Shown piece by piece: positions 1-64,000 of a stretch of 64,000 bases of DNA. Both the position numbers and the translations under genes were made by a program. The DNA comes from Eubacteriales bacterium. Its GTDB lineage: Bacteria > Bacillota > Clostridia > Lachnospirales > Lachnospiraceae. The stretch covers positions 1 to 64,000 of the forward strand of contig JAUNGC010000017.1 of the NCBI GenBank assembly GCA_030524745.1. The letters run 5' to 3'. The number at the start of each line of letters is the position of its first letter. Within the stretch, counting starts at the first letter, position 1. The notes beneath the pieces were generated by a model. It did no database searches. It saw only the letters and a program-made list of their open reading frames with translations, and was not told where the DNA came from.

Positions 1-45
1 GGGAAACCTCTCCAAAATACGCCTTGCGGCCAGCTCCGATTCCAT
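1..45 (-). CDS. 5' end of an unidentified gene running off the left edge
   Basis: Only 15 codons are visible, beginning MESELAARRI. The ATG at 45 is preceded by AAGGTG at good spacing, so this is probably a real start. An in-frame GTG at 54 is the alternative. It lies downstream of the galT terminator and reads the same way. Too little sequence remains to name a family. Confidence 0.5.
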   Translation of the reverse strand, partial: MESELAARRILERFP

Positions 46-55
46 CCCCGTCACC

Positions 56-92
56 TTAATTTAAACATTTCTCGTTTCTTTAATTTAAACAT
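56..92. repeat. Two 13-bp direct repeats upstream of the edge gene
   Basis: TTAATTTAAACAT occurs at 56-68 and again at 80-92, 24 bp apart, each holding the palindromic core TTTAAA. The pair sits just upstream of the start of the edge gene, where an operator or an AT-rich promoter could be. Regulator unknown. Confidence 0.4.
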
Positions 93-94
93 AG

Positions 95-143
95 AAAAAA
101 AGGCGTTACAGTTCGCTCCCCGACAGGGGGAGTAAACTATAAC
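95..143 (-). terminator. Intrinsic terminator after galT
   Basis: A long hairpin (105-143) has a core stem CTCCCC/GGGGAG extended by GTT/AAC and GTTA/TAAC. On the minus strand it is followed by seven T residues (101-95). It ends the galK-galT unit. Confidence 0.75.
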
Positions 144-199
144 AAAGGGGCCGGTGCAAAAGTGCAAATCCTGACTTTTACAACAGCCCCAATACTCTT

Positions 200-1726
200 T
201 TATGAATTCAGGCTTTCCACAAACCTGTCAAATCCAGCCTGTCCTGCCGCATTGCGCTTATACACGCCTGCATCCTCCAAAACCTCCATGAACACAAGGC
301 CGATTTCTTTCTGGATGATGCTGTGGATATTCTGCGCATTCACCTCGCCGTAGCGGGGCAGAAATTCCTCCACCCAGTCGGCATGTTTGGAAAGCGTCTC
401 ATCCGCCCGGATGTCTGCGCCGGTCAGAATCGCTTCCTCCAAAGCCGCCATTTCGCTTTTTAAGCGTGCGGGCAGCACCGCCAGCCCCATGACTTCGATC
501 AGTCCGATATTTTCCTTCTTGATATGATGCAGTTTCGCATGAGGATGGAACACGCCCAGCGGATGCTCTTCTGTCGTGATGTTGTTGCGCAGCACCAGAT
601 CCAGTTCATAATAATCGCCGCGTTTTCTGGCAATCGGGGTGATCGTGTTATGAGGTTCTCCATCGGTCTTTGCAAACACGAAGGAAGCTTCGTCGCTGTA
701 ACCGCGCCATGCATCCAGAATTACATCAGCCAGCGCGATCAGCCGGTCTGTATCTTCTCCCCAGATGCGGATGACGGACATAGGCCAGTTTACGATGCCC
801 GCCTTTACGTCTTCAAATCCCTTTACGCTGAAGGTTCTCTCCACTTCAGCCTTCGCCATGGGAAATTCATAGCGTCCGCCCTGGAAATGGTCATGGCTCA
901 AAATGGAGCCGCCCACGATGGGAAGATCCGCGTTGGAGCCCAATATGTAATGCGGGAACTGTTTCACAAAATCAAACAGCTTCACAAAAGTGTTATGCTC
1001 GATCTTCATCGGCGTATGCTGTGAGTTGAACACGATGCAGTGCTCATTATAATAAACATACGGAGAATATTGAAAGCCCCAGCGGCTGTCATTGATGGTG
1101 ATTGGCATAATGCGGTGATTCTGTCTGGCCGGATGGTTCACACGGCCCGCGTAGCCTTCATTTTCCACGCAGAGCAGGCACTTGGGATAACCGCTCTGCT
1201 TTGCCAGCTTCGCCGCTGCAATTGCCTTGGGATCCTTTTCCGGCTTGGAAAGATTGATCGTGATATCCAGATCGCCGTATTTTGTAGGCGCAATCCACTT
1301 TTCATCCCGGCAGACGCGGTAGCGTCTGATATAATCGGTATCCTGACTGAACTTATAGAAAAAGTCGGTCGCCGCCTCCGGAGATTTTTCATATTCCTGC
1401 CGGAATTTCCGGATGATTTCACCGGGACGTCCCACCAGGCAACTCATGATTTTCGTATCAAAAAGATCCCGGTATACGATGCCGTCTTCTTTCATGATGC
1501 CTTTTTCCACGGCGTAATCCATCATTTCCTTCAGAATTTCCGGAAGCTTTGCTACAATATCCGCTTCCTTTACGCTTTTTGCCGCTTCCGTGCCGAAATC
1601 AAACGGATATTCATCCAGTTCCAATAATTCCAGCAGCCGATTTGTCGTATATATTTCATCCTCCGGCTCCACCAGTCCGGTCACCAGTCCGTATGTTACA
1701 AGATCACGAATGTTTTCCTGAATCAT
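200..1726 (-). CDS. galT: UDP-glucose--hexose-1-phosphate uridylyltransferase, class II GalT
   Basis: This is the Leloir-pathway enzyme that exchanges galactose-1-phosphate with UDP-glucose to give UDP-galactose and glucose-1-phosphate. At 508 residues it matches the long Firmicute class rather than the roughly 350-residue E. coli class. The catalytic region is visible as SHDHFQGG, the counterpart of the His-x-His-x-Gln active site, with a second His-rich stretch HPHAKLHHI nearer the C-terminus. The start at 1726 has GGGGAGAAAAGGA upstream. It lies 14 bp behind galK and is almost certainly cotranscribed with it. The gene appears intact. Confidence 0.95.
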   Translation of the reverse strand: MIQENIRDLVTYGLVTGLVEPEDEIYTTNRLLELLELDEYPFDFGTEAAKSVKEADIVAKLPEILKEMMDYAVEKGIMKEDGIVYRDLFDTKIMSCLVGRPGEIIRKFRQEYEKSPEAATDFFYKFSQDTDYIRRYRVCRDEKWIAPTKYGDLDITINLSKPEKDPKAIAAAKLAKQSGYPKCLLCVENEGYAGRVNHPARQNHRIMPITINDSRWGFQYSPYVYYNEHCIVFNSQHTPMKIEHNTFVKLFDFVKQFPHYILGSNADLPIVGGSILSHDHFQGGRYEFPMAKAEVERTFSVKGFEDVKAGIVNWPMSVIRIWGEDTDRLIALADVILDAWRGYSDEASFVFAKTDGEPHNTITPIARKRGDYYELDLVLRNNITTEEHPLGVFHPHAKLHHIKKENIGLIEVMGLAVLPARLKSEMAALEEAILTGADIRADETLSKHADWVEEFLPRYGEVNAQNIHSIIQKEIGLVFMEVLEDAGVYKRNAAGQAGFDRFVESLNS

Positions 1727-1740
1727 GTCCTTTTCTCCCC

Positions 1741-2904
1741 TTATAAAATCACAGGGCCGTCGCCGATTTCCACCACATAGAAATCCGCCGCATAGCCGAT
1801 CTTGTCCAGATATGCCCTGCCGACCTGCTCCTTGAACGCTTCAATCGCACTGTCCTTCACAATGCTGACCGTACATCCGCCAAAGCCCGCGCCCGTCATT
1901 CTGGAGCCGATCACGCCTTCTACCTTCCACGCCTCTTCCACCAGCGTATCCAGTTCGATCCCCGTCACCTCATAATCATCCCGCAAAGAAACATGGGAAG
2001 CATTCATCAACCGTCCGAACTCTTCAATATCATTGGCTTTTAAAGCCGCCACTGCCTTTATCGTGCGCTGGTTCTCATATACCGCATGGCGGGCGCGTCT
2101 GATGCGCACTTCGCTCGCAATCGCGCCTTTATTTGCTTCAAACTGCTCTTCGCTCATATCGCCCAGCGTCCTGATATCCACCACCTTCTGAAGTTCTGCC
2201 AGGGCAGTCTCACACTCGCTTCTTCTTTCATTATACTTGGAATCTCCCAGGCCTCTCTTTTTGTTGCTGCAGGAGATCACCAGCTTCGCGCCTTCCAGAT
2301 GAATCGGCGCATATTCAAATTCCATCGTCGCCGTATCCAGAAAGATTGCGTTGTCCTTCTGTCCCATGGCGATCGCAAACTGATCCATAATGCCGCAGTT
2401 AACGCCGTTAAAGCGGTTTTCGGAATACTGGCCGATCAGCGCCAGATCCTGATTGCTCACCGCAAAACCATACATATCCCGCAGAATGGCGCCTGTCAGC
2501 ACTTCCACAGAGGCGGAGGAAGAAAGGCCGGAGCCGTTGGGAATATTGCCGAACAGGAGCAGATCCATGCCGTTTGTCACTTCATACCCCTTCTCGCCAA
2601 ACGCCCAGATCACGCCTTTGGGATAATTGGTCCAGTCCGCTTCCTTTTCAGGCTTTAAATTCTCCACGCCGGATTCCAGCACGCCGAGTTTCTCAAAATT
2701 CATCGAATAAAAACGCAGCTTTTTATCCTCTCTTTTTCTTGCAACGCCATAGGTACCGATCGTCAGCGCGCAGGGAAATACATGCCCGCCGTTATAGTCG
2801 GTATGTTCCCCGATCAGATTCACCCTTCCGGGCGCAAAATACAGCTTCGCTCCATCCGTACCGCCAAAAATCTCCCCGAACTTTTGTAATAACTGTTCCC
2901 GCAT
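1741..2904 (-). CDS. galK: Galactokinase
   Basis: This GHMP-family kinase phosphorylates galactose at C1 with ATP, the first step of the Leloir pathway. The 387-residue length is normal. The N-terminal substrate signature GRVNLIGEHTDYNGG, the ATP-binding loop GLSSSASVEV and the C-terminal motif MTGAGFGGCTV are all present. The start has GGAGGAGAAGGT just upstream. It follows the AraC regulator (155-bp gap) and precedes galT, so regulator and enzymes form one leftward block. Confidence 0.97.
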   Translation of the reverse strand: MREQLLQKFGEIFGGTDGAKLYFAPGRVNLIGEHTDYNGGHVFPCALTIGTYGVARKREDKKLRFYSMNFEKLGVLESGVENLKPEKEADWTNYPKGVIWAFGEKGYEVTNGMDLLLFGNIPNGSGLSSSASVEVLTGAILRDMYGFAVSNQDLALIGQYSENRFNGVNCGIMDQFAIAMGQKDNAIFLDTATMEFEYAPIHLEGAKLVISCSNKKRGLGDSKYNERRSECETALAELQKVVDIRTLGDMSEEQFEANKGAIASEVRIRRARHAVYENQRTIKAVAALKANDIEEFGRLMNASHVSLRDDYEVTGIELDTLVEEAWKVEGVIGSRMTGAGFGGCTVSIVKDSAIEAFKEQVGRAYLDKIGYAADFYVVEIGDGPVIL

Positions 2905-3059
2905 ACCTTCTCCTCCCTGCCATTTCTCAACCTGGCACGTAACGTTTCTTTTTGTAATCCTATCTTGTCATAAAATCTTTTCCCCGAAAAGACGCAGATG
3001 TTATATGTACCTGTCAAAATGTTAAATCGTTTTTCCGCTCATCAATCGCCGATCCGCCC

Positions 3060-3974
3060 TCAGGGTTCTCCGCCGGTATCCAGTCTTCCCACTCTGGCAA
3101 TAAACGCCTCCACCTGTTTTAACTGCTCCCTGTTCGCACGGTTTTCATCCTGCATCATCTGTTTGCGGTAGCCGGAAGGCGATATTCCCTTCATTTGCCG
3201 GAACGCCTTCGTGAAAGTCAGCGGATCCTGATAGCCGCAGGAAAGGGCGATGCTCTCCACGGGCAAGTCGGGTATCATCAGCATTTCCGCCGCCTTTGTC
3301 AGCCGGTAAGTGGTCAGAAACTGCTGCGGCGACATCCCCAGGGATTTTTCAAACAGCGTATACAGATAACTGCGGTTGATGCACACATAGTCCGCCACAT
3401 CCGTGACCTTAACCGGATTGCAGAAGTTGCGCGAAATGAACTCCACCGCCCGGCGCACATACTGATTCGCCTTATCGCCTTCCTCCTGCCGGGTTACCGG
3501 CGCGCCCTGCGCCACCACGGACAAAAAAATCTGCAAAAGACCGTTACGGCGCAATTCGTTTGCCACACCGAAAGTATTGTGATCCATCATATCCCGGACA
3601 ATTTCGTATAATTCATCCGAATTTTCAGACCTGAAAACCGGATGCCTGACGGACGTTCCCATATTATTCACATATTCTTTCGCCCGCGTTCCCAGAAATC
3701 CCACCCAGATATAAGTCCACGGCTCCTTCTCATCCGCCTGATAAAAGCTGAGTTGACCCGGTTCAATCACAAAACCGTAGCCCGCTTCCAACGGATATTC
3801 CTTTCCTTCCAGTTTAAAAATCCCCTTGCCGCTCAGCACATAATGGATCAGATAATGGGGCTTTAACGCCGGACCAAAGCTGTGAAGCGGTTCCGTCTGG
3901 GAGCAGCCGCAGCAGGTCACATACAGGTCCCTTCCCTCTTCATTGCCGAATGCAAGTTTATATGCTTTTTCCAA
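3060..3974 (-). CDS. AraC-family transcriptional regulator
   Basis: A 304-residue protein with an N-terminal cupin-like sensing half (about 1-160) and a C-terminal double helix-turn-helix of the AraC type (about 185-285; landmarks CINRSYLYTLF and LSCGYQDPLTFTKAFRQ). Such proteins bind a sugar with the cupin and activate nearby promoters. The start codon appears to be TTG at 3974, with AGGAGA about eight bases upstream; no ATG fits. It begins 12 bp after the TIM-barrel gene and precedes galK, which makes galactose or a galactoside the likely ligand. That assignment is an inference from context. Confidence 0.9.
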   Translation of the reverse strand: MEKAYKLAFGNEEGRDLYVTCCGCSQTEPLHSFGPALKPHYLIHYVLSGKGIFKLEGKEYPLEAGYGFVIEPGQLSFYQADEKEPWTYIWVGFLGTRAKEYVNNMGTSVRHPVFRSENSDELYEIVRDMMDHNTFGVANELRRNGLLQIFLSVVAQGAPVTRQEEGDKANQYVRRAVEFISRNFCNPVKVTDVADYVCINRSYLYTLFEKSLGMSPQQFLTTYRLTKAAEMLMIPDLPVESIALSCGYQDPLTFTKAFRQMKGISPSGYRKQMMQDENRANREQLKQVEAFIARVGRLDTGGEP

Positions 3975-3986
3975 AATGTATCTCTC

Positions 3987-4910
3987 CTAACGGTTAATCG
4001 ACTGCGCCATTCTGCGGTAGGTATGCCGGATTCCCCGGATCGCAACGGAATATGCCATGATATTTTCCGGCAGCGCCATTCCCACATAACCGGAATCCCC
4101 GATATGATGGATATCCGTTCCGGCCATTTTGCACATCAGCGCGATCTGGCGGATGGTCGCAACGTCGCTTCCCTCCTGCGAGGTGCCGATGGAAGTGATC
4201 GTCAGCGCTCCCAGACTATGGGAAAAGGCGATCAGTTCCCGCACATATTCCATCGTGATGCCGGGCACCGTACCCGGCGCAGGCATCAGTATAATATCCG
4301 CTCCCGCATCCCGGAACGCTTTGATATCATCCTTTGTAATAATATGCTCCGCGGCCTCCGTAATGACCCCTGACGCATGCATCTTTCCAGCTGCCAGAAT
4401 CACCTTGTCCCCAACCGCGCTGCGGATGGATTTTAAGGAATCCACAATGGCCTGATTGCTCACACCGTTTCCCGGATTTCCGGTGAGAAGAATCATATCC
4501 ACGCCCATTTGGACCGCCAGCATCGCATTGGAAGTGGTCGCATATCTTCCCTCCGACATCTGCCAGAGCGTATCGTCGTTTTCACTCGCCCCGTCTTCCA
4601 CCGGCTCCAGGTTGATGCCCACCAGCCGCCCGGTCAGCCGTTTGACCTCCCGCACCGTCTCCATGGGATCTGTCGCCGGAAGCGCCTGTATGACCGGTTT
4701 TTTCACATCAAACATGTTTAACAGCACAATATCGGCGCCCATGGACGCCACCACCTCCGCGTTGGTGATATCCGTCAGGAGCGGCTGCGTGATCCCGATA
4801 CATTCTCCTGCCAGCACGCGCCCTTCGCTTCCCGCAATCGCCTCCAGAAGTTCTCCCGCCGAGTATGACGCCAGTTCCGACGCCGTGCAGTTTAAAATAC
4901 GTTTCGCCAT
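3987..4910 (-). CDS. Conserved TIM-barrel-like protein (DUF7916 / PEP-mutase-like), function unknown
   Basis: A 307-residue protein that I recognise as a clostridial family often mislabelled haloacid dehalogenase-like hydrolase. Its pattern is a beta/alpha barrel: repeated strand-helix units with acidic or glycine-rich strand ends, such as GADIVLLNMFDV, GVDMILLTGNPG and GADIILMPAPG, the last resembling a phosphate-binding loop. No signal peptide or membrane segment is seen. The RBS is GGAAAGGAG. It heads the AraC-galK-galT block and its upstream region holds an extended -10 (TGATATACT near 5000). A role in galactoside metabolism is only a guess. Confidence 0.7.
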   Translation of the reverse strand: MAKRILNCTASELASYSAGELLEAIAGSEGRVLAGECIGITQPLLTDITNAEVVASMGADIVLLNMFDVKKPVIQALPATDPMETVREVKRLTGRLVGINLEPVEDGASENDDTLWQMSEGRYATTSNAMLAVQMGVDMILLTGNPGNGVSNQAIVDSLKSIRSAVGDKVILAAGKMHASGVITEAAEHIITKDDIKAFRDAGADIILMPAPGTVPGITMEYVRELIAFSHSLGALTITSIGTSQEGSDVATIRQIALMCKMAGTDIHHIGDSGYVGMALPENIMAYSVAIRGIRHTYRRMAQSINR

Positions 4911-5039
4911 TTCAAGCTCCTTTCCGCCAGACTTTCCTGACAGTCCGAACCAATCCGAACTGCCGCAGACTTTTTCTTACTCAATTAAAGTATATCATGT
5001 ATTGCGCGAATTCACTCTAAAATTTTTTCAAAAAAAGGC

Positions 5040-5068
5040 TTGCATAATCAAAAACATTATGGTAATAT
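5040..5068 (+). promoter_or_regulatory. Sigma-A promoter of the tRNA-Gly gene
   Basis: TTGCAT (5040-5045), a 17-bp spacer and TAATAT (5063-5068). It lies about 50 bp before the mature tRNA and points toward it. Confidence 0.65.
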
Positions 5069-5119
5069 AAATTTCGTCGCCGGACAGAAAAAAATTTCGG
5101 GATGGTGATCATCATATAT

Positions 5120-5192
5120 GCGACAGTAGTACAGTTGGTAGTACGCCACCTTGCCAAGGTGGAGGTCGCGGGTTCGAGCCCCGTCTGTCGCT
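5120..5192 (+). tRNA. tRNA-Gly (anticodon GCC)
   Basis: The cloverleaf folds by eye. The acceptor stem is GCGACAG/CTGTCGC. The anticodon stem is CCACC/GGTGG with loop TTGCCAA, giving anticodon GCC. The T arm carries GGTTCGAGCC. The discriminator base is T73, as in bacterial glycine tRNAs. CCA is not encoded. It is a single tRNA gene with its own promoter and terminator. Confidence 0.95.
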
Positions 5193-5200
5193 CTCTGAGA

Positions 5201-5224
5201 AGCCTTGCGTGTCAGGGCTTTTTT
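5201..5224 (+). terminator. Terminator after tRNA-Gly
   Basis: Stem AGCCTTG/CAGGGCT with a short loop, followed directly by a run of T residues on the plus strand. Confidence 0.8.
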
Positions 5225-5261
5225 GTTGCTTCGCTTTAACTGCCTGTTCAGAATATTGTCC

Positions 5262-5296
5262 AAAACGAACGCCCGGCGCTAAACAGCCGGGCGTTC
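5262..5296 (-). terminator. Terminator of the sugar-acid operon
   Basis: A perfect 11-bp stem, GAACGCCCGGC (5267-5277) and its complement (5286-5296), is followed on the minus strand by GTTTTG. It lies 34 bp beyond the aldolase stop codon. Confidence 0.75.
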
Positions 5297-5329
5297 GTCA
5301 TTGGTCGAATATTCTTATCCGTCTTAAAG

Positions 5330-6274
5330 TTATCTCTGTGTCAAATGTACTGCGAATCCTGCGATCTCATCTTCAAAATAAGCCACTGTATCCGAGAAAG
5401 GATCTTCTCTGAATTTGAAGCCGCGCGCCTTGAAATAAGCCACTGCGCGGGGCAACGTGTTGGTCGAAATCGCAATATGCCCCAGTTTCCCATGGAAAGG
5501 CATCTTCATGATCTCCACTTCGTTGTTGCCCATGAAGTAATTTGTAGGGCCTTCCTTCGGCGCAAAACCAAACAGCGTTGTAAACATGTCCGCCGCCTTT
5601 TTCGCTTCTTCCGCATTTTCCGTATTGATGCCCACGTGAGCCAGCTTAAAGCCAAACATGGTCTGCACAGCCTGTCTGGTCAACCGCTCGATTTCATCCC
5701 AGTTCTCCGCTTCAATCAGATCCTTCTTCACCATCCAGGTGCCGCCGCAGGCGATGATCTTGTTGAATTTTAAATAGTCCAGCAGATTCTTTTCATTCAC
5801 GCCGCCGGTAGGCATCCAGCGCAGGTTCTGATAAGGGCCTGCAACAGCCTTCAATTTCGCAATACCGCCGTTTTGTTCTGCCGGGAAAAACTTCACAACG
5901 GAAAGTCCCATGCTCATAGCCTGTTCCATTTCGCCGGGCGTCGCGGTTCCGGGCATCATCAGCATGCCTTTATCCACCACATATTTTGTGATTTCCGGAT
6001 TAAAACCGGGGCTTACGATAAACTGTACGCCCGCATCGATCGCGCGGTCAGCCTGTTCCTTGGTCAGCACTGTCCCCGCTCCGACCAGCATTTCCGGCAC
6101 TTCCGCCACAATGCGGCGGATCGCTTCTTCTGCGGCTGCCGTACGGAATGTCACTTCTGCCGCCGGGAGACCGCCTCTCACAAGAGCCTTCGCCAGCGGA
6201 ACCGCCTTATCCGCATCATCAATCGCAATTACCGGTACAATACCGATCTCATAAATTCTCTGTAAAACGTCCAT
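5330..6274 (-). CDS. eda: KDPG/KHG aldolase fused to a C-terminal VOC (glyoxalase-like) domain
   Basis: Residues 1 to about 210 are a class I KDPG aldolase, which cleaves 2-keto-3-deoxy-6-phosphogluconate to pyruvate and glyceraldehyde-3-phosphate. The conserved EVTFRT segment and the Schiff-base lysine in VVKFFPAE are present, as is the glycine-rich phosphate region MPTGGVN. Residues from about 213 to 314 begin LAHVGINTENAEEAKKAAD and form a VOC/glyoxalase-type fold with its own HIAIST strand. Stand-alone aldolases are about 210 residues, so this is a fusion. The VOC half could act on a keto-acid or be structural. It is the last gene of the operon, after KDG kinase. RBS GGGAGG. Confidence 0.92.
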   Translation of the reverse strand: MDVLQRIYEIGIVPVIAIDDADKAVPLAKALVRGGLPAAEVTFRTAAAEEAIRRIVAEVPEMLVGAGTVLTKEQADRAIDAGVQFIVSPGFNPEITKYVVDKGMLMMPGTATPGEMEQAMSMGLSVVKFFPAEQNGGIAKLKAVAGPYQNLRWMPTGGVNEKNLLDYLKFNKIIACGGTWMVKKDLIEAENWDEIERLTRQAVQTMFGFKLAHVGINTENAEEAKKAADMFTTLFGFAPKEGPTNYFMGNNEVEIMKMPFHGKLGHIAISTNTLPRAVAYFKARGFKFREDPFSDTVAYFEDEIAGFAVHLTQR

Positions 6275-6307
6275 TTCATTCCTCCCATTCCGTCCGCCTT
6301 TGCAAAC

Positions 6308-7405
6308 TTATCTCTGCACGCGCGCGCCTGCGCCGCCCATGATCGCTTCCACTTCCTTTTTGCTCGCCATGGTGGTATCGCCGGGCGTCGTCATCGCCAG
6401 CGCGCCATGCGCAGCGCCATAGTTCACTGCAACTTCCGCGTCTCCTGTAGTCATCAGGCCGTAGATCAGGCCGGAAGCGAAAGAGTCGCCGCCTCCCACG
6501 CGGTCCATAATCTCAAGGCCCTTATAATCCTTCGCCTTAAAGATTTCACCGCCTGCCCAGCAGAGAGCGCTCCAGTCATTGACAGTCGCCGTCTTCACCT
6601 CGCGCAGCGTGGTAGCCACAGCCTTGAAGTTCGGATAAGTCTTCACCGCTTCGTTAATCATCTTCTTATAGCCTTCGATATTGAGTTCCTTTAAGTTCTC
6701 GTCATTGCCTTCAATGGCAAATCCCAGGCAGGCCGTAAAATCTTCTTCATTGCCGATCATAACGTCCACATACTGCGCAATTTCCCGGTTCACTTCCTGC
6801 GCTTTCTCAATGCCGCCGATTGCGCTCCACATGGAAGGACGATAGTTCAAATCGTAAGAAACGATGGTGCCGTACTTCTTCGCAGTCTTGATCGCAGCCA
6901 GAACCGTCTCGCAGGACTGTTCGGACAACGCCGCATAAATGCCGCCCGTATGCAGCCATCTTACTCCTAACGTTCCGAAAATATATTCAAAATCAAAGTC
7001 CTCCGGACGCGCTTTGGAAATCGCGGTATTCGCTCTGTCGGAGCACCCCACCGCGCCGCGGATTCCGAAGCCTCTCTCCGTAAAATTAATGCCGTTTCTG
7101 CAGGTTCTGCCGATTCCGTCCGTCTTCATCCAATGAATGAGGGAAGTGTCCACGCCCCCCTGCAGAATGAAGTCCTCCATCAGCATGCCGACTTCGTTGT
7201 CCGCAAATGCCGTGATCACCGCCGTGTTAAGCCCAAAGCATCTGCGCAGGCCTCTGACAACGTTGTACTCGCCGCCGCCTTCCCATGCGCGGAAACTCCT
7301 TGCCGTGCGGATTCTCCCCTCGCCGGGATCCAGCCTGAGCATAACCTCCCCCAGAGATACCGCATCAAACTTACATTCGCTTGCAGGTCTTAAATTCAGA
7401 TCCAT
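6308..7405 (-). CDS. kdgK: 2-keto-3-deoxygluconate kinase (PfkB family)
   Basis: This ribokinase-family sugar kinase of 365 residues is predicted to phosphorylate 2-keto-3-deoxygluconate to KDPG. The C-terminal anion-hole motif GGGDSFASG contains the catalytic aspartate, and the N-terminal part has the GGGEYNVVRGL substrate segment. The start at 7405 was chosen because GGAGGAGG lies just upstream. An open frame extends 32 codons further but lacks a ribosome site. The substrate is inferred from the neighbours: a sugar-acid dehydratase upstream and KDPG aldolase immediately downstream. The fit is good but other 2-keto-3-deoxy acids are possible. Confidence 0.9.
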   Translation of the reverse strand: MDLNLRPASECKFDAVSLGEVMLRLDPGEGRIRTARSFRAWEGGGEYNVVRGLRRCFGLNTAVITAFADNEVGMLMEDFILQGGVDTSLIHWMKTDGIGRTCRNGINFTERGFGIRGAVGCSDRANTAISKARPEDFDFEYIFGTLGVRWLHTGGIYAALSEQSCETVLAAIKTAKKYGTIVSYDLNYRPSMWSAIGGIEKAQEVNREIAQYVDVMIGNEEDFTACLGFAIEGNDENLKELNIEGYKKMINEAVKTYPNFKAVATTLREVKTATVNDWSALCWAGGEIFKAKDYKGLEIMDRVGGGDSFASGLIYGLMTTGDAEVAVNYGAAHGALAMTTPGDTTMASKKEVEAIMGGAGARVQR

Positions 7406-7428
7406 TTTTATACCTCCTCCATCAATTT

Positions 7429-8649
7429 TTAAGCAAAAAAGGATATAATTAATGCTACCACAAAACCGGTACATCCGACAAGTGTTTCCATTACAGTCCA
7501 CGTTTTTAATGTGGTTTTTTCATCCAGGCCGACCAGCGATTTTACCAGCCAGAAGCCGGAATCATTAAAATGAGAGCATACAGTTGCTCCTCCCGCGATT
7601 GCCGCCGTGGTACATGCCAGATAGATCGAGGAAAGAGAGGCGATTTCAGGCATGGCGGCAATAATCCCCGCCGCCATCGTCATGGCCACGGTAGCGGAAC
7701 CCACAGATATTCTGACCAGCGCAGCTACGATAAACGCGACCACCACAATCGGAAGCGCCGCTGAGGAAACCGCATTGCCGATCACTTCACCCAGACCGGA
7801 ATACTGCAGCACATAACGCAGCACGCCGCCGCATGCAGTGACCAGCAGGATCATTCCGGTCGGCTCCAGAGACTTTGTCATCACTTTCTCCAGTTCTTCT
7901 TTGGTATATCCCCGTTTGAAGCCGAGAAGAATCATGGCCGCTATGGTAGCAATGGTCAACGCCACAAAAGGTTCCCCCAGGAATCCGATAACCGGCTGAA
8001 TCGGCGCCAATGCAGGCACAACGCCCGCAACGGAATCCGCAATAATCAGCACAAGAGGAATCAGAATAATGCCGACCACCATCCAAAAGCCGGGGAGTTT
8101 GGATTCATCCACATCCTGCTGCTGCGCTACATGTTCCGGAACCGGAACAAAATATTTTTTGCCGCAGACCGCTCCCCAGAACGGACCGGCTACTATCATC
8201 GCCACTGCGCCGCACAGAATGCCGATCAGAATTACCCATCCAAGTTCCACATTCAGCATCGTCGCCACCAGCACCGGTCCCGGCGTGGGCGGTATATATG
8301 CATGACCGACTGCCAGGCCTGCCAGCAGGGGAATCGCATAAAACAGGGAAGAACGCTTTGTCTTTTTAGCGAGTGAAAACGCAAGGGGAATCAGAATAAT
8401 CAGGCCCGCGTCGAAGAAAACCGGCATTGCAATGACCAGGCCGGTAACCCCCAGCGCCCATGCCGCCTTTTCATCGCCGAACTTTCTCACCATTGTAACC
8501 GCCAGCGTCTGGGCGCCGCCCGATATTTCCAGGATTGCCCCAAACATGGAACCAAGCCCCACCAGCAAAGCGATTCCTTTCAGAGTAGTGCCTATCCCGT
8601 CATTCACCGCGGCCGCAATAAGCCTTCCCGGATTCAAAACTGCTTCCAT
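7429..8649 (-). CDS. GntP-family sugar-acid permease, N-terminally short
   Basis: A very hydrophobic 406-residue protein of the gluconate permease family, expected to import gluconate or a related acid with protons or sodium. Family landmarks include MPVFFDAGLIILIPLA and HAYIPPTPGP. Compared with the usual 440-450 residues it starts about 45 residues late and lacks the first one or two membrane helices. The start at 8649 has GGAGGAGAGAAGG upstream, and an in-frame stop occurs shortly before it inside the dehydratase gene. The short N-terminus is therefore real in this sequence. It lies between the dehydratase and KDG kinase genes. Confidence 0.88.
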   Translation of the reverse strand: MEAVLNPGRLIAAAVNDGIGTTLKGIALLVGLGSMFGAILEISGGAQTLAVTMVRKFGDEKAAWALGVTGLVIAMPVFFDAGLIILIPLAFSLAKKTKRSSLFYAIPLLAGLAVGHAYIPPTPGPVLVATMLNVELGWVILIGILCGAVAMIVAGPFWGAVCGKKYFVPVPEHVAQQQDVDESKLPGFWMVVGIILIPLVLIIADSVAGVVPALAPIQPVIGFLGEPFVALTIATIAAMILLGFKRGYTKEELEKVMTKSLEPTGMILLVTACGGVLRYVLQYSGLGEVIGNAVSSAALPIVVVAFIVAALVRISVGSATVAMTMAAGIIAAMPEIASLSSIYLACTTAAIAGGATVCSHFNDSGFWLVKSLVGLDEKTTLKTWTVMETLVGCTGFVVALIISFFA

Positions 8650-8674
8650 ACCTTCTCTCCTCCATATACATTTA

Positions 8675-10396
8675 TCAGTCCATGTATCCGCCCTTCATCG
8701 GGGATACCGCGTGTTCCGAATAAATTTTCAAAACCCCTTTTTTATACTTCGCTTCACGGGGTTTCCATGCCTCTTTCCGCTGCGCCAGAATCCGGTCCAC
8801 TTCCTCTTTCGGCAGTTTTTGCCCTTTTATGCCGACAACTTCCAGCACGCGCCCCGGAATATCAATTTCAATCAGATCGTCTTCCTCCAGCAGCGCGATC
8901 GGACCGCCTTCCGCAGCTTCCGGGGAAACATGCCCGATCGCCGGCCCTTTGGACGCGCCCGAAAATCTTCCGTCCGTAATCAGCGCAATGCTCTTTCCCA
9001 ATTCCGGATCGGAAGAAATCGCCTCGGTGGTATAAAACATTTCCGGCATTCCCGATCCCTTCGGGCCTTCATAGCGGATGATTACTGCATCCCCGGGCTG
9101 AATTTTGTGCTTTAAAACTGCATCGATCGCCTCTTCCTCGCAATCAAAAGGTTTCGCTTTGAGAACCGCCTGAAACATTTCCTTCGGCACGGCGGAATGC
9201 TTCACCACGGAACCTTCCGGCGCAAGATTCCCTTTCAAAATTGCGATCGTGCCGTCCGTACCGATCGCATGGTCAAATTTGCGGATGATATCGGTGCGTT
9301 TCAGCCCCCATGGCTCCAGGTATTTTTCGCATTTTTCATAAAAGCCGTTCTTCTTTAATTCTTCCAGATTCTCACCCAGCGTTTTTCCGGTCACGGTCAT
9401 CGCATCCAGATGCAGCATGGATTTGATTTCTTCCATGACGGCAGGTACGCCGCCCGCATAATAGAAAAACTGCGCCGGCCATTTGCCCGCCGGACGGATG
9501 TCCAGCAGATAATGCGCGCCTCTGTGCATCCTGTCAAAGGTATCCGCATCGATCTCCAGACCGAATTCATGCGCAATCGCAGGAATATGCAGCAGGGAGT
9601 TGGAAGAACCGGAAATCGCCGCATGCACCATGATCGCGTTTTCAAAGGACTCCATCGTCACAATATCGCCGGCTTTTTTCCCTTCCAGCGCCAGTTCGAC
9701 AATGCGTTTTCCCGCATCATAGGCAGCCTTCTTTAACTCCTGGCAGGTCGCCGGCATCAGCGCCGTTCCGGGAAGCATCAGCCCCAGCGCCTCCGCCATA
9801 ATCTGCATCGTGGAAGCGGTACCCATAAAGGAGCAGGCGCCGCAGGAAGGACAGGCATGGTGCTTATAGAAGGTGAACTGCTCTTCCGAAATCTCACCGC
9901 GCTGACACATCGCAGAATACGCGCCAATCTGTTCCAGCGTCAGAAGATCCGGACCCGCGTCCATAACGCCCCCGGTTACCACGATGGAAGGAAGGTTGAG
10001 ACGTCCGATCCCCATCAGACATGCCGGCACAGATTTGTCGCAGCTTGCAATAAATACGCCTCCGTCAAACCCGGTAGAACTTCCGTGAATTTCGATCATG
10101 TTGGCGATCATATCACGATGCGCCAGCGAATAATTGATACCGTCGTGGCCCTGAGCGATGCCGTCGCAAATATCCGTGGTAAAATAACGCGCGCCTCTCC
10201 CCTGCGCATCCCGGATACCTTTCATCGCCTCCGCCACCAGACCGTCCAGATGCGCGCTGCCCGGATGGCTGTCGCCAAATGTGCTCTCCACAATGATCTG
10301 AGGTTTATCCAGATCCTCCACCGTCCAACCCATACCCATTTTCAGCGGATCGTTTTCCGGCGCCAGCGCTCTGACTTTTTGACTGTTGAGTTGCAT
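8675..10396 (-). CDS. IlvD/Edd-family sugar-acid dehydratase (probable gluconate-type)
   Basis: A 573-residue iron-sulfur dehydratase of the dihydroxyacid/phosphogluconate dehydratase superfamily. Cluster cysteines are visible in ASCDKSVPAC and HACPSCGACSFMG, and the C-terminal lyase segment has DGRFSGASKGPAIGHVSPEA. The start at 10396 has AAGGAGG at ideal spacing; the longer open frame has none. The permease, KDG kinase and KDPG aldolase follow on the same strand without ilv genes. It therefore more likely dehydrates an aldonic acid such as gluconate to 2-keto-3-deoxygluconate than makes branched-chain amino acids. The exact sugar acid cannot be read from sequence. Confidence 0.88.
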   Translation of the reverse strand: MQLNSQKVRALAPENDPLKMGMGWTVEDLDKPQIIVESTFGDSHPGSAHLDGLVAEAMKGIRDAQGRGARYFTTDICDGIAQGHDGINYSLAHRDMIANMIEIHGSSTGFDGGVFIASCDKSVPACLMGIGRLNLPSIVVTGGVMDAGPDLLTLEQIGAYSAMCQRGEISEEQFTFYKHHACPSCGACSFMGTASTMQIMAEALGLMLPGTALMPATCQELKKAAYDAGKRIVELALEGKKAGDIVTMESFENAIMVHAAISGSSNSLLHIPAIAHEFGLEIDADTFDRMHRGAHYLLDIRPAGKWPAQFFYYAGGVPAVMEEIKSMLHLDAMTVTGKTLGENLEELKKNGFYEKCEKYLEPWGLKRTDIIRKFDHAIGTDGTIAILKGNLAPEGSVVKHSAVPKEMFQAVLKAKPFDCEEEAIDAVLKHKIQPGDAVIIRYEGPKGSGMPEMFYTTEAISSDPELGKSIALITDGRFSGASKGPAIGHVSPEAAEGGPIALLEEDDLIEIDIPGRVLEVVGIKGQKLPKEEVDRILAQRKEAWKPREAKYKKGVLKIYSEHAVSPMKGGYMD

Positions 10397-10429
10397 TTTG
10401 TACCTCCTTTTTCTTTTAAAGCAATAATA

Positions 10430-10491
10430 CGTCTGATGTCTCATTTAATTTTATTATAATATAGCCGTTTTTATTGCCAAGTCATCTGATG
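10430..10491 (-). promoter_or_regulatory. Promoter of the sugar-acid operon with paired candidate operators
   Basis: On the minus strand TTGGCA (10480-10475), a 16-bp spacer and TATAAT (10458-10453) form a good promoter. It is flanked by two related 9-bp sites: CATCTGATG (10483-10491), a perfect palindrome around one central base, and CGTCTGATG (10430-10438). The sites are 53 bp apart, about five helical turns. A GntR/FadR-type regulator is encoded just upstream. The rest of 10397-10731, a 335-bp gap, shows only AT-rich sequence. Confidence 0.6.
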
Positions 10492-10731
10492 TTTTTCTAC
10501 TTTTCTGCCACTTTACACGCCATATTTTTGGTTAATATGAACAATTTTTTCTTTTCACAGGCTGCGTTTTGTTGTTTTTGCATCCTTTTATTATCGTTAT
10601 AATGTTATTTCGTATTCAAAAAAAGAAAGTCGTCATATCTATTTTGACAACTTTCCCTGATTTGCCCGCTGCGGAAGCCGGATTATCTGTCCTTTTCGCA
10701 AAATGCCCTGCCCGGCCCCCTATGCGCCTGT

Positions 10732-11433
10732 TCAGGACTTCTCTTTCATCATACTTTTAATTTTCTCCCGATTATAAGTCAGATGCATCGTCATCGCAGT
10801 TCTGGCTCCCACCACATCTCCGGCGGCAATCGCGTCCGCAATCATGCGGTGCGTCCGTATTGTTTCCTCCGTCAGCCTTTTATGCGTCACGTTCACAAAC
10901 ATCATGACCGCCGTATCGATAATCGGTATCAGTTGCTCCATCACCTTGTTCCCGGTGCATTCGGCTATGCTCGTATGAAATTCGATGTCGTCCGGAATAT
11001 AGTTTTCCCCGCTTGCAATCTTTTCTTCTATGCGGTCGCATATCCCATGCAGCTTACGCGCTTCCGCTTCCGTCGCATGAATAGCCGCCATTTCCGCAAT
11101 ACCCGGTTCCAACAAAAGCCGGACCTCCACAAGGTCCAACGCCAGCGAAATCTTATCTTCCACATTCCGGATTCCCAACGGATCATTCTCCGCCGTCGTC
11201 ACGCTTACCACGTAGGTACCGGCCCCCCGGCGTATTTCCAGAATTCCTTTCGTCACCAAAGACTTCACCGCTTCCCGGACGGTGCTCCTTCCAACATGAA
11301 ACAGTTCGCCGAGTTTGAACTCGTTCGGCAGCTTTTCGCCGACCGCTACCGGTTTTGTTAAAATATACTGCATCAATTGCTCTTCCACCTGTTCCGCGAG
11401 CAGTTTGTTCTTCACATTCGATAAATCTTCCAT
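10732..11433 (-). CDS. GntR-family regulator, FadR subfamily (FCD domain)
   Basis: A 233-residue regulator. The N-terminal winged helix carries LPNEFKLGELFHVGRSTVREAV (split: recognition helix VGRSTVREAVKSL). The C-terminal all-helical FCD ligand domain runs from about residue 85, with the metal-binding type histidines in EFHTSIAEC and the THRMIADAI segment. Start 11433 is preceded by GAGGG; an open frame continues upstream without a ribosome site. It sits upstream of, and codirectional with, the sugar-acid genes. A sugar acid or keto-deoxy acid is the probable inducer (inference). Confidence 0.9.
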   Translation of the reverse strand: MEDLSNVKNKLLAEQVEEQLMQYILTKPVAVGEKLPNEFKLGELFHVGRSTVREAVKSLVTKGILEIRRGAGTYVVSVTTAENDPLGIRNVEDKISLALDLVEVRLLLEPGIAEMAAIHATEAEARKLHGICDRIEEKIASGENYIPDDIEFHTSIAECTGNKVMEQLIPIIDTAVMMFVNVTHKRLTEETIRTHRMIADAIAAGDVVGARTAMTMHLTYNREKIKSMMKEKS

Positions 11434-11555
11434 TTCAGCCCTCATCCGCACACGCTTGCCGCTGTTATTCTTCTTATCATAGCGTAACACATTCCCGAAA
11501 GCTTCGCCAGTCTAAAAAAGAATCCGGCAAACAGGAGATCCGGTTTAATGCCCTG

Positions 11556-11592
11556 AAAAAAAGAGGGTATCCCACCGGGAACACCCTCTTTT
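11556..11592 (-). terminator. Terminator after the small heat-shock gene
   Basis: Stem GAGGGT/ACCCTC (11563-11588) with inner TCCC/GGGA pairs. Seven T residues follow on the minus strand (11562-11556). Some T residues on the other side may let it work in both directions. Confidence 0.75.
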
Positions 11593-11648
11593 CATAACGC
11601 TTCTGGCAATTCAAACCGTTATCTTTCTTCCATATTCAGTCCGGAGCA

Positions 11649-12110
11649 TCAGCCTTCAATCGCAATGCGGTTATCCTTCTGTGCTACTTCCGGAACATCC
11701 GGTTTGTGAATGTTAAGCCGAAGGATGCCGTCTTCAAACTTCGCCGTCACATCCTCCTGATTCACATTCCCGCCGACATAAAAGCTTCTGGAACAACTGC
11801 CCGCATAACGTTCTCTGCGAATATAATTGCCTTCCTTATCCTTTTTATCTTTATCAAGTCCTTTGGAAGCGTTGATCGTCAGATAACCGTTTGCCAGGGA
11901 AACTGCAATCTCGTCCTTTTTAAAGCCTGGCAGATCAATATCCACTTCATAAGCGTCATCTTTCTCCTTCACATCGGTTTTCATCAGATTCTTTCCATGC
12001 CTGCCGTACAGCGGATTATGTTTTCCAAAGAACGCTCTTTCATCGGGCCAGTTCATCATTTCATCCATATCCTCGAATAAATCTTCACCAAAAAGTCTGG
12101 GCATTAACAT
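11649..12110 (-). CDS. hsp20: Hsp20/alpha-crystallin small heat-shock protein
   Basis: A 153-residue ATP-independent holdase chaperone. The central alpha-crystallin domain begins about residue 45 with YEVDIDLPGFKKDEI, and the C-terminal part contains the conserved strand DGILRLNIHKP. No C-terminal I-x-I anchor is obvious beyond the last residues (DNRIAIEG supplies I-A-I). A normal-length single gene with its own promoter and terminator. Ribosome site GGAGGAGTGACTT. Confidence 0.93.
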   Translation of the reverse strand: MLMPRLFGEDLFEDMDEMMNWPDERAFFGKHNPLYGRHGKNLMKTDVKEKDDAYEVDIDLPGFKKDEIAVSLANGYLTINASKGLDKDKKDKEGNYIRRERYAGSCSRSFYVGGNVNQEDVTAKFEDGILRLNIHKPDVPEVAQKDNRIAIEG

Positions 12111-12233
12111 AAGTCACTCCTCCATTCTCTTCACGGTGCTCTTTTTGGGCATCGGCAACTATTGTTCATTACCGTTTCTTTATTTTTAAAACATAGGATT
12201 GGATTTCTTTTCCCTTTCCTTTGTTCTACTTGA

Positions 12234-12262
12234 AATATAACACCTATATCATTTATTGTCAA
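12234..12262 (-). promoter_or_regulatory. Sigma-A promoter of hsp20
   Basis: Minus strand TTGACA (12262-12257), a 17-bp spacer and TATATT (12239-12234). It is about 125 bp upstream of the start codon. I found no CIRCE-type inverted repeat (TTAGCACTC) in the leader, so HrcA control is not supported. Confidence 0.75.
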
Positions 12263-12301
12263 GCGCATATCGTTTATTTTATAAATTCTTTAGAATTTCT
12301 A

Positions 12302-13324
12302 TCATATACCTTCTCCGTCAAACGCCGGTATAAAACTTTTCTCCGCAGTATCCCCCTCCTGCAAAAAACCATTTTCCACGCCAAGTTCCATTGCATAGTT
12401 TATCAAAGCTTCATATGCTTCATTTGTCAGCTTCCGGTCAAGCCCTGCAAACAACTTTTCCGGCACTCCCGCCGCGCACCTTCCCTCCATCCATTTTTTG
12501 ATACGGGGCATCGGCGTATATTGGTTCATAATGCTGATATATATTCTGTCCCCGTAAGTCTTGTGCAGATATTTTAACACCTTCCGGGAATCGGCCGCCT
12601 GTCCCGGCAGCGCCAGATGGCGCACGATCACGCCCTTTTTCATAAGGAAGTCCGTATCCGCGTTGCATTCTTCCTCACACATTGCGTTCATCTGCCGCGC
12701 ATTCCATTCTTTTCCGTCCGGCCCTGAAAAAACCGCTTCTCCCACCTGACGCACCATCTCCGCAATGGCAGTCCGGGCAACGTCAAAATAGTCGCGCGCA
12801 TTGGATAAACATCCGGAAAGTTCAGAGGAAACATATTTCAGATCCGGTAAATAAATATCCACCAATCCATCCAGCATTTTCAATGTATCCACTTTCTCAT
12901 AAGAAGAGGTATTATATACAATGGGAATAAAAAGCCCTCTGTTCTTTGCGGTCTCCAGCGCTGCCGCGATCACCGGTACAAAATGAGTGGGGGTAACCAG
13001 ATTGATATTATTCGCGCCCTTTTCCTGCAGTTCGAGAAAAATTTCCGCCAGTCTTTCGGTCGTGATCTCCCGTCCTGCATTTCCGGCGGCAATATCATAA
13101 TTCTGGCAAAACGCGCAGCGAAGCTGGCAGCCCGAAAAAAATACCGCGCCGGAACCGGCGGCGCCCGATATGCAGGGTTCTTCCCAATAATGCAAAGCCG
13201 CTCTGGCAGCTTTGGGAAGCGCAGTCTGACCGCAATATCCCGTTTTCCCTTTCAGCCTGTCCGCATGACAGTCGCGCGGACAGAGCGTACAGTCCGATAA
13301 CATATTTTCCAGATTCTGCAGCAT
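12302..13324 (-). CDS. Radical SAM protein, PflA-like (PflX/YgkA type)
   Basis: A 340-residue radical S-adenosylmethionine protein related to pyruvate formate-lyase activating enzymes. The cluster motif C-x3-C-x2-C is present as CQLRCAFC near residue 70. An extra N-terminal cysteine set (CTLCPRDCHADR) is typical of this subfamily. The true target is unknown for most of these proteins. No glycyl-radical enzyme gene is adjacent, so a partner cannot be named. Good ribosome site GCAGGAGGAAG. Confidence 0.88.
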   Translation of the reverse strand: MLQNLENMLSDCTLCPRDCHADRLKGKTGYCGQTALPKAARAALHYWEEPCISGAAGSGAVFFSGCQLRCAFCQNYDIAAGNAGREITTERLAEIFLELQEKGANNINLVTPTHFVPVIAAALETAKNRGLFIPIVYNTSSYEKVDTLKMLDGLVDIYLPDLKYVSSELSGCLSNARDYFDVARTAIAEMVRQVGEAVFSGPDGKEWNARQMNAMCEEECNADTDFLMKKGVIVRHLALPGQAADSRKVLKYLHKTYGDRIYISIMNQYTPMPRIKKWMEGRCAAGVPEKLFAGLDRKLTNEAYEALINYAMELGVENGFLQEGDTAEKSFIPAFDGEGI

Positions 13325-13358
13325 CTCGCTTCCTCCTGCAATGATTTTTTCAGAAAAT

Positions 13359-13381
13359 AAAAAAAGAGCTTTTCCTGCTCT
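13359..13381 (-). terminator. Terminator of the SRP RNA gene
   Basis: Hairpin AGAGC/GCTCT (13381-13365) followed by a T run (13365-13359) on the minus strand, just beyond the 3' end of the SRP RNA. Confidence 0.75.
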
Positions 13382-13389
13382 TTTCTTTC

Positions 13390-13660
13390 AAAGACCGTGC
13401 GGCACGCTTCGAACCGTCACCCATATCCGTTACCTTTACAGTTAACTCCGCCAGGCACCCTTGCGGCACACGGGAAATTCTGCTTAGTGCTGCTTTGTTC
13501 CCAACCTGACACGGTTCACAGACACCCGTTGCGCAAGACCCAAACTTCAACGCCACTTATAAAGGGCAGCAATACAGGCCAAAGCCCTCTGCGCGCCATC
13601 ACCCCTGCTATAGCGGATTGCAGGTACAAGAGGCCGCTGCTCTCCCGGCTGCACGGTGCT
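13390..13660 (-). ncRNA. ffs: Signal recognition particle RNA, large Gram-positive type with Alu domain
   Basis: Read on the minus strand, the sequence matches the Firmicute SRP RNA layout. Its ends pair (ACCGTGC near 13657 with GCACGGT near 13394). The S-domain apical region is visible as GAACCGTGTCAGG, then GGGAACAAAGCAGCACTAAG, the Ffh-binding asymmetric loop and tetraloop region. The 5' Alu portion has the CTTGTACC and ATCCGCT segments. A length near 271 nt equals the B. subtilis RNA. The ends are estimated from the closing stem. It fills most of the otherwise gene-free stretch 13325-13757. Confidence 0.92.
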
Positions 13661-13757
13661 ATCAGTATACCCGCATTTTAATGGTTTGTCAATCTCGAAT
13701 GCAGGCAAATCACGAATGCGGGTAAATCAGGTCTGATCATACTGCATCCGGAATTTT

Positions 13758-14714
13758 TCAGTCTTTGTACCCCGTTGCAGGATCCACTATGTTTGTCAGA
13801 GGGCTCCCCGCAAGATAACGCCTCAGATTATCCGCAAAGAGGTCCACAATCTGTTCCAGCGTCTCCGGCAACGCAAAGCCGCCCGAAATGTGGGGCGTAA
13901 TAATCGCGTTCGGCGCATCCCAGATCGGATGGCCGGCCGGCAGCGGTTCCGGATCGGTCACGTCCAACGCGGCCCCTGCGATCTTCCCTGCATAAAGAGC
14001 CTCTGACAAAGCATCCGTATCAATCGCTGTTCCTCTGCCGACATTTATGACCACAGCATTTTCTTTGAGCAGCGCAATCCTTTCCCGATTTAAAACATGA
14101 TAGGTGGAAGGATTTCCCGGCAGGCTCATTGCGACCACGTCCGCCTGCGGCAGGAGACGTTCCAGTTCATCCATTCCGCAAAGTTCGTCCAGCCAGTCCG
14201 GTTTCTCCCCGATGCGTCGCTTCACGCCGGTCACACGGCATCCGAAGGCTTTCATCTTACGCCCGAAGCTTGTCCCGATATCGCCCAGACCGATTACCAG
14301 CACGTTGGAGCCCTCCACCACATCTACAAAGCCTTCCGATTTCCACTCATGCGCGAGTTGATTCCGGTAATAAAGATGCAGCTTTTTGCGAAGTTCAAAC
14401 AGGCAGCCGATCATATGCTCGGAAATTGCAAGTCCGTAAGCGCCCGTAGCGTTGGCCAGCACCGCATTGTCCGGCATTACGCCCGGCTCACAGTAGCCTT
14501 CCGTTCCGGCATTATTCAACTGAATCCATTTTAAGTTTTCACATACCTTCAAACGGCCAGGCTGATTCAAATTGCCCAATATAATATCTGCCCTTTTTAA
14601 ATCTTCCTCTGTCACTTCATTCTGAACATGGAAAACCAGTTCATGCCCGGGCGCTGCTACCATCAGTTTTTCTTTCTGCCGATCATTGACCGGCGGCGTT
14701 ACCAGTATATACAT
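13758..14714 (-). CDS. D-isomer-specific 2-hydroxyacid dehydrogenase family protein
   Basis: A 318-residue NAD(P)-dependent oxidoreductase that reduces 2-keto acids to D-2-hydroxy acids or the reverse. The Rossmann motif is LVIGLGDIGTSFG (about residue 140). The catalytic arginine lies in INVGRGTAID, the glutamate in DVTDPEPLP and the histidine in ITPHISGG. The substrate is not predictable; glyoxylate, hydroxypyruvate or phenylpyruvate reductases all look alike. Its own promoter lies 20-45 bp upstream. RBS GGAATAGGAGAG. Confidence 0.9.
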   Translation of the reverse strand: MYILVTPPVNDRQKEKLMVAAPGHELVFHVQNEVTEEDLKRADIILGNLNQPGRLKVCENLKWIQLNNAGTEGYCEPGVMPDNAVLANATGAYGLAISEHMIGCLFELRKKLHLYYRNQLAHEWKSEGFVDVVEGSNVLVIGLGDIGTSFGRKMKAFGCRVTGVKRRIGEKPDWLDELCGMDELERLLPQADVVAMSLPGNPSTYHVLNRERIALLKENAVVINVGRGTAIDTDALSEALYAGKIAGAALDVTDPEPLPAGHPIWDAPNAIITPHISGGFALPETLEQIVDLFADNLRRYLAGSPLTNIVDPATGYKD

Positions 14715-14732
14715 TTCGTTCTCTCCTATTCC

Positions 14733-14760
14733 TTTATAATGAGGGTGCTATTGCTGTCAG
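14733..14760 (-). promoter_or_regulatory. Promoter of the 2-hydroxyacid dehydrogenase gene
   Basis: Minus strand CTGACA (14760-14755), a 16-bp spacer and TATAAA (14738-14733), between the Nudix stop and the dehydrogenase start. Confidence 0.5.
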
Positions 14761-14766
14761 AGAAAA

Positions 14767-15255
14767 TTATAACAGCCGTCTTCTCTTTACCTCTTCGATC
14801 AGGGCAGGCTGAATCAGCGGATACGTCCAGTTCTTTGGAAGCCCTTCTAACAGCACAATTTTTTCAATCTCGCTGTGCAGTTCTTCCTCAAAGGTATCAA
14901 TCTCTGCAAAGTACAGCATTCCTAACGATTCTTCTTTTTCATTCTGGTACTCCCTGACGACACAATAAACACAGACCGGACGGATTGAAAACTCAATCGC
15001 TCCTGTTTCCTCTTTCAGTTCCCTTACTGCCGTATCCTCAATCGCTTCATTTTTCTCACGGTGTCCGCCGGGGCATTCGAGCGTGCTCCGCTCTCTGTGC
15101 TTGCAGAAAACCCATTTTCCCTTTGACCGCGAAATAATCACTGCATATTTCAGCCGTTCGTCCTCAGCCGTATCATAAAATTTCACTCCTGTGATATTTC
15201 CCTGCGGGCTGTTTGATCCGGAAGCATATGTTCTTTTCTTATTATCAAGAATCAT
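14767..15255 (-). CDS. Nudix hydrolase
   Basis: A 162-residue hydrolase of nucleoside diphosphates linked to another moiety. The Nudix box is complete: a glycine in GHREKNE, then RELKEETG, giving G-x5-E-x7-REL-x-EE-x-G. MutT-like 8-oxo-dGTP clean-up or another substrate cannot be told apart from sequence. RBS CAGGAGG. It is oriented with the dehydrogenase downstream, which has its own promoter. Confidence 0.9.
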   Translation of the reverse strand: MILDNKKRTYASGSNSPQGNITGVKFYDTAEDERLKYAVIISRSKGKWVFCKHRERSTLECPGGHREKNEAIEDTAVRELKEETGAIEFSIRPVCVYCVVREYQNEKEESLGMLYFAEIDTFEEELHSEIEKIVLLEGLPKNWTYPLIQPALIEEVKRRRLL

Positions 15256-15360
15256 ACGTTATAACCTCCTGTTCCCGATTGCCTGCCTACAGAATACCAC
15301 ACCCCACAGTTCAATGGAAGTTCACTCCGTTCTGAACGCTCAAAAATCTGTTTTTCTTCC

Positions 15361-15389
15361 TTTTCATCCTATGAAATCGCTGCTATAAT
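15361..15389 (+). promoter_or_regulatory. Extended -10 promoter of the AEC gene
   Basis: TGCTATAAT (15381-15389) is an extended -10 with a full TATAAT. The -35 (TTTTCA, 15361-15366) is weak at 17-bp spacing. Confidence 0.55.
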
Positions 15390-15423
15390 GATTATTATTT
15401 CATGATTTTTCAGGAGGGGTCCC

Positions 15424-16353
15424 ATGGATATCCGTATTGTGATCAGTCAGATGTGCGTCATGCTCATCATCATTCTGATCGGCTATATGCTGTTTCATAA
15501 AAACAAACTCAGCGATTCATCTTCCGGCCACATATCCGGGCTCGTTGTCAATATTTGCAATCCGGCAACCATCATCTGTTCCGCTCTTGATAAAGAAGCC
15601 GCCATTTCGGTTAAGGAAATGCTTTCTGCAGCCTTCGTTATGCTCTGCATTTATGCCCTCCTGCTGCTGGCAGGCTGGCTGCTTCCGCTGATTATGCGAA
15701 TCCCGAAGGAAGATCGTTATATGTATCATTTCATGACAGTTTACGGCAATGTGGGATTTCTGGGCATTCCTCTTGTTTCCGCTGTGCTCGGCACAAGCGC
15801 TCTCGTTTACGTTTCCATCAACTGCGTGATTTTCAATCTGCTGTTTTATACCGTAGGAACCTCCATCATAGAAAAGAAAGCTGCGGCAAAGCAGTCCGGC
15901 ACAAAAGTTCTTCTTTTCAGAATTGTCAATGTGGGAACCGTATCCTCCGTACTCACAATTATTCTCTATCTTGTGGATTTCAAACTGCCGGCGGTCATTT
16001 CCGATACCATCACCTATGCAGGACGGGCCACCACCTTTCTTTCCATGATTGTGCTGGGCGTTTCCGTCGCGCAAATGCCATTAAAGGAAATTTTCTGTCA
16101 TAAAAAAGATTACCTTTTTATTGTCCTGCGGATGCTTCTTCTTCCGATCTGCTTCTCGCTTCTGCTGAAGCAGTTTGTCACAGATCCCCTGCTGTTGGGA
16201 ACAAGCGCGCTTTTGCTGGCGGTTCCCTGCGGAAATCTGCCTCTCATGTGCGCCAGAGAGCATAAACTGGCCGCTGATGATCTGGCAAGGATGATTATTC
16301 TCTCCACATTGCTTTCCGTTGTCACAATTCCTCTGGCGGTCATGTTTTTATAA
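15424..16353 (+). CDS. AEC-family (auxin efflux carrier-like) transporter
   Basis: A 309-residue membrane protein with about ten hydrophobic segments in two halves. The family hallmark glycine/proline-rich segment GNVGFLGIPLVSAVLG is near residue 110. Bacterial members often move malate or other organic acids. RBS AGGAGGGG. Its last 14 bp overlap the 3' end of the convergent MATE gene, so no separate terminator fits between them. Confidence 0.88.
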   Translation: MDIRIVISQMCVMLIIILIGYMLFHKNKLSDSSSGHISGLVVNICNPATIICSALDKEAAISVKEMLSAAFVMLCIYALLLLAGWLLPLIMRIPKEDRYMYHFMTVYGNVGFLGIPLVSAVLGTSALVYVSINCVIFNLLFYTVGTSIIEKKAAAKQSGTKVLLFRIVNVGTVSSVLTIILYLVDFKLPAVISDTITYAGRATTFLSMIVLGVSVAQMPLKEIFCHKKDYLFIVLRMLLLPICFSLLLKQFVTDPLLLGTSALLLAVPCGNLPLMCAREHKLAADDLARMIILSTLLSVVTIPLAVMFL

Positions 16354-17791
16354 AAAAGCGACCCCCAAATGCCCTGTTTTTCAGGAGACAGATAAGCAGC
16401 AACGCATCCGCACCCAGCCAGGCAAAAACTTCTCCCCAGAACAGACCTGCATAACCGGTTCTGCGCGTCAAAAGCAGCGCGCAGGCAATTCGCATGGCCA
16501 ACTGTACTGCGCTGGACGCCATGGGAATCACGCCGTTTCCCAGTCCCTGTATTCCGGCCCGGAGAATATAGAGCAAATATAAAAAAGGAAAGAATACAGA
16601 CAGGACCGTCAAGAATTGTCTGCCGATTTCCAGCGATTTTTCCACCATCTCCTGTTCTCCCGAAAGAAAACACAAAAGAATGAATTTTCCGGCAAATAAC
16701 ATTATCGCGGACATCAAAAGCGCCGTCAGGCATCCCAGAATCGCCGCGCTGCCCATGCCCCTGCGAATTCTGTCAAAACGTTTGGCTCCCAGGTTCTGAC
16801 TGACAAAATTGACCACAGCATGTCCATAAGAGGAAGCCGCCATTTCCAGGAGTCCATACAACTTATTAGCCGCCGTATAGCCCGCCACAAAAATGACGCC
16901 GAAGCTGTTGACAACCGACTGTACCACCAGACCGCCCAGCGCGGTGATCACGCCCTGCAGCGCCAGGGGAATTCCCAACAAAAGCTGCTCCTTTGCCATG
17001 GAAACGTCCATCCGTCCCCACATCGCCCCGCCGCATACATTCTCTGTTTGTCCGCATACGGTTTCAGGCGCATCACAATCTCGCCGTTCCGCATATCTTT
17101 CTCTCGTCTCCTTTTGCCGCCTCACAACTGCATTCAGGCAAAGTCCCGCAGAAAGCAACTGCGACAGCACGGTAGCGAACGCCGCTCCGGCAATTCCCCA
17201 ATTCCAGATTACGACAAAGCAAAAATCAAGCGCAACATTCCCTGCTCCGGATATCGCAATCGCCAAAAAAGGCGTTCTGCTGTCGCCCCACGCCCGCAAA
17301 ACGGCCGATCCCATATGATAAGCAAATGTTACCGGAATTCCCGCATACAGCCACCTCAGATAGCATTTTGCCATCTCCCGCGCCTCCTCAGGCGTTCCGA
17401 TTAGCTGCAGCGATGCTTCTACAGACAATTCTCCTGCCACCAGGAATAAGAACGCCAGCGCGATGCAAAGAATTCCTCCATTTCGCATCGCGCGCTGCAT
17501 TTTTCCAAAATCCTGTCCGCCAAAATACCGGGCGATTAGAACGCCAAAGCCGCCGGTCATTCCCTGTACCGCACTGAACATCAGAAAAGTCAGCCATTCC
17601 GTCGCACCCAGGGCCGCGAGCGCCGCCATTCCCAATCTTTTGCCCACAATTACGGTATCCGCAAACGTATAGAATTGTTGAAACATGTTGCCCAACATCA
17701 GAGGCAATGCAAAGTAAAAGATCTGTCTTCCCGGCTTCCCCTCTGTCAGCCGTATACTCTTTTCCCGGTCCACGTCTCCGCTTTTCTTCAT
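16340..17791 (-). CDS. MATE-family multidrug/cation antiporter
   Basis: A 483-residue, twelve-helix efflux protein that exports organic cations or other metabolites against Na+ or H+. Landmarks are PLMLGNMFQQFYTFADTVIVG at the N-terminus (quoted in part: MLGNMFQQFYTFADTVIVG) and GWGIAGAAFATVLSQ-like repeats in mid-protein. Start 17791 was preferred because GGGGAGAAGAGA precedes it; 23 further in-frame codons upstream lack a ribosome site. A roughly 30-residue hydrophilic loop (RRQKETRERYAERRDCD onward) is longer than usual. Confidence 0.9.
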   Translation of the reverse strand: MKKSGDVDREKSIRLTEGKPGRQIFYFALPLMLGNMFQQFYTFADTVIVGKRLGMAALAALGATEWLTFLMFSAVQGMTGGFGVLIARYFGGQDFGKMQRAMRNGGILCIALAFLFLVAGELSVEASLQLIGTPEEAREMAKCYLRWLYAGIPVTFAYHMGSAVLRAWGDSRTPFLAIAISGAGNVALDFCFVVIWNWGIAGAAFATVLSQLLSAGLCLNAVVRRQKETRERYAERRDCDAPETVCGQTENVCGGAMWGRMDVSMAKEQLLLGIPLALQGVITALGGLVVQSVVNSFGVIFVAGYTAANKLYGLLEMAASSYGHAVVNFVSQNLGAKRFDRIRRGMGSAAILGCLTALLMSAIMLFAGKFILLCFLSGEQEMVEKSLEIGRQFLTVLSVFFPFLYLLYILRAGIQGLGNGVIPMASSAVQLAMRIACALLLTRRTGYAGLFWGEVFAWLGADALLLICLLKNRAFGGRFFIKT

Positions 17792-17840
17792 TTCTCTTCT
17801 CCCCGGATTACAACCACTTCGTTTCTGCGCGTCAAACGGC

Positions 17841-17878
17841 AAAAAACTCCCTGCAAGCAACTTTTTCAGGGAGTTTTG
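17841..17878 (-). terminator. Terminator of the transketolase-rpe operon
   Basis: Stem AACTCCCTG (17845-17853) with CAGGGAGTT (17867-17875), and a run of T on the minus strand (17846-17841). It lies directly after rpe. Confidence 0.8.
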
Positions 17879-17882
17879 TCCG

Positions 17883-18545
17883 TCATTTCTGCTCTTCCAG
17901 AAGAATTTTCATCAGTTCCGCCGCGTTCCGGCCCGGATCTTTAAAAACCGACGATCCTGCCACAAGCACATTCGCTCCTGCCTGCAGAACCTCCCTCGCA
18001 TTTTCAGCGGAGATTCCGCCATCCACCTCCAGGTCCATGCATAGTCCCTTCTGCGCGATCATTTCCGCAGCTTTTGCGATCCGCCCGGTGGACTCCGGGG
18101 TATACTTCTGCCCTCCGAATCCCGGCTCCACGCTCATAATCAACAACAGTTCAATCTTGTCCAGATACTCCTCCACCGCTTCCACCGGGGTTCCGGGTTT
18201 AATGGAGAGACCTGCTTTACAGCCATATCTGTGAATCAGATCAATCGTTTCCCGCGCATCCACGCAGGCTTCCAGATGCACCGTGATGATGTCCGCACCC
18301 GCTTTGGCAAAGGCTTCCACATATCTGTGCGGCTCTACGATCATAAGATGGACGTCCAGCACCATATCGCAGGATCTGCGAATGGATTCCACCACGCATA
18401 CCCCATAAGACAGAGAAGGAACAAAAACTCCATCCATCACATCAATATGCAGATATTTGGCTCCGGCATCCGAAACCTCTTTCACCTGTTCTCCCAACCG
18501 CATAATATCTGCGGAGAGAATGGAAGGGGCCAATATATTTTCCAT
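17883..18545 (-). CDS. rpe: Ribulose-phosphate 3-epimerase
   Basis: This 220-residue TIM-barrel enzyme interconverts ribulose-5-phosphate and xylulose-5-phosphate. Signature segments are APSILSADIMRLGEQ, HIDVMDGVFVPS (metal-binding His and Asp), HLMIVEPHRY and the phosphate loop region EVDGGIS followed by VAGSSVF. Start 18545 is favoured by GAGAGG upstream. It follows the two transketolase subunit genes, which use xylulose-5-phosphate, so the three form one non-oxidative pentose phosphate operon. Confidence 0.95.
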   Translation of the reverse strand: MENILAPSILSADIMRLGEQVKEVSDAGAKYLHIDVMDGVFVPSLSYGVCVVESIRRSCDMVLDVHLMIVEPHRYVEAFAKAGADIITVHLEACVDARETIDLIHRYGCKAGLSIKPGTPVEAVEEYLDKIELLLIMSVEPGFGGQKYTPESTGRIAKAAEMIAQKGLCMDLEVDGGISAENAREVLQAGANVLVAGSSVFKDPGRNAAELMKILLEEQK

Positions 18546-18637
18546 ACAAAACCTCTCTATCATTCAGAATGCCTGTGCCGGAATTCAATCCGTCACAGGC
18601 TCCCTGTCATCCCATAATATTTCAAAATCCGCAGATA

Positions 18638-19579
18638 CTATTTTAAGAATTCTCTGACCTGTTTGAAAACGCCTTTACCGTCCAGTTCGTACCACTCCAT
18701 CAGTACGGAAGCGGAGCCGGATTGTCCGAATTCATCCCGGATCCCGATTCTGTATACTGGCGCCGGGAAGCTCTCCGCCAACGCTTCGCACACCGCGCTT
18801 CCCAATCCGCCGATAATGGAATGCTCTTCCGCGGTTACGACCTTCCCTGTCTTCTTCGCGCTCTTTACAATCAACTCAGAATCCAGCGGCTTGATCGTAC
18901 ATATATTAATCACTTCAGCGCTGATCCCTTCTGCCGCAAGCATTTCGGCCGCTTCCAGCGCGGAATTCACCATAATCCCCGTCGCCACAATGGTCACGTC
19001 GCTGCCTTCGCGCAGCAGCGTACCCTTCCCCATCTCGAAATGATACTCCGCATTGTCATTGATGACCGGCACGGCCGCACGGCCAAACCTCATGTATACG
19101 GGCCCTTCATACTCCAGCGCCGCCAACACGCATGCCCTGGCTTCCACCGCATCGGAAGGGTTTAAAATGGTCATTCCCGGAATTGTCCGCATCAGCGCGA
19201 TGTCCTCATTACACTGGTGAGACGCACCGTCCTCTCCCACGGTGATTCCCGCATGAGTCGCGCCGATTTTTACATTCAGGTGCGGATACCCAATGGAATT
19301 TCTCACCTGCTCATAAGCGCGCCCTGCTGCGAACATCGCAAAAGAACTTGCCACCGGAATCTTTCCTGCCAGCGACAGTCCCGCCGCTATACACATCATA
19401 TTTGCTTCCGCAATCCCGCAGTCAATATGCCGTTCCGGAAATCTTTTCTTAAAAACCTCTGTTTTAGTCGCTCCCGCAAGATCCGCATCCAGCACTACCA
19501 GATCCGGACATTTCTCTCCAAACTCCACCAAGGCACTTCCGAAAGCTTCCCTGGTTGCGATTTTCTTTACTTCTGACAT
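18638..19579 (-). CDS. Transketolase, C-terminal subunit
   Basis: A 313-residue protein holding the pyrimidine-binding and C-terminal domains of a split transketolase. It contains the catalytic-type glutamate segment DCGIAEANMMCIAAGLS, the THAGITVGEDGASHQ loop and the C-terminal TAEEHSIIGGLGSAVCE region. With the N-terminal subunit it transfers two-carbon units between sugar phosphates using thiamine diphosphate. Its start overlaps the upstream subunit by 13 bp, consistent with translational coupling and 1:1 production. Confidence 0.95.
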   Translation of the reverse strand: MSEVKKIATREAFGSALVEFGEKCPDLVVLDADLAGATKTEVFKKRFPERHIDCGIAEANMMCIAAGLSLAGKIPVASSFAMFAAGRAYEQVRNSIGYPHLNVKIGATHAGITVGEDGASHQCNEDIALMRTIPGMTILNPSDAVEARACVLAALEYEGPVYMRFGRAAVPVINDNAEYHFEMGKGTLLREGSDVTIVATGIMVNSALEAAEMLAAEGISAEVINICTIKPLDSELIVKSAKKTGKVVTAEEHSIIGGLGSAVCEALAESFPAPVYRIGIRDEFGQSGSASVLMEWYELDGKGVFKQVREFLK

Positions 19580-20406
19580 AACGCTTCACCAATCCTTTCC
19601 AGATCTGCCATGGCGATCTCATATTGCTCGTCATTGGGCGCTTTGCCATGCCACCCTGCTTCTCCTTCCATGAAAGAAACCCCTTTTCCCTTTAATGTAT
19701 GGGCGACAATAGCAACAGGCATTCCTTTTACTTTGCGCGCTTCTTCAAAAGCGGTTCTGATCTGTTCCATATCATTGCCGTCCGCCAGATCAATTACATG
19801 GAAATTGAAAGCTTCAAATTTCTTATCAATAGGATAGGGAGAGCAGACGTCTTCGATGTCGCCGTCTATCTGCAAGCCGTTGTTGTCCACGATGACCACA
19901 AGATTATCCAGCTTTCGGTGTCCGGCAAACATCGCCGCTTCCCACACCTGTCCTTCCTGTATTTCCCCATCGCCAAGCAACGTGTAAACGCGGAAATCCT
20001 GTCCGGACATCTTCGCTCCCAGCGCCATGCCGACCGCAGCGGAAATGCCCTGGCCCAAAGAGCCGGTTGACATATCGACGCCCGGCACATGCTGCAGGCA
20101 GGGATGTCCCTGCAGATAGGAACCCAGATGGCGCAGCGTGGTCAGATCCTCCACCGGGAAAAATCCCCTGTGCGCCAACGCTGCATACAGGCCCGGGGCC
20201 GTATGCCCTTTGGACAACACGAAACGGTCGCGGTTCTCCATCTTCGGATTGGCAGGATCAATATTCATTTCTTCAAAATAAAGATAAGTAAAAATATCTG
20301 CTGCAGACAATGACCCGCCGGGATGACCGGCCTTTGCGCTATGCACAGATATGATAATGCCTTTGCGAACCTCATTAGCCATTCTGGAAAGTTCCAGATT
20401 ATTCAT
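19567..20406 (-). CDS. Transketolase, N-terminal subunit
   Basis: A 279-residue protein with the thiamine-diphosphate-binding domain of a split transketolase. SAKAGHPGGSLSAADI is near residue 20. The cofactor/metal motif GDGEIQEGQVWEAAMFAG continues to DNNGLQIDG. The split form is common in Clostridia and archaea, so it is not a broken gene. First gene of the tkt-rpe operon; RBS GGGAGGAAATCC. Confidence 0.95.
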   Translation of the reverse strand: MNNLELSRMANEVRKGIIISVHSAKAGHPGGSLSAADIFTYLYFEEMNIDPANPKMENRDRFVLSKGHTAPGLYAALAHRGFFPVEDLTTLRHLGSYLQGHPCLQHVPGVDMSTGSLGQGISAAVGMALGAKMSGQDFRVYTLLGDGEIQEGQVWEAAMFAGHRKLDNLVVIVDNNGLQIDGDIEDVCSPYPIDKKFEAFNFHVIDLADGNDMEQIRTAFEEARKVKGMPVAIVAHTLKGKGVSFMEGEAGWHGKAPNDEQYEIAMADLERIGEALCQK

Positions 20407-20567
20407 GTGGATTTCCTCCCTTTTATTTCAAATAAGATAAAAATGTGCGCAAACATCCATATAACTTGTACCACACTTTATACGGGCCGGTCAAGCCTTT
20501 TTCCCAACTCTTTCATATCCGGAACGCCCGGTTCATAAAATGATAAAAAACTCTCAGGACTTTCATC

Positions 20568-22571
20568 TTGAAAAAATTACGCTATTTTCTCCCCTGTTTT
20601 CTTCTGATCCCCCTGTTGCTTGCCGGCATTTATTTCTCCCACGGCTTCGACCGGATTGTGTTCCATAAAATGACGGAAGATTTCTTTTCCGAAACGCTCA
20701 GGTCGGATGCTCTGAGCCTTCATTTTACGCTGGCGCATCCGGAAAATTTTGATATCGCGCTGACAAGCGCTTCTCTTCCGGTCTATTCCGAAGCCTCCTC
20801 CCGCCGCTCCGAACAGGCTGCGCAGAACTTTTTCGACCGCCTTTCCCGGATCAATCCCAATCGCCTGAAAGAAGAAGAACGCTATACCTACGATCTTCTT
20901 TATTCTTATCTGGAACAGGAAATTGAGGGACAAAACTTTCTTTATTATGAAGAGCCCCTTTCCCCTTCCTCCGGCATGCAAAGCGAACTCCCTCTGCTGT
21001 TCGCAGAATATACTTTCCGAAATAAAGGCGATGTAGAAACCTATCTGTCCCTTCTGGAGTCAGTCTCCCCCTATCTGCAGGGTCTTTCTGACTATGAAGC
21101 AGAAAAAGCGCAGGCCGGACTTTTTATGTCCGTCGCCGACGCTCAAAACGTCATAACCCAGTGCGACGAAATTATTGACGCCTCCTCCCTTTCCTGCGGC
21201 AGTCATTTCTTACAGACCACGTTTCAAATCCGGCTGGAAAAACTCTGCCAGGATCAGGAAATCACGGAACAGGAAAAAGAATATTATCTTGGGGAAAACG
21301 ACCGGATACTGACAACCATTGTCCTGCCCGCATACGCAAAACTGGGAGACGACCTGACATTGCTCGCCGGAAAAGGGCTCTATGACGGCGGCCTTTGCGA
21401 AAAGCCTGACGGCAGGGACTATTATGCCTGGCTGGTTGCCCGCACCACGGGCTCCACGCAGGATACGGAAGGTATTTATGTGCTTTTACAGAGAAATTTT
21501 CAAAAGAACTTTTCAGAATTGAAAGATCTGATCCTCAGATACCGGGAACTGACGGGCAATTCCCCGGACCCGGCGCTTCTTTCCGACAACTTCCCGCTCT
21601 CTGATCCGTCCGATATTCTGGCTGATCTCCAGATAAAAATGCAAAATGATTTTCCCGCGCTTTCCGGGCTGTCCTCCGAAACGGTCAACTGCACGATCAA
21701 GAATGTGGATCCTGCGCTGGAATCCTATACCAGTCCGGCATTTTATATGACGCCTCCTATCGACGATCTGTTCCAAAACACCATCTGCATCAACCGCGCT
21801 TCCACCTCCGAAGGAATCGAACTTTATACCACGCTGGCGCATGAAGGTTATCCGGGCCATCTCTACCAGTCGGTGTATTCCTCGCTCTACGCTTCCATTG
21901 CGCAAAAACAGCCGGTACGGGAACTTTTATACTACGGCGGTTACGTGGAAGGATGGGCCTATTATACGGAACGGCTTTCCTATGATTATGCTTCCGCGTT
22001 AATAGACGGCGCGGACTCCCATTCCGCCACGACCCTGCTCTGCCGCATCTGCAGTCTCCAAAGGGATCTTCAGATCAACCTCTTTTCCCTGCTGGATATT
22101 TCCCTGCACTATTACGGCGCTTCCAAAGAAGAGATTCTCAGTTCCCTGTGCTCTTTTGGCCTTTCAGAAGAAGGGGCGGAACAGATTTATAATTATATCC
22201 GCACTTCCCCTGCTGTCTATCTGAAATATTTTGTCGGTTATCTCGAAATGACCGCATTGAAAAACAGGGCGAAAGCGCAATGGGGCGAAGACTATTCCCC
22301 GCTGAAATTTCATCAGTTTGTGCTGGAAGCGGGACCGTCGGATTTTACAAATCTGACCAGGCGCTTAAAAAGTACCGGCGCTTCCCCTTCCGCATCGCGC
22401 CGGAGCGCGGCATCCTCGTCCCGGGTGCCGCGCCAATCATCAGGCTTTGTACGGACGGTCCCTCCGCTTTTTCACGTCTCTTCTTCCAGCATCGACTCAA
22501 TATATCCCCTGTCCCATAAAAGAATCTTCAGCTTCTTTGCCGCTTCCACCGCGGGCTGGGTAAAATACTGA
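20568..22571 (+). CDS. DUF885-family putative metallopeptidase with odd C-terminal tail
   Basis: The 667-residue product starts with a membrane anchor or signal (residues 5-25) and is followed by a helical DUF885 body. The zinc-type motif HEGYPGH (His-Glu-x3-His) is near residue 427, with a second segment YVEGWAYYTERL about 35 residues later. Function is probably extracytoplasmic peptidase. The start appears to be TTG at 20568 with a weak AGGA site. From about residue 603 the sequence becomes Ser/Arg-rich and unlike the family, and runs 100 bp into the convergent nuclease gene. This suggests a lost stop codon or frameshift near 22368. Confidence 0.8.
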   Translation: MKKLRYFLPCFLLIPLLLAGIYFSHGFDRIVFHKMTEDFFSETLRSDALSLHFTLAHPENFDIALTSASLPVYSEASSRRSEQAAQNFFDRLSRINPNRLKEEERYTYDLLYSYLEQEIEGQNFLYYEEPLSPSSGMQSELPLLFAEYTFRNKGDVETYLSLLESVSPYLQGLSDYEAEKAQAGLFMSVADAQNVITQCDEIIDASSLSCGSHFLQTTFQIRLEKLCQDQEITEQEKEYYLGENDRILTTIVLPAYAKLGDDLTLLAGKGLYDGGLCEKPDGRDYYAWLVARTTGSTQDTEGIYVLLQRNFQKNFSELKDLILRYRELTGNSPDPALLSDNFPLSDPSDILADLQIKMQNDFPALSGLSSETVNCTIKNVDPALESYTSPAFYMTPPIDDLFQNTICINRASTSEGIELYTTLAHEGYPGHLYQSVYSSLYASIAQKQPVRELLYYGGYVEGWAYYTERLSYDYASALIDGADSHSATTLLCRICSLQRDLQINLFSLLDISLHYYGASKEEILSSLCSFGLSEEGAEQIYNYIRTSPAVYLKYFVGYLEMTALKNRAKAQWGEDYSPLKFHQFVLEAGPSDFTNLTRRLKSTGASPSASRRSAASSSRVPRQSSGFVRTVPPLFHVSSSSIDSIYPLSHKRIFSFFAASTAGWVKY

Positions 22572-22948
22572 TTCGTCATCACCGCGCCGACCATTCTGTC
22601 ATAATATTCCCGTCCGGCGCAGGCTTCCTGCACGGCTTTCACCCCCACCGGGCTATCATAGCGTTTACACTGGACGGCATAAGTCACGCCGTCCTTCTCC
22701 GCCAGAACGTCCACTCCGTAATCTCCGCTGCCCTTTGTAACCTCCACTTCGTCAAACCCGTGATCTTCCAAAAGCTTCGCACAGAAATATTCAAATTCAT
22801 GGCCCTCCATCTCATCCAGTTCTTTTCCCTGAAACTTTTTCTTAAACTTTCTCGCATACAAAAAAGCAAACCATATGAAAAAAAGCACCAGCAAAACCGC
22901 CGCGGCGCTGATGATAACCAGAAATGTCTGTTGATCCGTCTGATTCAT
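22472..22948 (-). CDS. Membrane-anchored Mrr-type restriction endonuclease-like protein
   Basis: A 158-residue protein. Residues about 8-32 form one hydrophobic helix followed by a basic stretch (YARKFKKKF), so the nuclease domain should face the cytoplasm. The rest is an Mrr_cat-type PD-(D/E)xK fold: EFEYFCAKLLEDHGF, then GDYGVDVLAEKDG with the catalytic Asp and AVQCKRY with the Q-x-K pair. No methyltransferase or specificity subunit is adjacent. Related proteins may restrict modified DNA, but the role here is unknown. RBS GAGGTG. Confidence 0.88.
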   Translation of the reverse strand: MNQTDQQTFLVIISAAAVLLVLFFIWFAFLYARKFKKKFQGKELDEMEGHEFEYFCAKLLEDHGFDEVEVTKGSGDYGVDVLAEKDGVTYAVQCKRYDSPVGVKAVQEACAGREYYDRMVGAVMTNQYFTQPAVEAAKKLKILLWDRGYIESMLEEET

Positions 22949-23205
22949 TTTGTCACCTCAAAAAATTGCATTTATATCCACATCCGCAAACGCTCCGTCA
23001 AAAATGTTACAATATTCCCGGGACAATTACAATGTGTTTCGCATAAATTTTATTTTCAGCGGCTATGCTGCAATTTCCATCCTATTTCCATAACATTTAC
23101 ATTGCTATTGCTTACAGTTTATGGTAAGTTATGAACAGGCTCGCCGTTTTGGAGATCAAATTCCGGAAAATGCGGGCTTCAAGAAACAAAAGAGGGGATT
23201 TTTAT

Positions 23206-24582
23206 ATGGAAAAAAGAGAACGTTTTTCTTCCCGGCTGGGCTTCATCCTGATTTCAGCGGGATGTGCGGTCGGTCTCGGAAACGTGTGGCGTTTCCCTTA
23301 TATCACAGGTCAATACGGCGGCGCCGCATTTGTGCTGATTTACCTGTTGTTTTTAATCATTCTCGGCCTTCCCATCATGGTGATGGAATTTTCCGTCGGA
23401 CGGGCCAGCCAGAAGTCGGCCGCCCGTTCCTTCCACGTGCTGGAACCCAAAGGGAGCAAATGGCATCTGCAGGGCTATGCCTGTATGGCCGGAAATTATC
23501 TGCTGATGATGTTTTATACAACCGTGGGCGGCTGGATGATCGCGTATGTTTTTAAAATGCTGTTCGGCGAATTTGAAGGCCAAAGCGCGGAAAATGTGAG
23601 CGCAGTCTTCAACAGCATGCTTGGACAGCCCGGCTATATGACCGGATGGATGATTGCCGTCGTTTTACTCAGCTTTTTCATTTGCAGCCTGGGACTGCAA
23701 AACGGCGTGGAGCGCATCACCAAAGTGATGATGAGCTGCCTGTTCGTCATTCTTCTCATACTATGCGTCCGCAGCGTTACCTTGCCCGGCGCCATGGAAG
23801 GAATTCGCTTCTATCTGATTCCCGATTTTTCCAGAATGGTAGAACAGGGACTTGGCGAAGTGATTTTCGCCGCCATGGGACAGGCATTTTTCACACTGAG
23901 TCTCGGAATAGGCGCAATGGCCATTTTCGGCAGCTATATCAGCAAGGATCGTTCCCTGACAGGGGAATCCGTCAACATCTGCCTGCTGGATACCATGGTC
24001 GCTCTGCTCGCAGGTCTGATCATTTTTCCGTCCTGCTCCGCCTTTGGCGTGGACCCCGGGCAGGGTCCCGGCCTGGTTTTCATCACGCTGCCCAATATAT
24101 TCAATCAGATGACCGGAGGCAGAATTTTCGGCACCCTGTTTTTCGTGTTCATGACCTTTGCGGCACTGTCCACCATCATTGCTGTTTTTGAAAACATCAT
24201 CAGCTTTTCCATCGATCTGTTTGGCGTTTCCCGCAAAAAAGCGGTGTGGATGAACGCAATTGCCGTCATCGTGCTTTCTTTACCCTGCGTGCTGGGGTTC
24301 AATGCCTGGTCCTCCTTTGCGCCGCTCGGCAGCGGTTCTACAATTCAGGACCTGGAAGATTTTATCGTCTCCAACAACCTGCTTCCTCTGGGCAGCATGG
24401 TCTATTTGTTATTCTGTACGCAGAAAAAAGCCTGGGGCTGGGATAATTTCATAGCGGAAGCCGACGCCGGAAAAGGTCTTAAGTTTCCGAAATGGACACG
24501 CTTTTATGTCACCTGGATACTGCCCCTGATCGTTCTGTTCATTTTCGTCATGGGCTACTATCAGAAATTCTTCCAAAAATAA
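23206..24582 (+). CDS. Neurotransmitter:sodium symporter (NSS/SNF) family transporter
   Basis: A 458-residue, roughly twelve-helix Na+-coupled transporter related to LeuT/TnaT, expected to import an amino acid. The hallmark first helix SAGCAVGLGNVWRFPY contains the unwound Na+/substrate site, followed by NGGG-like YGGAAFVLIY. Start 23206 has GAGGGGA upstream; the open frame extends 25 codons further without support. The 22949-23205 region upstream holds no other gene and no riboswitch that I recognise. Confidence 0.92.
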   Translation: MEKRERFSSRLGFILISAGCAVGLGNVWRFPYITGQYGGAAFVLIYLLFLIILGLPIMVMEFSVGRASQKSAARSFHVLEPKGSKWHLQGYACMAGNYLLMMFYTTVGGWMIAYVFKMLFGEFEGQSAENVSAVFNSMLGQPGYMTGWMIAVVLLSFFICSLGLQNGVERITKVMMSCLFVILLILCVRSVTLPGAMEGIRFYLIPDFSRMVEQGLGEVIFAAMGQAFFTLSLGIGAMAIFGSYISKDRSLTGESVNICLLDTMVALLAGLIIFPSCSAFGVDPGQGPGLVFITLPNIFNQMTGGRIFGTLFFVFMTFAALSTIIAVFENIISFSIDLFGVSRKKAVWMNAIAVIVLSLPCVLGFNAWSSFAPLGSGSTIQDLEDFIVSNNLLPLGSMVYLLFCTQKKAWGWDNFIAEADAGKGLKFPKWTRFYVTWILPLIVLFIFVMGYYQKFFQK

Positions 24583-24607
24583 AACTTTTTCTTTTCATCA
24601 CAAATAG

Positions 24608-24650
24608 AAAGAGCCTTCTGACGCCGCGTTGCAATCTGAAGGCTCTTTTT
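24608..24650 (+). terminator. Terminator of the NSS transporter gene
   Basis: Stem AAAGAGCCTTC (24608-24618) with GAAGGCTCTTT (24638 onward) ending in five T residues, shortly after the stop codon. Confidence 0.8.
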
Positions 24651-24719
24651 ATGCCGGCAGATATGTCCGCCAATCGCCGGGCAGCGCCCTGCAATCCGCT
24701 GACAACGGTCATATTACGC

Positions 24720-25154
24720 CTATTTTCTGCCTACGCCTTTCGGGAAAGGCTTATTCTTTTTCTTTTCGTCCAGAATTTGCTTCCTTGTGATAAATTTCTT
24801 TAAGAAGAACAGAATGTATCCTGCCTGCAAATAATCAAATTCCATGGACCATGTGATCGTTCCGAAAAATACCAGTTCCGACGCCAGATATATCAGAATA
24901 AAAACCGCCGGTATATATATCCCGTATTTGGGAAAATAGTTTGCATGCCATCCTACCACGGCCATAAAAATCTGATTCAGAATAAACAGACGTACAAATT
25001 CTCCCATCATCTGATTTTCTTCCGAAAGCTGCTGCAAAACCAGCGGAAGAAGAAAAAACAATACGACCGCGCCGCCCCCAAAAAGGAGCAGCCGTTTTTT
25101 GTTTCCTTCGCTCAACCCCTTCTTTTCGGTCTCTTTTGTTTTATTTTGTTCCAC
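24720..25154 (-). CDS. Small membrane protein of unknown function
   Basis: A 144-residue protein with three hydrophobic stretches (about 24-42, 55-75 and 80-105), flanked by a Lys/Glu-rich N-terminus and a basic C-terminal tail (ITRKQILDEKKKNKPF). I do not recognise a family. The start is a GTG at 25154 because AAAGGAGG lies at the right distance. An ATG eight codons earlier would place that same AAAGGAGG inside the coding sequence. No enzymatic motif is visible. Confidence 0.7.
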   Translation of the reverse strand: MEQNKTKETEKKGLSEGNKKRLLLFGGGAVVLFFLLPLVLQQLSEENQMMGEFVRLFILNQIFMAVVGWHANYFPKYGIYIPAVFILIYLASELVFFGTITWSMEFDYLQAGYILFFLKKFITRKQILDEKKKNKPFPKGVGRK

Positions 25155-25202
25155 GCTATATCCTCCTTTGTCATACAATAGACTCGCTATTCCGCTCCTT
25201 TA

Positions 25203-25225
25203 TATACGCTCCCCAGGAGCGTATA
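25203..25225. promoter_or_regulatory. Perfect 10-bp inverted repeat, operator-like
   Basis: TATACGCTCC (25203-25212), three bases, then GGAGCGTATA (25216-25225). It lies about 50 bp upstream of the small membrane protein gene and has no T run on either side, so it is more likely an operator than a terminator. The protein that would bind it is unknown. Confidence 0.45.
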
Positions 25226-25294
25226 ATAACTTTAATATGTTTACGATACCATAAAACGCCTCTTCTTGCAAACAGGTTTCCATTACCGCTATAC

Positions 25295-25325
25295 AAAAAG
25301 AGCGCCGCACCTATGTGCAGCGCCC
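25295..25325 (-). terminator. Terminator of the fructoside operon
   Basis: Stem GCGC-x-GCAC/GTGC-x-GCGC followed by five T residues on the minus strand, ten bases past the symporter stop codon. Confidence 0.7.
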
Positions 25326-25334
25326 GCTTCACGC

Positions 25335-26675
25335 TTAATTCTTCTTTCTCTGTGCCAGTTCCCGGTTCATCTGGTCATACTCTTTTTCAATCGTGTAAGG
25401 AATCATGAGCAGCATCTGTAAAATAGCCACAATAATCGGCATCCCGATATAAAGCGCCTTGATTACCGTTAGCGCAGAATCCGGCTGAACCTCCAGCGCG
25501 CCGTCATATTTTCCCCAGGAAAGCAGCGCGCCGATCAGCACGTTACCCAGCCCCATGCCAACCTTACATCCGAAACTCTGCGCACTGAACACAAGCCCTT
25601 CTGAACGCACGCCGGTTTTCCATTCACCATATTCCACGCTGTCACCGATGATGGCAAACTGTACGCCCATCACACACGCATAACCGATTCCCCGGATCAC
25701 GGAACTGACGACCAGCACCGGAGTTGATGTCATCGCCACTAAAAGCGGGATATAGCTGACCAGAATAATAATCCATCCTGCCAGATTTGTTTTCTTTTTC
25801 CCGATTTTTTTCACAATGGGAGCCATGATGAAGAAGAATACAATCATGGGCGCTATATACGCCGCATTGAGTATTCCAACCATATTCTCATCGTGCAGCA
25901 CCTGTACGCAAAAATAGCTGTTGATGGTCGAAATCGCCATATAAAACAGGCAGGTGCCGGTTCCGAGCAGCATGGAAATGATCCAGCATTTGTTTTTCAG
26001 AAGCGCCAGCAGCGCTGTCTTAACCGGAACGCTTTCCCGTTCCTTTGCCGCTACGCCCACCGTTTCCTTCGTGCCGGCAAAGCAGATCAGAAACAGCGCC
26101 GCGGCCGCTACGGAGAAAATACCGTAGGTGATCGTCCACGCCTGCCTGCCGCCGCCAAATGCGCTGATCAGGGGCAATGTCGCCGAAGTGATGATCAGGC
26201 TCGTGATCTGGGCGAAAATCTGTCTGAAAATATTGAGCACGCTTCTTTCATAAGAATCCTCCGTCATCAGAGTGCTTAACGACCCATAGGGCAGATTGAT
26301 CATGGTGTACATTGTCATGACCAGATTATAGGTCACAAAAATATAGACCACCTTAATCATTTCCGTGCTTTCCGGCACCGAAAACATCAGTGTCGTAGCA
26401 ATGGCAAAGGGAATCGCAATCCGCAAAAGCCAGGGTCTCGCTTTTCCAAAGCGGGATTTTGTATTGTCCACGATAAGCCCCATGATCAGATCGGACGCGC
26501 CGTCCAGAAATCTGGAGATCAGCATGATTACGCCGATAATCCCCGCATCTACATGCGCCACATCCGTATAGTACATCATCGCAAAGGCGCCAAGCGCCGC
26601 CCATACCACATTGCTGGCAGCATCGCCGCATGCATATGAAATTCTCTCGCTGAGTTTTAATCTTTTCTTTTCCAT
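25335..26675 (-). CDS. GPH-family sugar:cation symporter (MFS)
   Basis: A 446-residue, twelve-helix transporter of the glycoside-pentoside-hexuronide family (MelB type). Family signatures are ISYACGDAASN at the N-terminus, SRFLDGASDLIMGLIVDNTKSRFGKARPW (cation-site aspartates in DGASD and the loop SRFGKARPW) and LPYGSLSTLMT. It lies 2 bp behind the GH32 gene, so sucrose, a fructo-oligosaccharide or a related fructoside is the likely cargo. Start 26675 is preferred; an ATG at 26687 overlaps GH32 but has its purine tract too close. Confidence 0.9.
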   Translation of the reverse strand: MEKKRLKLSERISYACGDAASNVVWAALGAFAMMYYTDVAHVDAGIIGVIMLISRFLDGASDLIMGLIVDNTKSRFGKARPWLLRIAIPFAIATTLMFSVPESTEMIKVVYIFVTYNLVMTMYTMINLPYGSLSTLMTEDSYERSVLNIFRQIFAQITSLIITSATLPLISAFGGGRQAWTITYGIFSVAAAALFLICFAGTKETVGVAAKERESVPVKTALLALLKNKCWIISMLLGTGTCLFYMAISTINSYFCVQVLHDENMVGILNAAYIAPMIVFFFIMAPIVKKIGKKKTNLAGWIIILVSYIPLLVAMTSTPVLVVSSVIRGIGYACVMGVQFAIIGDSVEYGEWKTGVRSEGLVFSAQSFGCKVGMGLGNVLIGALLSWGKYDGALEVQPDSALTVIKALYIGMPIIVAILQMLLMIPYTIEKEYDQMNRELAQRKKN

Positions 26676-26677
26676 CG

Positions 26678-28342
26678 TTACCCCCATATTCCTTTCATCT
26701 CACAGATTTCAATGCTGTTTACATGCTCCTCATAATCGAATTTTGCCTGAAAAACGCCGCCCTTTTCCGGATAAAAAAGTTTGCTTCCTGCGCGTTCCCC
26801 GTCGTTTGCAAATATCTCCACCGTGCGGCGGTCCACAAAGATTTCCAACTTTGTTAATTTTTCAAGCCGCGTCACACAAGTCACAAAATGTGATCTGACC
26901 CCTTGCGTGGTCAAAAGCAGTTCCCCGTCCCTGCGTACCAGTCTGATTTCCGCATCCCTGCTCTTCCCAAGAAGAATTTCGAAATTCGTATCGCCGTCAA
27001 ACAGAAGCTTCGCATAATAGGAATTCCGGTTCAAATGCTTTAAACTCACATTCTGTCCCTTTATATCGCAATAGCATTTTCCCTTCTGCCGGTAAATTTC
27101 CGCTATTGGACGCTGGCAGAGCACGCCGTCCTTCACATACAACTCTCTCGGAATGGCCATGCTGCCATATGCGCCGTTCTCCTCCGGGCAATGCTCGTTG
27201 TAGAAATCGGAGATCCATCCGATTGCGATTCTTCTTCCCTCATGCTCAAAGGACTGCACCGCGTAAAAATTGCCAGCAAAATCATACAGTCCTTTTTTCT
27301 CCAACGCGAATTCCCCGTTCTGAAAACTTCCAATATAATAATAGGTAGGTTGAAATCTTCTGTGCTCATCCGAGTAAAACATCCAGGCGCCCGTTATTAC
27401 CGCTTTTCCGGCCAGGAAAAACAGGTCTGGACATTCAAAGGTGTAGACGCCTTCCGTTTTTTCCTGCAGCAGGATCCCCTTATAAGTCCAGCTTTTCCCG
27501 TCCTCCGACTGATACAGCGCCACAGAAGGAACTTCCCCGACGCGCGTGCCGATGACCATCTGCCAGCAGCCATCGTGCCAAACGACCTTAGGATCACGGA
27601 AATTATAAGAAAAATCCGCATTCGGTTTTTCAATGATAAGCGTTTCTTCCCCGAAATGAATGCTGTCCCGGGATTCCACCATCGTCTGATACTGCACAGT
27701 CTCCTGCTCGCTGTCCTCAGGCGGTCCGAAATGTCTGGTCAGATAAAACCTGATTCTGTCGTCCAACACCGCCGCGCTTCCGGAAAACGCCCCGCCTTTT
27801 TTATCAGCGGCTTCCAGAATCTCTTCCTGCGGCTCCAGCACGTAGGGAAGATGCACCCAATGCACGCAGTCTCTGCTCGCCGCATGTCCCCAGTACATAT
27901 GAGACCACTCCTGCGCATGCGGATTCGCCTGGTAATACATGTGGTAATATCCCTGATACCAGCATAATCCGTTCGGGTCGTTCAGCCAGTTTTTATACGG
28001 CGCGAAATGATACTGCTCTCTGCCGGGCGTCTGATACCATTGCGCCAGATCCTTTGTTTTCTCCCACGCTCCCTGCTTCCATTCCAGAAACAGAACGCCC
28101 CTGTCCAGAATGTTCTCCGTCTCCGACAAATAACAGATCGAAACCGCACATTCCGACAGCGCCACGTCATACGCGGTTTCCTTCTGCACCGGAATCCGCA
28201 GCAAGCGGTATTGATGCTCTCCCGCCGGATACTCCCGTCTGTTCCCGCTCCTGTCCGTAACGCTGACAGAACCGCGCTTTCCCTCGGTGGCTTTGGCGAA
28301 TATTTCCAGACATTCATAGTCCTCTGTATAAATGTCCCCCAT
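26678..28342 (-). CDS. GH32 beta-fructofuranosidase (sucrose/fructan hydrolase)
   Basis: A 554-residue glycoside hydrolase family 32 enzyme. All three active-site blocks are visible: NWLNDPNG with the nucleophile Asp near residue 122, FRDPKV, and FECPDLF with the acid/base Glu. About 100 residues precede the catalytic propeller and a beta-sandwich follows. There is no signal peptide, so it acts inside the cell on sugar brought in by the adjacent symporter. The start at 28342 has AAAGGAGG upstream. Expression is probably controlled by the LacI-type protein encoded next door. Confidence 0.93.
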   Translation of the reverse strand: MGDIYTEDYECLEIFAKATEGKRGSVSVTDRSGNRREYPAGEHQYRLLRIPVQKETAYDVALSECAVSICYLSETENILDRGVLFLEWKQGAWEKTKDLAQWYQTPGREQYHFAPYKNWLNDPNGLCWYQGYYHMYYQANPHAQEWSHMYWGHAASRDCVHWVHLPYVLEPQEEILEAADKKGGAFSGSAAVLDDRIRFYLTRHFGPPEDSEQETVQYQTMVESRDSIHFGEETLIIEKPNADFSYNFRDPKVVWHDGCWQMVIGTRVGEVPSVALYQSEDGKSWTYKGILLQEKTEGVYTFECPDLFFLAGKAVITGAWMFYSDEHRRFQPTYYYIGSFQNGEFALEKKGLYDFAGNFYAVQSFEHEGRRIAIGWISDFYNEHCPEENGAYGSMAIPRELYVKDGVLCQRPIAEIYRQKGKCYCDIKGQNVSLKHLNRNSYYAKLLFDGDTNFEILLGKSRDAEIRLVRRDGELLLTTQGVRSHFVTCVTRLEKLTKLEIFVDRRTVEIFANDGERAGSKLFYPEKGGVFQAKFDYEEHVNSIEICEMKGIWG

Positions 28343-28361
28343 ATTGTATGCCTCCTTTTTT

Positions 28362-28458
28362 GATATCGAACCGGTTTGATATTCGTCCAAAAACTCCGGC
28401 TCGATTTTGTCGAACCGATTTTATAAAAATATGATAACACATTTTCCTTTCAAGTCAA
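28362..28458 (-). promoter_or_regulatory. GH32 operon promoter with LacI-type operators
   Basis: Minus strand TTGACT (28458-28453), a 16-bp spacer and TATCAT (28436-28431). Downstream is a near-perfect palindrome, ATATCGAACC/GGTTTGATAT (centre near 28372), with the central CCGG typical of LacI-family operators. A second, degenerate copy sharing TCGAACCG lies at 28406-28425, at or just after the expected transcription start. This fits repression of GH32 and the symporter by the adjacent LacI protein. Confidence 0.7.
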
Positions 28459-28522
28459 TAAGGTTTTCCAACTTCTATATTTCTTCCAATTTTTACGCAT
28501 CCATATTGTACAACTTGCACAA

Positions 28523-29500
28523 TCACAAAGTATCCCCATCCTGATATTCCACCGGAAAGATTCGATCCGGCAGCGAATTTACTTCCTTGCGGATCAAAAG
28601 ATCGATATAAGCAACGCACTGATCCGCAAGACTGCTGATTGGCTGGACGATCGCATTTGGCTGATATGCGCCCACTCTGGTCACATAAGTACCGTCATAA
28701 GCTATCATACGCAGTTGTCCGGGCACGCTGATCTCCCGCAGCCGCGCCTCTCTTAAGCACGCCAGTATAACCATATCCGCGCCGAAAACAGCGTCCACTC
28801 CCGGATGCTGTTCAAAAAGCTGCACCGCGATTTCTCTGAAATCATTCTCCGCAAAAGCGTTGTGGGACATCACCATATCGGTCACCTCAATGCCGTTTCG
28901 CTTTAAGGTCTCTTCAAAAGATACGTGGTACTGATGCGCCGGCGTATTGACAATCCTGGCACCGCTGACCTGTACAATATTCCGGCATCCCTTTTCCAGA
29001 AATTTCTCCGCTGCGACGCGTCCCCCTGCCTCATGATCCGCCCGCACTACGGGAATTTTCTCCCCCAGATATCGGTCAAATGCGACCACCGGCTTTCCAA
29101 TTCTGGCGTATTCATCCTGCATGAGGGAATGCGCTCCCATGATGATGCCGTCCATCGTCTGCCGCCTCAGCATGGACAAAAATTCTTCTTCCATATTGTC
29201 GCGTTCTGTCGTCTCGCACACCATCGTCTTGTAACCCCGCCGATACAGCGCTTCTTCCGCATACCTTAAAAAGGTGCCGTAAAACGGATGCGCAACATCC
29301 GGAATTACAACCCCCACCAGATTCGTTCTCATATTTGATAAATTGCGCGCCAACTGGCTGGGCTGATAGTCGAGTTCCCTGATCGCCTGCTCCACCTTTG
29401 CCCTCGTTTCGTCGGAAACATAGCCGTTGTTGTTGAGTACCAGCGAAACGGTACTCTTTGCTACCTTCGCCCTTTTTGCCACATCGTTAATACTCGCCAT
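28523..29500 (-). CDS. LacI-family transcriptional repressor
   Basis: A 325-residue regulator. The N-terminal helix-turn-helix is SINDVAKRAKVAKSTVSLVLN, with the hinge helix ending YQPSQLARNLS. The remainder is a periplasmic-binding-protein-like sugar sensor beginning NLVGVVIPDVAHPF. It sits immediately upstream of the GH32-symporter pair, whose promoter carries matching palindromes, so it is probably a fructoside-responsive repressor. RBS AAGAAGGA. Confidence 0.92.
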   Translation of the reverse strand: MASINDVAKRAKVAKSTVSLVLNNNGYVSDETRAKVEQAIRELDYQPSQLARNLSNMRTNLVGVVIPDVAHPFYGTFLRYAEEALYRRGYKTMVCETTERDNMEEEFLSMLRRQTMDGIIMGAHSLMQDEYARIGKPVVAFDRYLGEKIPVVRADHEAGGRVAAEKFLEKGCRNIVQVSGARIVNTPAHQYHVSFEETLKRNGIEVTDMVMSHNAFAENDFREIAVQLFEQHPGVDAVFGADMVILACLREARLREISVPGQLRMIAYDGTYVTRVGAYQPNAIVQPISSLADQCVAYIDLLIRKEVNSLPDRIFPVEYQDGDTL

Positions 29501-29531
29501 TTGTATTCCTTCTTTGCTACATAAAATAAAA

Positions 29532-30071
29532 TTATCCCCCCTGCAGCATCGCTCCCGCCATCACAATACTCATCACCACCCCCGCCGCCGTAGCCGTCAG
29601 CGCTCCGGCAAGCGTGTAGCGTGTTTTTGTCACCTTTGCAGCCATGAAATAGACCGACATCGTATAAAAACAGGTTTCCGTACAACTCATCATAATCGAC
29701 GTAATCAGCCCCATCCTGGAATCCGTGCCATAGGTTTTGAAAATATCCAGCACCAGTCCTGTTGCTGCTGAGGAAGAAAACAACTTAATAAAAATGAGAG
29801 GAACCAGATCGGCGGAAAGGCCGATTTTCTCCGTCAGTCTTCCCACCGTTTGTCCCAAAAAACTCAGAAAGCCCGACGCCCGTAAAATCCCCACCGCCAT
29901 CATCAGGCCGATCAGCGTCGGCATGATCTGAACGACGGTCCTGAATCCGTCCGCCGCGCCCCTGATAAAATCTTCATATACGTTGCTTTTGTTGACCAGC
30001 CCATATGCCACAATATAAAAAATCAGAGCCGGAATAATGATGCTGGAAATATGTGCCAGAACATTTGCCAT
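29532..30071 (-). CDS. spmB: Spore maturation protein B
   Basis: A 179-residue polytopic membrane protein with a nucleoside-recognition (Gate) domain. Typical segments are EDFIRGAADGFRTVVQIMPTLIG and the C-terminal MMSCTETCFYTMSVYF. With SpmA it helps dehydrate the forespore core during sporulation. In most genomes spmA and spmB are adjacent; here they are separated by about 560 bp holding a small Gly/Pro-rich gene. RBS CAGGAAGGGC. Confidence 0.92.
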   Translation of the reverse strand: MANVLAHISSIIIPALIFYIVAYGLVNKSNVYEDFIRGAADGFRTVVQIMPTLIGLMMAVGILRASGFLSFLGQTVGRLTEKIGLSADLVPLIFIKLFSSSAATGLVLDIFKTYGTDSRMGLITSIMMSCTETCFYTMSVYFMAAKVTKTRYTLAGALTATAAGVVMSIVMAGAMLQGG

Positions 30072-30149
30072 ACGGGATCGCCCTTCCTGTAAGACATTCT
30101 TTTTTCATCTTATTCCGGCATTCTGTAAGACATTCCTGCTAACGAAAAA

Positions 30150-30356
30150 TTAAAAAATTCCCATAAGCAATGTCGCAATCAGGCCAATTGCCAAAAGTCC
30201 CGTCAAAACCGACATAAGGCATCCGGGCATCAGGCAGCAGCCCGTTCTCCTCCCCGGCGGCGGTGGCGGCGGGCCTCCCGCTCTCCCAAAACCGGCCGGA
30301 CCTCTCATAGGTCTTGGACCTCTTCCCGGACCTCCCGGGCCTCTTCCTGGACTCAT
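30150..30356 (-). CDS. Small Gly/Pro/Arg-rich protein with C-terminal membrane helix
   Basis: 68 residues. The first half is low-complexity (SPGRGPGGPGRGPRP, then GGPPPPPPGRR). The second half has two cysteines and a hydrophobic helix (LTGLLAIGLIATLLMG). The start at 30356 is supported by AAAGGAG and by a strong promoter about 70 bp upstream. The other overlapping frame (30139-30366) has no hydrophobic pattern or ribosome site and was rejected. It lies between spmA and spmB. No family is recognised, and a role in sporulation is only suggested by position. Confidence 0.65.
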   Translation of the reverse strand: MSPGRGPGGPGRGPRPMRGPAGFGRAGGPPPPPPGRRTGCCLMPGCLMSVLTGLLAIGLIATLLMGIF

Positions 30357-30421
30357 ATCTGCACACTCCTTTCCCGAGTATCCTCGCAATTCCAACTCGT
30401 CTGACCTGCGTGTTAATTTAT

Positions 30422-30450
30422 ATTATATATCCTGTTTCCCGGAAGCTCAA
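30422..30450 (-). promoter_or_regulatory. Sigma-A promoter of the small Gly/Pro-rich gene
   Basis: Minus strand TTGAGC (30450-30445), a 17-bp spacer and TATAAT (30427-30422). A vegetative-type promoter here implies the small gene is not made only in sporulating cells. Confidence 0.7.
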
Positions 30451-30634
30451 GATTTTCTCTTTCTCATGTGTTTTCTCATTCTCATGAAGAAATCCGCCGG
30501 TCTCCGGGCAGCAGTTCAGCCGCGGGCCGCGCAGTATGGATGATTATGAAATAAACTTTTCCATTAAATAAAATCTACCCATCCGCCAGTCAACATGTCC
30601 CACCTCCGTATAACCATGGCGATCATATCATTTC

Positions 30635-31273
30635 CTATCTTCGGTCCATTACCTTCGCAAACACTGCGCCCACCAATGTACTAACCAGCGTCGCTACAAT
30701 CGCAGGTCCCACGATCGCCGTCGGGGATACTGATCCATACTGGCTTCGGTACGCGATCATGGACACCGGAATGAGTTGCAGCGATGAGATATTCAGAATC
30801 AGAAATGTGCACATTTCATTGCTGGCAACGCGCCTGTGTCCGGCGGCATATACCTCTCCTGAGGTTTTATCCGCGCGGTTCAGATAGGCAGGATTTCCCC
30901 GTTCCGCCTCCAATTCGGCCAACGCCTCCATCGCTTTGAGGCCAGCCGGCGTGCACGCCCAGCCGAGACCCATAATATTCGCAATAATATTTGTGGAAAT
31001 GTATTCCCTTGCAATATGCCCTTTCGGGATCCTCGGGAACATGAACGAAACAAACGGTTGTATTCCTTTCGTCATTTTGGCGATCAGTCCCGATTTCTGC
31101 GCAATTTCCATCAGTCCCACCCAAAGTCCCATAATTCCGATCATGGTGATGCAAAGATCCACCGCTTCTTTTGCCGAGTCCAGCGCCGCATTGGAAACCG
31201 CCTCGATATTTCCCGTAAACGCACCGTACAAAATCCCAATCGCAATCATAAAGGCCCAAATATAATTCAGCAT
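30635..31273 (-). CDS. spmA: Spore maturation protein A
   Basis: A 212-residue membrane protein with the Gate/nucleoside-recognition fold. It begins MLNYIWAFMIAIGILYGAF, as SpmA proteins do. The conserved region NIIANIMGLGWACTPAGLKAM and the C-terminal CTFLILNISSLQLIP are present. The start at 31273 is chosen by family alignment; its ribosome site is weak, and an open frame extends 31 codons upstream. An 8-bp inverted repeat (CTTTGCAT/ATGCAAAG, 31326-31348) lies between it and the upstream gene. Works with SpmB in spore core dehydration. Confidence 0.9.
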   Translation of the reverse strand: MLNYIWAFMIAIGILYGAFTGNIEAVSNAALDSAKEAVDLCITMIGIMGLWVGLMEIAQKSGLIAKMTKGIQPFVSFMFPRIPKGHIAREYISTNIIANIMGLGWACTPAGLKAMEALAELEAERGNPAYLNRADKTSGEVYAAGHRRVASNEMCTFLILNISSLQLIPVSMIAYRSQYGSVSPTAIVGPAIVATLVSTLVGAVFAKVMDRR

Positions 31274-31362
31274 ACTCAAAACCGTTACTTTCCGCGCAAT
31301 TTGCAGTAACAAAATCCGCCCTTTGCTTTGCATCAAATATATGCAAAGACCGGGCGGAATAT

Positions 31363-32961
31363 TCACATCGCATTGAGCAGGCCGGAGATTCCTTTTTCCT
31401 TAAAAATCGTCTTATAATAGCCGATTTCATCCCGGATGATGCCGTCGATCACCCGCATACCCAAAAGTTCCACCGGAGCCTTGTCGTCAGTCAGAATCAG
31501 GTCTCCTTTATCGCAAAGTTCCAGCGTTTCCGCCACATGCTCCATCATATTCTTTAACTGAGGGTCCGACAGCAACGCCGCATTTTGGGTCAGCAGACCG
31601 GCGATCTGGGGATTCTGGGAAGCGAACAGTTCCCGGTTGGTGGAGCCGAGCACATTCACCGTATAAACTGTATCAAATACGCTGGAAATCGTATCCGTCA
31701 GGTATTCGTTGATGCTGCCTTCCTCCCCGGACTGCATATTCATGTTCACCACCATCACGCCGTCTTCCTTCAAATGCTCCCGGACCATGGTGAAAAATTC
31801 CACGGAAGACATCTGAAACGGTATCGTGATATCCTGATAAGCGTCCACCATGATGACGTCATACTTCTGATCCACCGCCTGCAAATAAGCGCGTCCGTCA
31901 TAGGTGGTCACACTGACCTCTTCCGGCAGTTCAAAATACTGCCGCGCCAGATCCGTGATCCTCTGGTCTATTTCCACGCCTTCCACAAAAATGCCGTCAT
32001 AATATCTCCTGCACTGTGTCGCATAGGTCCCGGTTCCCATTCCCAGAATCAGCACCTCCTGTCCGCTTGTCTGTTGTCCTGCCATCAGCGGAGCCGCCAG
32101 CGCATAATCATAATACATGCCGGTCAGAGAATCGTCCTTTTTTAAAATGGACTGCACGCCGAACAAAACGTTGGTGGACAGAATCACGCTGTCTTCATCC
32201 TCTTTGACCTGAAGATAATTATAAATCGATTCCCCTTCATAGACCAGGTCACTTTCCCAGAACGCGAAGCTGTCGGAATTCCCGAATATGCTGCAGAGCA
32301 CAAACAGAACCGCCGCCGCAACGCAGCCGGCCCGTTTTTCTTTCTTACTGATAAAGTACACCAGTCCCAACAGCAGCAGCACGCCGGAAAAAATCAGGAA
32401 CGTTATGGACGTCCCCACCGCCGGGATCGTCACAAAAGTGGGCAGAAACGTGCCGATAATGCTGCCGATCGTGTTAAAGGCGCCCAGCGTTCCCACAATT
32501 TTTCCGCTGTCCTCCAGGCTTCCCACCGTATATTTGGCCAGCGACGGCGTGACCGTTCCCAGCAAAAACAGGGGAAACACAAAAATGACCATACAGGCAA
32601 TAAACGCCGCCAGAACCAGAAAATTGCTGCTCACCGTCAGGATCAGAAGTCCCGACACGCCCAGTATCACATATTTCCCCACCAGCGGAATCGCCGCAAT
32701 CCATACGGCCGCCACCAGAATTCTGCGGTACAGCCTGTCCGGATTTGGATCTCTATCCGCGCTCCGGCCGCCCCAGACGTTTCCCAACGCCATGGCGATC
32801 ATAATGGTTCCGATGACGATCGTATAGACGATCTGGGAAGAACTAAAATACGGGGCCAGCAGTCTGCTGGCCCCCATTTCCACCGCCATTACGCTCATTC
32901 CCGCAAAAAATTCTGTCAGATAAAGATAAAGTTTGTTTTTCAGAATACTTCTGCCTTCCAT
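31363..32961 (-). CDS. Fused membrane/spermidine-synthase-like methyltransferase-fold protein
   Basis: A 532-residue protein. Residues 1 to about 240 form seven or eight hydrophobic helices, beginning YLTEFFAGMSVMAVEMGASRLLAP. From about 250 a soluble spermidine-synthase-like Rossmann domain follows, with the nucleotide loop VLILGMGTGTYATQ, the acidic strand end EGVEIDQRI and DVIMVDAYQD. Such fusions are widespread but their substrates are mostly unknown, so polyamine synthesis should not be assumed. Start 32961 is tentative (GGAAGGG twelve bases upstream); 32982 is an alternative. It lies directly after malQ. Confidence 0.85.
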   Translation of the reverse strand: MEGRSILKNKLYLYLTEFFAGMSVMAVEMGASRLLAPYFSSSQIVYTIVIGTIMIAMALGNVWGGRSADRDPNPDRLYRRILVAAVWIAAIPLVGKYVILGVSGLLILTVSSNFLVLAAFIACMVIFVFPLFLLGTVTPSLAKYTVGSLEDSGKIVGTLGAFNTIGSIIGTFLPTFVTIPAVGTSITFLIFSGVLLLLGLVYFISKKEKRAGCVAAAVLFVLCSIFGNSDSFAFWESDLVYEGESIYNYLQVKEDEDSVILSTNVLFGVQSILKKDDSLTGMYYDYALAAPLMAGQQTSGQEVLILGMGTGTYATQCRRYYDGIFVEGVEIDQRITDLARQYFELPEEVSVTTYDGRAYLQAVDQKYDVIMVDAYQDITIPFQMSSVEFFTMVREHLKEDGVMVVNMNMQSGEEGSINEYLTDTISSVFDTVYTVNVLGSTNRELFASQNPQIAGLLTQNAALLSDPQLKNMMEHVAETLELCDKGDLILTDDKAPVELLGMRVIDGIIRDEIGYYKTIFKEKGISGLLNAM

Positions 32962-32968
32962 GCTTTTC

Positions 32969-34459
32969 TTATACCCTTCCATAAAGCTTACAAAGCGTTT
33001 TAATATCTTTTGCAAGATCCTTCGTGAGATCTTCCTTCGTCATTCTCCAGCGCCAGTTCGTGCCCAGCGTGGAAGGAAAATTCATCCGCGCCGTATTATC
33101 CAGAAGCAGATAATCCTGAATCGGGATAATACACATCTTCGCCACGCTGGCAACCGCCGCGCGTATCATTTCCTTTGCCAGTTCCTCTTCGGATTCGTTC
33201 AGTCTGTTTAAGTAAGTGCGCAGCGCTTTCTTTTCCGCCTTTGTGATGCTTGACAGCCAGCCGACGATCGTCTCATTATCGTGGGTGCCGGTATAGGCTA
33301 CGCAGTTCGTTCCGTAATTGTGAGGCAGGTAATCGTTTGCGCCGCTGGAATCTCTGGCGTCAAAAGCAAATTCCAGAACCTTCATATTCGGGTAACCGCT
33401 GTCCGCCACCAGCTTCCGTACGCTGTCCGTCATATACCCCAGGTCTTCCGCAATGATATCCTGTTCTCCCAGACGGTTCTTGAGCACATCGAAAAGTTCA
33501 ATGCCGGGGCCTTTTTCCCAATGACCGTTTACGGCCGTCTTATCCCCTGCCGGAATGGAAAAATATTCATCGAAGCCTCTGAAATGATCGATGCGCACCA
33601 CATCATAGAGTTTAAAGCAATTGGCGATCCGCTGTACCCACCAGTTGTATCCGGTATTTCTGTGATATTCCCAGCGGTATAAAGGATTGCCCCAAAGCTG
33701 GCCGTCCGCTGAAAATCCATCAGGCGGGCAGCCTGCCACCGCTGACGGTTTCCGGTTTTCATCCAGTTGGAATAATTCCGGATGCGCCCACACATCCGCG
33801 CTGTCATACGCCACATAAATCGGAATGTCGCCGATAATGCGCACGCCGCTTTCGTTCGCGTATTCTTTCAGCGCCTTCCACTGTTTTGCAAACAAATACT
33901 GCAGCCACGCATAGAAACTGATTTCGTCCGCGTAGTTTGTCTTATAATACTGCATCGCGTTATCCCAGCGGCAGCGGATATCCTCCGCCCACTGGTCCCA
34001 GCTTACGCCCTCAAATACATCTTTAACCGCCATGAACAGACTGTAATCATCCAGCCACCAACTGCTCTCACGCCAGAACGTCTCAAATTCCGGATCAGGC
34101 GTCTCCTTGCTCTTCTCATACGCCTTTTTCAGCAAAGGCATACGGTTTTCATAAAGCTTTCCGTAATCGATGTCCCGCTCGTCCGATCCCATATCGCAGT
34201 TCTTCACTTCTGCTCTCGTCAGAAGCTTCGCCTTTACGAGTTCTTCCAGATCAATAAAATACGGATTGCCCGCATAGGTGGAAAAAGACTGGTACGGAGA
34301 ATCCCCATAGCTGGTCGGTCCGAGGGGAAGGATCTGCCAATACTTCTGTCCCGCCTTTTTCAGGAAATCAATCCACTGATACGCTTCTCTGGAAAAACAG
34401 CCGATCCCATGAGGGGACGGAAGGCTGAAAACCGGAAGCAAGATGCCGCTTTCTCTCAT
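32969..34459 (-). CDS. malQ: 4-alpha-glucanotransferase (amylomaltase, GH77)
   Basis: A 496-residue GH77 enzyme that transfers alpha-1,4-glucan segments between malto-oligosaccharides and releases glucose. Diagnostic segments are SLPSPHGIGCFS and KYWQILPLGPTSYGDSPYQS at the N-terminus, VRIDHFRGFDEY with the nucleophile Asp, EDLGYMT with the acid/base Glu, and YTGTHDNETIVGW. It lies 20 bp after the pullulanase gene: the debranching enzyme frees linear maltodextrins that this enzyme reshuffles. RBS CAGGAGG. Confidence 0.96.
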   Translation of the reverse strand: MRESGILLPVFSLPSPHGIGCFSREAYQWIDFLKKAGQKYWQILPLGPTSYGDSPYQSFSTYAGNPYFIDLEELVKAKLLTRAEVKNCDMGSDERDIDYGKLYENRMPLLKKAYEKSKETPDPEFETFWRESSWWLDDYSLFMAVKDVFEGVSWDQWAEDIRCRWDNAMQYYKTNYADEISFYAWLQYLFAKQWKALKEYANESGVRIIGDIPIYVAYDSADVWAHPELFQLDENRKPSAVAGCPPDGFSADGQLWGNPLYRWEYHRNTGYNWWVQRIANCFKLYDVVRIDHFRGFDEYFSIPAGDKTAVNGHWEKGPGIELFDVLKNRLGEQDIIAEDLGYMTDSVRKLVADSGYPNMKVLEFAFDARDSSGANDYLPHNYGTNCVAYTGTHDNETIVGWLSSITKAEKKALRTYLNRLNESEEELAKEMIRAAVASVAKMCIIPIQDYLLLDNTARMNFPSTLGTNWRWRMTKEDLTKDLAKDIKTLCKLYGRV

Positions 34460-34479
34460 AAAAAAATCCTCCTGTTATT

Positions 34480-36480
34480 TTATCTTCCTAATATAGTAAC
34501 GCTCATAGCTGCCGCGCGCACTTTTTCCCGTATCTCTCCTGCCGCCTGCAGGCCGCCGTTTCTGTCTCTGGTAAAACCTGCGCCTTCCGTAATCATCCGC
34601 CAACAGCCTTCCGGTAAGCCGATATCCGCATTTTCCCGTCCGGCATTATAAATAACGGCCAACTCTTTCCATTTGTCGGCGGCGGTTCCCGCAAGGCAGA
34701 AAGCCACCGTCCCTTTGGGCGCATCCAGAAATCTGATCCGGTCCAACGCTTCCATGCCGTCATTTTTCCAGATGGAAAAATCCTGATGCAGCGCAATCAA
34801 TCCCGCATAATATTCTACTAAATCATTATACTCATAAATCCGCGTCCAGTCCAGTTGATTTATGCCCGCGGAAGAACAATAACTGTCGCTGATCCCCAAT
34901 TTCGTCCTGGCGCCTTCCTCTCCGGCCTGGAAAAAAGGAATGCCCAGACAGGTAAAATAGATGCCTGCCGCCAGTCTGTTCTGCACAAGAACCGCTTCGT
35001 CTCTTTTCCGAAAATCCGGTTCCCCGCATTTTGTCAGACACAGTTTATCCCACAGCGTATAATTATCATGGGCGGAAACGTAAGAAATCACCTGTCCCGG
35101 CCCATGGGGGCGATAACCGCCCTTCTGGTCGCACCATGCCAGCACGGAAGAACGAATTTTATCCTCCATTCCCTCTTTCCCGTTCACAAATCCGGGTTCG
35201 CCGGCAAAGAATACGCTGCCTTTAATGCTGTCTCTGGTATCGTCGTTAAAAATCGCTATTTTTTCATCCAACAGTTCCACATTTGCTTTCACCGCCTGTT
35301 GAAAACCCGAAGCCATAGCCGTCGGTCCGCCGGCCCAGGGTTCGCCGTACATCAGAATCTGTTCTCCGTAAGGCAGTTCGTTGAGCGCCTTACGGATGGC
35401 GTTCATCGTTTCCGTATCGTGCAGACCCATCAGATCAAACCGAAAACCGTCCAGATGATACTCCTTTGCCCAGTATACTACCGAGTCTGTCATGAATTTC
35501 CGGTACATCGGCCGCTCGCTCGCCGTATCGTTGCTGCAGACGGAGCCGTTGGAAAAACTGCCGTCTTCATTCAAACGGTAATAGTAATACGGAACCGTCC
35601 TCTGAAACCAGGAATCCGGCGAATAGGTATGATTATAAACCACATCCATGACCACCCGGATGCCCGCGCTGTGCAGCGCCTGTATCATCTCCTTGCATTC
35701 CCGGATGCGCACCTCTCCGTGAAACGGATCCGTGGAATAGGAGCCTTCCGGCACGTTGTAGTTGACCGGATCATAGCCCCAGTTGAACTGCTCCGCACTG
35801 TCCGCCTCATCCACGGAGCCATAATCATACATGGGTAAAAGATGAACGTGCGTAATTCCCAGCTTCTTTAAATATGCCACACAGGTGGGCTTTGACAAAT
35901 CTCCGTCCAGTCCCGTCTGCATACAGGTGAAAGCTTTAAATTTTCCCCGATACCCGGACGGCACTCCGCTGTGACCGTCGTTGGAAAAATCTTTCACATG
36001 CACCTCATAAATCACCGGACTTTTCGGATTTTTTTCCGTCTGCAAAGCAACGTGCTCCTGCTCCCAGCCGTCGGGATTCGTCGCCGCGAGATCCGCCACC
36101 ATGCTGCGCTGTCCGTTCACGCCGCACGCCCTGCCGTAAATATCCGCGCACTCCTTCGTCTCTTTGTCCGCCGTCACCAGGTATGTATAATAAACCCCGG
36201 CCATATCTCCTTTTACAGCCGCCTGCCAGACGCCCTTTTCCCCGCGCGCCATCGGCATCTGCCGCAGAATTCCGCTTCCCGGTTCCTGATCGCTGCCGGT
36301 TTTGTAAAGCTTCAGTTCCACCCGCTCCGCGGTCGGCGCCCACACTTTAAAAACCGTCTGTTCCGGTTCATACGCTGCGCCCAGATCATCGCCTTCATAA
36401 AAATACTCCTGCGCAAACTGTTCTGATTCAAACAGTTCTTTCCACTGAAGCGGCGTTCTCTTTCCGGTCATATCCCGCAT
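34480..36480 (-). CDS. pulA: Type I pullulanase (GH13 debranching enzyme)
   Basis: A 666-residue enzyme hydrolysing alpha-1,6 branches of pullulan and limit dextrins. Residues about 25-125 are a CBM48-like beta-sandwich (FKVWAPTAERVEL), followed by the YGRACGVNGQRSMV segment and a GH13 barrel. The barrel carries VVMDVVYNHT, DGFRFDLMGLHD (nucleophile Asp), MYGEPWAGG (acid/base Glu) and VSAHDNYTLWDK. It has no signal peptide, so it acts on intracellular glycogen-like or imported glucans. RBS GGAGGGGAG. First gene of the pulA-malQ unit. Confidence 0.95.
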   Translation of the reverse strand: MRDMTGKRTPLQWKELFESEQFAQEYFYEGDDLGAAYEPEQTVFKVWAPTAERVELKLYKTGSDQEPGSGILRQMPMARGEKGVWQAAVKGDMAGVYYTYLVTADKETKECADIYGRACGVNGQRSMVADLAATNPDGWEQEHVALQTEKNPKSPVIYEVHVKDFSNDGHSGVPSGYRGKFKAFTCMQTGLDGDLSKPTCVAYLKKLGITHVHLLPMYDYGSVDEADSAEQFNWGYDPVNYNVPEGSYSTDPFHGEVRIRECKEMIQALHSAGIRVVMDVVYNHTYSPDSWFQRTVPYYYYRLNEDGSFSNGSVCSNDTASERPMYRKFMTDSVVYWAKEYHLDGFRFDLMGLHDTETMNAIRKALNELPYGEQILMYGEPWAGGPTAMASGFQQAVKANVELLDEKIAIFNDDTRDSIKGSVFFAGEPGFVNGKEGMEDKIRSSVLAWCDQKGGYRPHGPGQVISYVSAHDNYTLWDKLCLTKCGEPDFRKRDEAVLVQNRLAAGIYFTCLGIPFFQAGEEGARTKLGISDSYCSSAGINQLDWTRIYEYNDLVEYYAGLIALHQDFSIWKNDGMEALDRIRFLDAPKGTVAFCLAGTAADKWKELAVIYNAGRENADIGLPEGCWRMITEGAGFTRDRNGGLQAAGEIREKVRAAAMSVTILGR

Positions 36481-36635
36481 GTTTCTCTCCCCTCCAATAT
36501 CGGCATGATTTGTCTGTTTTGCCGCAGATCATACTGCTCCATATTATTCTATTTTATAAAAAAGGCGCGCGCACTACAACACCCGGAAAATGTTGTTATT
36601 TCTATATTTATAGCAATTTTTTAAGTTTTTCTTCT

Positions 36636-39092
36636 CTACTGACGTTCCGCCATAACCAGCTTCGCCTTTTTTTCAATCTCCTGACACGCCTCCGATACCC
36701 CCATTTCACCGCAAAGCACCTTTTCCCCATATGACAGCACCGTCTCTTCCAGGATATCCCCCGGCAGATAAGGTGTACGCAACGAATCCAGCGTCCGGTA
36801 AAACCACGCCTCGCCTTCTTTGGAAAACTGGCAGATATCCATTCCCACAAAAGATTCATTCCCATCATAGCCGCCCACCATGCCGATCAGTTCTTCATAC
36901 GGAACATTATCGATGTTGACAGCGTTTCTCACCGCCTTTTTATTGACTGAAAAGCTTCCCGAATCCGCGGCCTGTTCCGAAAGCATCGTTGCCACAAACT
37001 GTTTTGCCAGTTCTTCTTCCCTGCTAAGAGAAGACACTCCCGCTATGGTATACGGGAAAAAGACATTTTGAGACTGCCCGCCAAATAAACCGCAGAAAAG
37101 CCCATTCTCCTGCTTTTGTGCGGAAAGCAGCGTTCTCATGTCGTCTATTCCTTCCGCATTCCCGATTCCGATCCGGTTCTCATGCAAAATGACGTTTAAC
37201 GTGCTCATCGTGACCTGCATGTAAGCCCGTTCCCGCACCACTCCTCTTTTATCGTTCGTCCCGAAATGTGTTCCTTCAAATTCTTCTCTCTCCTCCTGCG
37301 ATATTCCCTGCGCTTCCGCACGGTAAATCCTTTCCGCCTGCACAAGAAACTCTTCCACCGCTTCTTCGTCCATCTGACCGTCCGGCGTTTTCCAGGAAGC
37401 CGCGCAGCCGAGCGCCAACAATTCCAGCGTCGCATAGGGCTCCACGCCGCCCATCACGCTGCCGCTCTCCTTTTTTTGGCGCAGCGATTCCACACATCCG
37501 GCAAAATCATCCAGATTTTCCGCTTTTTTAAGTTCTTCTGCCGGACCGATCACCACCGGAAAGCAAAACCGCATGGGAATTGCGCAAAGCTTTCCGTCCT
37601 GTCGGAACGCATCCGCTATATTATCATAAAATTCCTCTTCTTTCTTTGCTTCTTCCAGCACATCTCCAAGATCGGCCAGAAGCCCTTTTTCCATATAGGC
37701 GTCCAGGTCAAATCCGTCCAGGATGAGCACATCCGGCCCTTTTCCCGCCAGGATCTCCGTATTGAGATTCTTCAGCACATCTTCCTGCGTCTGCCCGCTG
37801 TTTTCACTCATTCCGATTTCATAGCGCACATAAACCTCCGGATGTTCCTTTGTAAACAGACTGGCCGCCTTCTGCACCACATCGTCCTTTTCCAGACTGT
37901 AAACGTACAATTCCCTGTCCGGCACGGCAGGAATGTCCGCATGATAGGCAAACTCCCCCAACATGCTCTGATACAGCACAAGAAAAGTATTGTCGTCCGA
38001 AGCCAGCATGCCGTATAGATTGGCGGAAGGATCGCCCAGCATGCACAGCGTGCCGTCCACAATTTTCTCTATTGTTCCGCCGCCGGACCGGTGCGCATAA
38101 ATGCCTTCATCGCATACCAGCCAGAGCGTACCGTCCGGATTTCCGCACAGGTAAACGTTATAGCCGTCCCTCGCATACCGTAGCAGATTGCCCCCAGCCG
38201 CCGCCTTATCCCGGAGAAAAGCATCCAGCGTTTCATCCTTCTGCTTCCACTGCCGGGCGCTTCTGTCATAAATATATGCCCCCTGATAATTCACTGCAAT
38301 CAGATCCTCTCCTGCAAAACAGACCTGATCGATACTTGCCTCTCCTTCCCAAATTCGCGTAAGCTTCCACCGCAGCGCCGCATCCCTCTCCTGCGTCTCT
38401 TCCATGGAAATTTCATAAAGCGCATGAGACCGGGCCATATAGAGCGAGCCGTCCGGCGCAAACCAGAATGTTCCTGCCGTTGTGTCGTCTTGCGTTTCAA
38501 TATCCTCTTCAAATTCCACATATCTGCTGCTGCCATCCGGAAAGACAGCCTGGTAAACGATCTTCCTGCCAGCCAAATCTTCCGCTTCTTCATTCGTCTC
38601 CTCTACCGCCTCTTCTACCGTCTCTTCTTCATCCGTCTCCTCTAATGTCTCTTCTTCATCCGTCTCATATACCGTCTCTTCTACCGTCTCTTCTTCGCCC
38701 GCTTCTTCTTCCGTCTCATCCGCCGATATGCTGTAACCGGCAAGGATCATGCCGTCCGGCGCGATTGCCGCGCATTTCAGCCACGAGTCCGGCTGATTGC
38801 TCCAAAACCATTCGCTCTGCCATGGTGTCCAGGTTTTTCCTTCATCTTCCGAAACCATGGGGCCGTAAACAGCGGAAAACAATGCCAGGCGTCCGTCTTC
38901 CAGCCGGACAAATGTCTCACATTCCCCCGTATCCATTTCCAACGGTATCTGCTCCTCCACATACCGTCCCATTGCACGCTCTTTGTGCGTCCCGTCTTCT
39001 TTTGCCGGAACAGTCCGTTGACACCCCCCGAGAAAAAGCATCCCCGCAAACATAAAAACACTGATCCTTCGTAGTTTTTTTCTGACTGACAT
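36636..39092 (-). CDS. Chimeric lipoprotein: beta-propeller plus extracellular solute-binding domain
   Basis: 818 residues. A lipoprotein signal ends at FLGGCQ (lipobox Cys near 24). Residues about 45-375 look like a propeller with Asp-box/BNR-type repeats (SEDEGKTW, several APDG/NPDG turns). An acidic Glu/Thr repeat interrupts it at roughly 127-167. From about 395 to the end it resembles a family 1 solute-binding protein: KAASLFTKEHPEVYVRYE, then KGPDVLILDGFDLDAY. There is no ABC permease nearby. It is divergent from a response regulator/histidine kinase pair, so it may feed a ligand signal to that kinase (inference). RBS AAAGGAG. Confidence 0.82.
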   Translation of the reverse strand: MSVRKKLRRISVFMFAGMLFLGGCQRTVPAKEDGTHKERAMGRYVEEQIPLEMDTGECETFVRLEDGRLALFSAVYGPMVSEDEGKTWTPWQSEWFWSNQPDSWLKCAAIAPDGMILAGYSISADETEEEAGEEETVEETVYETDEEETLEETDEEETVEEAVEETNEEAEDLAGRKIVYQAVFPDGSSRYVEFEEDIETQDDTTAGTFWFAPDGSLYMARSHALYEISMEETQERDAALRWKLTRIWEGEASIDQVCFAGEDLIAVNYQGAYIYDRSARQWKQKDETLDAFLRDKAAAGGNLLRYARDGYNVYLCGNPDGTLWLVCDEGIYAHRSGGGTIEKIVDGTLCMLGDPSANLYGMLASDDNTFLVLYQSMLGEFAYHADIPAVPDRELYVYSLEKDDVVQKAASLFTKEHPEVYVRYEIGMSENSGQTQEDVLKNLNTEILAGKGPDVLILDGFDLDAYMEKGLLADLGDVLEEAKKEEEFYDNIADAFRQDGKLCAIPMRFCFPVVIGPAEELKKAENLDDFAGCVESLRQKKESGSVMGGVEPYATLELLALGCAASWKTPDGQMDEEAVEEFLVQAERIYRAEAQGISQEEREEFEGTHFGTNDKRGVVRERAYMQVTMSTLNVILHENRIGIGNAEGIDDMRTLLSAQKQENGLFCGLFGGQSQNVFFPYTIAGVSSLSREEELAKQFVATMLSEQAADSGSFSVNKKAVRNAVNIDNVPYEELIGMVGGYDGNESFVGMDICQFSKEGEAWFYRTLDSLRTPYLPGDILEETVLSYGEKVLCGEMGVSEACQEIEKKAKLVMAERQ
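38586..38716. repeat. In-frame tandem repeat encoding an acidic Glu/Thr spacer
   Basis: Units built on GTCTCTTCTTC(ATC)C occur about nine times at 12-15-nt steps, always in multiples of three. The encoded residues run EEETVEETVYET, then DEEETLEETDEEETV and so on. Two neighbouring 27-nt blocks (GTCTCTTCTTCATCCGTCTC plus seven bases) are almost identical. Such a repeat can change copy number by slippage without breaking the frame. Confidence 0.8.
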
Positions 39093-39237
39093 TTCGTTCT
39101 CCTTTCCTGTTCCTTTTTGTGTTCTGAGGATATGCTATCAGGAAAAATTTTAAAAATTCTGTAATTTAAAAACTTTTTCCAGACTTTTTTGCTATACTGA
39201 AGTAACATTGTAACAGACGGAGGAAATGAGGAATTAT

Positions 39238-39915
39238 ATGAGAATACTGGTGATTGAAGACGATCAGGCTTTATGCGAAGCCATTTCTTACTGGCTGCGC
39301 GCCCGTCATTACGAAGTGGACTGCTGCCGCGACGGAGCAGAAGCCCGGTTTTATCAGGAAGAAGGCAGCTTTGACTGTATCCTCTTGGACCGCATGCTGC
39401 CGGAGACGGACGGCGTCAGCCTTCTGAAAAAGATGCGGCAGGCGGGCGACCGCACGCCCGTCATTCTCATCACCGCCCTCGGTACCCTTTCTGACAAGCT
39501 GACAGGTTTAAACTGCGGCGCGGACGATTATCTGGTCAAGCCCTTTGAACTGGAAGAACTGGAAGCCCGGATCCGCAGCGTCACAAGGCGGCATTACGGT
39601 GCGGATCCGGACATGTCGCTGCATTTTTCCGATGTGACATACGATCCTTCCAGGTGGCTTCTCACCGGTCCCTCCGGTTCCCTCTCCCTTTCCAGAAAAG
39701 AAGGAAAGGTTCTGGAAACGCTCCTGCAAAATACCGGCCGGACTCTTTCCCGCGAAAGGATACTCAGCCGGGTATGGGGATTGGACAGCGACGTGGAACT
39801 TTCCAATCTGGACAACTATATTTATTTCCTTCGCAGAAGACTTCATACCGTAAAAAGTACCGTCAAAATCGCAAACGTCTGGGGCGTAGGCTACCGGATG
39901 GAGAAGGGAGACTGA
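39238..39915 (+). CDS. OmpR-family response regulator
   Basis: 225 residues: a receiver domain (1-120) with the acidic pocket VIEDD, the phospho-acceptor Asp in CILLDRMLP, the Thr in ILITAL and the Lys in DYLVKPFELEELEARI. A winged-helix DNA-binding domain follows (about 130-225; LSRERILSRVWG, then LDNYIYFLRRRL). Start 39238 is preferred because GAGGAATTAT precedes it; an ATG four codons earlier has its purine tract too close. It directly abuts the kinase gene. Confidence 0.93.
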   Translation: MRILVIEDDQALCEAISYWLRARHYEVDCCRDGAEARFYQEEGSFDCILLDRMLPETDGVSLLKKMRQAGDRTPVILITALGTLSDKLTGLNCGADDYLVKPFELEELEARIRSVTRRHYGADPDMSLHFSDVTYDPSRWLLTGPSGSLSLSRKEGKVLETLLQNTGRTLSRERILSRVWGLDSDVELSNLDNYIYFLRRRLHTVKSTVKIANVWGVGYRMEKGD

Positions 39916-41229
39916 ATGTTCCGGAAACTGCAACGAAAACTCGCCTTTTTATGCGGCGTCATCTCATCCGCCGTTCTTTGCGTCTTTTCCGCCGCCTTTT
40001 TGCTTGTGTCGGAAAACAGCCAGCGTCAAAGCAACTTTCTCTCCTTTCAGTCGGACATGAATACGCTGCTTGCCAATCTGGAAATGCAGCAGACCCTTTC
40101 CCACACCTGGCTGAAGCAGATGGAAAACCGGAAATATCAAATTTATATAACCGACGGGGATTTCCCTCTTTTTTTCACAAAGCTGAATTTTTCCGCGCAG
40201 GAACTTGACATGATCGATCAGATCGTTTCCCATTACCGCGAAGGGTGGCTTGACCGGACCGCATTAACCGAATCCTCCTCCCTTCATACCGAATTTCCCT
40301 GGAACCAAAAAAAGGGCGGCGAGCCCTCCTTTTCTCATACGACACACTATATCGGCTGCATGAGTTATCTCAAAAACGGTTCCTGTATCACCGCCGTGGT
40401 GCTCTTCCCCCAGGATGCGCTGCATAACCGTCTCCTGCTGCAGCGCATTGTCTTTCTGATTATGGATCTGCTGGGCTGCCTGATCTTTTTTGCGTTTTCC
40501 TGGCTGCTGACCGGACGCCTGTTGAAGCCAGTCGAAGAAGGGCAAAAGCGCCAGACTGATTTCATTGCGGCGGCTTCCCATGAACTGCGCACGCCCCTGT
40601 CCGTCATTCTTTCCTCCGCGGCGGCCTGTGAAATCGCCCCGCCCGCCGATCAGAAACGTTTCTTTTCCAACATCCGGCGGGAAGGCAAACGAATGCAGAG
40701 TCTCTTATCCGACATGCTCCTTCTTGCAGACCGGCCGGACAAAAGCCCTTCGCTCATGCTTGTCCCAACCGATCCGGAAACACTGCTGATCGGCCTGTAT
40801 GAAAACTTTCAGCCCCTGGCCCGTGAAAAACAGCTCTCTTTATCCCTTGATCTGCCCGGCGAAGAACTCCCTCCCTGCAGTTGGGACGCGGAAAAAATCA
40901 CCCAGATGCTCTCGGTTCTGCTGCAAAACGCCGTCTGCTACACGCCCGCCGGCGGTACGATCACCCTGCGCGCCCGCGTAAAGGGCGGGAAAATGCTGTT
41001 GTCCGTAGCCGATACCGGCTGCGGCATTCCCGACGCCGAAAAAGAACGGATCTTTGACCGCTTTTACCGCTGCGAATCCTCCCGCAGCCAAAGGGAACAT
41101 TTCGGTCTGGGCCTTTCTGTCGCGCTGGACATCGCCCGGGCCCACCGCGGCAGCATCCGGGCACAAGATCAAACTCCCTGCGGAAGCGTGTTCACCGTGA
41201 CATTGCCCCTGCACCTTCCCGGCGTCTGA
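39916..41229 (+). CDS. Sensor histidine kinase
   Basis: 437 residues with two membrane helices (about 10-35 and 178-203) bracketing a roughly 140-residue extracytoplasmic sensor region of no recognised family. After a short linker comes HisKA with the phospho-acceptor in AASHELRTPLS. The ATPase domain has an N-box (LLQNAVCYTP), G1 (DTGCGIP), F-box (RIFDRFYR) and G2 (HFGLGLS). It abuts the response regulator stop codon. The divergent propeller/solute-binding lipoprotein is a candidate ligand-presenting partner or target. Confidence 0.94.
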   Translation: MFRKLQRKLAFLCGVISSAVLCVFSAAFLLVSENSQRQSNFLSFQSDMNTLLANLEMQQTLSHTWLKQMENRKYQIYITDGDFPLFFTKLNFSAQELDMIDQIVSHYREGWLDRTALTESSSLHTEFPWNQKKGGEPSFSHTTHYIGCMSYLKNGSCITAVVLFPQDALHNRLLLQRIVFLIMDLLGCLIFFAFSWLLTGRLLKPVEEGQKRQTDFIAAASHELRTPLSVILSSAAACEIAPPADQKRFFSNIRREGKRMQSLLSDMLLLADRPDKSPSLMLVPTDPETLLIGLYENFQPLAREKQLSLSLDLPGEELPPCSWDAEKITQMLSVLLQNAVCYTPAGGTITLRARVKGGKMLLSVADTGCGIPDAEKERIFDRFYRCESSRSQREHFGLGLSVALDIARAHRGSIRAQDQTPCGSVFTVTLPLHLPGV

Positions 41230-41238
41230 AACGGCCTG

Positions 41239-42582
41239 TCACTTTTCAAGCTGTGCAAGCACCCCTTCCAGCGTCTCGAAATATTCCGCAAAGGTCTTTT
41301 TGCAGCAGGATGGATTTAAAATGTATACGCCCTCTGTTCTGAACCCGGTGAGGGCAAAAGACATGGCCACCCTGTGATCGTCCCGGGTTTCGATTTCACA
41401 GCCCTTCGGCGTACCCGGACAGACCGTCACCGCATCGGCCTTTTCCTCCGTCCTGATGCCGAGTGCCGCGAGATTGTCCGCAATCGCCTTCATTCTGTCG
41501 CATTCCTGCAGGCGGATATGCCCGATTCCCGTCATGGTGACCGGCGCGTCCGCAAACGGCGCAATCGCGGCCAACGTAAGAGCCTGGTCGGAAAACGCGG
41601 ACATATCGACGGTAAAGCCGCCTTTGAGTTTTCCGTCTTCCGCACCGGATACGGCAATATCTCCGCCTTCCGTCTCTTTTACTTTGCAGCCCATTTGAGC
41701 GAGCACCTTTAAAAATTCCGTATCGCCCTGAAGCATATGGCGGTTGACGCCCTTCACCGCCACGTTTGCGCCAAGCACCGCCGCAAGGGCATAGAAATAT
41801 GCGGCCGCCGACATATCCGGCTCCACGTCATAGATAAGGGCCTGATAACGATCCTCTCCCGAAAACTGATAGACGATCTGCCCGTCCGCGTTGCGCTTCT
41901 CTACAGACATACCGAAACTTTTCATCATTTCTGCCGTCAGATCCACATAACTGAGACCATGGGTGCCTGTCACATAAATTTCCGCCCTTTTTCCAAGCGT
42001 CCCCACCGCAATGAGCAGAGCGCTCAGAAACTGGGAACTTTTATCAATATTCACGGTAAAGCGGTCCGGAATCGCCGCCCTTCCCTTCGCGCCGGTGATG
42101 TGCAGAGGAAAGTGTCCCTCTTCTTCCACACATTCCACTCCGGCCCCGGCGTTTCTCAGCGCATCGATCAGCGGCTGCATCGGGCGCTTTTTCATCTGCT
42201 CTGAGGAATTGACCCGATACTCGCCATCCGAAAATGCCAGCATCGCTACCAGAAACCGGGCCGCGGTCCCTGCGCTTCCCACATAAATTTCCGCGCTTTT
42301 ATTCGGAATATCGCCGCCAAAACCCGTTATGGTAATATCGCTGCCAGTCCCCTGACCGGAAGCCTCCTGCACGGGAAATCCGAGCGTCTTTAAGCATTCC
42401 AGAAAATGCCTCGCGTCATCGCTTGTCAGACAACCCTTCAGCGTGCTCGTTCCGTTCGCCATTGCCGCAAGCAGCAACGCCCTGTTGGTAATGGACTTTG
42501 AACCGGGCACCACCGCTTCTGCCAAAATATTTCTGTTTATTTTCTCCGGACATTTCACCGCATAACGCTCTTTGTTCATCAT
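41239..42582 (-). CDS. aroA: 3-phosphoshikimate 1-carboxyvinyltransferase (EPSP synthase)
   Basis: A 447-residue enzyme joining shikimate-3-phosphate and phosphoenolpyruvate in aromatic amino acid synthesis. Signatures are VPGSKSITNRALLLAA near residue 30, GSAGTAARFLVAML, the SSQFLSALL segment and the C-terminal ETRDDHRVAMSFAL. Start 42582 is preceded by GAGGGAGA. No other aro gene is adjacent. Its promoter carries an inverted repeat over the expected transcription start. Confidence 0.96.
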   Translation of the reverse strand: MMNKERYAVKCPEKINRNILAEAVVPGSKSITNRALLLAAMANGTSTLKGCLTSDDARHFLECLKTLGFPVQEASGQGTGSDITITGFGGDIPNKSAEIYVGSAGTAARFLVAMLAFSDGEYRVNSSEQMKKRPMQPLIDALRNAGAGVECVEEEGHFPLHITGAKGRAAIPDRFTVNIDKSSQFLSALLIAVGTLGKRAEIYVTGTHGLSYVDLTAEMMKSFGMSVEKRNADGQIVYQFSGEDRYQALIYDVEPDMSAAAYFYALAAVLGANVAVKGVNRHMLQGDTEFLKVLAQMGCKVKETEGGDIAVSGAEDGKLKGGFTVDMSAFSDQALTLAAIAPFADAPVTMTGIGHIRLQECDRMKAIADNLAALGIRTEEKADAVTVCPGTPKGCEIETRDDHRVAMSFALTGFRTEGVYILNPSCCKKTFAEYFETLEGVLAQLEK

Positions 42583-42604
42583 GGTTCTCCCTCGTATTTC
42601 ATGC

Positions 42605-42658
42605 AAATATCAGTTTGCTGATATTTTTGATTATATATGATCCGGTCACGCTTGTCAC
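42605..42658 (-). promoter_or_regulatory. aroA promoter with operator-like inverted repeat
   Basis: Minus strand GTGACA (42658-42653), a 17-bp spacer and TATAAT (42635-42630). A perfect 9-bp inverted repeat, AAATATCAG/CTGATATTT with a 4-base loop (42605-42626), covers the predicted +1 region. No T run follows, so it is more likely an operator or a 5' stem-loop. Confidence 0.6.
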
Positions 42659-42680
42659 CTGCTATTAACCGGAGAAAATG

Positions 42681-42709
42681 TTGTTTCCCGGAGTGTGTTA
42701 CCGTATAAT
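42681..42709 (+). promoter_or_regulatory. Promoter of the alkyltransferase-like gene
   Basis: TTGTTT (42681-42686), a 17-bp spacer and TATAAT (42704-42709), divergent from the aroA promoter. Confidence 0.65.
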
Positions 42710-42757
42710 GAAATTTATCAAATAGTATCGTTTAACGGCTTATGAAAGGTTCTACCC

Positions 42758-43159
42758 ATGAATTTTTATCAAAAAATGGCCCTTGTATGCGCCCGCATTC
42801 CCAGCGGGCGCGTGGCTACCTATGGACAGATCGCACTTTTATGTGAAAAACCCCAAAATTCCAGACAGGTCGGATATGGACTCAAGCGGGGCCTGGCGGG
42901 TGAAAATATTCCGGCCCACCGCATCGTCAATGCGAAAGGACAATTGAGCGGCGCAGCTTATTTTGATACGCCCGATCTGCAAAAACGCCTTCTGGAAGCG
43001 GAGGGCGTTGACGTCAAGCGAACCTCTGACGGGTGGCAGGTGGACTTAAAACGCTTCGGCTGGAAAAATACCATGGCGGACGCCATGGAACTTAAAGAAG
43101 CTTTTCAGCACTCTCCGGATGAAAGAGCAGTTTTTCATAATCCTTCACATAATATTTGA
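42758..43159 (+). CDS. Alkyltransferase-like (ATL) protein, MGMT family without active cysteine
   Basis: 133 residues with the DNA-binding fold of O6-alkylguanine-DNA alkyltransferase: RIPSGRVATYGQIALL, the arginine-finger region NSRQVGYGL, then IPAHRIVNAKGQLSG. In true transferases the last motif is P-C-H-R; here the cysteine is alanine, so it cannot take up the alkyl group. ATL proteins instead bind O6-alkylguanine and recruit nucleotide excision repair. The C-terminal tail (about residues 110-133) is extra. Its 3' end overlaps the convergent MGMT-like gene by 68 bp. Confidence 0.85.
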   Translation: MNFYQKMALVCARIPSGRVATYGQIALLCEKPQNSRQVGYGLKRGLAGENIPAHRIVNAKGQLSGAAYFDTPDLQKRLLEAEGVDVKRTSDGWQVDLKRFGWKNTMADAMELKEAFQHSPDERAVFHNPSHNI

Positions 43160-43589
43160 CGTTCTTTCTGCCTTTCCGAACGATCGTATGGCCTTCCGAC
43201 TCCAGCTTTTCTTTCTGGGCTTCTACCCCTCCGGGATACTTCGGGTTTAATTCGCCGTTTGCCTTCAACGTTCTCCAATAAGGCGTCTCGTCTTCCGTAC
43301 GCTGGTAACTTGCCCATGCCGCAATGGAAACAAAAATCCCGGCAGTAATAGGCTCCGTAAAATCCGCATCATTGCGTCCGGCAAAATATTCCCGGATCTT
43401 TCCAACGGTAATGACTTTGCCGTAAGGAACCGCCCTCATGACCTTGTCGTAATCGGCAGGCGGCGCAAAATACATTCTGTTTCCGCCGTATTTTTCAATG
43501 CTCTTCTGATCCGTAATGATCTGAATTTTCGGCATGTCCTTCTTTTCCTGCAGCATCGCATTAAAATCCTTCTTTTCTTCATTTGCCAT
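43092..43589 (-). CDS. Second MGMT/ATL-family protein, divergent, with N-terminal extension
   Basis: 165 residues. After a 45-residue charged N-terminus it has MRAVPYGKVITVGKIREYFA, then TPYWRTLKANGELNPKYPGG and QKEKLESEGHTI. These line up with the helix-turn-helix, active-site loop and C-terminal helix of the ATL gene facing it. The P-C-H-R position reads P-Y-W-R, so methyl transfer is again not expected. Start ATG 43589 has AGGAGG upstream; the ORF could start nine bases earlier at GTG. The last 68 bp overlap the convergent gene. Confidence 0.8.
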   Translation of the reverse strand: MANEEKKDFNAMLQEKKDMPKIQIITDQKSIEKYGGNRMYFAPPADYDKVMRAVPYGKVITVGKIREYFAGRNDADFTEPITAGIFVSIAAWASYQRTEDETPYWRTLKANGELNPKYPGGVEAQKEKLESEGHTIVRKGRKNVKYYVKDYEKLLFHPESAEKLL

Positions 43590-43609
43590 ATTCGTCACCT
43601 CCTGCCTGT

Positions 43610-43638
43610 AGTATAGTGCAGTTCATTTTTCCATGCAA
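43610..43638 (-). promoter_or_regulatory. Promoter of the second MGMT-like gene
   Basis: Minus strand TTGCAT (43638-43633), a 17-bp spacer and TATACT (43615-43610), about 20 bp from the start codon. The short leader just accommodates the ribosome site. Confidence 0.65.
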
Positions 43639-43700
43639 TGAGACGGTTTTTTTATTTCATTATTTTGCTTCATTTCCCGCCTGATAAAATAAAGAAGTTA

Positions 43701-44029
43701 TTTACAAACCTTTTCCGCCACATTATAATGATGACATTCCGGTGAAATCTTTCACCATTCATTATTTTCGCGCAGTTCCATGAGGCATGGCTGCGTTCTT
43801 TTCAATCAATTACCGATTGATTCCGTCGATTCGACACTACAATTCCGAAAAGGTTACGGAAAAAACGAGAGGCAGGTGGATTTTTATTTCTCTGGTATAT
43901 CGTCGCGTATATAAGCCGGATAAGTTTTGTTTCCCGCGCTTTGCGACGGTTACATTTTTCTGCGGACTGTAACACTTTAACTTTCAGTTGCAGGAAAAAT
44001 CTATATTCAGTATACTTAAAGGAGAAAAG
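43701..44029 (+). promoter_or_regulatory. Promoter and long leader of the nuclease-like gene
   Basis: TTTACA (43701-43706), a 17-bp spacer and TATAAT (43724-43729). Transcription from about 43736 would give a roughly 295-nt untranslated leader. It opens with the palindrome GGTGAAA-TC-TTTCACC (43741-43756). I see no known riboswitch and no short ORF with a ribosome site. This is the main content of the gene-free stretch 43639-44029. Confidence 0.55.
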
Positions 44030-44938
44030 ATGAAACAAAAAATTTCATCCTCACAGGACAAAACTCCCGCATCCGAAAAAGGTAAAACGAAAGCCAGACC
44101 CCTCATACAATGGCACCCGGCCTTCTGCGCGGCGTTGCGCATCGAATTGGCGCAGGACATGGAAATTCTGGATATCCGGGAAGAATATCTTCTTTCCAAT
44201 AAACCGATGCAAATCGATACGGTTGTCATGAAAAAGCAAAAAGACTATAAGATACAAAAAAATATCGGACATATTTTCCGGACACACAATATCATACAAT
44301 ACAAATCACCGGAAGATTATCTGAGCATTCAAGATTTTTACAAAACCTATGGATATGCCTGCTTTTATCAATCGGAAGCTGAAAAAACAGGCGAAATTGA
44401 ACCGCAGGACATTACAATTACATTTGTTTGTAATCACTATCCTTTCAAATTGTTGAAACATCTGAAAGAGTTCAGAGGAATCACAATCAGAAAGTATGAC
44501 GAAGGTATTTACTACCTGGAAGGTGATGAATTTGAAATCCAGTTGATTATTACCCATCAATTATCAGACAAGCAGAATTACTGGTTGCAGAACCTGCGGA
44601 CGAATTTAAAATCCGGCGGAGAAATCAAAGATCTGGTGGCCCATTATGAGCCTCATCAGACTTCGACTTTATATCAGGCCGTGATGAATGCAATTCTGCG
44701 TGCAAACTGGAAAGAAGCACAGGAGGAAAAGAATATGTGCGAAGCGTTATATGAACTTTTTGCAAAAGAATTAAAAGAATCCAGAGAAGCGGGTGAGCAA
44801 AGTGGCATTCTAAAAGAAAAACAAAAAATGAATCGTCTCATTCAGCTTTTGCTGGAACAATCCCGCATAGCGGACCTGGAAAGAAGCACAAAGGAACCCG
44901 CCTATCAGCAAAAACTCTTTCAGGAATTCGGGCTTTAA
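44030..44938 (+). CDS. Nuclease-fold-like protein of a Lachnospiraceae-expanded family, function unknown
   Basis: 302 residues, start fixed by AAAGGAG. I recognise the pattern WHPAFCAALRIEL, QIDTVVMKK, NIGHIFRTHNIIQYKSPEDYLSI and FYKTYGYACFYQ from a family that is multi-copy in Lachnospiraceae and often mislabelled. The arrangement Glu, then Asp in QIDTVV, then QYKS resembles a PD-(D/E)xK core such as Rpn/YhgA nucleases, with Gln in the usual Glu position. The C-terminal third is charged and helical, probably coiled coil (KELKESREAGEQSG onward). It is a single gene with its own promoter and terminator. Confidence 0.65.
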   Translation: MKQKISSSQDKTPASEKGKTKARPLIQWHPAFCAALRIELAQDMEILDIREEYLLSNKPMQIDTVVMKKQKDYKIQKNIGHIFRTHNIIQYKSPEDYLSIQDFYKTYGYACFYQSEAEKTGEIEPQDITITFVCNHYPFKLLKHLKEFRGITIRKYDEGIYYLEGDEFEIQLIITHQLSDKQNYWLQNLRTNLKSGGEIKDLVAHYEPHQTSTLYQAVMNAILRANWKEAQEEKNMCEALYELFAKELKESREAGEQSGILKEKQKMNRLIQLLLEQSRIADLERSTKEPAYQQKLFQEFGL

Positions 44939-44962
44939 CCTTCAAAACACTGTGAAAAGTCG

Positions 44963-44994
44963 CCGCCATCCATCATGGATGGCGGTATTGTTTT
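44963..44994 (+). terminator. Terminator of the nuclease-like gene
   Basis: Perfect 9-bp stem CCGCCATCC/GGATGGCGG (44963-44985) followed by TATTGTTTT. Confidence 0.75.
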
Positions 44995-45058
44995 ATATCA
45001 GGCGGCCCCAAACTCCCGCTTCGGCATATATAAAATGCACAAACTTTTCGAAAAAGGA

Positions 45059-45102
45059 TTGCAAAACTAACACCGTTAGCATATAATGAACAGTGTTAGT
45101 TT
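45059..45102 (+). promoter_or_regulatory. TetR-exporter promoter embedded in its operator
   Basis: TTGCAA (45059-45064), a 17-bp spacer and TATAAT (45082-45087). A perfect 10-bp inverted repeat, AAACTAACAC (45064-45073) and GTGTTAGTTT (45093-45102), brackets the -10. A shorter CTAAC-x3-GTTAG palindrome lies inside. The placement fits autorepression by the TetR protein encoded 20 bp downstream. Confidence 0.75.
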
Positions 45103-45121
45103 TATAGAAAGGAGCATTCCC

Positions 45122-45697
45122 ATGGCCAAAAAAGGATTGAATCACGATACAATCATGAACGCTGCCGTGGCTCTGGTGGAAGAAAAAGGTTATGATAACT
45201 TTTCTCTCCGGGAACTTGCCGGACGGCTCGACGTTCAGCCCGCATCTCTTTACAACCACATTAAATGCGTGGGCGAGATCAATGAAGCGGTAGCGGTGCG
45301 CGCTTCTCAGATGCTTCATGAAACGCTCACGGAAGCGATGCAGGGAAAAGACAATGACGCCGCATTCATCGACGGCGCATATGCCTACCGGAAGTTTGCG
45401 GAAGAACATCGGGAGTTGTATCAGGCGCTGATCCATATTCCCTCTCTCAATGATGAGCAAATTCATAAAGCGTCTTTTTACAGCTTTGAGCCGCTGCGGG
45501 AAGTGGTCGGCAGATACGGCATGGAACGGCCATACTCCATCCATTTTATACGCACGCTCCGTTCCTTTATCCACGGATTTGTGGAACTGGTCGGCAACGG
45601 CCTCATGCAAAGGGCCCCTTCCAGCAAGGAGGAGACCTTCGACGTCGCCATTCATCAATTTTTATCCTATTTAAAGGAGTTTAGCAATCATGGATAA
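45122..45697 (+). CDS. TetR-family transcriptional repressor
   Basis: 191 residues. The N-terminal helix-turn-helix reads DTIMNAAVALVEEKGYDNFSL, then RLDVQPASLYNHIK, followed by a helical ligand domain of the TetR_C/WHG type. Start 45122 is set by AAAGGAG; the frame is open for 12 codons upstream into the operator. Its end overlaps the first exporter gene by 8 bp, so repressor and pump are one operon and the pump's substrate may be the inducer. Confidence 0.92.
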   Translation: MAKKGLNHDTIMNAAVALVEEKGYDNFSLRELAGRLDVQPASLYNHIKCVGEINEAVAVRASQMLHETLTEAMQGKDNDAAFIDGAYAYRKFAEEHRELYQALIHIPSLNDEQIHKASFYSFEPLREVVGRYGMERPYSIHFIRTLRSFIHGFVELVGNGLMQRAPSSKEETFDVAIHQFLSYLKEFSNHG

Positions 45698-47435
45698 GTA
45701 CAAACCCTATCTCAAAAAGTATTGGTATCATTTTTTTCTCGGTCCTCTGTTCATGATCATCGAGGCGAGCGGGGAATTCATTCTTCCTTACATCAACGCC
45801 AACATCATCAACAACGGCGCGGCCAACGGAGACATTCCCTACATTATCAGAAACGGCGTCTATATGCTGATTATCGCTCTTATGATGCTGGCGGGCGGCG
45901 TTCTTGGCGCCAACTTCGCAATCCGCGGTTCCGCCCGGCTGGCCGCCGGCGTGCGGGAAGACACTTTTTTGCAGATCCAGAAATTTTCCTTTGCCAATAT
46001 CGATGATTTTTCAACCGGATCGCTGATCACCCGCATCACCAACGACATCACGCAGATTCAGAATTTCGCCCAGACGCTGCTGCGCGGCTTTTTCCGCTCT
46101 CCGATCATGCTCATCGGCGCGCTGATCATGTCCTTCTCCTTAAATCCGAAGCTGGCCTGGGTCATCTTTGTGGTCATCCCGCTTCTGGCGCTGGCGATCG
46201 CCGTCATCATCAAAACCGCGTCTCCGCGCTATACCATCATGCAGCAGAAAATCGATCAGCTTAACAACGGCGTGGGCGAAACGATCACCAACGAGCGCGT
46301 CATCAAATCCTTCGTCCGCGAAGAATATGAAAAGAAAAAATTCTTCCGCATTAATGACGAACTGGTGGAAAAAAGTACCGCGGCTCTGAAAATGATGATT
46401 CTGATGCAGCCGATCTCCACTCTCGCCATCAATGTGACGACACTGGCTGTCGTATGGTTTGCCGGAAAGCAGATCATGGTGGGGGATATGGAACTCGGTA
46501 CACTGACCGCGTTCATCACCTATCTCTCCCAGATTCTGATGGCGCTCAACTTTCTGGCCAACATCATCCTGCAGGGCACCCGTGCCGCCGCTTCCGACCG
46601 GCGTATTTCAGAGGTGCTGCATGCGGATATCGATCTGACAGACGATACGGCGGCTTTTCCGGAAAAAGAGGTCTCTTCCGGCAGCATCGTCTTTCAGAAC
46701 GTATCCTTCCGCTATTTTAAAAATAACCAGCAGAAAGTGCTGGACAATATCAATCTGACCATACAGGCCGGGGAAACCGTCGGCGTCATCGGTTCCACAG
46801 GCAGCGGCAAATCCACGCTCGTCTCCCTGATTCCCCGTCTTTATGACGTGGACGAAGGCGCGGTTCTGGTGGACGGCATAAATGTAAAAGATTATTCGCT
46901 CTTCCATCTGCGGGAAAGTGTGGCCATGGTTTTGCAGAAGAATACGCTGTTTTCCGGCACGATTTCCGAGAATCTGCGCTGGGGCAATGAGAACGCCACA
47001 CAGGAAGAACTGGAGCGCGCGGCAAAAACTGCCGCGGCGGACAGCTTCGTGCAGACCTTTCCCGACGGCTACGAAACGGAACTGGGACAGGGCGGCGTCA
47101 ATCTTTCCGGCGGTCAGAAGCAGCGGCTCTGCATCGCCCGCGCGTTGCTGAAGAAACCGAAAATTCTGATTTTGGACGACTCCACCAGCGCCGTGGATAC
47201 GGCGACGGAAAGTTCTATCCGCAGAGCGCTGCGGGAGGATATGCCCGGCATCACGAAGATCATAATTGCGCAGAGAATCACATCCGTCGTGGACGCCGAC
47301 AAAATTATCGTCCTCGATGAAGGACGAATCGCAGGATTCGGAAAACATGCACAGCTTTTGAAAACCTGCGCGCCGTACCAGGAAATTTACTATTCCCAGA
47401 AAGATAAAGAGGAGGCGACAAATAATGGAGAATGA
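45690..47435 (+). CDS. ABC exporter half-transporter, subunit 1
   Basis: 581 residues: six membrane helices (about 15-310) and a nucleotide-binding domain with Walker A GSTGSGKST, signature LSGGQKQR and Walker B ILILDDSTSAVD. The residue after the Walker B aspartate is Asp, not the catalytic Glu, so the site it forms is probably degenerate. With subunit 2 it makes a heterodimeric exporter of the BmrCD/TM287-288 kind, moving drugs, lipids or peptides outward. It overlaps both tetR and subunit 2. Confidence 0.93.
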   Translation: MDKYKPYLKKYWYHFFLGPLFMIIEASGEFILPYINANIINNGAANGDIPYIIRNGVYMLIIALMMLAGGVLGANFAIRGSARLAAGVREDTFLQIQKFSFANIDDFSTGSLITRITNDITQIQNFAQTLLRGFFRSPIMLIGALIMSFSLNPKLAWVIFVVIPLLALAIAVIIKTASPRYTIMQQKIDQLNNGVGETITNERVIKSFVREEYEKKKFFRINDELVEKSTAALKMMILMQPISTLAINVTTLAVVWFAGKQIMVGDMELGTLTAFITYLSQILMALNFLANIILQGTRAAASDRRISEVLHADIDLTDDTAAFPEKEVSSGSIVFQNVSFRYFKNNQQKVLDNINLTIQAGETVGVIGSTGSGKSTLVSLIPRLYDVDEGAVLVDGINVKDYSLFHLRESVAMVLQKNTLFSGTISENLRWGNENATQEELERAAKTAAADSFVQTFPDGYETELGQGGVNLSGGQKQRLCIARALLKKPKILILDDSTSAVDTATESSIRRALREDMPGITKIIIAQRITSVVDADKIIVLDEGRIAGFGKHAQLLKTCAPYQEIYYSQKDKEEATNNGE

Positions 47436-49308
47436 AAAAGCGCTGCGGCTCAAAGCCAAATATGGCGGCAGTACCGCCGCATCCACTTCCAAAAAAGAAA
47501 TGTCCGTCGGCCCCCGCGGGCGAGGGAACACCATGTCAAGCGGTGAAAAGCCGAAAAACCTCGGGAAAACGTTGGCACGTCTGTTTCATTATCTGGCCCA
47601 CGAGCGCCTTTTAATGACCACGGCTCTGATCTGCACGGTCATCAACACGATCTCCACCCTGATCGCGTCCTATTTGCTCCGCCCGATCATGAACCGCTTT
47701 CTTTATTTTGACCCGGACAACAGCGACCTTGCCTCCCGCCTTGGCGGACTCTTTGCCGGGCTTTGCGTGATGGCCGGCGTTTATGCCGTCGCCATTTTTA
47801 CCCAATGGCTGCAGCAGCGCCTGATGCTGACGGTATCCCAACGGTCGCTGCGCAGAATGCGTCAGGAACTTTATGACAAGCTGCAAACGCTGCCGATCCG
47901 CTATTTTGACACTCACCCCTCCGGAGATCTGATGAGCCGTTTCACAAACGATGTGGATGCGGTCGGCGAAATGCTGAACACCACCCTGATCCAGATTATC
48001 TCCGGTTTTATCACCATCGTGGGAACCGTTTTCCTCATGCTGTATACCAATCTGATTCTCGGCGGAATCACCATCATCATGACGCCGATTCTGGTCCTGA
48101 TCAGCAAAAAACTCATTGAGGCGGGACGCGGCGCTTATAAGCTGCAGCAGCACAACCTCGGCATGCTCAACGGTTTTGCAGAAGAAACGATCACCGGGCA
48201 AAAAGTGGTCAAGGTATTCAATCACGAAGAAACCGCGCAGGAAGAATTTTCCTATCTCAATCAGGAACTGTGCGAAGCGCAGATCAAAGCCCAGTTCCGC
48301 TCCGGCATTATGGGGCCGTCCACCCACCAGCTATGCAACGTGTCCTATGCTCTGACCGCCTGCGTCGGCGGCATTCTGGTGGTGACAAGAGGCTTTGACA
48401 TCGGCGGTCTGACCGTGTCTTTAAACTACACCCGGCAGTTTAACCGTCCCATCAACGAGATCTCCATGCAGATGAACACGGTCTTTTCCGCGCTTGCCGG
48501 CGCGGAGCGCGTCTTTGATGTGCTGGATGAGCAGCCGGAACCTGCGGATACGGATACCGTTGCGCTGAAAGAAATCAAGGGACACGTCGTCCTGGATCAT
48601 GTCAACTTCGGCTATGAGCCGGGCCTTCCGATTTTACACGACATCTCCCTTTACGCGAAGCCCGGTCAGAAGATCGCCTTCGTCGGCTCCACCGGCGCGG
48701 GCAAAACGACCGTCACGAATCTTCTCTCCCGCTTTTATGATGTGGAGAGCGGACAGATCACCATTGACGGCGTTCCCATCGAAAAAATCAACCGCGGTTT
48801 TCTGCGCAGTAACATCGCCATGGTCCTGCAGGATACGCACCTCTTTACGGGGACCGTGCGGGAAAATATCCGCTACGGCAGGCTGGACGCCACCGACGAA
48901 GAAGTGGAAACAGCCGCGAAGGTGGCTTCCGCCCATTCCTTCATCATGAATCTGGAAAACGGTTATGATACGGTCCTGGAACACGACGGCGCGAACCTTT
49001 CCCAGGGGCAGAGGCAGTTGTTAAACATTGCCCGCGCCGCCATCAGCAAAGCGCCGATCCTCATTCTGGACGAAGCGACCAGTTCCGTCGATACGCGTAC
49101 CGAGCGCCATATCGAAGAGGGTATGGACGCGCTGATGAAGGACAGAACCACCTTTGTCATTGCCCATCGTCTTTCCACCGTGCGCAAAGCGAATGCGATC
49201 ATGGTTCTGGAAAAGGGCCGCATCATCGAGCGCGGCGACCACGACGAACTGCTGGCTGCCGGCGGACGCTATGCGGATCTCTACCATGAGATAGCGGAAC
49301 TGGACTGA
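47425..49308 (+). CDS. ABC exporter half-transporter, subunit 2
   Basis: 627 residues: a polar N-terminal extension of about 55 residues, six membrane helices and a nucleotide-binding domain with Walker A GSTGAGKTT, signature LSQGQRQ and Walker B ILILDEATSSVD. It has the catalytic Glu but a non-standard signature (LSQGQ), complementary to subunit 1 as expected for one active and one degenerate site. RBS GAGGAGG inside the end of subunit 1; the genes overlap 11 bp. Confidence 0.93.
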   Translation: MENEKALRLKAKYGGSTAASTSKKEMSVGPRGRGNTMSSGEKPKNLGKTLARLFHYLAHERLLMTTALICTVINTISTLIASYLLRPIMNRFLYFDPDNSDLASRLGGLFAGLCVMAGVYAVAIFTQWLQQRLMLTVSQRSLRRMRQELYDKLQTLPIRYFDTHPSGDLMSRFTNDVDAVGEMLNTTLIQIISGFITIVGTVFLMLYTNLILGGITIIMTPILVLISKKLIEAGRGAYKLQQHNLGMLNGFAEETITGQKVVKVFNHEETAQEEFSYLNQELCEAQIKAQFRSGIMGPSTHQLCNVSYALTACVGGILVVTRGFDIGGLTVSLNYTRQFNRPINEISMQMNTVFSALAGAERVFDVLDEQPEPADTDTVALKEIKGHVVLDHVNFGYEPGLPILHDISLYAKPGQKIAFVGSTGAGKTTVTNLLSRFYDVESGQITIDGVPIEKINRGFLRSNIAMVLQDTHLFTGTVRENIRYGRLDATDEEVETAAKVASAHSFIMNLENGYDTVLEHDGANLSQGQRQLLNIARAAISKAPILILDEATSSVDTRTERHIEEGMDALMKDRTTFVIAHRLSTVRKANAIMVLEKGRIIERGDHDELLAAGGRYADLYHEIAELD

Positions 49309-49318
49309 GTCCGGCGCT

Positions 49319-49351
49319 TTACAAAACTCTTACGAACTTATAACGAAACTC
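49319..49351 (+). promoter_or_regulatory. Pho box upstream of pstS
   Basis: Three consecutive 11-bp direct repeats: TTACAAAACTC (49319-49329), TTACGAACTTA (49330-49340) and TAACGAAACTC (49341-49351). The 11-bp step and TTAC/TAAC start are what PhoP/PhoB-type response regulators bind. It begins 11 bp after the exporter stop codon and points to induction of pst by phosphate limitation. Confidence 0.75.
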
Positions 49352-49488
49352 TGGTGTTTTCTCCTCTGTAAAAAGATTATGATTTCCATACAAAGAGCGG
49401 ATGACTCCGCAATTTGTAAACGTTCGCTTTTATACAGCGAAAACAGAATATCAGAATATCCGGCCAGGCCGGAAAAGAGGAGAAAATT

Positions 49489-50436
49489 ATGAAAAACAGA
49501 ACAATCGCATTCATCACAGCCGGAATCCTTGCAGCGGCTTCCCTGACAGGCTGCGGCAGCACAGCAGACACACAGACAGACGCAACTGCAGCAGACAGCG
49601 CTGCAGCAGAAGATGCCGTGGCAGATACCGCTGACAACGCCGCCGATGCAGAGACGGCTTCCGAAGCGGAAGAATCCGCACCGGAAGCAAATGCCGATCT
49701 TTCCGGTTCCATCAGCATGTCCGGCTCCACTTCCATGGAAAAGCTGGCAAACGCAGTTGCCGAAGTGTTCATGGAAAAATATCCCAACGTCACCGTGACG
49801 GCAGAATTCACCGGTTCTTCCGCAGGTATTGAAAGCCTTCTGGCAGGAAGCTGCGACATCGGAAATTCTTCCAGAAACTTAAAGGATGAAGAAAAATCCG
49901 CCGGCGCGGTGGAAAACATCGTTGCAATCGACGGCATTGCAGTTGCTGTAGACCCTGCAAATACCGTAACGGAATTAACGCAGGAACAGTTGATCTCCAT
50001 TTATACAGGAGAGACAAAGAACTGGAGTGAACTGGGCGGCGCAGATCAGGCGATCGTCGTGGTCGGCAGAGAAGCAGGTTCCGGCACAAGAGGCGCTTTT
50101 GAAGAACTGCTCGGCATCGAAGACGCCTGCGCATATGCAAACGAACTCGACTCCACAGGCGCGGTTATGGCAAAAGTTGCTTCCACTCCCGGCGCAATCG
50201 GCTACGTATCTCTGGATGTTATCGATGATTCCGTTATCGCTGTAAAGCTGGATGGCATAGAACCCACGGAAGAAAATATCAAAGCCGGAACTTATGCGCT
50301 TTCCAGACCTTTCGTAATGGCTACCAACGGAGAAATTTCCGAACAGAAAGCGGAAGTACAGGAACTGTTTTCCTTCCTCGCTTCTGACGAAGGAAAGGAA
50401 CTGATTAAATCCGTAGGTCTGATCACAGTAGACTAA
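49489..50436 (+). CDS. pstS: Phosphate ABC transporter, substrate-binding lipoprotein
   Basis: 315 residues. The signal peptide ends at the lipobox SLTGC (Cys near 21), followed by an unusually Ala/Asp/Glu-rich linker to about residue 68. The PBP-like domain has the phosphate-contact loops ISMSGSTSMEKL and VVVGREAGSGTRGAFE. It captures phosphate outside the membrane for PstCA. RBS GAGGAG. It is separated from pstC by a strong stem-loop, as often seen where the binding protein is made in excess. Confidence 0.95.
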   Translation: MKNRTIAFITAGILAAASLTGCGSTADTQTDATAADSAAAEDAVADTADNAADAETASEAEESAPEANADLSGSISMSGSTSMEKLANAVAEVFMEKYPNVTVTAEFTGSSAGIESLLAGSCDIGNSSRNLKDEEKSAGAVENIVAIDGIAVAVDPANTVTELTQEQLISIYTGETKNWSELGGADQAIVVVGREAGSGTRGAFEELLGIEDACAYANELDSTGAVMAKVASTPGAIGYVSLDVIDDSVIAVKLDGIEPTEENIKAGTYALSRPFVMATNGEISEQKAEVQELFSFLASDEGKELIKSVGLITVD

Positions 50437-50450
50437 TGCATGTACATTTG

Positions 50451-50480
50451 AAATCAGGTCCGGTTTTCCGGACCTGATTT
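50451..50480 (+). other. Intergenic stem-loop between pstS and pstC
   Basis: Perfect 13-bp stem AAATCAGGTCCGG (50451-50463) and its complement (50468-50480) around TTTT, with only a short, poor T tract after it. It probably protects the 3' end of pstS mRNA or acts as a leaky terminator, lowering expression of the permease genes. Confidence 0.7.
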
Positions 50481-50527
50481 TGAATCTCCAGGTATATGTT
50501 CGATTGCTTACGAAAGGGAAATCATCT

Positions 50528-51451
50528 ATGAATTCGATCATCGGAAACCAAAAAGCAAGATCGGCCGTTGAGACAACTGCTGAAATCATCTTCACAATCT
50601 GTGCCTTCTTTGCCGTCCTCGCCGTATTATCCATTACCGTTTACATGATTTTAAACGGTACTCCTGCGCTCGCAAAAGTCGGCATCACTGACATTTTATT
50701 CGGGACCGTCTGGAAGCCCGCCTCTTCCGATCCCAGCTACGGCATTCTTTATGTCATACTCACATCCATTGTCGGCACTGCACTCGCAATCCTGCTGGGC
50801 GTCCCGATCGGCGTCCTCACCGCAATTTTCCTGGCGGAAACAGCGCCGAAAAAAATCGCGCAGGTCGTCAAGCCGGCCATCGAACTTCTGGCAGGCATCC
50901 CTTCCGTCATTTACGGTCTTCTGGGTATTCTGCTTTTGTGTCCCGCCATGTATAAACTGGAACAGAAGATTTATGCAGGTTCTTCCACCCATCAGTTTAC
51001 AGGCGGCGCAAATCTGATATCCGCAGTCATCGTTCTCGCCATCATGATTCTGCCCACCGTCATCAACATCAGCGAATCGGCGCTTAACAGCGTTCCGGCC
51101 AGCTTAAAGGCGGCTTCCCTGGCGATGGGCGCCTCCGAAATACAAACGATTTTCAAGGTAATTCTTCCCGCAGCCAAATCCGGCATCGTGACGGCCATCG
51201 TTCTGGGCGTGGGCCGCGCCATCGGGGAAGCAATGGCAATCAGCCTCGTGTCCGGAAGCAGCGTCAATGCTCCTCTTCCCTTCAATTCCGTCCGCTTTTT
51301 GACGACGGCCATCGTATCCGAAATGGGATATGCGGCCGATCTGCACCGGCAGGTATTGTTCACCATCGGCCTCGTGCTCTTCGTATTCATCATGATTATC
51401 AACCTGACGCTGACCCGTATTCTGAAAGGCGGTGGCAAACATGACGCATAA
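50528..51451 (+). CDS. pstC: Phosphate ABC transporter permease PstC
   Basis: 307 residues with six membrane helices and the permease loop region LAMGASEIQTIFKVILPAAKSG followed by GRAIGEAMAI. With PstA it forms the phosphate channel. Start 50528 is preferred (AAAGGGAAA upstream); the longer frame has no ribosome site. It overlaps pstA by 11 bp. Confidence 0.95.
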   Translation: MNSIIGNQKARSAVETTAEIIFTICAFFAVLAVLSITVYMILNGTPALAKVGITDILFGTVWKPASSDPSYGILYVILTSIVGTALAILLGVPIGVLTAIFLAETAPKKIAQVVKPAIELLAGIPSVIYGLLGILLLCPAMYKLEQKIYAGSSTHQFTGGANLISAVIVLAIMILPTVINISESALNSVPASLKAASLAMGASEIQTIFKVILPAAKSGIVTAIVLGVGRAIGEAMAISLVSGSSVNAPLPFNSVRFLTTAIVSEMGYAADLHRQVLFTIGLVLFVFIMIINLTLTRILKGGGKHDA

Positions 51452-52316
51452 CAGCATTCTGGAAAAAAAATTCCGCCTGTCGGATCATATTTTAAAAGCG
51501 CTGATTAATCTTTCCGCCGCCTTTTCCATCCTTCTTCTGGTCGGCATCATGGGATATGTATTTGTCCGGGGTATTCCGCAGGTTTCCTGGCAGTTTCTGA
51601 CCACCGTTCCCAGCACGATCAAAGGAACCTTTGGCGTTGCCGGAAATATCCTCAATACGCTTTATATTATTATCATCACCCTGCTGATCGCCACTCCATT
51701 GGGCGTAGGCAGCGCCATTTACTTAAATGAATACGCAAAACCCGGCAAACTGGTGCGCCTGATCGAGTTTACAACGGAAACTCTTTCCGGCATTCCTTCC
51801 ATCATTTTTGGTCTGTTCGGCATGGTCTTCTTCGGGCGTACCTTCCGCCTTGGCTATTCCATCCTGACCGGCGCGCTGACCCTGACGCTGATGGTGCTGC
51901 CTCTCATCACCAGAAACACACAGGAAGCCTTAAAGACGGTTCCCGCCTCTTACAGAAGCGGCGCGCTGGGCATCGGCGCAACCAAATGGTATATGATCCG
52001 CACAATCCTGCTGCCCTCCGCCATGCCCGGAATCATCACCGGTATCATTCTGGCAATCGGCCGTATTGTAGGCGAATCGGCCGCCCTTCTGTTCACGGCG
52101 GGAAGCGGCTACCTTCTTCCCAAAACTGCGGCGGGATTTTTCAAAAAGATATTGGAGTCCGGCGGTACCCTGACCATTCAGCTTTATTTGAGCATGTCCA
52201 AAGCGCAATATGACGCCGCTTTCGGCATTGCGGCCGTTCTGCTTATCATCGTGCTGTGCATCAACTTCCTGACCAAAATACTTTCCGGGAAATTTGACGT
52301 TACCAGACAGAAATAA
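51441..52316 (+). CDS. pstA: Phosphate ABC transporter permease PstA
   Basis: 291 residues, six membrane helices. The coupling-loop motif is GALGIGATKWYMIRTILLPSAMPG followed by AIGRIVGESAAL (shown here in two parts). The start ATG at 51441 lies within the pstC 3' end and uses AAGGCGG as ribosome site; a GTG at 51432 is less likely. Translation is probably coupled to pstC. Confidence 0.95.
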   Translation: MTHNSILEKKFRLSDHILKALINLSAAFSILLLVGIMGYVFVRGIPQVSWQFLTTVPSTIKGTFGVAGNILNTLYIIIITLLIATPLGVGSAIYLNEYAKPGKLVRLIEFTTETLSGIPSIIFGLFGMVFFGRTFRLGYSILTGALTLTLMVLPLITRNTQEALKTVPASYRSGALGIGATKWYMIRTILLPSAMPGIITGIILAIGRIVGESAALLFTAGSGYLLPKTAAGFFKKILESGGTLTIQLYLSMSKAQYDAAFGIAAVLLIIVLCINFLTKILSGKFDVTRQK

Positions 52317-52352
52317 TTCAAATGCCGCGGACGCGGCGGAATAAGAGGAAAT

Positions 52353-53111
52353 ATGAGCGAAATTAAAATCAGCACCAGAAATCTGGATTTATATTATGGC
52401 GAAAATCACGCTTTGAAAAATATCAATATGGATATGAAAGCCGGCGCTATCACCGCTTTCATCGGCCCCTCCGGCTGCGGAAAATCCACTTTTTTAAAAA
52501 CCCTCAACCGGATGAACGATCTCGTGCCCAACGTAAAAGTTACCGGGGAGGTAAAAATTGACGGCGAAGACGTTTATGATCCCAAAGTGGACGTCACCCT
52601 TCTCCGGAAAAAAGCCGGCATGGTATTCCAGCAGCCCAATCCTTTTCCGATGAGCATTTACGATAACATTGCCTATGGTCCCAGAATCCATGGCGTCAAA
52701 AGCAAGGCAAAGCTGGATGAGATCGTGGAAACCAGTTTAAGAAACGCCGCTATTTTTGAGGAAGTAAAGGACCGTTTGAAAAAATCCGCTCTCGGACTGT
52801 CCGGCGGGCAGCAGCAGCGTCTCTGTATCGCCAGAGCGCTGGCCGTGGAACCGGAAATTCTTCTGATGGACGAACCCACCTCCGCGTTGGATCCGATCTC
52901 CACCATGAAAATCGAAGACCTGATGGCCGATCTGAAGAAAAAGTATACCGTCGTCATCGTCACCCACAATATGCAGCAGGCCGCCCGCATTTCCGATGAC
53001 CTCGCCTTTTTCCTGGTGGGCGAAATGGTGGAATTCGGTAATACACAGGAAATTTTCGCCCATCCGAAGGACAAACGGACAGAGGACTATCTGACAGGAC
53101 GTTTCGGCTGA
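52353..53111 (+). CDS. pstB: Phosphate ABC transporter ATPase
   Basis: 252 residues, the normal length. Walker [12 protein letters not shown]-loop [10 protein letters not shown] (the Pst-typical Asn-Pro-Phe), signature LSGGQQQRL, Walker [13 protein letters not shown] and the H-loop TVVIVTHNM are all intact. It powers PstCA. Confidence 0.97.
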
Positions 53112-53177
53112 ACCATTACGGCTTTTCAGCGTTTTATTATCACACCCGCCGCGCCCGCGGCAGAACGGAGACAAATT

Positions 53178-53840
53178 ATGACCACCAGAAAAATTTATGC
53201 ACAGGAAATGATCCAGCTTGGAGACAGCCTGGAAGAAATGAGCAACATGGCGGAAGCCTCTCTGCGCAATCTTTTCTTTGCGCTTGAAAACAAAGACGAC
53301 GAACTCGCCCGCCGGATCATCCGGGATGACCGCAACATCAATCAGATAGAACGCAATATTGAATCCCAGTGTCTTACCATCATCACAAAGCAGCAGCCGA
53401 TCGCCGGCGATCTGCGCATGATATCCTCCATTTTAAAAGTCGTCACAGACGTGGAGCGCATCGGCGATCACGCATCCGACATCGCGGAGTTAATATTGAG
53501 ACTCAATCACAAACAACTGGAAACCTATTCCGCCCATTTACAGCCGATGATTACCGCCACTCAGGAAATGGTACATGACGCCGTCAGCGCCTTTTTAAAC
53601 GGCGACAAAGAAAAGTCCGCTGTCGTCATCGGATCCGACGATGTGGTGGATGAACTTTTCAATAAGGTAAAAAACGACATTGCCAGCCGCTTAAAAACCG
53701 AAAGCGCCGGCGTGGACGAATGCATTGACGTCCTGATGATCGCCAAATATCTGGAGCGCATCGGCGACCATGCCGTCAACATCTGCGAATGGGAAATTTT
53801 TAAAGAAACCGGTTCCATCCAGGACACGCAGATCTTCTAA
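53178..53840 (+). CDS. phoU: Phosphate uptake regulator PhoU
   Basis: 220 residues, two three-helix PhoU repeats. Metal-binding type motifs are seen twice: VTDVERIGDHASDIAE and YLERIGDHAVNICEW. PhoU links PstB activity to the PhoR/PhoB-type kinase and damps uptake. The gene's last three codons form the base of a giant hairpin that ends the operon. No phoR/phoP pair is in the window. Confidence 0.95.
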   Translation: MTTRKIYAQEMIQLGDSLEEMSNMAEASLRNLFFALENKDDELARRIIRDDRNINQIERNIESQCLTIITKQQPIAGDLRMISSILKVVTDVERIGDHASDIAELILRLNHKQLETYSAHLQPMITATQEMVHDAVSAFLNGDKEKSAVVIGSDDVVDELFNKVKNDIASRLKTESAGVDECIDVLMIAKYLERIGDHAVNICEWEIFKETGSIQDTQIF

Positions 53841-54097
53841 AAACCATGGCCCCGGCGTCGTCCGTCCTTTGGGATGTAGCATGCGCCCCGGCCCCGGAAA
53901 CAGATCCGCCGTTTCAGGACACGCTTTCGCTCGAAAAACGCGTAGCGGCACATAAGGCTGCACAGAACGCGGCCCAAGTGCCGACGCGTTTTTAACGGTC
54001 CGTGAAACGGCGGATTTGTTTCCGGGGCCGGGGCGCATGCTACATCCCAAAGGACGGACGACGCTGGGGCCACGGTCTTTGAAGATCACATTTTTTT
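53831..54097 (+). terminator. Giant foldback: about 85-bp inverted repeat ending in a T run, after phoU
   Basis: Left arm 53831-53916 and right arm 54003-54087 are inverted copies with four substitutions and one inserted base. Two of the substitutions still pair as G-U. Inside the 86-nt spacer is a second inverted repeat (AAAAACGCGT-AG-CGGCAC at 53934-53951 against 53978-53993). TTTTTTT follows three bases after the right arm (54091-54097), so the whole 256-nt palindrome works as an oversized intrinsic terminator for pst-phoU. It is far more GC-rich than its surroundings and may be a nonautonomous inserted element. It fills most of the gene-free stretch 53841-54251. Confidence 0.85.
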
Positions 54098-54251
54098 CGC
54101 AATTTCTCCGCAAATTCATCACAAAATCAAAACAATTCCATCACACTTCTTTTTTATACTCTGATCATAGAAACAAAGAAAACCAGCCGGTCCGGAATTT
54201 TCAAAACATCCGGCCGCTGCAATCATATTTCAGAAAAAAGGAGTGACAGAT

Positions 54252-55700
54252 ATGTCAGAATACAAAAACAACAATTTTGAAAACAAGGATCAGATGTATC
54301 AGTACAGTACGCACAGCAGTGACGGATATGTAGTCACGCCGAACGGTTCGGAGCCGCCCAGACGCAAATCCGGAAAGAAAGGCTCCCGCATCGCCAAAAA
54401 AATAGGTTCTATCGCATTAAGCGCCGTTTTATTCGGCTCAGTGGCGGCAGGCGCCTTTCAGGCAGTAAATTATGCGGCAGGCTACCGGCTCCCTTCCGGC
54501 GCCCAGGATGCAGGCGAAACGGCATCTGCGGCTGCCGCGAATGGTCAAACGGAATCCCAGAGCGTATTACAGACAACTTCCGTTTCCGCTGCCGCGACAG
54601 CTAAAGGCAGTCTGGATGTTTCCGATATCGCTACTGCGGTCATGCCGTCCATTGTTTCGATTACCAATCAATCCGTTCAGGAAGTGCAGAACTATTTCAG
54701 CATGTTCGGCTACGGCAACCGGACACAGCTTCAGGAGACGGAAAGCTGCGGTTCCGGCATCATCATCGGCAAAAATGATACGGAGTTGCTGATCGTCACC
54801 AACTATCACGTGGTGGAAAATGCGGATACCCTTTCCGCCTGCTTCATCGATAATCAGGCTTATGAAGCCAATATAAAAGGCTATGATTCCGATAATGACC
54901 TGGCGGTTATCGCCATCCCTCTGGAGAATATTTCCGCGGACTCCATGTCCCAGATCAAAATAGCCTCCATTGGTGATTCCGATGCGCTGCAGGTGGGTCA
55001 GCAGGTTGTCGCCATCGGCAACGCACTGGGATACGGTCAATCCGTCACCACAGGTATCGTCAGCGCTACGAACCGCTCCATTACCACCACCAGCCAGATA
55101 AACACTTCCACCGACAGCGAGGATGTTCCTACCTACATCCAGACAGACGCCGCGATCAATCCCGGCAACAGCGGCGGCGCGCTGGTGAACATGAACGGTG
55201 AGGTCATCGGCATCAATTCGGCCAAAATGTCCAGCACTGAAGTGGAAGGCATGGGTTACGCCATTCCGATTTCCAGAGTTTCCGACATCATTGAAACGCT
55301 GATGAATGAAACCACAAGGACAAAGGTTGCGGAATCCGACCAGTCAAGCCTTGGCATCTCCGGCATCACCGTGAACGATAGCGTAAGCCAGACCTACGGA
55401 ATTCCCACAGGCGTTTATATCGCGGAAGTGACTGCCGGCGGCGGCGCGGAAGCGGCCGGACTGGTCAAGGGCGAAGTTATCACTAAATTCGACGGTAAAA
55501 CAATTTCTGACATCGAACAGTTAAAAGACCTTCTGCAATATTACAAGGCCGGTGAAACTGTGGAGGTCACTGTGAAAGTGCCCGGCGCCGGAGAATATAC
55601 GGAAAGAACAGTATCTGTGACTTTGGGCCATGCTGCTGCGGCATCCGAACAGACACAGTCCGCAGATTCCGTCTATCCCGATTGGAGCAAAACCCGGTAA
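54252..55700 (+). CDS. htrA: HtrA/DegP-like membrane-anchored serine protease with PDZ domain
   Basis: 482 residues. A polar N-terminus of about 50 residues precedes one membrane helix (near 50-72, IGSIALSAVLFGSVAAGAF), then a low-complexity linker. The trypsin-like domain has the triad His (TNYHVVEN), Asp (DSDNDLAVI) and Ser (NPGNSGGAL). A C-terminal PDZ domain starts near LGISGITV. It degrades misfolded proteins at the outer face of the membrane. Start 54252 has AAAGGAG; a GTG nine bases earlier is an inferior alternative. It lies after the phoU foldback and has a TATACT box upstream with no clear -35. Confidence 0.94.
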   Translation: MSEYKNNNFENKDQMYQYSTHSSDGYVVTPNGSEPPRRKSGKKGSRIAKKIGSIALSAVLFGSVAAGAFQAVNYAAGYRLPSGAQDAGETASAAAANGQTESQSVLQTTSVSAAATAKGSLDVSDIATAVMPSIVSITNQSVQEVQNYFSMFGYGNRTQLQETESCGSGIIIGKNDTELLIVTNYHVVENADTLSACFIDNQAYEANIKGYDSDNDLAVIAIPLENISADSMSQIKIASIGDSDALQVGQQVVAIGNALGYGQSVTTGIVSATNRSITTTSQINTSTDSEDVPTYIQTDAAINPGNSGGALVNMNGEVIGINSAKMSSTEVEGMGYAIPISRVSDIIETLMNETTRTKVAESDQSSLGISGITVNDSVSQTYGIPTGVYIAEVTAGGGAEAAGLVKGEVITKFDGKTISDIEQLKDLLQYYKAGETVEVTVKVPGAGEYTERTVSVTLGHAAAASEQTQSADSVYPDWSKTR

Positions 55701-55737
55701 TACTTCCGCCGCTCATTGTAACAGGCGCATCATCACC

Positions 55738-55771
55738 ACAGGCGCAGGGAAAAATCCCTGCGCCTGTTCTT
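55738..55771 (+). terminator. Hairpin between htrA and the convergent debranching enzyme
   Basis: Perfect 13-bp stem ACAGGCGCAGGGA/TCCCTGCGCCTGT around AAAA. The following TCTT is a weak T tract on the plus strand, so it probably serves both convergent genes. Confidence 0.65.
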
Positions 55772-55811
55772 ACGCTTCTTTCCAAATCACAAACCGTGCC
55801 TTATTTTCCTC

Positions 55812-57875
55812 TTACCGTTCCAGGGCTTCATACACCCGAAGCAGTTCCGCCGTGCTCCAGGCCTGGGCAAAACAGCCTTCCGAAACGGCCGGGTTTTCCC
55901 CGTCATATACCTCTGCAAGCTGCCCGATACAGCCCTCGCGCAACGCCCCTTCTATTCCTGTCAACTGCTCCTTCACGGCTTCCTTCGCCTCTTCGGAATA
56001 ATTGTTCACTTTCAGATAAGACAGGAAATAGCCGCCCAGTGGAAAACCCCAGACCGTACCCTGATGATAGGACAGATCCCTGTGCTTCCAGGTTCCCATA
56101 TACTGCGCCTGAAACTCCGCATCTTCGGGCGACAGGGAACGCAGTCCTCTCGGCGTGTATAGCAGTTCAAATACCCGGTCCACCACCGCTTTTTCCTTCT
56201 CAGGCGGCAGCATTGTAAAACGCTGTGAAACAGCCCAGATCTGATTGCAGCGGATCTGATTCTGCGCGCGCAGACGCCTTTCCCGCTCCTGCTTTGGCAG
56301 TTCGGGTTCCGCCGCCGCCAGCACGTCTTTTAAGCAGCCCTCCTTCTCATTCCAGAACTTTTCACAGAAACTGCTTTTTGCCCGTTCTGCAAGCGTACGG
56401 TACTTTTCCCCGTTTTCTCCGAATTTTTCTGCAAACAATGTCATCACGCAAAGATCATTATACCAGTAAGCGTTGATCTCCACCGGTTTGCCATGACGCG
56501 GCGTAGGCAAAATATCCTGATAGCGCACATCCATCCATGTCACCTGCTCCAGACCGCCGCCCGCCCCGATCAATCCGTCCTCATCCATCCGGATATGGAA
56601 ATCGGTACCGCTCTCATACCACCGGATAATGTCTTTCATCGTCTCCCAGCATTCCCGCACAAAGCTTTCATCGCCGGAAGCAAGATAATATTCATAGACC
56701 GCGGCGATAAACAGAAGCGAAGCGTCCGCCGTATTGTACATCGGCGGATTTTCCCCTTCCGGAAACATGTTGGGCATGATTCCTTTCCGGCAATATTCCA
56801 TAAAGGTGCGGAAAATGTTTTTGGCGTCCCCGTAGCGTCCGGTGCTGATACAGCATCCGGTCAGGGCAATCATCGTATCCCTGCCCCAGTCTCCGAAAAA
56901 AGGATAGCCCGCTATGATGCTTTTCCCTCCGGTGGACTCGCGTTCCACGACGAACTGATCCGCCGCCTTCACAAGCTGCCGGGCTGTCGCGGATTCCAAT
57001 CCCGCCTGTTCTTCGATTGCCCGCAGACGCCTGCGCTCTTCCTGCAGCATATCCTCCACAGGGCTGACCCTTTCGTCTCCTTCCGCATCCTTCCGGATTG
57101 TTTCAGACGCGCCATAACAACGTTCCATGCTGTAAAGCACCTCGCAGGTCTTTTCCTCTCCCGCCGCAATTTCTGCGAAAATTCTGTTGTTGCAGGCCGC
57201 CCGTCCGACGGCGGGTCTTCCGTCCCGGCTGTCATGCGCGTAATACAAATCTTCCACATAATCCGTATCAAAAGCTTCCGCCGCGCCGTTCGTCCAAAAA
57301 TACAGAGACAGACCGCCGGAACGGATTTCGCCGCAGCATTTTGCGTCCTTTTCTTTTATGGAAATTTCAAAAGCCTTTTTCTCCGGCATCATCGCGCCCT
57401 TTTGCACAAACTGAAGCAGAGGCGTCAGCACAAGCCTTGCATCTTTCCGGCTGCGGTTTACCATGCGGTACTGTATGCCGACCGTATTTTCTCCGTGTTT
57501 CATCACAACCGTTTTTCTGATCTGCAGGCCGCCTGCCTGATACATCCAGACCGGAAAATCATCTACCGCAAAAGACTGCAAATACTTTTGTCCGTTCTTG
57601 TTTTTGGTATAGTCCACATACTGCTGTCCGGAAAGGCTGACAGGCTCTCCCTTTTCTTCCGACAGCCACTCCACCGCTTCTTCCAGACGGGTCACCATAT
57701 GAAAGCGGTCCACCGGGGCCTTCAGACACGCCATGAGCAGCGCCTGATCGTTGCGCGCATTGGACCCGATCATGCTCTGCGAAGAAAATCCCCCCAGTCC
57801 GTTCGTCAAAAGCCAGCAGTTTTCCTGGCCCCTGTCCGAACCGCTCCAGTCTATTTTTCCATATACATACTTCAT
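55812..57875 (-). CDS. Glycogen debranching enzyme (amylo-alpha-1,6-glucosidase type)
   Basis: 687 residues. The N-terminal domain (to about 260) contains CWLLTNGLGGFSSQSMIGSN, typical of GDE_N. The (alpha/alpha)6 C-terminal domain carries GYPFFGDWGRDTMIALTG and, near the end, YHQGTVWGFPLGGYFLSYL. It removes alpha-1,6-linked glucose from glycogen or limit dextrin in the cytoplasm and complements pulA/malQ elsewhere in the window. RBS GGAGGAGC-like, just below the upstream terminator. A 534-codon open frame on the opposite strand is a shadow. Confidence 0.93.
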   Translation of the reverse strand: MKYVYGKIDWSGSDRGQENCWLLTNGLGGFSSQSMIGSNARNDQALLMACLKAPVDRFHMVTRLEEAVEWLSEEKGEPVSLSGQQYVDYTKNKNGQKYLQSFAVDDFPVWMYQAGGLQIRKTVVMKHGENTVGIQYRMVNRSRKDARLVLTPLLQFVQKGAMMPEKKAFEISIKEKDAKCCGEIRSGGLSLYFWTNGAAEAFDTDYVEDLYYAHDSRDGRPAVGRAACNNRIFAEIAAGEEKTCEVLYSMERCYGASETIRKDAEGDERVSPVEDMLQEERRRLRAIEEQAGLESATARQLVKAADQFVVERESTGGKSIIAGYPFFGDWGRDTMIALTGCCISTGRYGDAKNIFRTFMEYCRKGIMPNMFPEGENPPMYNTADASLLFIAAVYEYYLASGDESFVRECWETMKDIIRWYESGTDFHIRMDEDGLIGAGGGLEQVTWMDVRYQDILPTPRHGKPVEINAYWYNDLCVMTLFAEKFGENGEKYRTLAERAKSSFCEKFWNEKEGCLKDVLAAAEPELPKQERERRLRAQNQIRCNQIWAVSQRFTMLPPEKEKAVVDRVFELLYTPRGLRSLSPEDAEFQAQYMGTWKHRDLSYHQGTVWGFPLGGYFLSYLKVNNYSEEAKEAVKEQLTGIEGALREGCIGQLAEVYDGENPAVSEGCFAQAWSTAELLRVYEALER

Positions 57876-57889
57876 TTCTGCTCCTCCAT

Positions 57890-57918
57890 AAAAAAGAGGC
57901 CTCCCCCCGGAAGCCTCC
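57890..57918 (-). terminator. Terminator after the acyl carrier protein gene
   Basis: Minus strand hairpin GAGGCTTCC/GGAGGCCTC-type followed by six T residues (57895-57890), immediately upstream of the debranching enzyme ribosome site. Confidence 0.65.
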
Positions 57919-57952
57919 CGCTCATTCCTATATATTCAGACACGCTGTCCGC

Positions 57953-58186
57953 TTATGCGTCCAGATCCTGCGCCTTGATATACTCCACTACGTCGCCGAC
58001 TGTCACCAGCTTCTCCAGTTCCTCGGACGGGATCTCAATGCCATACTCTTCTTCAAAAGCCATCACCAGTTCAAAAAGATCCAGAGAATCTGCCTGAAGA
58101 TCATCCTTAAAAGACGTCTCTTCCGTAATCTCAACATCATCCAGATTTAACTGTTCCCGGATAATATCCGCAATTTTTTCTAACAT
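57953..58186 (-). CDS. acpP: Acyl carrier protein
   Basis: 77 acidic residues, normal for ACP. The 4'-phosphopantetheine attachment serine is in [16 protein letters not shown], near residue 36. It carries acyl chains in fatty-acid synthesis or another pathway. It stands alone here with its own promoter and terminator, not beside fab genes, so it could be a second, specialised ACP. RBS AAAGGAG. Confidence 0.95.
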
Positions 58187-58237
58187 ACCTCAATCTCCTT
58201 TAATTCAAAAATCGTCCTTGGATTGTTTGACAAAAAA

Positions 58238-58266
58238 AGTATATTATCAGATATATCCGTTGTCAA
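58238..58266 (-). promoter_or_regulatory. Consensus promoter of the acyl carrier protein gene
   Basis: Minus strand TTGACA (58266-58261), a 17-bp spacer and TATACT (58243-58238). Very close to the sigma-A consensus, suiting an abundant protein. Confidence 0.8.
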
Positions 58267-58298
58267 CTCTTTTACAATAATTTTACGAAATTTCTGTT

Positions 58299-59861
58299 TT
58301 ATATCCGGATGAGACCTTTTGAAGTCAGTTGATATACAGCGGTGCAAACCTCCTCTATATATTTTCTATCATGGGAAATGCTCAGAATTGCACCCCGGTA
58401 ATTTTCGAGCATTTTCCGGATCACGGGACCCGACAGCGGGGAAAAATTCCTCGTAGGTTCGTCCAGAATCAGCACATCCGCATTGGAAAGACTCATCTGC
58501 AACAAGAGAACTTTCGCTTTTTGCCCGCCGGATAATTCGGAAATGGAATGGTTCATTTCATCTGCGGTAAATTTCAGCGATCCCAACCAGGTCCGTATTC
58601 GGGTCAGTTCCTCTTTATCGCCGGTCACGGACAGGTATTCCAGAGGCGTCAGATCCGCTTGCAGAAGTTCTCCATAATCCTGCGGCATATAGCAGGCATG
58701 AATATCCTCTCGCGCAAGAAGCCGCTTTGCAATCCGCTTCAGAAGGGTCGTTTTACCCGCTCCGTTCTTTCCAATGATACAAACCTTCTCGCCGCCTCTT
58801 ATTCTCAGAAAGATATTTTCTGCAAGCAAACGTTCCTCTTCCCCCGTCTGCTCTCCCGCCTCTGACCGGGGCGCTGTCAGCCTGTCCAGCGAAAATTCCA
58901 GCACCGTTTTCTGCGCGGGCATCCGGACGTGTTCCCCGATCCTGAAAAAGATCGCTTCCTCAGTCTCCGGCCGCTGTGTCATGTCTGCGGCTTCTCTCTC
59001 ATACCGTCTCTCCTGAGATTTTACCGCTTTCATTTTCTTCTTCAAAAGGTAGCCGGCATGAGGATTCTGCCGGGATGCGCTGTTTAAGTCGTGCTCCACC
59101 TTTTGCCGGATACGGTTAAATTTTTCCAGCCGCTTTTTCTCCTCCCGCCGTTCGTTTTGCGCCTGCTGTTCCTGATTGACAAGTCTTTTACTGCGCTCTT
59201 CCAGATATCTTTGGTACGTCGTTTCCGCCACCGTATAATGGCTCTCCGTTTTCCGCTTCAGTTGTTCGATGTGTATGACCACGTTGGCCGTCCGTTCGAT
59301 CAGAGTTTCATCATGGGAAATAAACAATACCGGACGTTCCGATTTCGCAATCATCTCCTCCAGCCATTCCAGCGTCTCAATATCGATGTCGTTAGAAGGC
59401 TCATCCAGCAACAGCATGGTGGGGCCGGCCAGCAGAAGGCGCGCCATCTGCGCTTTCACCTTTTCGCCGCCGGAAAGCGTCTTCATTTTCTGATCTCTGT
59501 AAAAAAAATCCGGCTCAAGATACATCTGTACGGCCAGCCCTGTCAGTTCCTTCGGGGACAAATCCCAGAAGCCGGGCTCAGTACAGAAAAACTCATAAAC
59601 GGTTTTCTCCTTTTCTTCTTCCGGCAGTTCCTGCGCCAGATAGCCCAGCCTCTCGCCCGTGCAGATGCGCTCGCCTTCGGCATCCGCATAGCTTTCAATC
59701 ATTTCCGGTTCATAAATCCATTTTAAAAGGGTGCTCTTTCCATTTCCCTCTTCCCCGATAATCACAGCCTTGTCGCCCGGATTCAAAACAAAGCTGAAGT
59801 TCTTCAGGATTTCCCTGAAATCCTTTTTGTGTGTAATCGATAAGTTTTTAATCTGCAGCAT
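58299..59861 (-). CDS. ABC-F family ATPase, probable ribosome-protection type
   Basis: 520 residues with two nucleotide-binding domains and no membrane segments. Domain 1: Walker A GEEGNGKST, signature LSGGEKVK, Walker B MLLLDEPSNDID. Domain 2: GKNGAGKTT, LSGGQKAK, LILDEPTRNFSPLS. A charged linker (about 205-290, RLVNQEQQAQNERREEKKR onward) is the P-site tRNA interaction motif. ABC-F proteins displace antibiotics from, or rescue, the ribosome; the TRNFSPLS segment is familiar from clostridial members. The attenuator-like leader supports antibiotic-inducible expression. The drug class cannot be read from sequence. RBS CCGGAGGTG. Confidence 0.9.
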   Translation of the reverse strand: MLQIKNLSITHKKDFREILKNFSFVLNPGDKAVIIGEEGNGKSTLLKWIYEPEMIESYADAEGERICTGERLGYLAQELPEEEKEKTVYEFFCTEPGFWDLSPKELTGLAVQMYLEPDFFYRDQKMKTLSGGEKVKAQMARLLLAGPTMLLLDEPSNDIDIETLEWLEEMIAKSERPVLFISHDETLIERTANVVIHIEQLKRKTESHYTVAETTYQRYLEERSKRLVNQEQQAQNERREEKKRLEKFNRIRQKVEHDLNSASRQNPHAGYLLKKKMKAVKSQERRYEREAADMTQRPETEEAIFFRIGEHVRMPAQKTVLEFSLDRLTAPRSEAGEQTGEEERLLAENIFLRIRGGEKVCIIGKNGAGKTTLLKRIAKRLLAREDIHACYMPQDYGELLQADLTPLEYLSVTGDKEELTRIRTWLGSLKFTADEMNHSISELSGGQKAKVLLLQMSLSNADVLILDEPTRNFSPLSGPVIRKMLENYRGAILSISHDRKYIEEVCTAVYQLTSKGLIRI

Positions 59862-59962
59862 AATGCACCTCCGGAGCGGATGCTCTTTCCCCGGCGCGCC
59901 CAGCGCGGTCCGCCGGAAAGTTTTTCCATTCCACAGGAAATCCGTCTGAATTTTTATGGAAT

Positions 59963-59997
59963 AAAAAAGAACCCGCTTTCACACCAAAAGCAGATCC
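59963..59997 (-). terminator. Leader terminator (attenuator) of the ABC-F gene
   Basis: Minus strand 11-bp stem GGATCTGCTTT/AAAGCGGGTTC (with G-U pairs) and six T residues (59968-59963). It lies about 100 bp before the ABC-F start and well after its promoter, so it would end transcripts early unless prevented. Confidence 0.65.
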
Positions 59998-60159
59998 ACA
60001 CAAAAAAGAAACCTGTATCGTCAGAAATTCCGCATTGCGAATTTCCTTCCCGGGTGGGACTGAAGGTTCCAAAGTGTACCGCTCTCCAATTCGGCATGAA
60101 AACAAAGCCTGTACAGGCATCCGCTATAAAAGCAGTTTATTGTTTCTCACCAAATCAGA

Positions 60160-60187
60160 TTATCTGTACATCTTTTCACCCTCGCAT
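60160..60187 (-). CDS. Two minimal upstream ORFs (MRG and MYR) in the ABC-F leader
   Basis: On the minus strand ATG-CGA-GGG-TGA (60187-60176) follows AAGGAAAGG, and ATG-TAC-AGA-TAA (60171-60160) follows GAGGGTG, which itself spans the end of the first ORF. Both have good spacing for ribosome binding. Such three-codon ORFs could place a stalled ribosome ahead of the attenuator. Being so short they may also be chance. Confidence 0.4.
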
Positions 60188-60216
60188 TCCAATGCGCCTT
60201 TCCTTAATCTGAAAAA

Positions 60217-60245
60217 AATATAACACATTTATTTTGATAAGACAA
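60217..60245 (-). promoter_or_regulatory. Promoter of the ABC-F gene, with a roughly 350-nt leader
   Basis: Minus strand TTGTCT (60245-60240), a 17-bp spacer and TATATT (60222-60217). The start near 60210 leaves about 350 nt before the ABC-F gene. That stretch holds two minimal ORFs, GCCTGTACAGGC and GAAATTC/GGAATTTC stems and the terminator, and covers the gene-free stretch 59862-60254. Confidence 0.65.
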
Positions 60246-60254
60246 GGCAAATTT

Positions 60255-60479
60255 TCACTGCGGGTTTTCTTTCTGCATCAGAAATAATATGCTGGCAAAA
60301 AAACCGGCGAGCCCCATAATCCCTGCAAATCCTGCCGCGCTCATGCCGCCTCCCGTTATCCGTTCGAACAGCTTCGCAGCGCTGAATCCTGCCGCGCACA
60401 ATAAAAGAGTGCTGCCAAGAATGACCGTCAGCGGCGGCATCTGACGGAAGACTTCCGTAATATGATCTGTTTTCTTCAT
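60255..60479 (-). CDS. Small two-helix membrane protein, function unknown
   Basis: 74 residues with two hydrophobic helices (about 16-36 and 46-68) joined by a short loop ERITGGGMS. The start has AAAAAGGAG upstream. No family is recognised. It begins only about 25 bp after a strong terminator-like hairpin, so either that hairpin is regulated or a promoter overlaps it. Confidence 0.6.
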   Translation of the reverse strand: MKKTDHITEVFRQMPPLTVILGSTLLLCAAGFSAAKLFERITGGGMSAAGFAGIMGLAGFFASILFLMQKENPQ

Positions 60480-60502
60480 GATTTTCTCCTTTTTACAGCA
60501 TC

Positions 60503-60560
60503 AAAAAACGTACAATCCACTATCGTTTCACTTTTAGAAAACTATAGTAAATTGTACGTT
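60503..60560 (-). terminator. Terminator after the AI-2E family gene
   Basis: Minus strand stem AACGTACAAT-x2-ACTAT (60560-60544) with its complement (60523-60507), two mismatches, and six T residues (60508-60503). The long paired arms and the gene start just downstream leave room for an operator role as well. Confidence 0.65.
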
Positions 60561-60621
60561 ATTATGCCACCATAAAGCTGTAAATATCCTGTAAAAATCA
60601 CGTAAATACCGCACGCTGACG

Positions 60622-61884
60622 TTATTGCTTCAAATCCTTCTTCACAGGGCCTGTTCCTGCCGGCGTCTTTTGGCGTTTCGGCTTCCCGTTTCTTGCATTT
60701 TCCGGCCTGGCGGGTTTTCCCGCATACGTTTTTTCACGTTTCGCATCTCCTAAGTTCCCCGCCCCGCGCAGATTGCGTTCATTCACATCATAAGCAAGCA
60801 GCTTATAAACTGTCGCCGCCGCAGGCACGCCCAGCAGCATGCCGGGAATCCCCATGAGTCCGCCGCCCACCGTAACCGCCGCCAGCACCCAGATGCCGGG
60901 CAGTCCGATGGAACTTCCAACCACTTTCGGATAGATCAGGTTGCCCTCCACCTGCTGCAGCACCACAATGAAAACGACAAATAAAACCGCCTGGAACGGA
61001 TCCTGGGTCATAATCATGATTACGCCCACCGCCGCGCCCAGATAAGCGCCCACAATCGGAATCAGCGCGGTCGCGCCGATAAAGGCGCCGATCATCGGCG
61101 CATAGGGGAACCCGAAAATCAGCATGCCGATCGTACACAGCGTCCCCAAAATCACCGCTTCCGTCACCTGTCCGATGATAAAGCTGGAAAAAGTCTGATC
61201 CGCCGTCATCAAAATCCTTTTGCCGATCCTTCTCCATTCCGGCTTCACATAGGCGCGCACGATGCGCTTTCCCTGATCCGCCAGCTTTTCCTTAGAGCCG
61301 AGAATATAAATCGCAAAAATCAGCGCAATGACGAAGTTGACCACACTGCTCACGACGCCAACCACGATGGACACCGTAGAGTTCACCAGGCCTCCCACTC
61401 CCGTTTTCAGATAATTCAATATGCTGTCGCCGATATTCTTCCAGTCAATCTGCAGTTCCTGCAGCTTCTCCGCAATGCCCGGAAAGATTTCCGCATTCTC
61501 CGACATCCAGTCAACCGCCTGCTCAAACAGCACCGGAATGCCCGCGCCGATGATGGAAATGGCAGAAACCAGTTCCGGAATGACCAGACGGAACACCAGA
61601 AAGATCACCGCCGCGATCAATACCAGAGATAAAACGATACAAACCGGTCTTCTGCTTTTACAGACAAATTGATTCTTTGATTTCGGAAAATAAATCCGTT
61701 CCAGCATGCGCATGACGATGTTGAGCACATAGGCAATCACGCAGCCCATCGTCAGAGGAGCCGCGATGCTCCACAGATTGCCCGCGCCTCCCAGCAATAC
61801 GTCAAAATACCGGATTGCAAGAATCAACAGCGCGGCGACCACCAGATATTTCACGATTCGCACATCCATTTTTTTCTTTTCCAT
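60622..61884 (-). CDS. AI-2E family transporter (YtvI/YdiK-like)
   Basis: 420 residues with about eight hydrophobic segments. The C-terminal core carries family landmarks: GFPYAPMIGAFIGATALIPIVG, then VEGNLIYPKVVGSSIGLP and GGGLMGIPGMLLGVP (given here in parts). The tail from about 370 is hydrophilic and Lys/Pro-rich. Members include Na+/H+ antiporters and an AI-2 exporter, so the substrate is open. It begins 9 bp after relQ. RBS AGGAG. Confidence 0.88.
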   Translation of the reverse strand: MEKKKMDVRIVKYLVVAALLILAIRYFDVLLGGAGNLWSIAAPLTMGCVIAYVLNIVMRMLERIYFPKSKNQFVCKSRRPVCIVLSLVLIAAVIFLVFRLVIPELVSAISIIGAGIPVLFEQAVDWMSENAEIFPGIAEKLQELQIDWKNIGDSILNYLKTGVGGLVNSTVSIVVGVVSSVVNFVIALIFAIYILGSKEKLADQGKRIVRAYVKPEWRRIGKRILMTADQTFSSFIIGQVTEAVILGTLCTIGMLIFGFPYAPMIGAFIGATALIPIVGAYLGAAVGVIMIMTQDPFQAVLFVVFIVVLQQVEGNLIYPKVVGSSIGLPGIWVLAAVTVGGGLMGIPGMLLGVPAAATVYKLLAYDVNERNLRGAGNLGDAKREKTYAGKPARPENARNGKPKRQKTPAGTGPVKKDLKQ

Positions 61885-61893
61885 CAGTTTCTC

Positions 61894-62553
61894 CTATTGA
61901 ACGTCTATCATTTTCCGGATTTCCTCCATCCGGTTATCCACCTGGCCGATCGTATCGGCGCATTTTTTCAGTTCCCGGGCAATCACATCCGCATTTTCAA
62001 TATCCTGCTTATATTTGAGCTTATGCTCCAGGCTTGCCCAGAAATCCATCGCGATTGTGCGGAACTGTACTTCCGCCCGCATATGCTTTTTCCCATCGGA
62101 TAAAAAGATCGGAATTCCCAGAATCAGATGAAGGCTTCTGTAGCCGTTGGGCTTTGGTCTGGCAATATAATCTTTGATCTCCACCACCACGATATCATCC
62201 TGTCTGGTCAGCATCCCCGCCAGGCTGTAAATGTCCTCCGGGAAAGAACAGATCACGCGCACGCCCGCAACATCCGATAAATTCTTCTCGATATTTTCCA
62301 CCGATAAATCCCAGCCTTTGCGCTGCATCTTTTCCACAATGCTGTGCGGAGATTTCAGTCTCGTTTTAATATTTTCGATCGGATTCCGGTTATACTGCAG
62401 GGAAAATTCCGTGTCCAGCACCCGGAATTTCGTCTCCAGTTCCAGAATTGCGCATTTATACTGCATCATGAGATTCTGGTAACCCGCGTCCTCAAAAAAA
62501 ATCTCCTCCGGATATTCTGTTTCCTTGATTCCGGCTTCCGTATTTTCTGCCAT
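61894..62553 (-). CDS. relQ: Small alarmone synthetase, RelQ-like GTP pyrophosphokinase
   Basis: 219 residues containing only the RelA/SpoT synthetase domain, without hydrolase or regulatory domains. Visible elements are IKTRLKSPHSIVEKM, GVRVICSFPEDIYSLAGML, KPNGYRSLHLIL and AEVQFRTIAMDFWASLEHKLKYK (last one given as its conserved part FRTIAMDFWASLEHK). It makes (p)ppGpp from GTP/GDP and ATP. RBS AAAAGGAG. Confidence 0.94.
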   Translation of the reverse strand: MAENTEAGIKETEYPEEIFFEDAGYQNLMMQYKCAILELETKFRVLDTEFSLQYNRNPIENIKTRLKSPHSIVEKMQRKGWDLSVENIEKNLSDVAGVRVICSFPEDIYSLAGMLTRQDDIVVVEIKDYIARPKPNGYRSLHLILGIPIFLSDGKKHMRAEVQFRTIAMDFWASLEHKLKYKQDIENADVIARELKKCADTIGQVDNRMEEIRKMIDVQ

Positions 62554-62589
62554 AGCAGACTCCTTTTGTTCCTGTAATCATGAAGTGCG

Positions 62590-62637
62590 AAAAACAGACT
62601 GTCACACATCTTAGAGTGTAAGCGACAGTCTGTTTTT
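62590..62637 (-). terminator. Strong bidirectional-type terminator upstream of relQ
   Basis: Perfect 14-bp stem AAAAACAGACTGTC (62590-62603) and its complement (62624-62637), with an inner ACAC/GTGT stem. T tracts occur on both strands. It separates the S1/acylphosphatase unit from relQ. Confidence 0.8.
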
Positions 62638-62709
62638 AGGCAAGGGTTTTCCCTCATATTTTATAAATTGTTCACAGTACCCCTGTCATGGCCGCGCAGC
62701 GCCGGACCG

Positions 62710-63078
62710 TTACCCCCGCACGCAAAAGCCGCTTTCGCGTTTCAGCGTCACTTCCTCTTCTTCCATCGAAGTAATAGAAATCCGCCCTTTCCCGTCGAGC
62801 CTGCACAGCAGCAGATCAATCGTCTCCGGCTTTCCCTGCAGTTCCATCTCCACTCTGCCGTCCTCAAGATTGGACACCCAGCCGGACAGTCCCAGTTCCT
62901 CCGCCAGATAAAAGGCCGTATAGCGAAGCCCCACTTCCTGCACGCGGCCGGAAAGAAGGTAATGCCTGCGTACATGCCCTTCCTGACAGAGAAGTATCGC
63001 TTCCTCTTCCGTCAGTTCCGTCTCCTGCGTCTCCCGAAATGCACTTTTTAAAAGACGTTTCCAGAAACCTGCCGCCAT
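62710..63078 (-). CDS. acyP: Acylphosphatase with N-terminal extension
   Basis: 122 residues. An acidic N-terminal extension of about 38 residues precedes a full acylphosphatase domain (normally about 90). The catalytic arginine is in GRVQEVGLRYTAF and the asparagine in GWVSNLEDG. It hydrolyses carboxyl-phosphates such as acetyl phosphate and 1,3-bisphosphoglycerate. It starts at the base after the upstream stop codon, so translation is probably coupled. Confidence 0.9.
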   Translation of the reverse strand: MAAGFWKRLLKSAFRETQETELTEEEAILLCQEGHVRRHYLLSGRVQEVGLRYTAFYLAEELGLSGWVSNLEDGRVEMELQGKPETIDLLLCRLDGKGRISITSMEEEEVTLKRESGFCVRG

Positions 63079-64000
63079 TCAAAATTTCAATCCTTTTAAC
63101 AGATCGCCCAAAGATGTGCCGATGGATTCTCTGGAACTGTATTCTTCCGCCTGCTTCTCTTCAATTTCATCCGGCTCCTTCGCCTCCGCGGCAGCCTTGA
63201 TGCTCAGGCTGATTTTGTTATCGTTGGTGTTTAATACCTTCACTTTTACCTGATCGCCCACATTCAAAACTTCCGCAGGCTTCTTGATTCTCTTCTGGCT
63301 GATCTGGGAAATATGAACCAGTCCGCTCAGGCCGTCGCCCAGATCCACAAACGCGCCGTAAGGCATCAGGCTTTCCACTCTTCCTTCCAGAATGCTGCCG
63401 GGAACGATCATGGAAATTTTATGATTCAGACGCTCCGCCTCTTTTTCCTTCAAAATTTCCTTCGCGGAAAGCACCAGTCTCTTCTTCTCTTTATCCACAG
63501 TGATGACATAAACTTCCAGCGTTTTCCCCAAAAAGGTATCCAGATCTTCCACATAGTTTAAGGAAAGCTGGGATGCGGGAATAAATCCGCGGATGCCTTC
63601 CACAAAAGCGACGACGCCCTTGTTCACCACTTCGCTGACCTTAACGGAAAGCGCCTTCTTCTCTTCCAGATATTGCTGCAGCCTGTCCCATCCGACCACC
63701 TCTGCCGCTTCCACACAGGATAACGCGATATTGCCCGCGCCGTCGTCTTTTTTGACCACAGTCGCCTCGATCACATCTCCCACATGAACGTCCGTCAGGA
63801 TGGAAAATGCAGGATCACTGCTCATGTCAGCCGCCTTTATCACGCCGGACGCATAATAGCCCAGATCCAGCGTCACTCCTTCTTCATTCACATCAATCAC
63901 AGAACCGGAAATGATATCGCCCTCATTGACCGTGCGGAAAGACGCTTCCAGTTCACGGCTGTAATCCGCCATCGTTTCCGTTGTGCCGCCCTCCTCCACA
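63079..64000 (-). CDS. S1 RNA-binding protein, three S1 domains; probably C-terminal part of IspH-S1
   Basis: The frame is open to the window edge. The visible 306 residues hold three S1 domains: GDIISGSVIDVNEEGVTLDLG, then SVKVSEVVNKGVVAFVEG with GFIPASQLS, and GSILEGRVESLMPYGAFVDLG with GLVHISQIS, followed by an acidic tail. Ribosomal S1-like proteins of Clostridia are often fused behind IspH, and the sequence ADYSRELEASFRTVNEGD resembles that junction. An ATG at 63972 and GTG at 63999 exist but neither has a convincing ribosome site. I therefore treat it as 5'-truncated. Confidence 0.8.
   Translation of the reverse strand, partial: VEEGGTTETMADYSRELEASFRTVNEGDIISGSVIDVNEEGVTLDLGYYASGVIKAADMSSDPAFSILTDVHVGDVIEATVVKKDDGAGNIALSCVEAAEVVGWDRLQQYLEEKKALSVKVSEVVNKGVVAFVEGIRGFIPASQLSLNYVEDLDTFLGKTLEVYVITVDKEKKRLVLSAKEILKEKEAERLNHKISMIVPGSILEGRVESLMPYGAFVDLGDGLSGLVHISQISQKRIKKPAEVLNVGDQVKVKVLNTNDNKISLSIKAAAEAKEPDEIEEKQAEEYSSRESIGTSLGDLLKGLKF

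Follow-up and report, generated by a model that had tools for sequence, protein, structure and literature searches.

The pst-phoU operon of a Lachnospiraceae bacterium ends in an exceptionally long inverted repeat, and the question raised by this locus is whether such a hairpin serves the operon as a transcription terminator or is a mobile element that came to lie there, and how its two arms have stayed matched. The window, by which we mean the whole stretch analysed, comprises positions 1 to 64,000 of contig JAUNGC010000017.1.

A giant hairpin behind phoU

From the Pfam domains in their translations, we read the genes upstream of the hairpin as pstS, pstC, pstA, pstB and phoU. The features at the end of the operon are as follows:

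53178..53840, + strand: phoU, end of the pst operon (Pfam PhoU, E 2.5e-48)
53831..53916, + strand: left arm of the giant hairpin, locus-specific, defined by pairing with the right arm
53917..54001, + strand: conserved branched tip of 85 nt (core of family A), a dispersed repeat with a consensus structure
54002..54087, + strand: right arm of the giant hairpin, defined by pairing and absent from the orthologous gap of congener G005
54091..54097, + strand: run of seven T (T7), probably inherited from an ordinary terminator, with the same T-run in G005
54243..55700, + strand: HtrA-type serine protease gene 3' of the hairpin (Pfam Trypsin_2 and PDZ), syntenic in G005

When the arms are aligned from the GG/CC of the tip towards their outer ends, the hairpin at 53831-54087 has 83 Watson-Crick pairs, 2 G.T, 2 A.C and 2 gap positions, while separate inverted-repeat detection delimited it as 53839-53916/54003-54080 (78 nt, 95%). 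An earlier note on this DNA had described an inverted repeat with four substitutions, two of them retaining G-U pairing, and one indel, which agrees with our alignment, including the two G.T. The note was also right that the repeat begins in the last codons of phoU, as these and the stop codon at 53840 (53831-53840) form the outermost 10 nt of the left arm, and that seven T residues follow, at 54091-54097. The minimum free energy of the hairpin is -217 kcal/mol (z -22.4), and none of 200 shuffles was equally good. When the window was scanned for stems, the phoU hairpin came first with 85 pairs and the runner-up had 42; since the best stems in 20 dinucleotide-shuffled controls had 16-38 pairs, the phoU hairpin lies far beyond chance. 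At its outer end the right arm reads GGTCTTTGAAGATC, which nearly repeats the phoU tail GATCTTCTAAAAACC as inverted complement and does not occur in G005. In our reading, this end arose by outward templated extension, although a pre-existing local stem could also account for it.

A dispersed repeat in the Lachnospiraceae

Searching the host genome (G000; 3.57 Mb, a 63-contig draft) with 53831-54097 returned 18 further places at E<=5.5e-6, counted besides the query itself and its own reverse. Nearly all of these matches fall within query positions 71-188, which correspond to the tip, and folding places most host tip copies on a long stem of their own. The nested inner repeat that the earlier note had perceived is thus real, being a branched tip common to many other loci, and the search that it had proposed for the host genome and its relatives reveals many copies behind unrelated genes, the palindrome not being confined to phoU. 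At three host places (L016, L018 and L021, the last a weaker match), apparently just half of the tip is present, and in L016 this half forms a different long stem with neighbouring sequence.

Among 98 genomes (the host and 97 relatives), a search with a G000 copy detected the tip in five others, namely 4 of 12 congeners and one genome of another genus, and did not find it in the remaining 8 congeners. In the genome from the other genus (G049), L035, L041, L047 and L052 are nearly identical A+T-rich copies, and L035 and L052 each have a pair of tips in facing orientation, about 280 nt apart. A covariance model built from 30 tips matched 114 of 299 Lachnospiraceae genomes, sampled one per genus, at E<=1e-3, many with at least 15 candidates scored. 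A DNA-pattern scan yielded at least 119 stretches, many in named Lachnospiraceae, along with some in other phyla that match by chance; Eisenbergiella, Robinsoniella, Mediterraneibacter and Ruminococcus turbiniformis are among the pattern matches listed. Three pattern matches on viral contigs have neither the family tip nor a stem and look like chance, as do the listed matches outside the Lachnospiraceae. Phage and plasmid collections searched with the single copy L007 returned no match, and no Rfam 15 family reached its gathering score against the element in the window or the 18 loci, where matches were all sub-threshold. We found no description of this repeat family in the literature consulted, and candidate-RNA collections such as PMC8040213 may contain it unnamed. 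Apparently, the family is widespread in the Lachnospiraceae and uncatalogued; the novelty lies in the family and in its matched, locus-specific arms.

It is scarcely credible that the palindrome is an artefact of assembly or amplification, that is, a chimeric inverted copy. The window genome is a 63-contig draft, several carriers are MAGs and some contigs seem to end at repeats, all of which would suit such an origin, but the arms are imperfect and orthologous copies occur in different assemblies. The artefact reading is further weakened because the isolate Eisenbergiella tayi DSM 26961 also carries copies, with arms of about 105 and 122 nt.

Empty sites, element ends and the search for a mover

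In the congener G005, whose phoU is 80% identical, the orthologous phoU-htrA gap is without the repeat, as a mobile element predicts, and holds an ordinary 15-pair terminator followed by the same T-run (ACATTTTTTTCGCAATTTC in the window, ACACTTTTTTCGCAATTTC in G005). A second site, filled in G003 by copy L046, is empty in G004, G008, G009 and G010, in which the flanking convergent genes are 18-76 nt apart. Both of these genes end in KQKQAAQ at the C-terminus next to L046; we dropped this as proof of arm-to-arm copying, since a single insertion that struck the ends of both adjoining genes would account for it as well.

Element ends were recognised in a Robinsoniella MAG (G098, the source of L173), where elements bounded by inverted GTAACNGTTCAGCC carry the tip. 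This end motif occurs 282 times in the MAG, compared with 0 for the reversed control. We found 11 end pairs at 9 loci, spanning 194-1032 nt (four of exactly 196 nt) and all holding core A by motif. Perfect 8-bp target duplications flank 3 of the 11 (L351, L376, L378), two more have duplications within one mismatch and six have none. The terminal inverted repeats expected of a MITE are therefore present as GTAACNGTTCAGCC in the Robinsoniella MAG, the single MAG from which all target duplications come, while the window copy has no recognisable ends. Many of the listed GTAACNGTTCAGCC places in L349-L378 lie less than 100 nt from the end of a contig, which suggests that the assembly breaks at these repeats.

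Together, the dispersed copies, the empty site in G005 and the 8-bp duplications in the Robinsoniella MAG support the earlier proposal of a foldback or MITE-like element at the site of a former, smaller terminator. The proposal had specified a GATCTTC...GAAGATC stem; a smaller terminator did exist, judging from G005, but the terminator there differs from that stem, and the tail of phoU, copied in inverted orientation, may be the source of GAAGATC.

An autonomous partner was not found among the three enzyme families searched (Y1, IS66 and reverse transcriptase). Repeats of the REP/REPIN type have a GTAG-like foot and an imperfect hairpin. In the tip, a GTAG-like foot likewise precedes an imperfect hairpin, and inverted tip pairs occur in some genomes, so one could picture a REP/REPIN-like single-stranded DNA repeat moved by a Y1 (RAYT/TnpA) transposase. 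We consider this very improbable: a Y1 transposase was not found in four of six carriers (G002, G003, G004 and G049, drafts of which two are 58% and 68% complete), G000 has only a fragment, although G007 has five matches, and the target duplications of the Robinsoniella MAG speak against it as well. IS66, which we take to be suggested as the mover by the GTAA end and the 8-bp duplication, fits no better: complete or partial copies of its transposase occur in G000, G007 and E. tayi, but there is none in the Robinsoniella MAG or in four further carriers. Reverse transcriptases were rejected because the three loci that encode them have no hairpins.

Evolution of the arms

Among 17 copies in G000, left-arm identity falls outward from the tip through 0.63, 0.51, 0.33 and 0.30 per 10-nt bin, chance being 0.25, so that similarity between copies reaches background about 20-30 nt from the tip. 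The arms are thus largely locus-specific, even though each pair is complementary. Several copies have a common CGGCAG-CTGTGAACC motif about 40-55 nt out, and the G+C content of the arms is 0.62 compared with 0.50 in the flanks (60 copies). Across 90 trimmed stems, 4417 Watson-Crick pairs stand against 380 mismatches and 188 gap positions; the mismatches include 130 G.T/T.G and 104 A.C/C.A (p 0.10), and in the 31 copies that could be oriented by transcription G.U occurs 40 times and A.C 28 times (p 0.18).

How the arms change was followed in seven orthologous copy pairs, five of which compare the same two MAGs. After 37 columns were set aside for gaps, 391 stem pairs were unchanged, 66 had one side changed and 29 had both sides changed, 21 keeping the pairing (13 by transitions, 8 by transversions) and 8 losing it. 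With 124 of 972 sites changed, independence would predict, by our own arithmetic, about 2.6 pairing-keeping and 5.3 pairing-losing double changes, meaning that the former are about 8-fold above chance, transversions included. All 21 occur in four of the pairs; there are none in L059/L100, L096/L150 (first locus) and L152/L240, and because two of these three are the least diverged, any correction lags. Single changes produced 24 G.T and 18 A.C mismatches. By the same kind of arithmetic, the rate of change in orthologous arms is only about 1.3 times that of their flanks, which does not explain unrelated arms among copies whose tips are about 90% identical. In L059 (G002), the right flank runs on as 35-nt tandem repeats resembling the outer arm.

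The covariation check suggested by the earlier note therefore has a divided outcome, in that compensatory double changes are in excess, whereas the preference for G-U over A-C is not significant. As G.T barely exceeds A.C, the arms speak at most weakly for RNA pairing as what drives their change. The co-changes could stem from selection on pairing; their pattern agrees with a process at the DNA level, for instance template switching, by which arms are documented to become homogenised (PMC8794818, PMC8604942).

Placement and the question of termination

Placement was analysed for 77 giant hairpins (66 of family A and 11 of a second family, B, described below) of at least 170 nt with neighbours at most 600 nt away, others and duplicates being dropped; gene positions came from our own simple codon-usage gene caller rather than from annotation. 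Between co-directional genes lie 48 of these hairpins, between convergent genes 15 and between divergent genes 14. The distance from hairpin base to stop codon has a median of 12 nt for co-directional and 0 nt for convergent genes, with many hairpins overlapping gene ends, compared with about 103 nt to a start codon. The arms fill the space to the gene ends and mostly spare promoter regions. Among the 25 of 100 Pfam families listed for the 49 neighbour genes of the A and B hairpins in G000 are diverse housekeeping families and no transposase.

The earlier note had interpreted the phoU hairpin as a giant terminator, and selection for RNA pairing in an intrinsic terminator, or in a structure protecting the 3' end of the mRNA, would indeed account for a GC-rich stem with T7 directly after phoU, for an ordinary terminator at the same place in G005, for hairpin bases that hug stop codons and for the slight surplus of G.U over A.C in the arms. 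As a general account of the family, this interpretation is not supported: T-rich tails lie 3' of only 3 of 31 co-directional copies, 14 of the 77 hairpins sit between divergent genes, the same tip adjoins unrelated genes, the G.U surplus is not significant either overall or on the transcribed strand, and the T-run is already there in G005, which lacks the element. We therefore regard it as unlikely. Because T7 matches the T-run of the congener, termination has probably been kept at the phoU locus as a by-product.

The conserved tip

In the window, the consensus structure of the tip comprises the following elements:

53917..54001, + strand: whole tip, with the closing stem GGAC/GTCC
53921-53932, + strand: small hairpin ACGCTTTCGCTC
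53934-53943/53984-53993 and 53946-53951/53978-53983, + strand: second stem; the tip also has an apical stem-loop

Both sides have changed at 17 of the 26 pairs of this structure, and a hand count in + orientation gives 22 G.U and 6 A.C cells, although the aligned sequences are related and the count is no clean test. On the opposite strand, the loop of the tiny hairpin ACGCTNNCGCTC reads GNRA. ACACGCTNNCGCTC is invariant, again with the GNRA loop on the other strand, an invariance that is partly built in because the search pattern demanded part of the motif. Given the G.U count, an RNA role for the tip is conceivable, and the covariation and the invariant motif would also suit a structured RNA that is functional and conserved, its copies being maintained by selection. 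This we likewise think improbable, in view of the high copy number with near-identical paralogues, the empty sites and the congeners in which the tip was not found. Moreover, between orthologous copies the tip is about 92% identical and the flanks about 90% (own arithmetic), which gives no sign of constraint on the tip at the level of the single copy.

Long palindromes elsewhere in the genome

Within 797,718 scanned bases of G000 (22% of the genome) there are 21 stems of at least 35 pairs, ranging from 35 to 211. Core A is recognisable by motif in 6 of them and L217 is an A variant; family B accounts for 11, and 3 are of other kinds. In 382,700 bases of G007, the scan produced 5 entries, which fall on 4 places and all belong to family A. 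The scanned samples of G005, G006 and G010 contained neither A nor B; other stems numbered two in G005 and one in G010. At the end of a G005 contig (L255:7118-7259) lies a perfect 71-bp palindrome that is probably an assembly foldback.

Family B has stems of 96-211 pairs and the tip ACTGTCTGAGC...GCGAGTTTGC, with an imperfect conserved inner palindrome inside locus-specific outer arms in most copies. Its members are:

L206:11537-12066: family B
L209:10730-11058: family B
L214:2451-2697 and 15030-15363: family B
L216:17242-17579: family B
L218:2110-2450: family B
L219:1662-2055: family B
L221:19465-19813: family B
L272:1104-1532 and 8991-9340: family B
L279:9538-9949: family B

Across the 98 genomes, family B matched in G000 and as a 26-nt piece in G004, and seven stretches tested against Rfam had no match. 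Long palindromes are generally thought to be unstable in cells with SbcCD. Loss of SbcD was rejected as the reason for their tolerance here, since SbcD matched in 13 of 14 genomes, G000 among them, with no match in G006. The matches in G002 (C172:688-1683) and G003 (C6:13830-14714) are split by an in-frame stretch outside the model, a split that the other congeners with an SbcD match do not have.

Origin and maintenance of the palindromes

The feature behind phoU is, we think with some confidence, an old member of a MITE-type family of palindromic elements that are non-autonomous, high in copy number and homogenised in their arms, probably by template switching during replication. Such an element would have been moved by a DDE-type transposase. 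During replication, the nascent strand would fold back and copy one arm from the other, and this template switching would keep the arms of each copy matched while they drift and could lengthen the palindrome outward into flanking sequence as far as the gene ends. At the phoU locus, the element would have displaced the stem of the pst-phoU terminator and left the T-run in place, and it would probably still terminate transcription as a by-product. Several observations count against this explanation: three of the seven orthologous pairs have no pairing-keeping double change, the three enzyme families searched yielded no autonomous partner, the target duplications stem from one MAG, and in family B the outer arms are perfect although the conserved inner palindrome that they enclose is imperfect, a contrast that is hard to explain by continuous homogenisation.

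A bolder idea, which we entertain as possible rather than probable, is that the folded shape and not the arm sequence is copied and kept, the tip being recognised and the arms being rewritten as mirror images by template switching, so that they grow to the gene ends and overwrite terminal codons. If true, such a shape-copying element would offer a natural, genome-wide system in which to watch palindrome growth in cells that retain SbcD. In any case, more than a third of the genera sampled from this major gut family carry the repeat, which sits at gene 3' ends and apparently causes breaks in draft assemblies. Since 21 stems were found in 22% of a genome that has sbcD, the origin and upkeep of long palindromes can be tested by simple strain comparison. 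There is also a warning here, in that covariation in bacterial stems can arise without selection on RNA.

Comparison with known systems

Bacterial MITEs such as CIR, ERIC, QMITE and RUP (review PMC10969869) resemble family A, which is short, non-coding, high in copy number, mostly intergenic and equipped with inverted ends, with target duplications in some Robinsoniella members. Family A differs from MITEs in being nearly all one long palindrome with a conserved branched tip, in its copy-specific arms of up to 100 bp or more and in that no parent transposon was found. The changes of both arms together, transversions included, are like the template-switch mutations described in PMC8794818 and PMC8604942, which there concern the stems of RNA genes and short inverted repeats, whereas here the stems are of 50-140 bp and belong to a repeat family. 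With REP/REPIN repeats and their RAYT, family A has the imperfect hairpin, the GTAG-like foot and, in some genomes, the paired inverted copies in common, but it has no co-distributed Y1 transposase, its stems are much longer and target duplications occur. Finally, the window locus resembles an intrinsic terminator in having a stem and then a T-run, and it departs from one in its 85 pairs, just as most other tested copies do in having no T-run.
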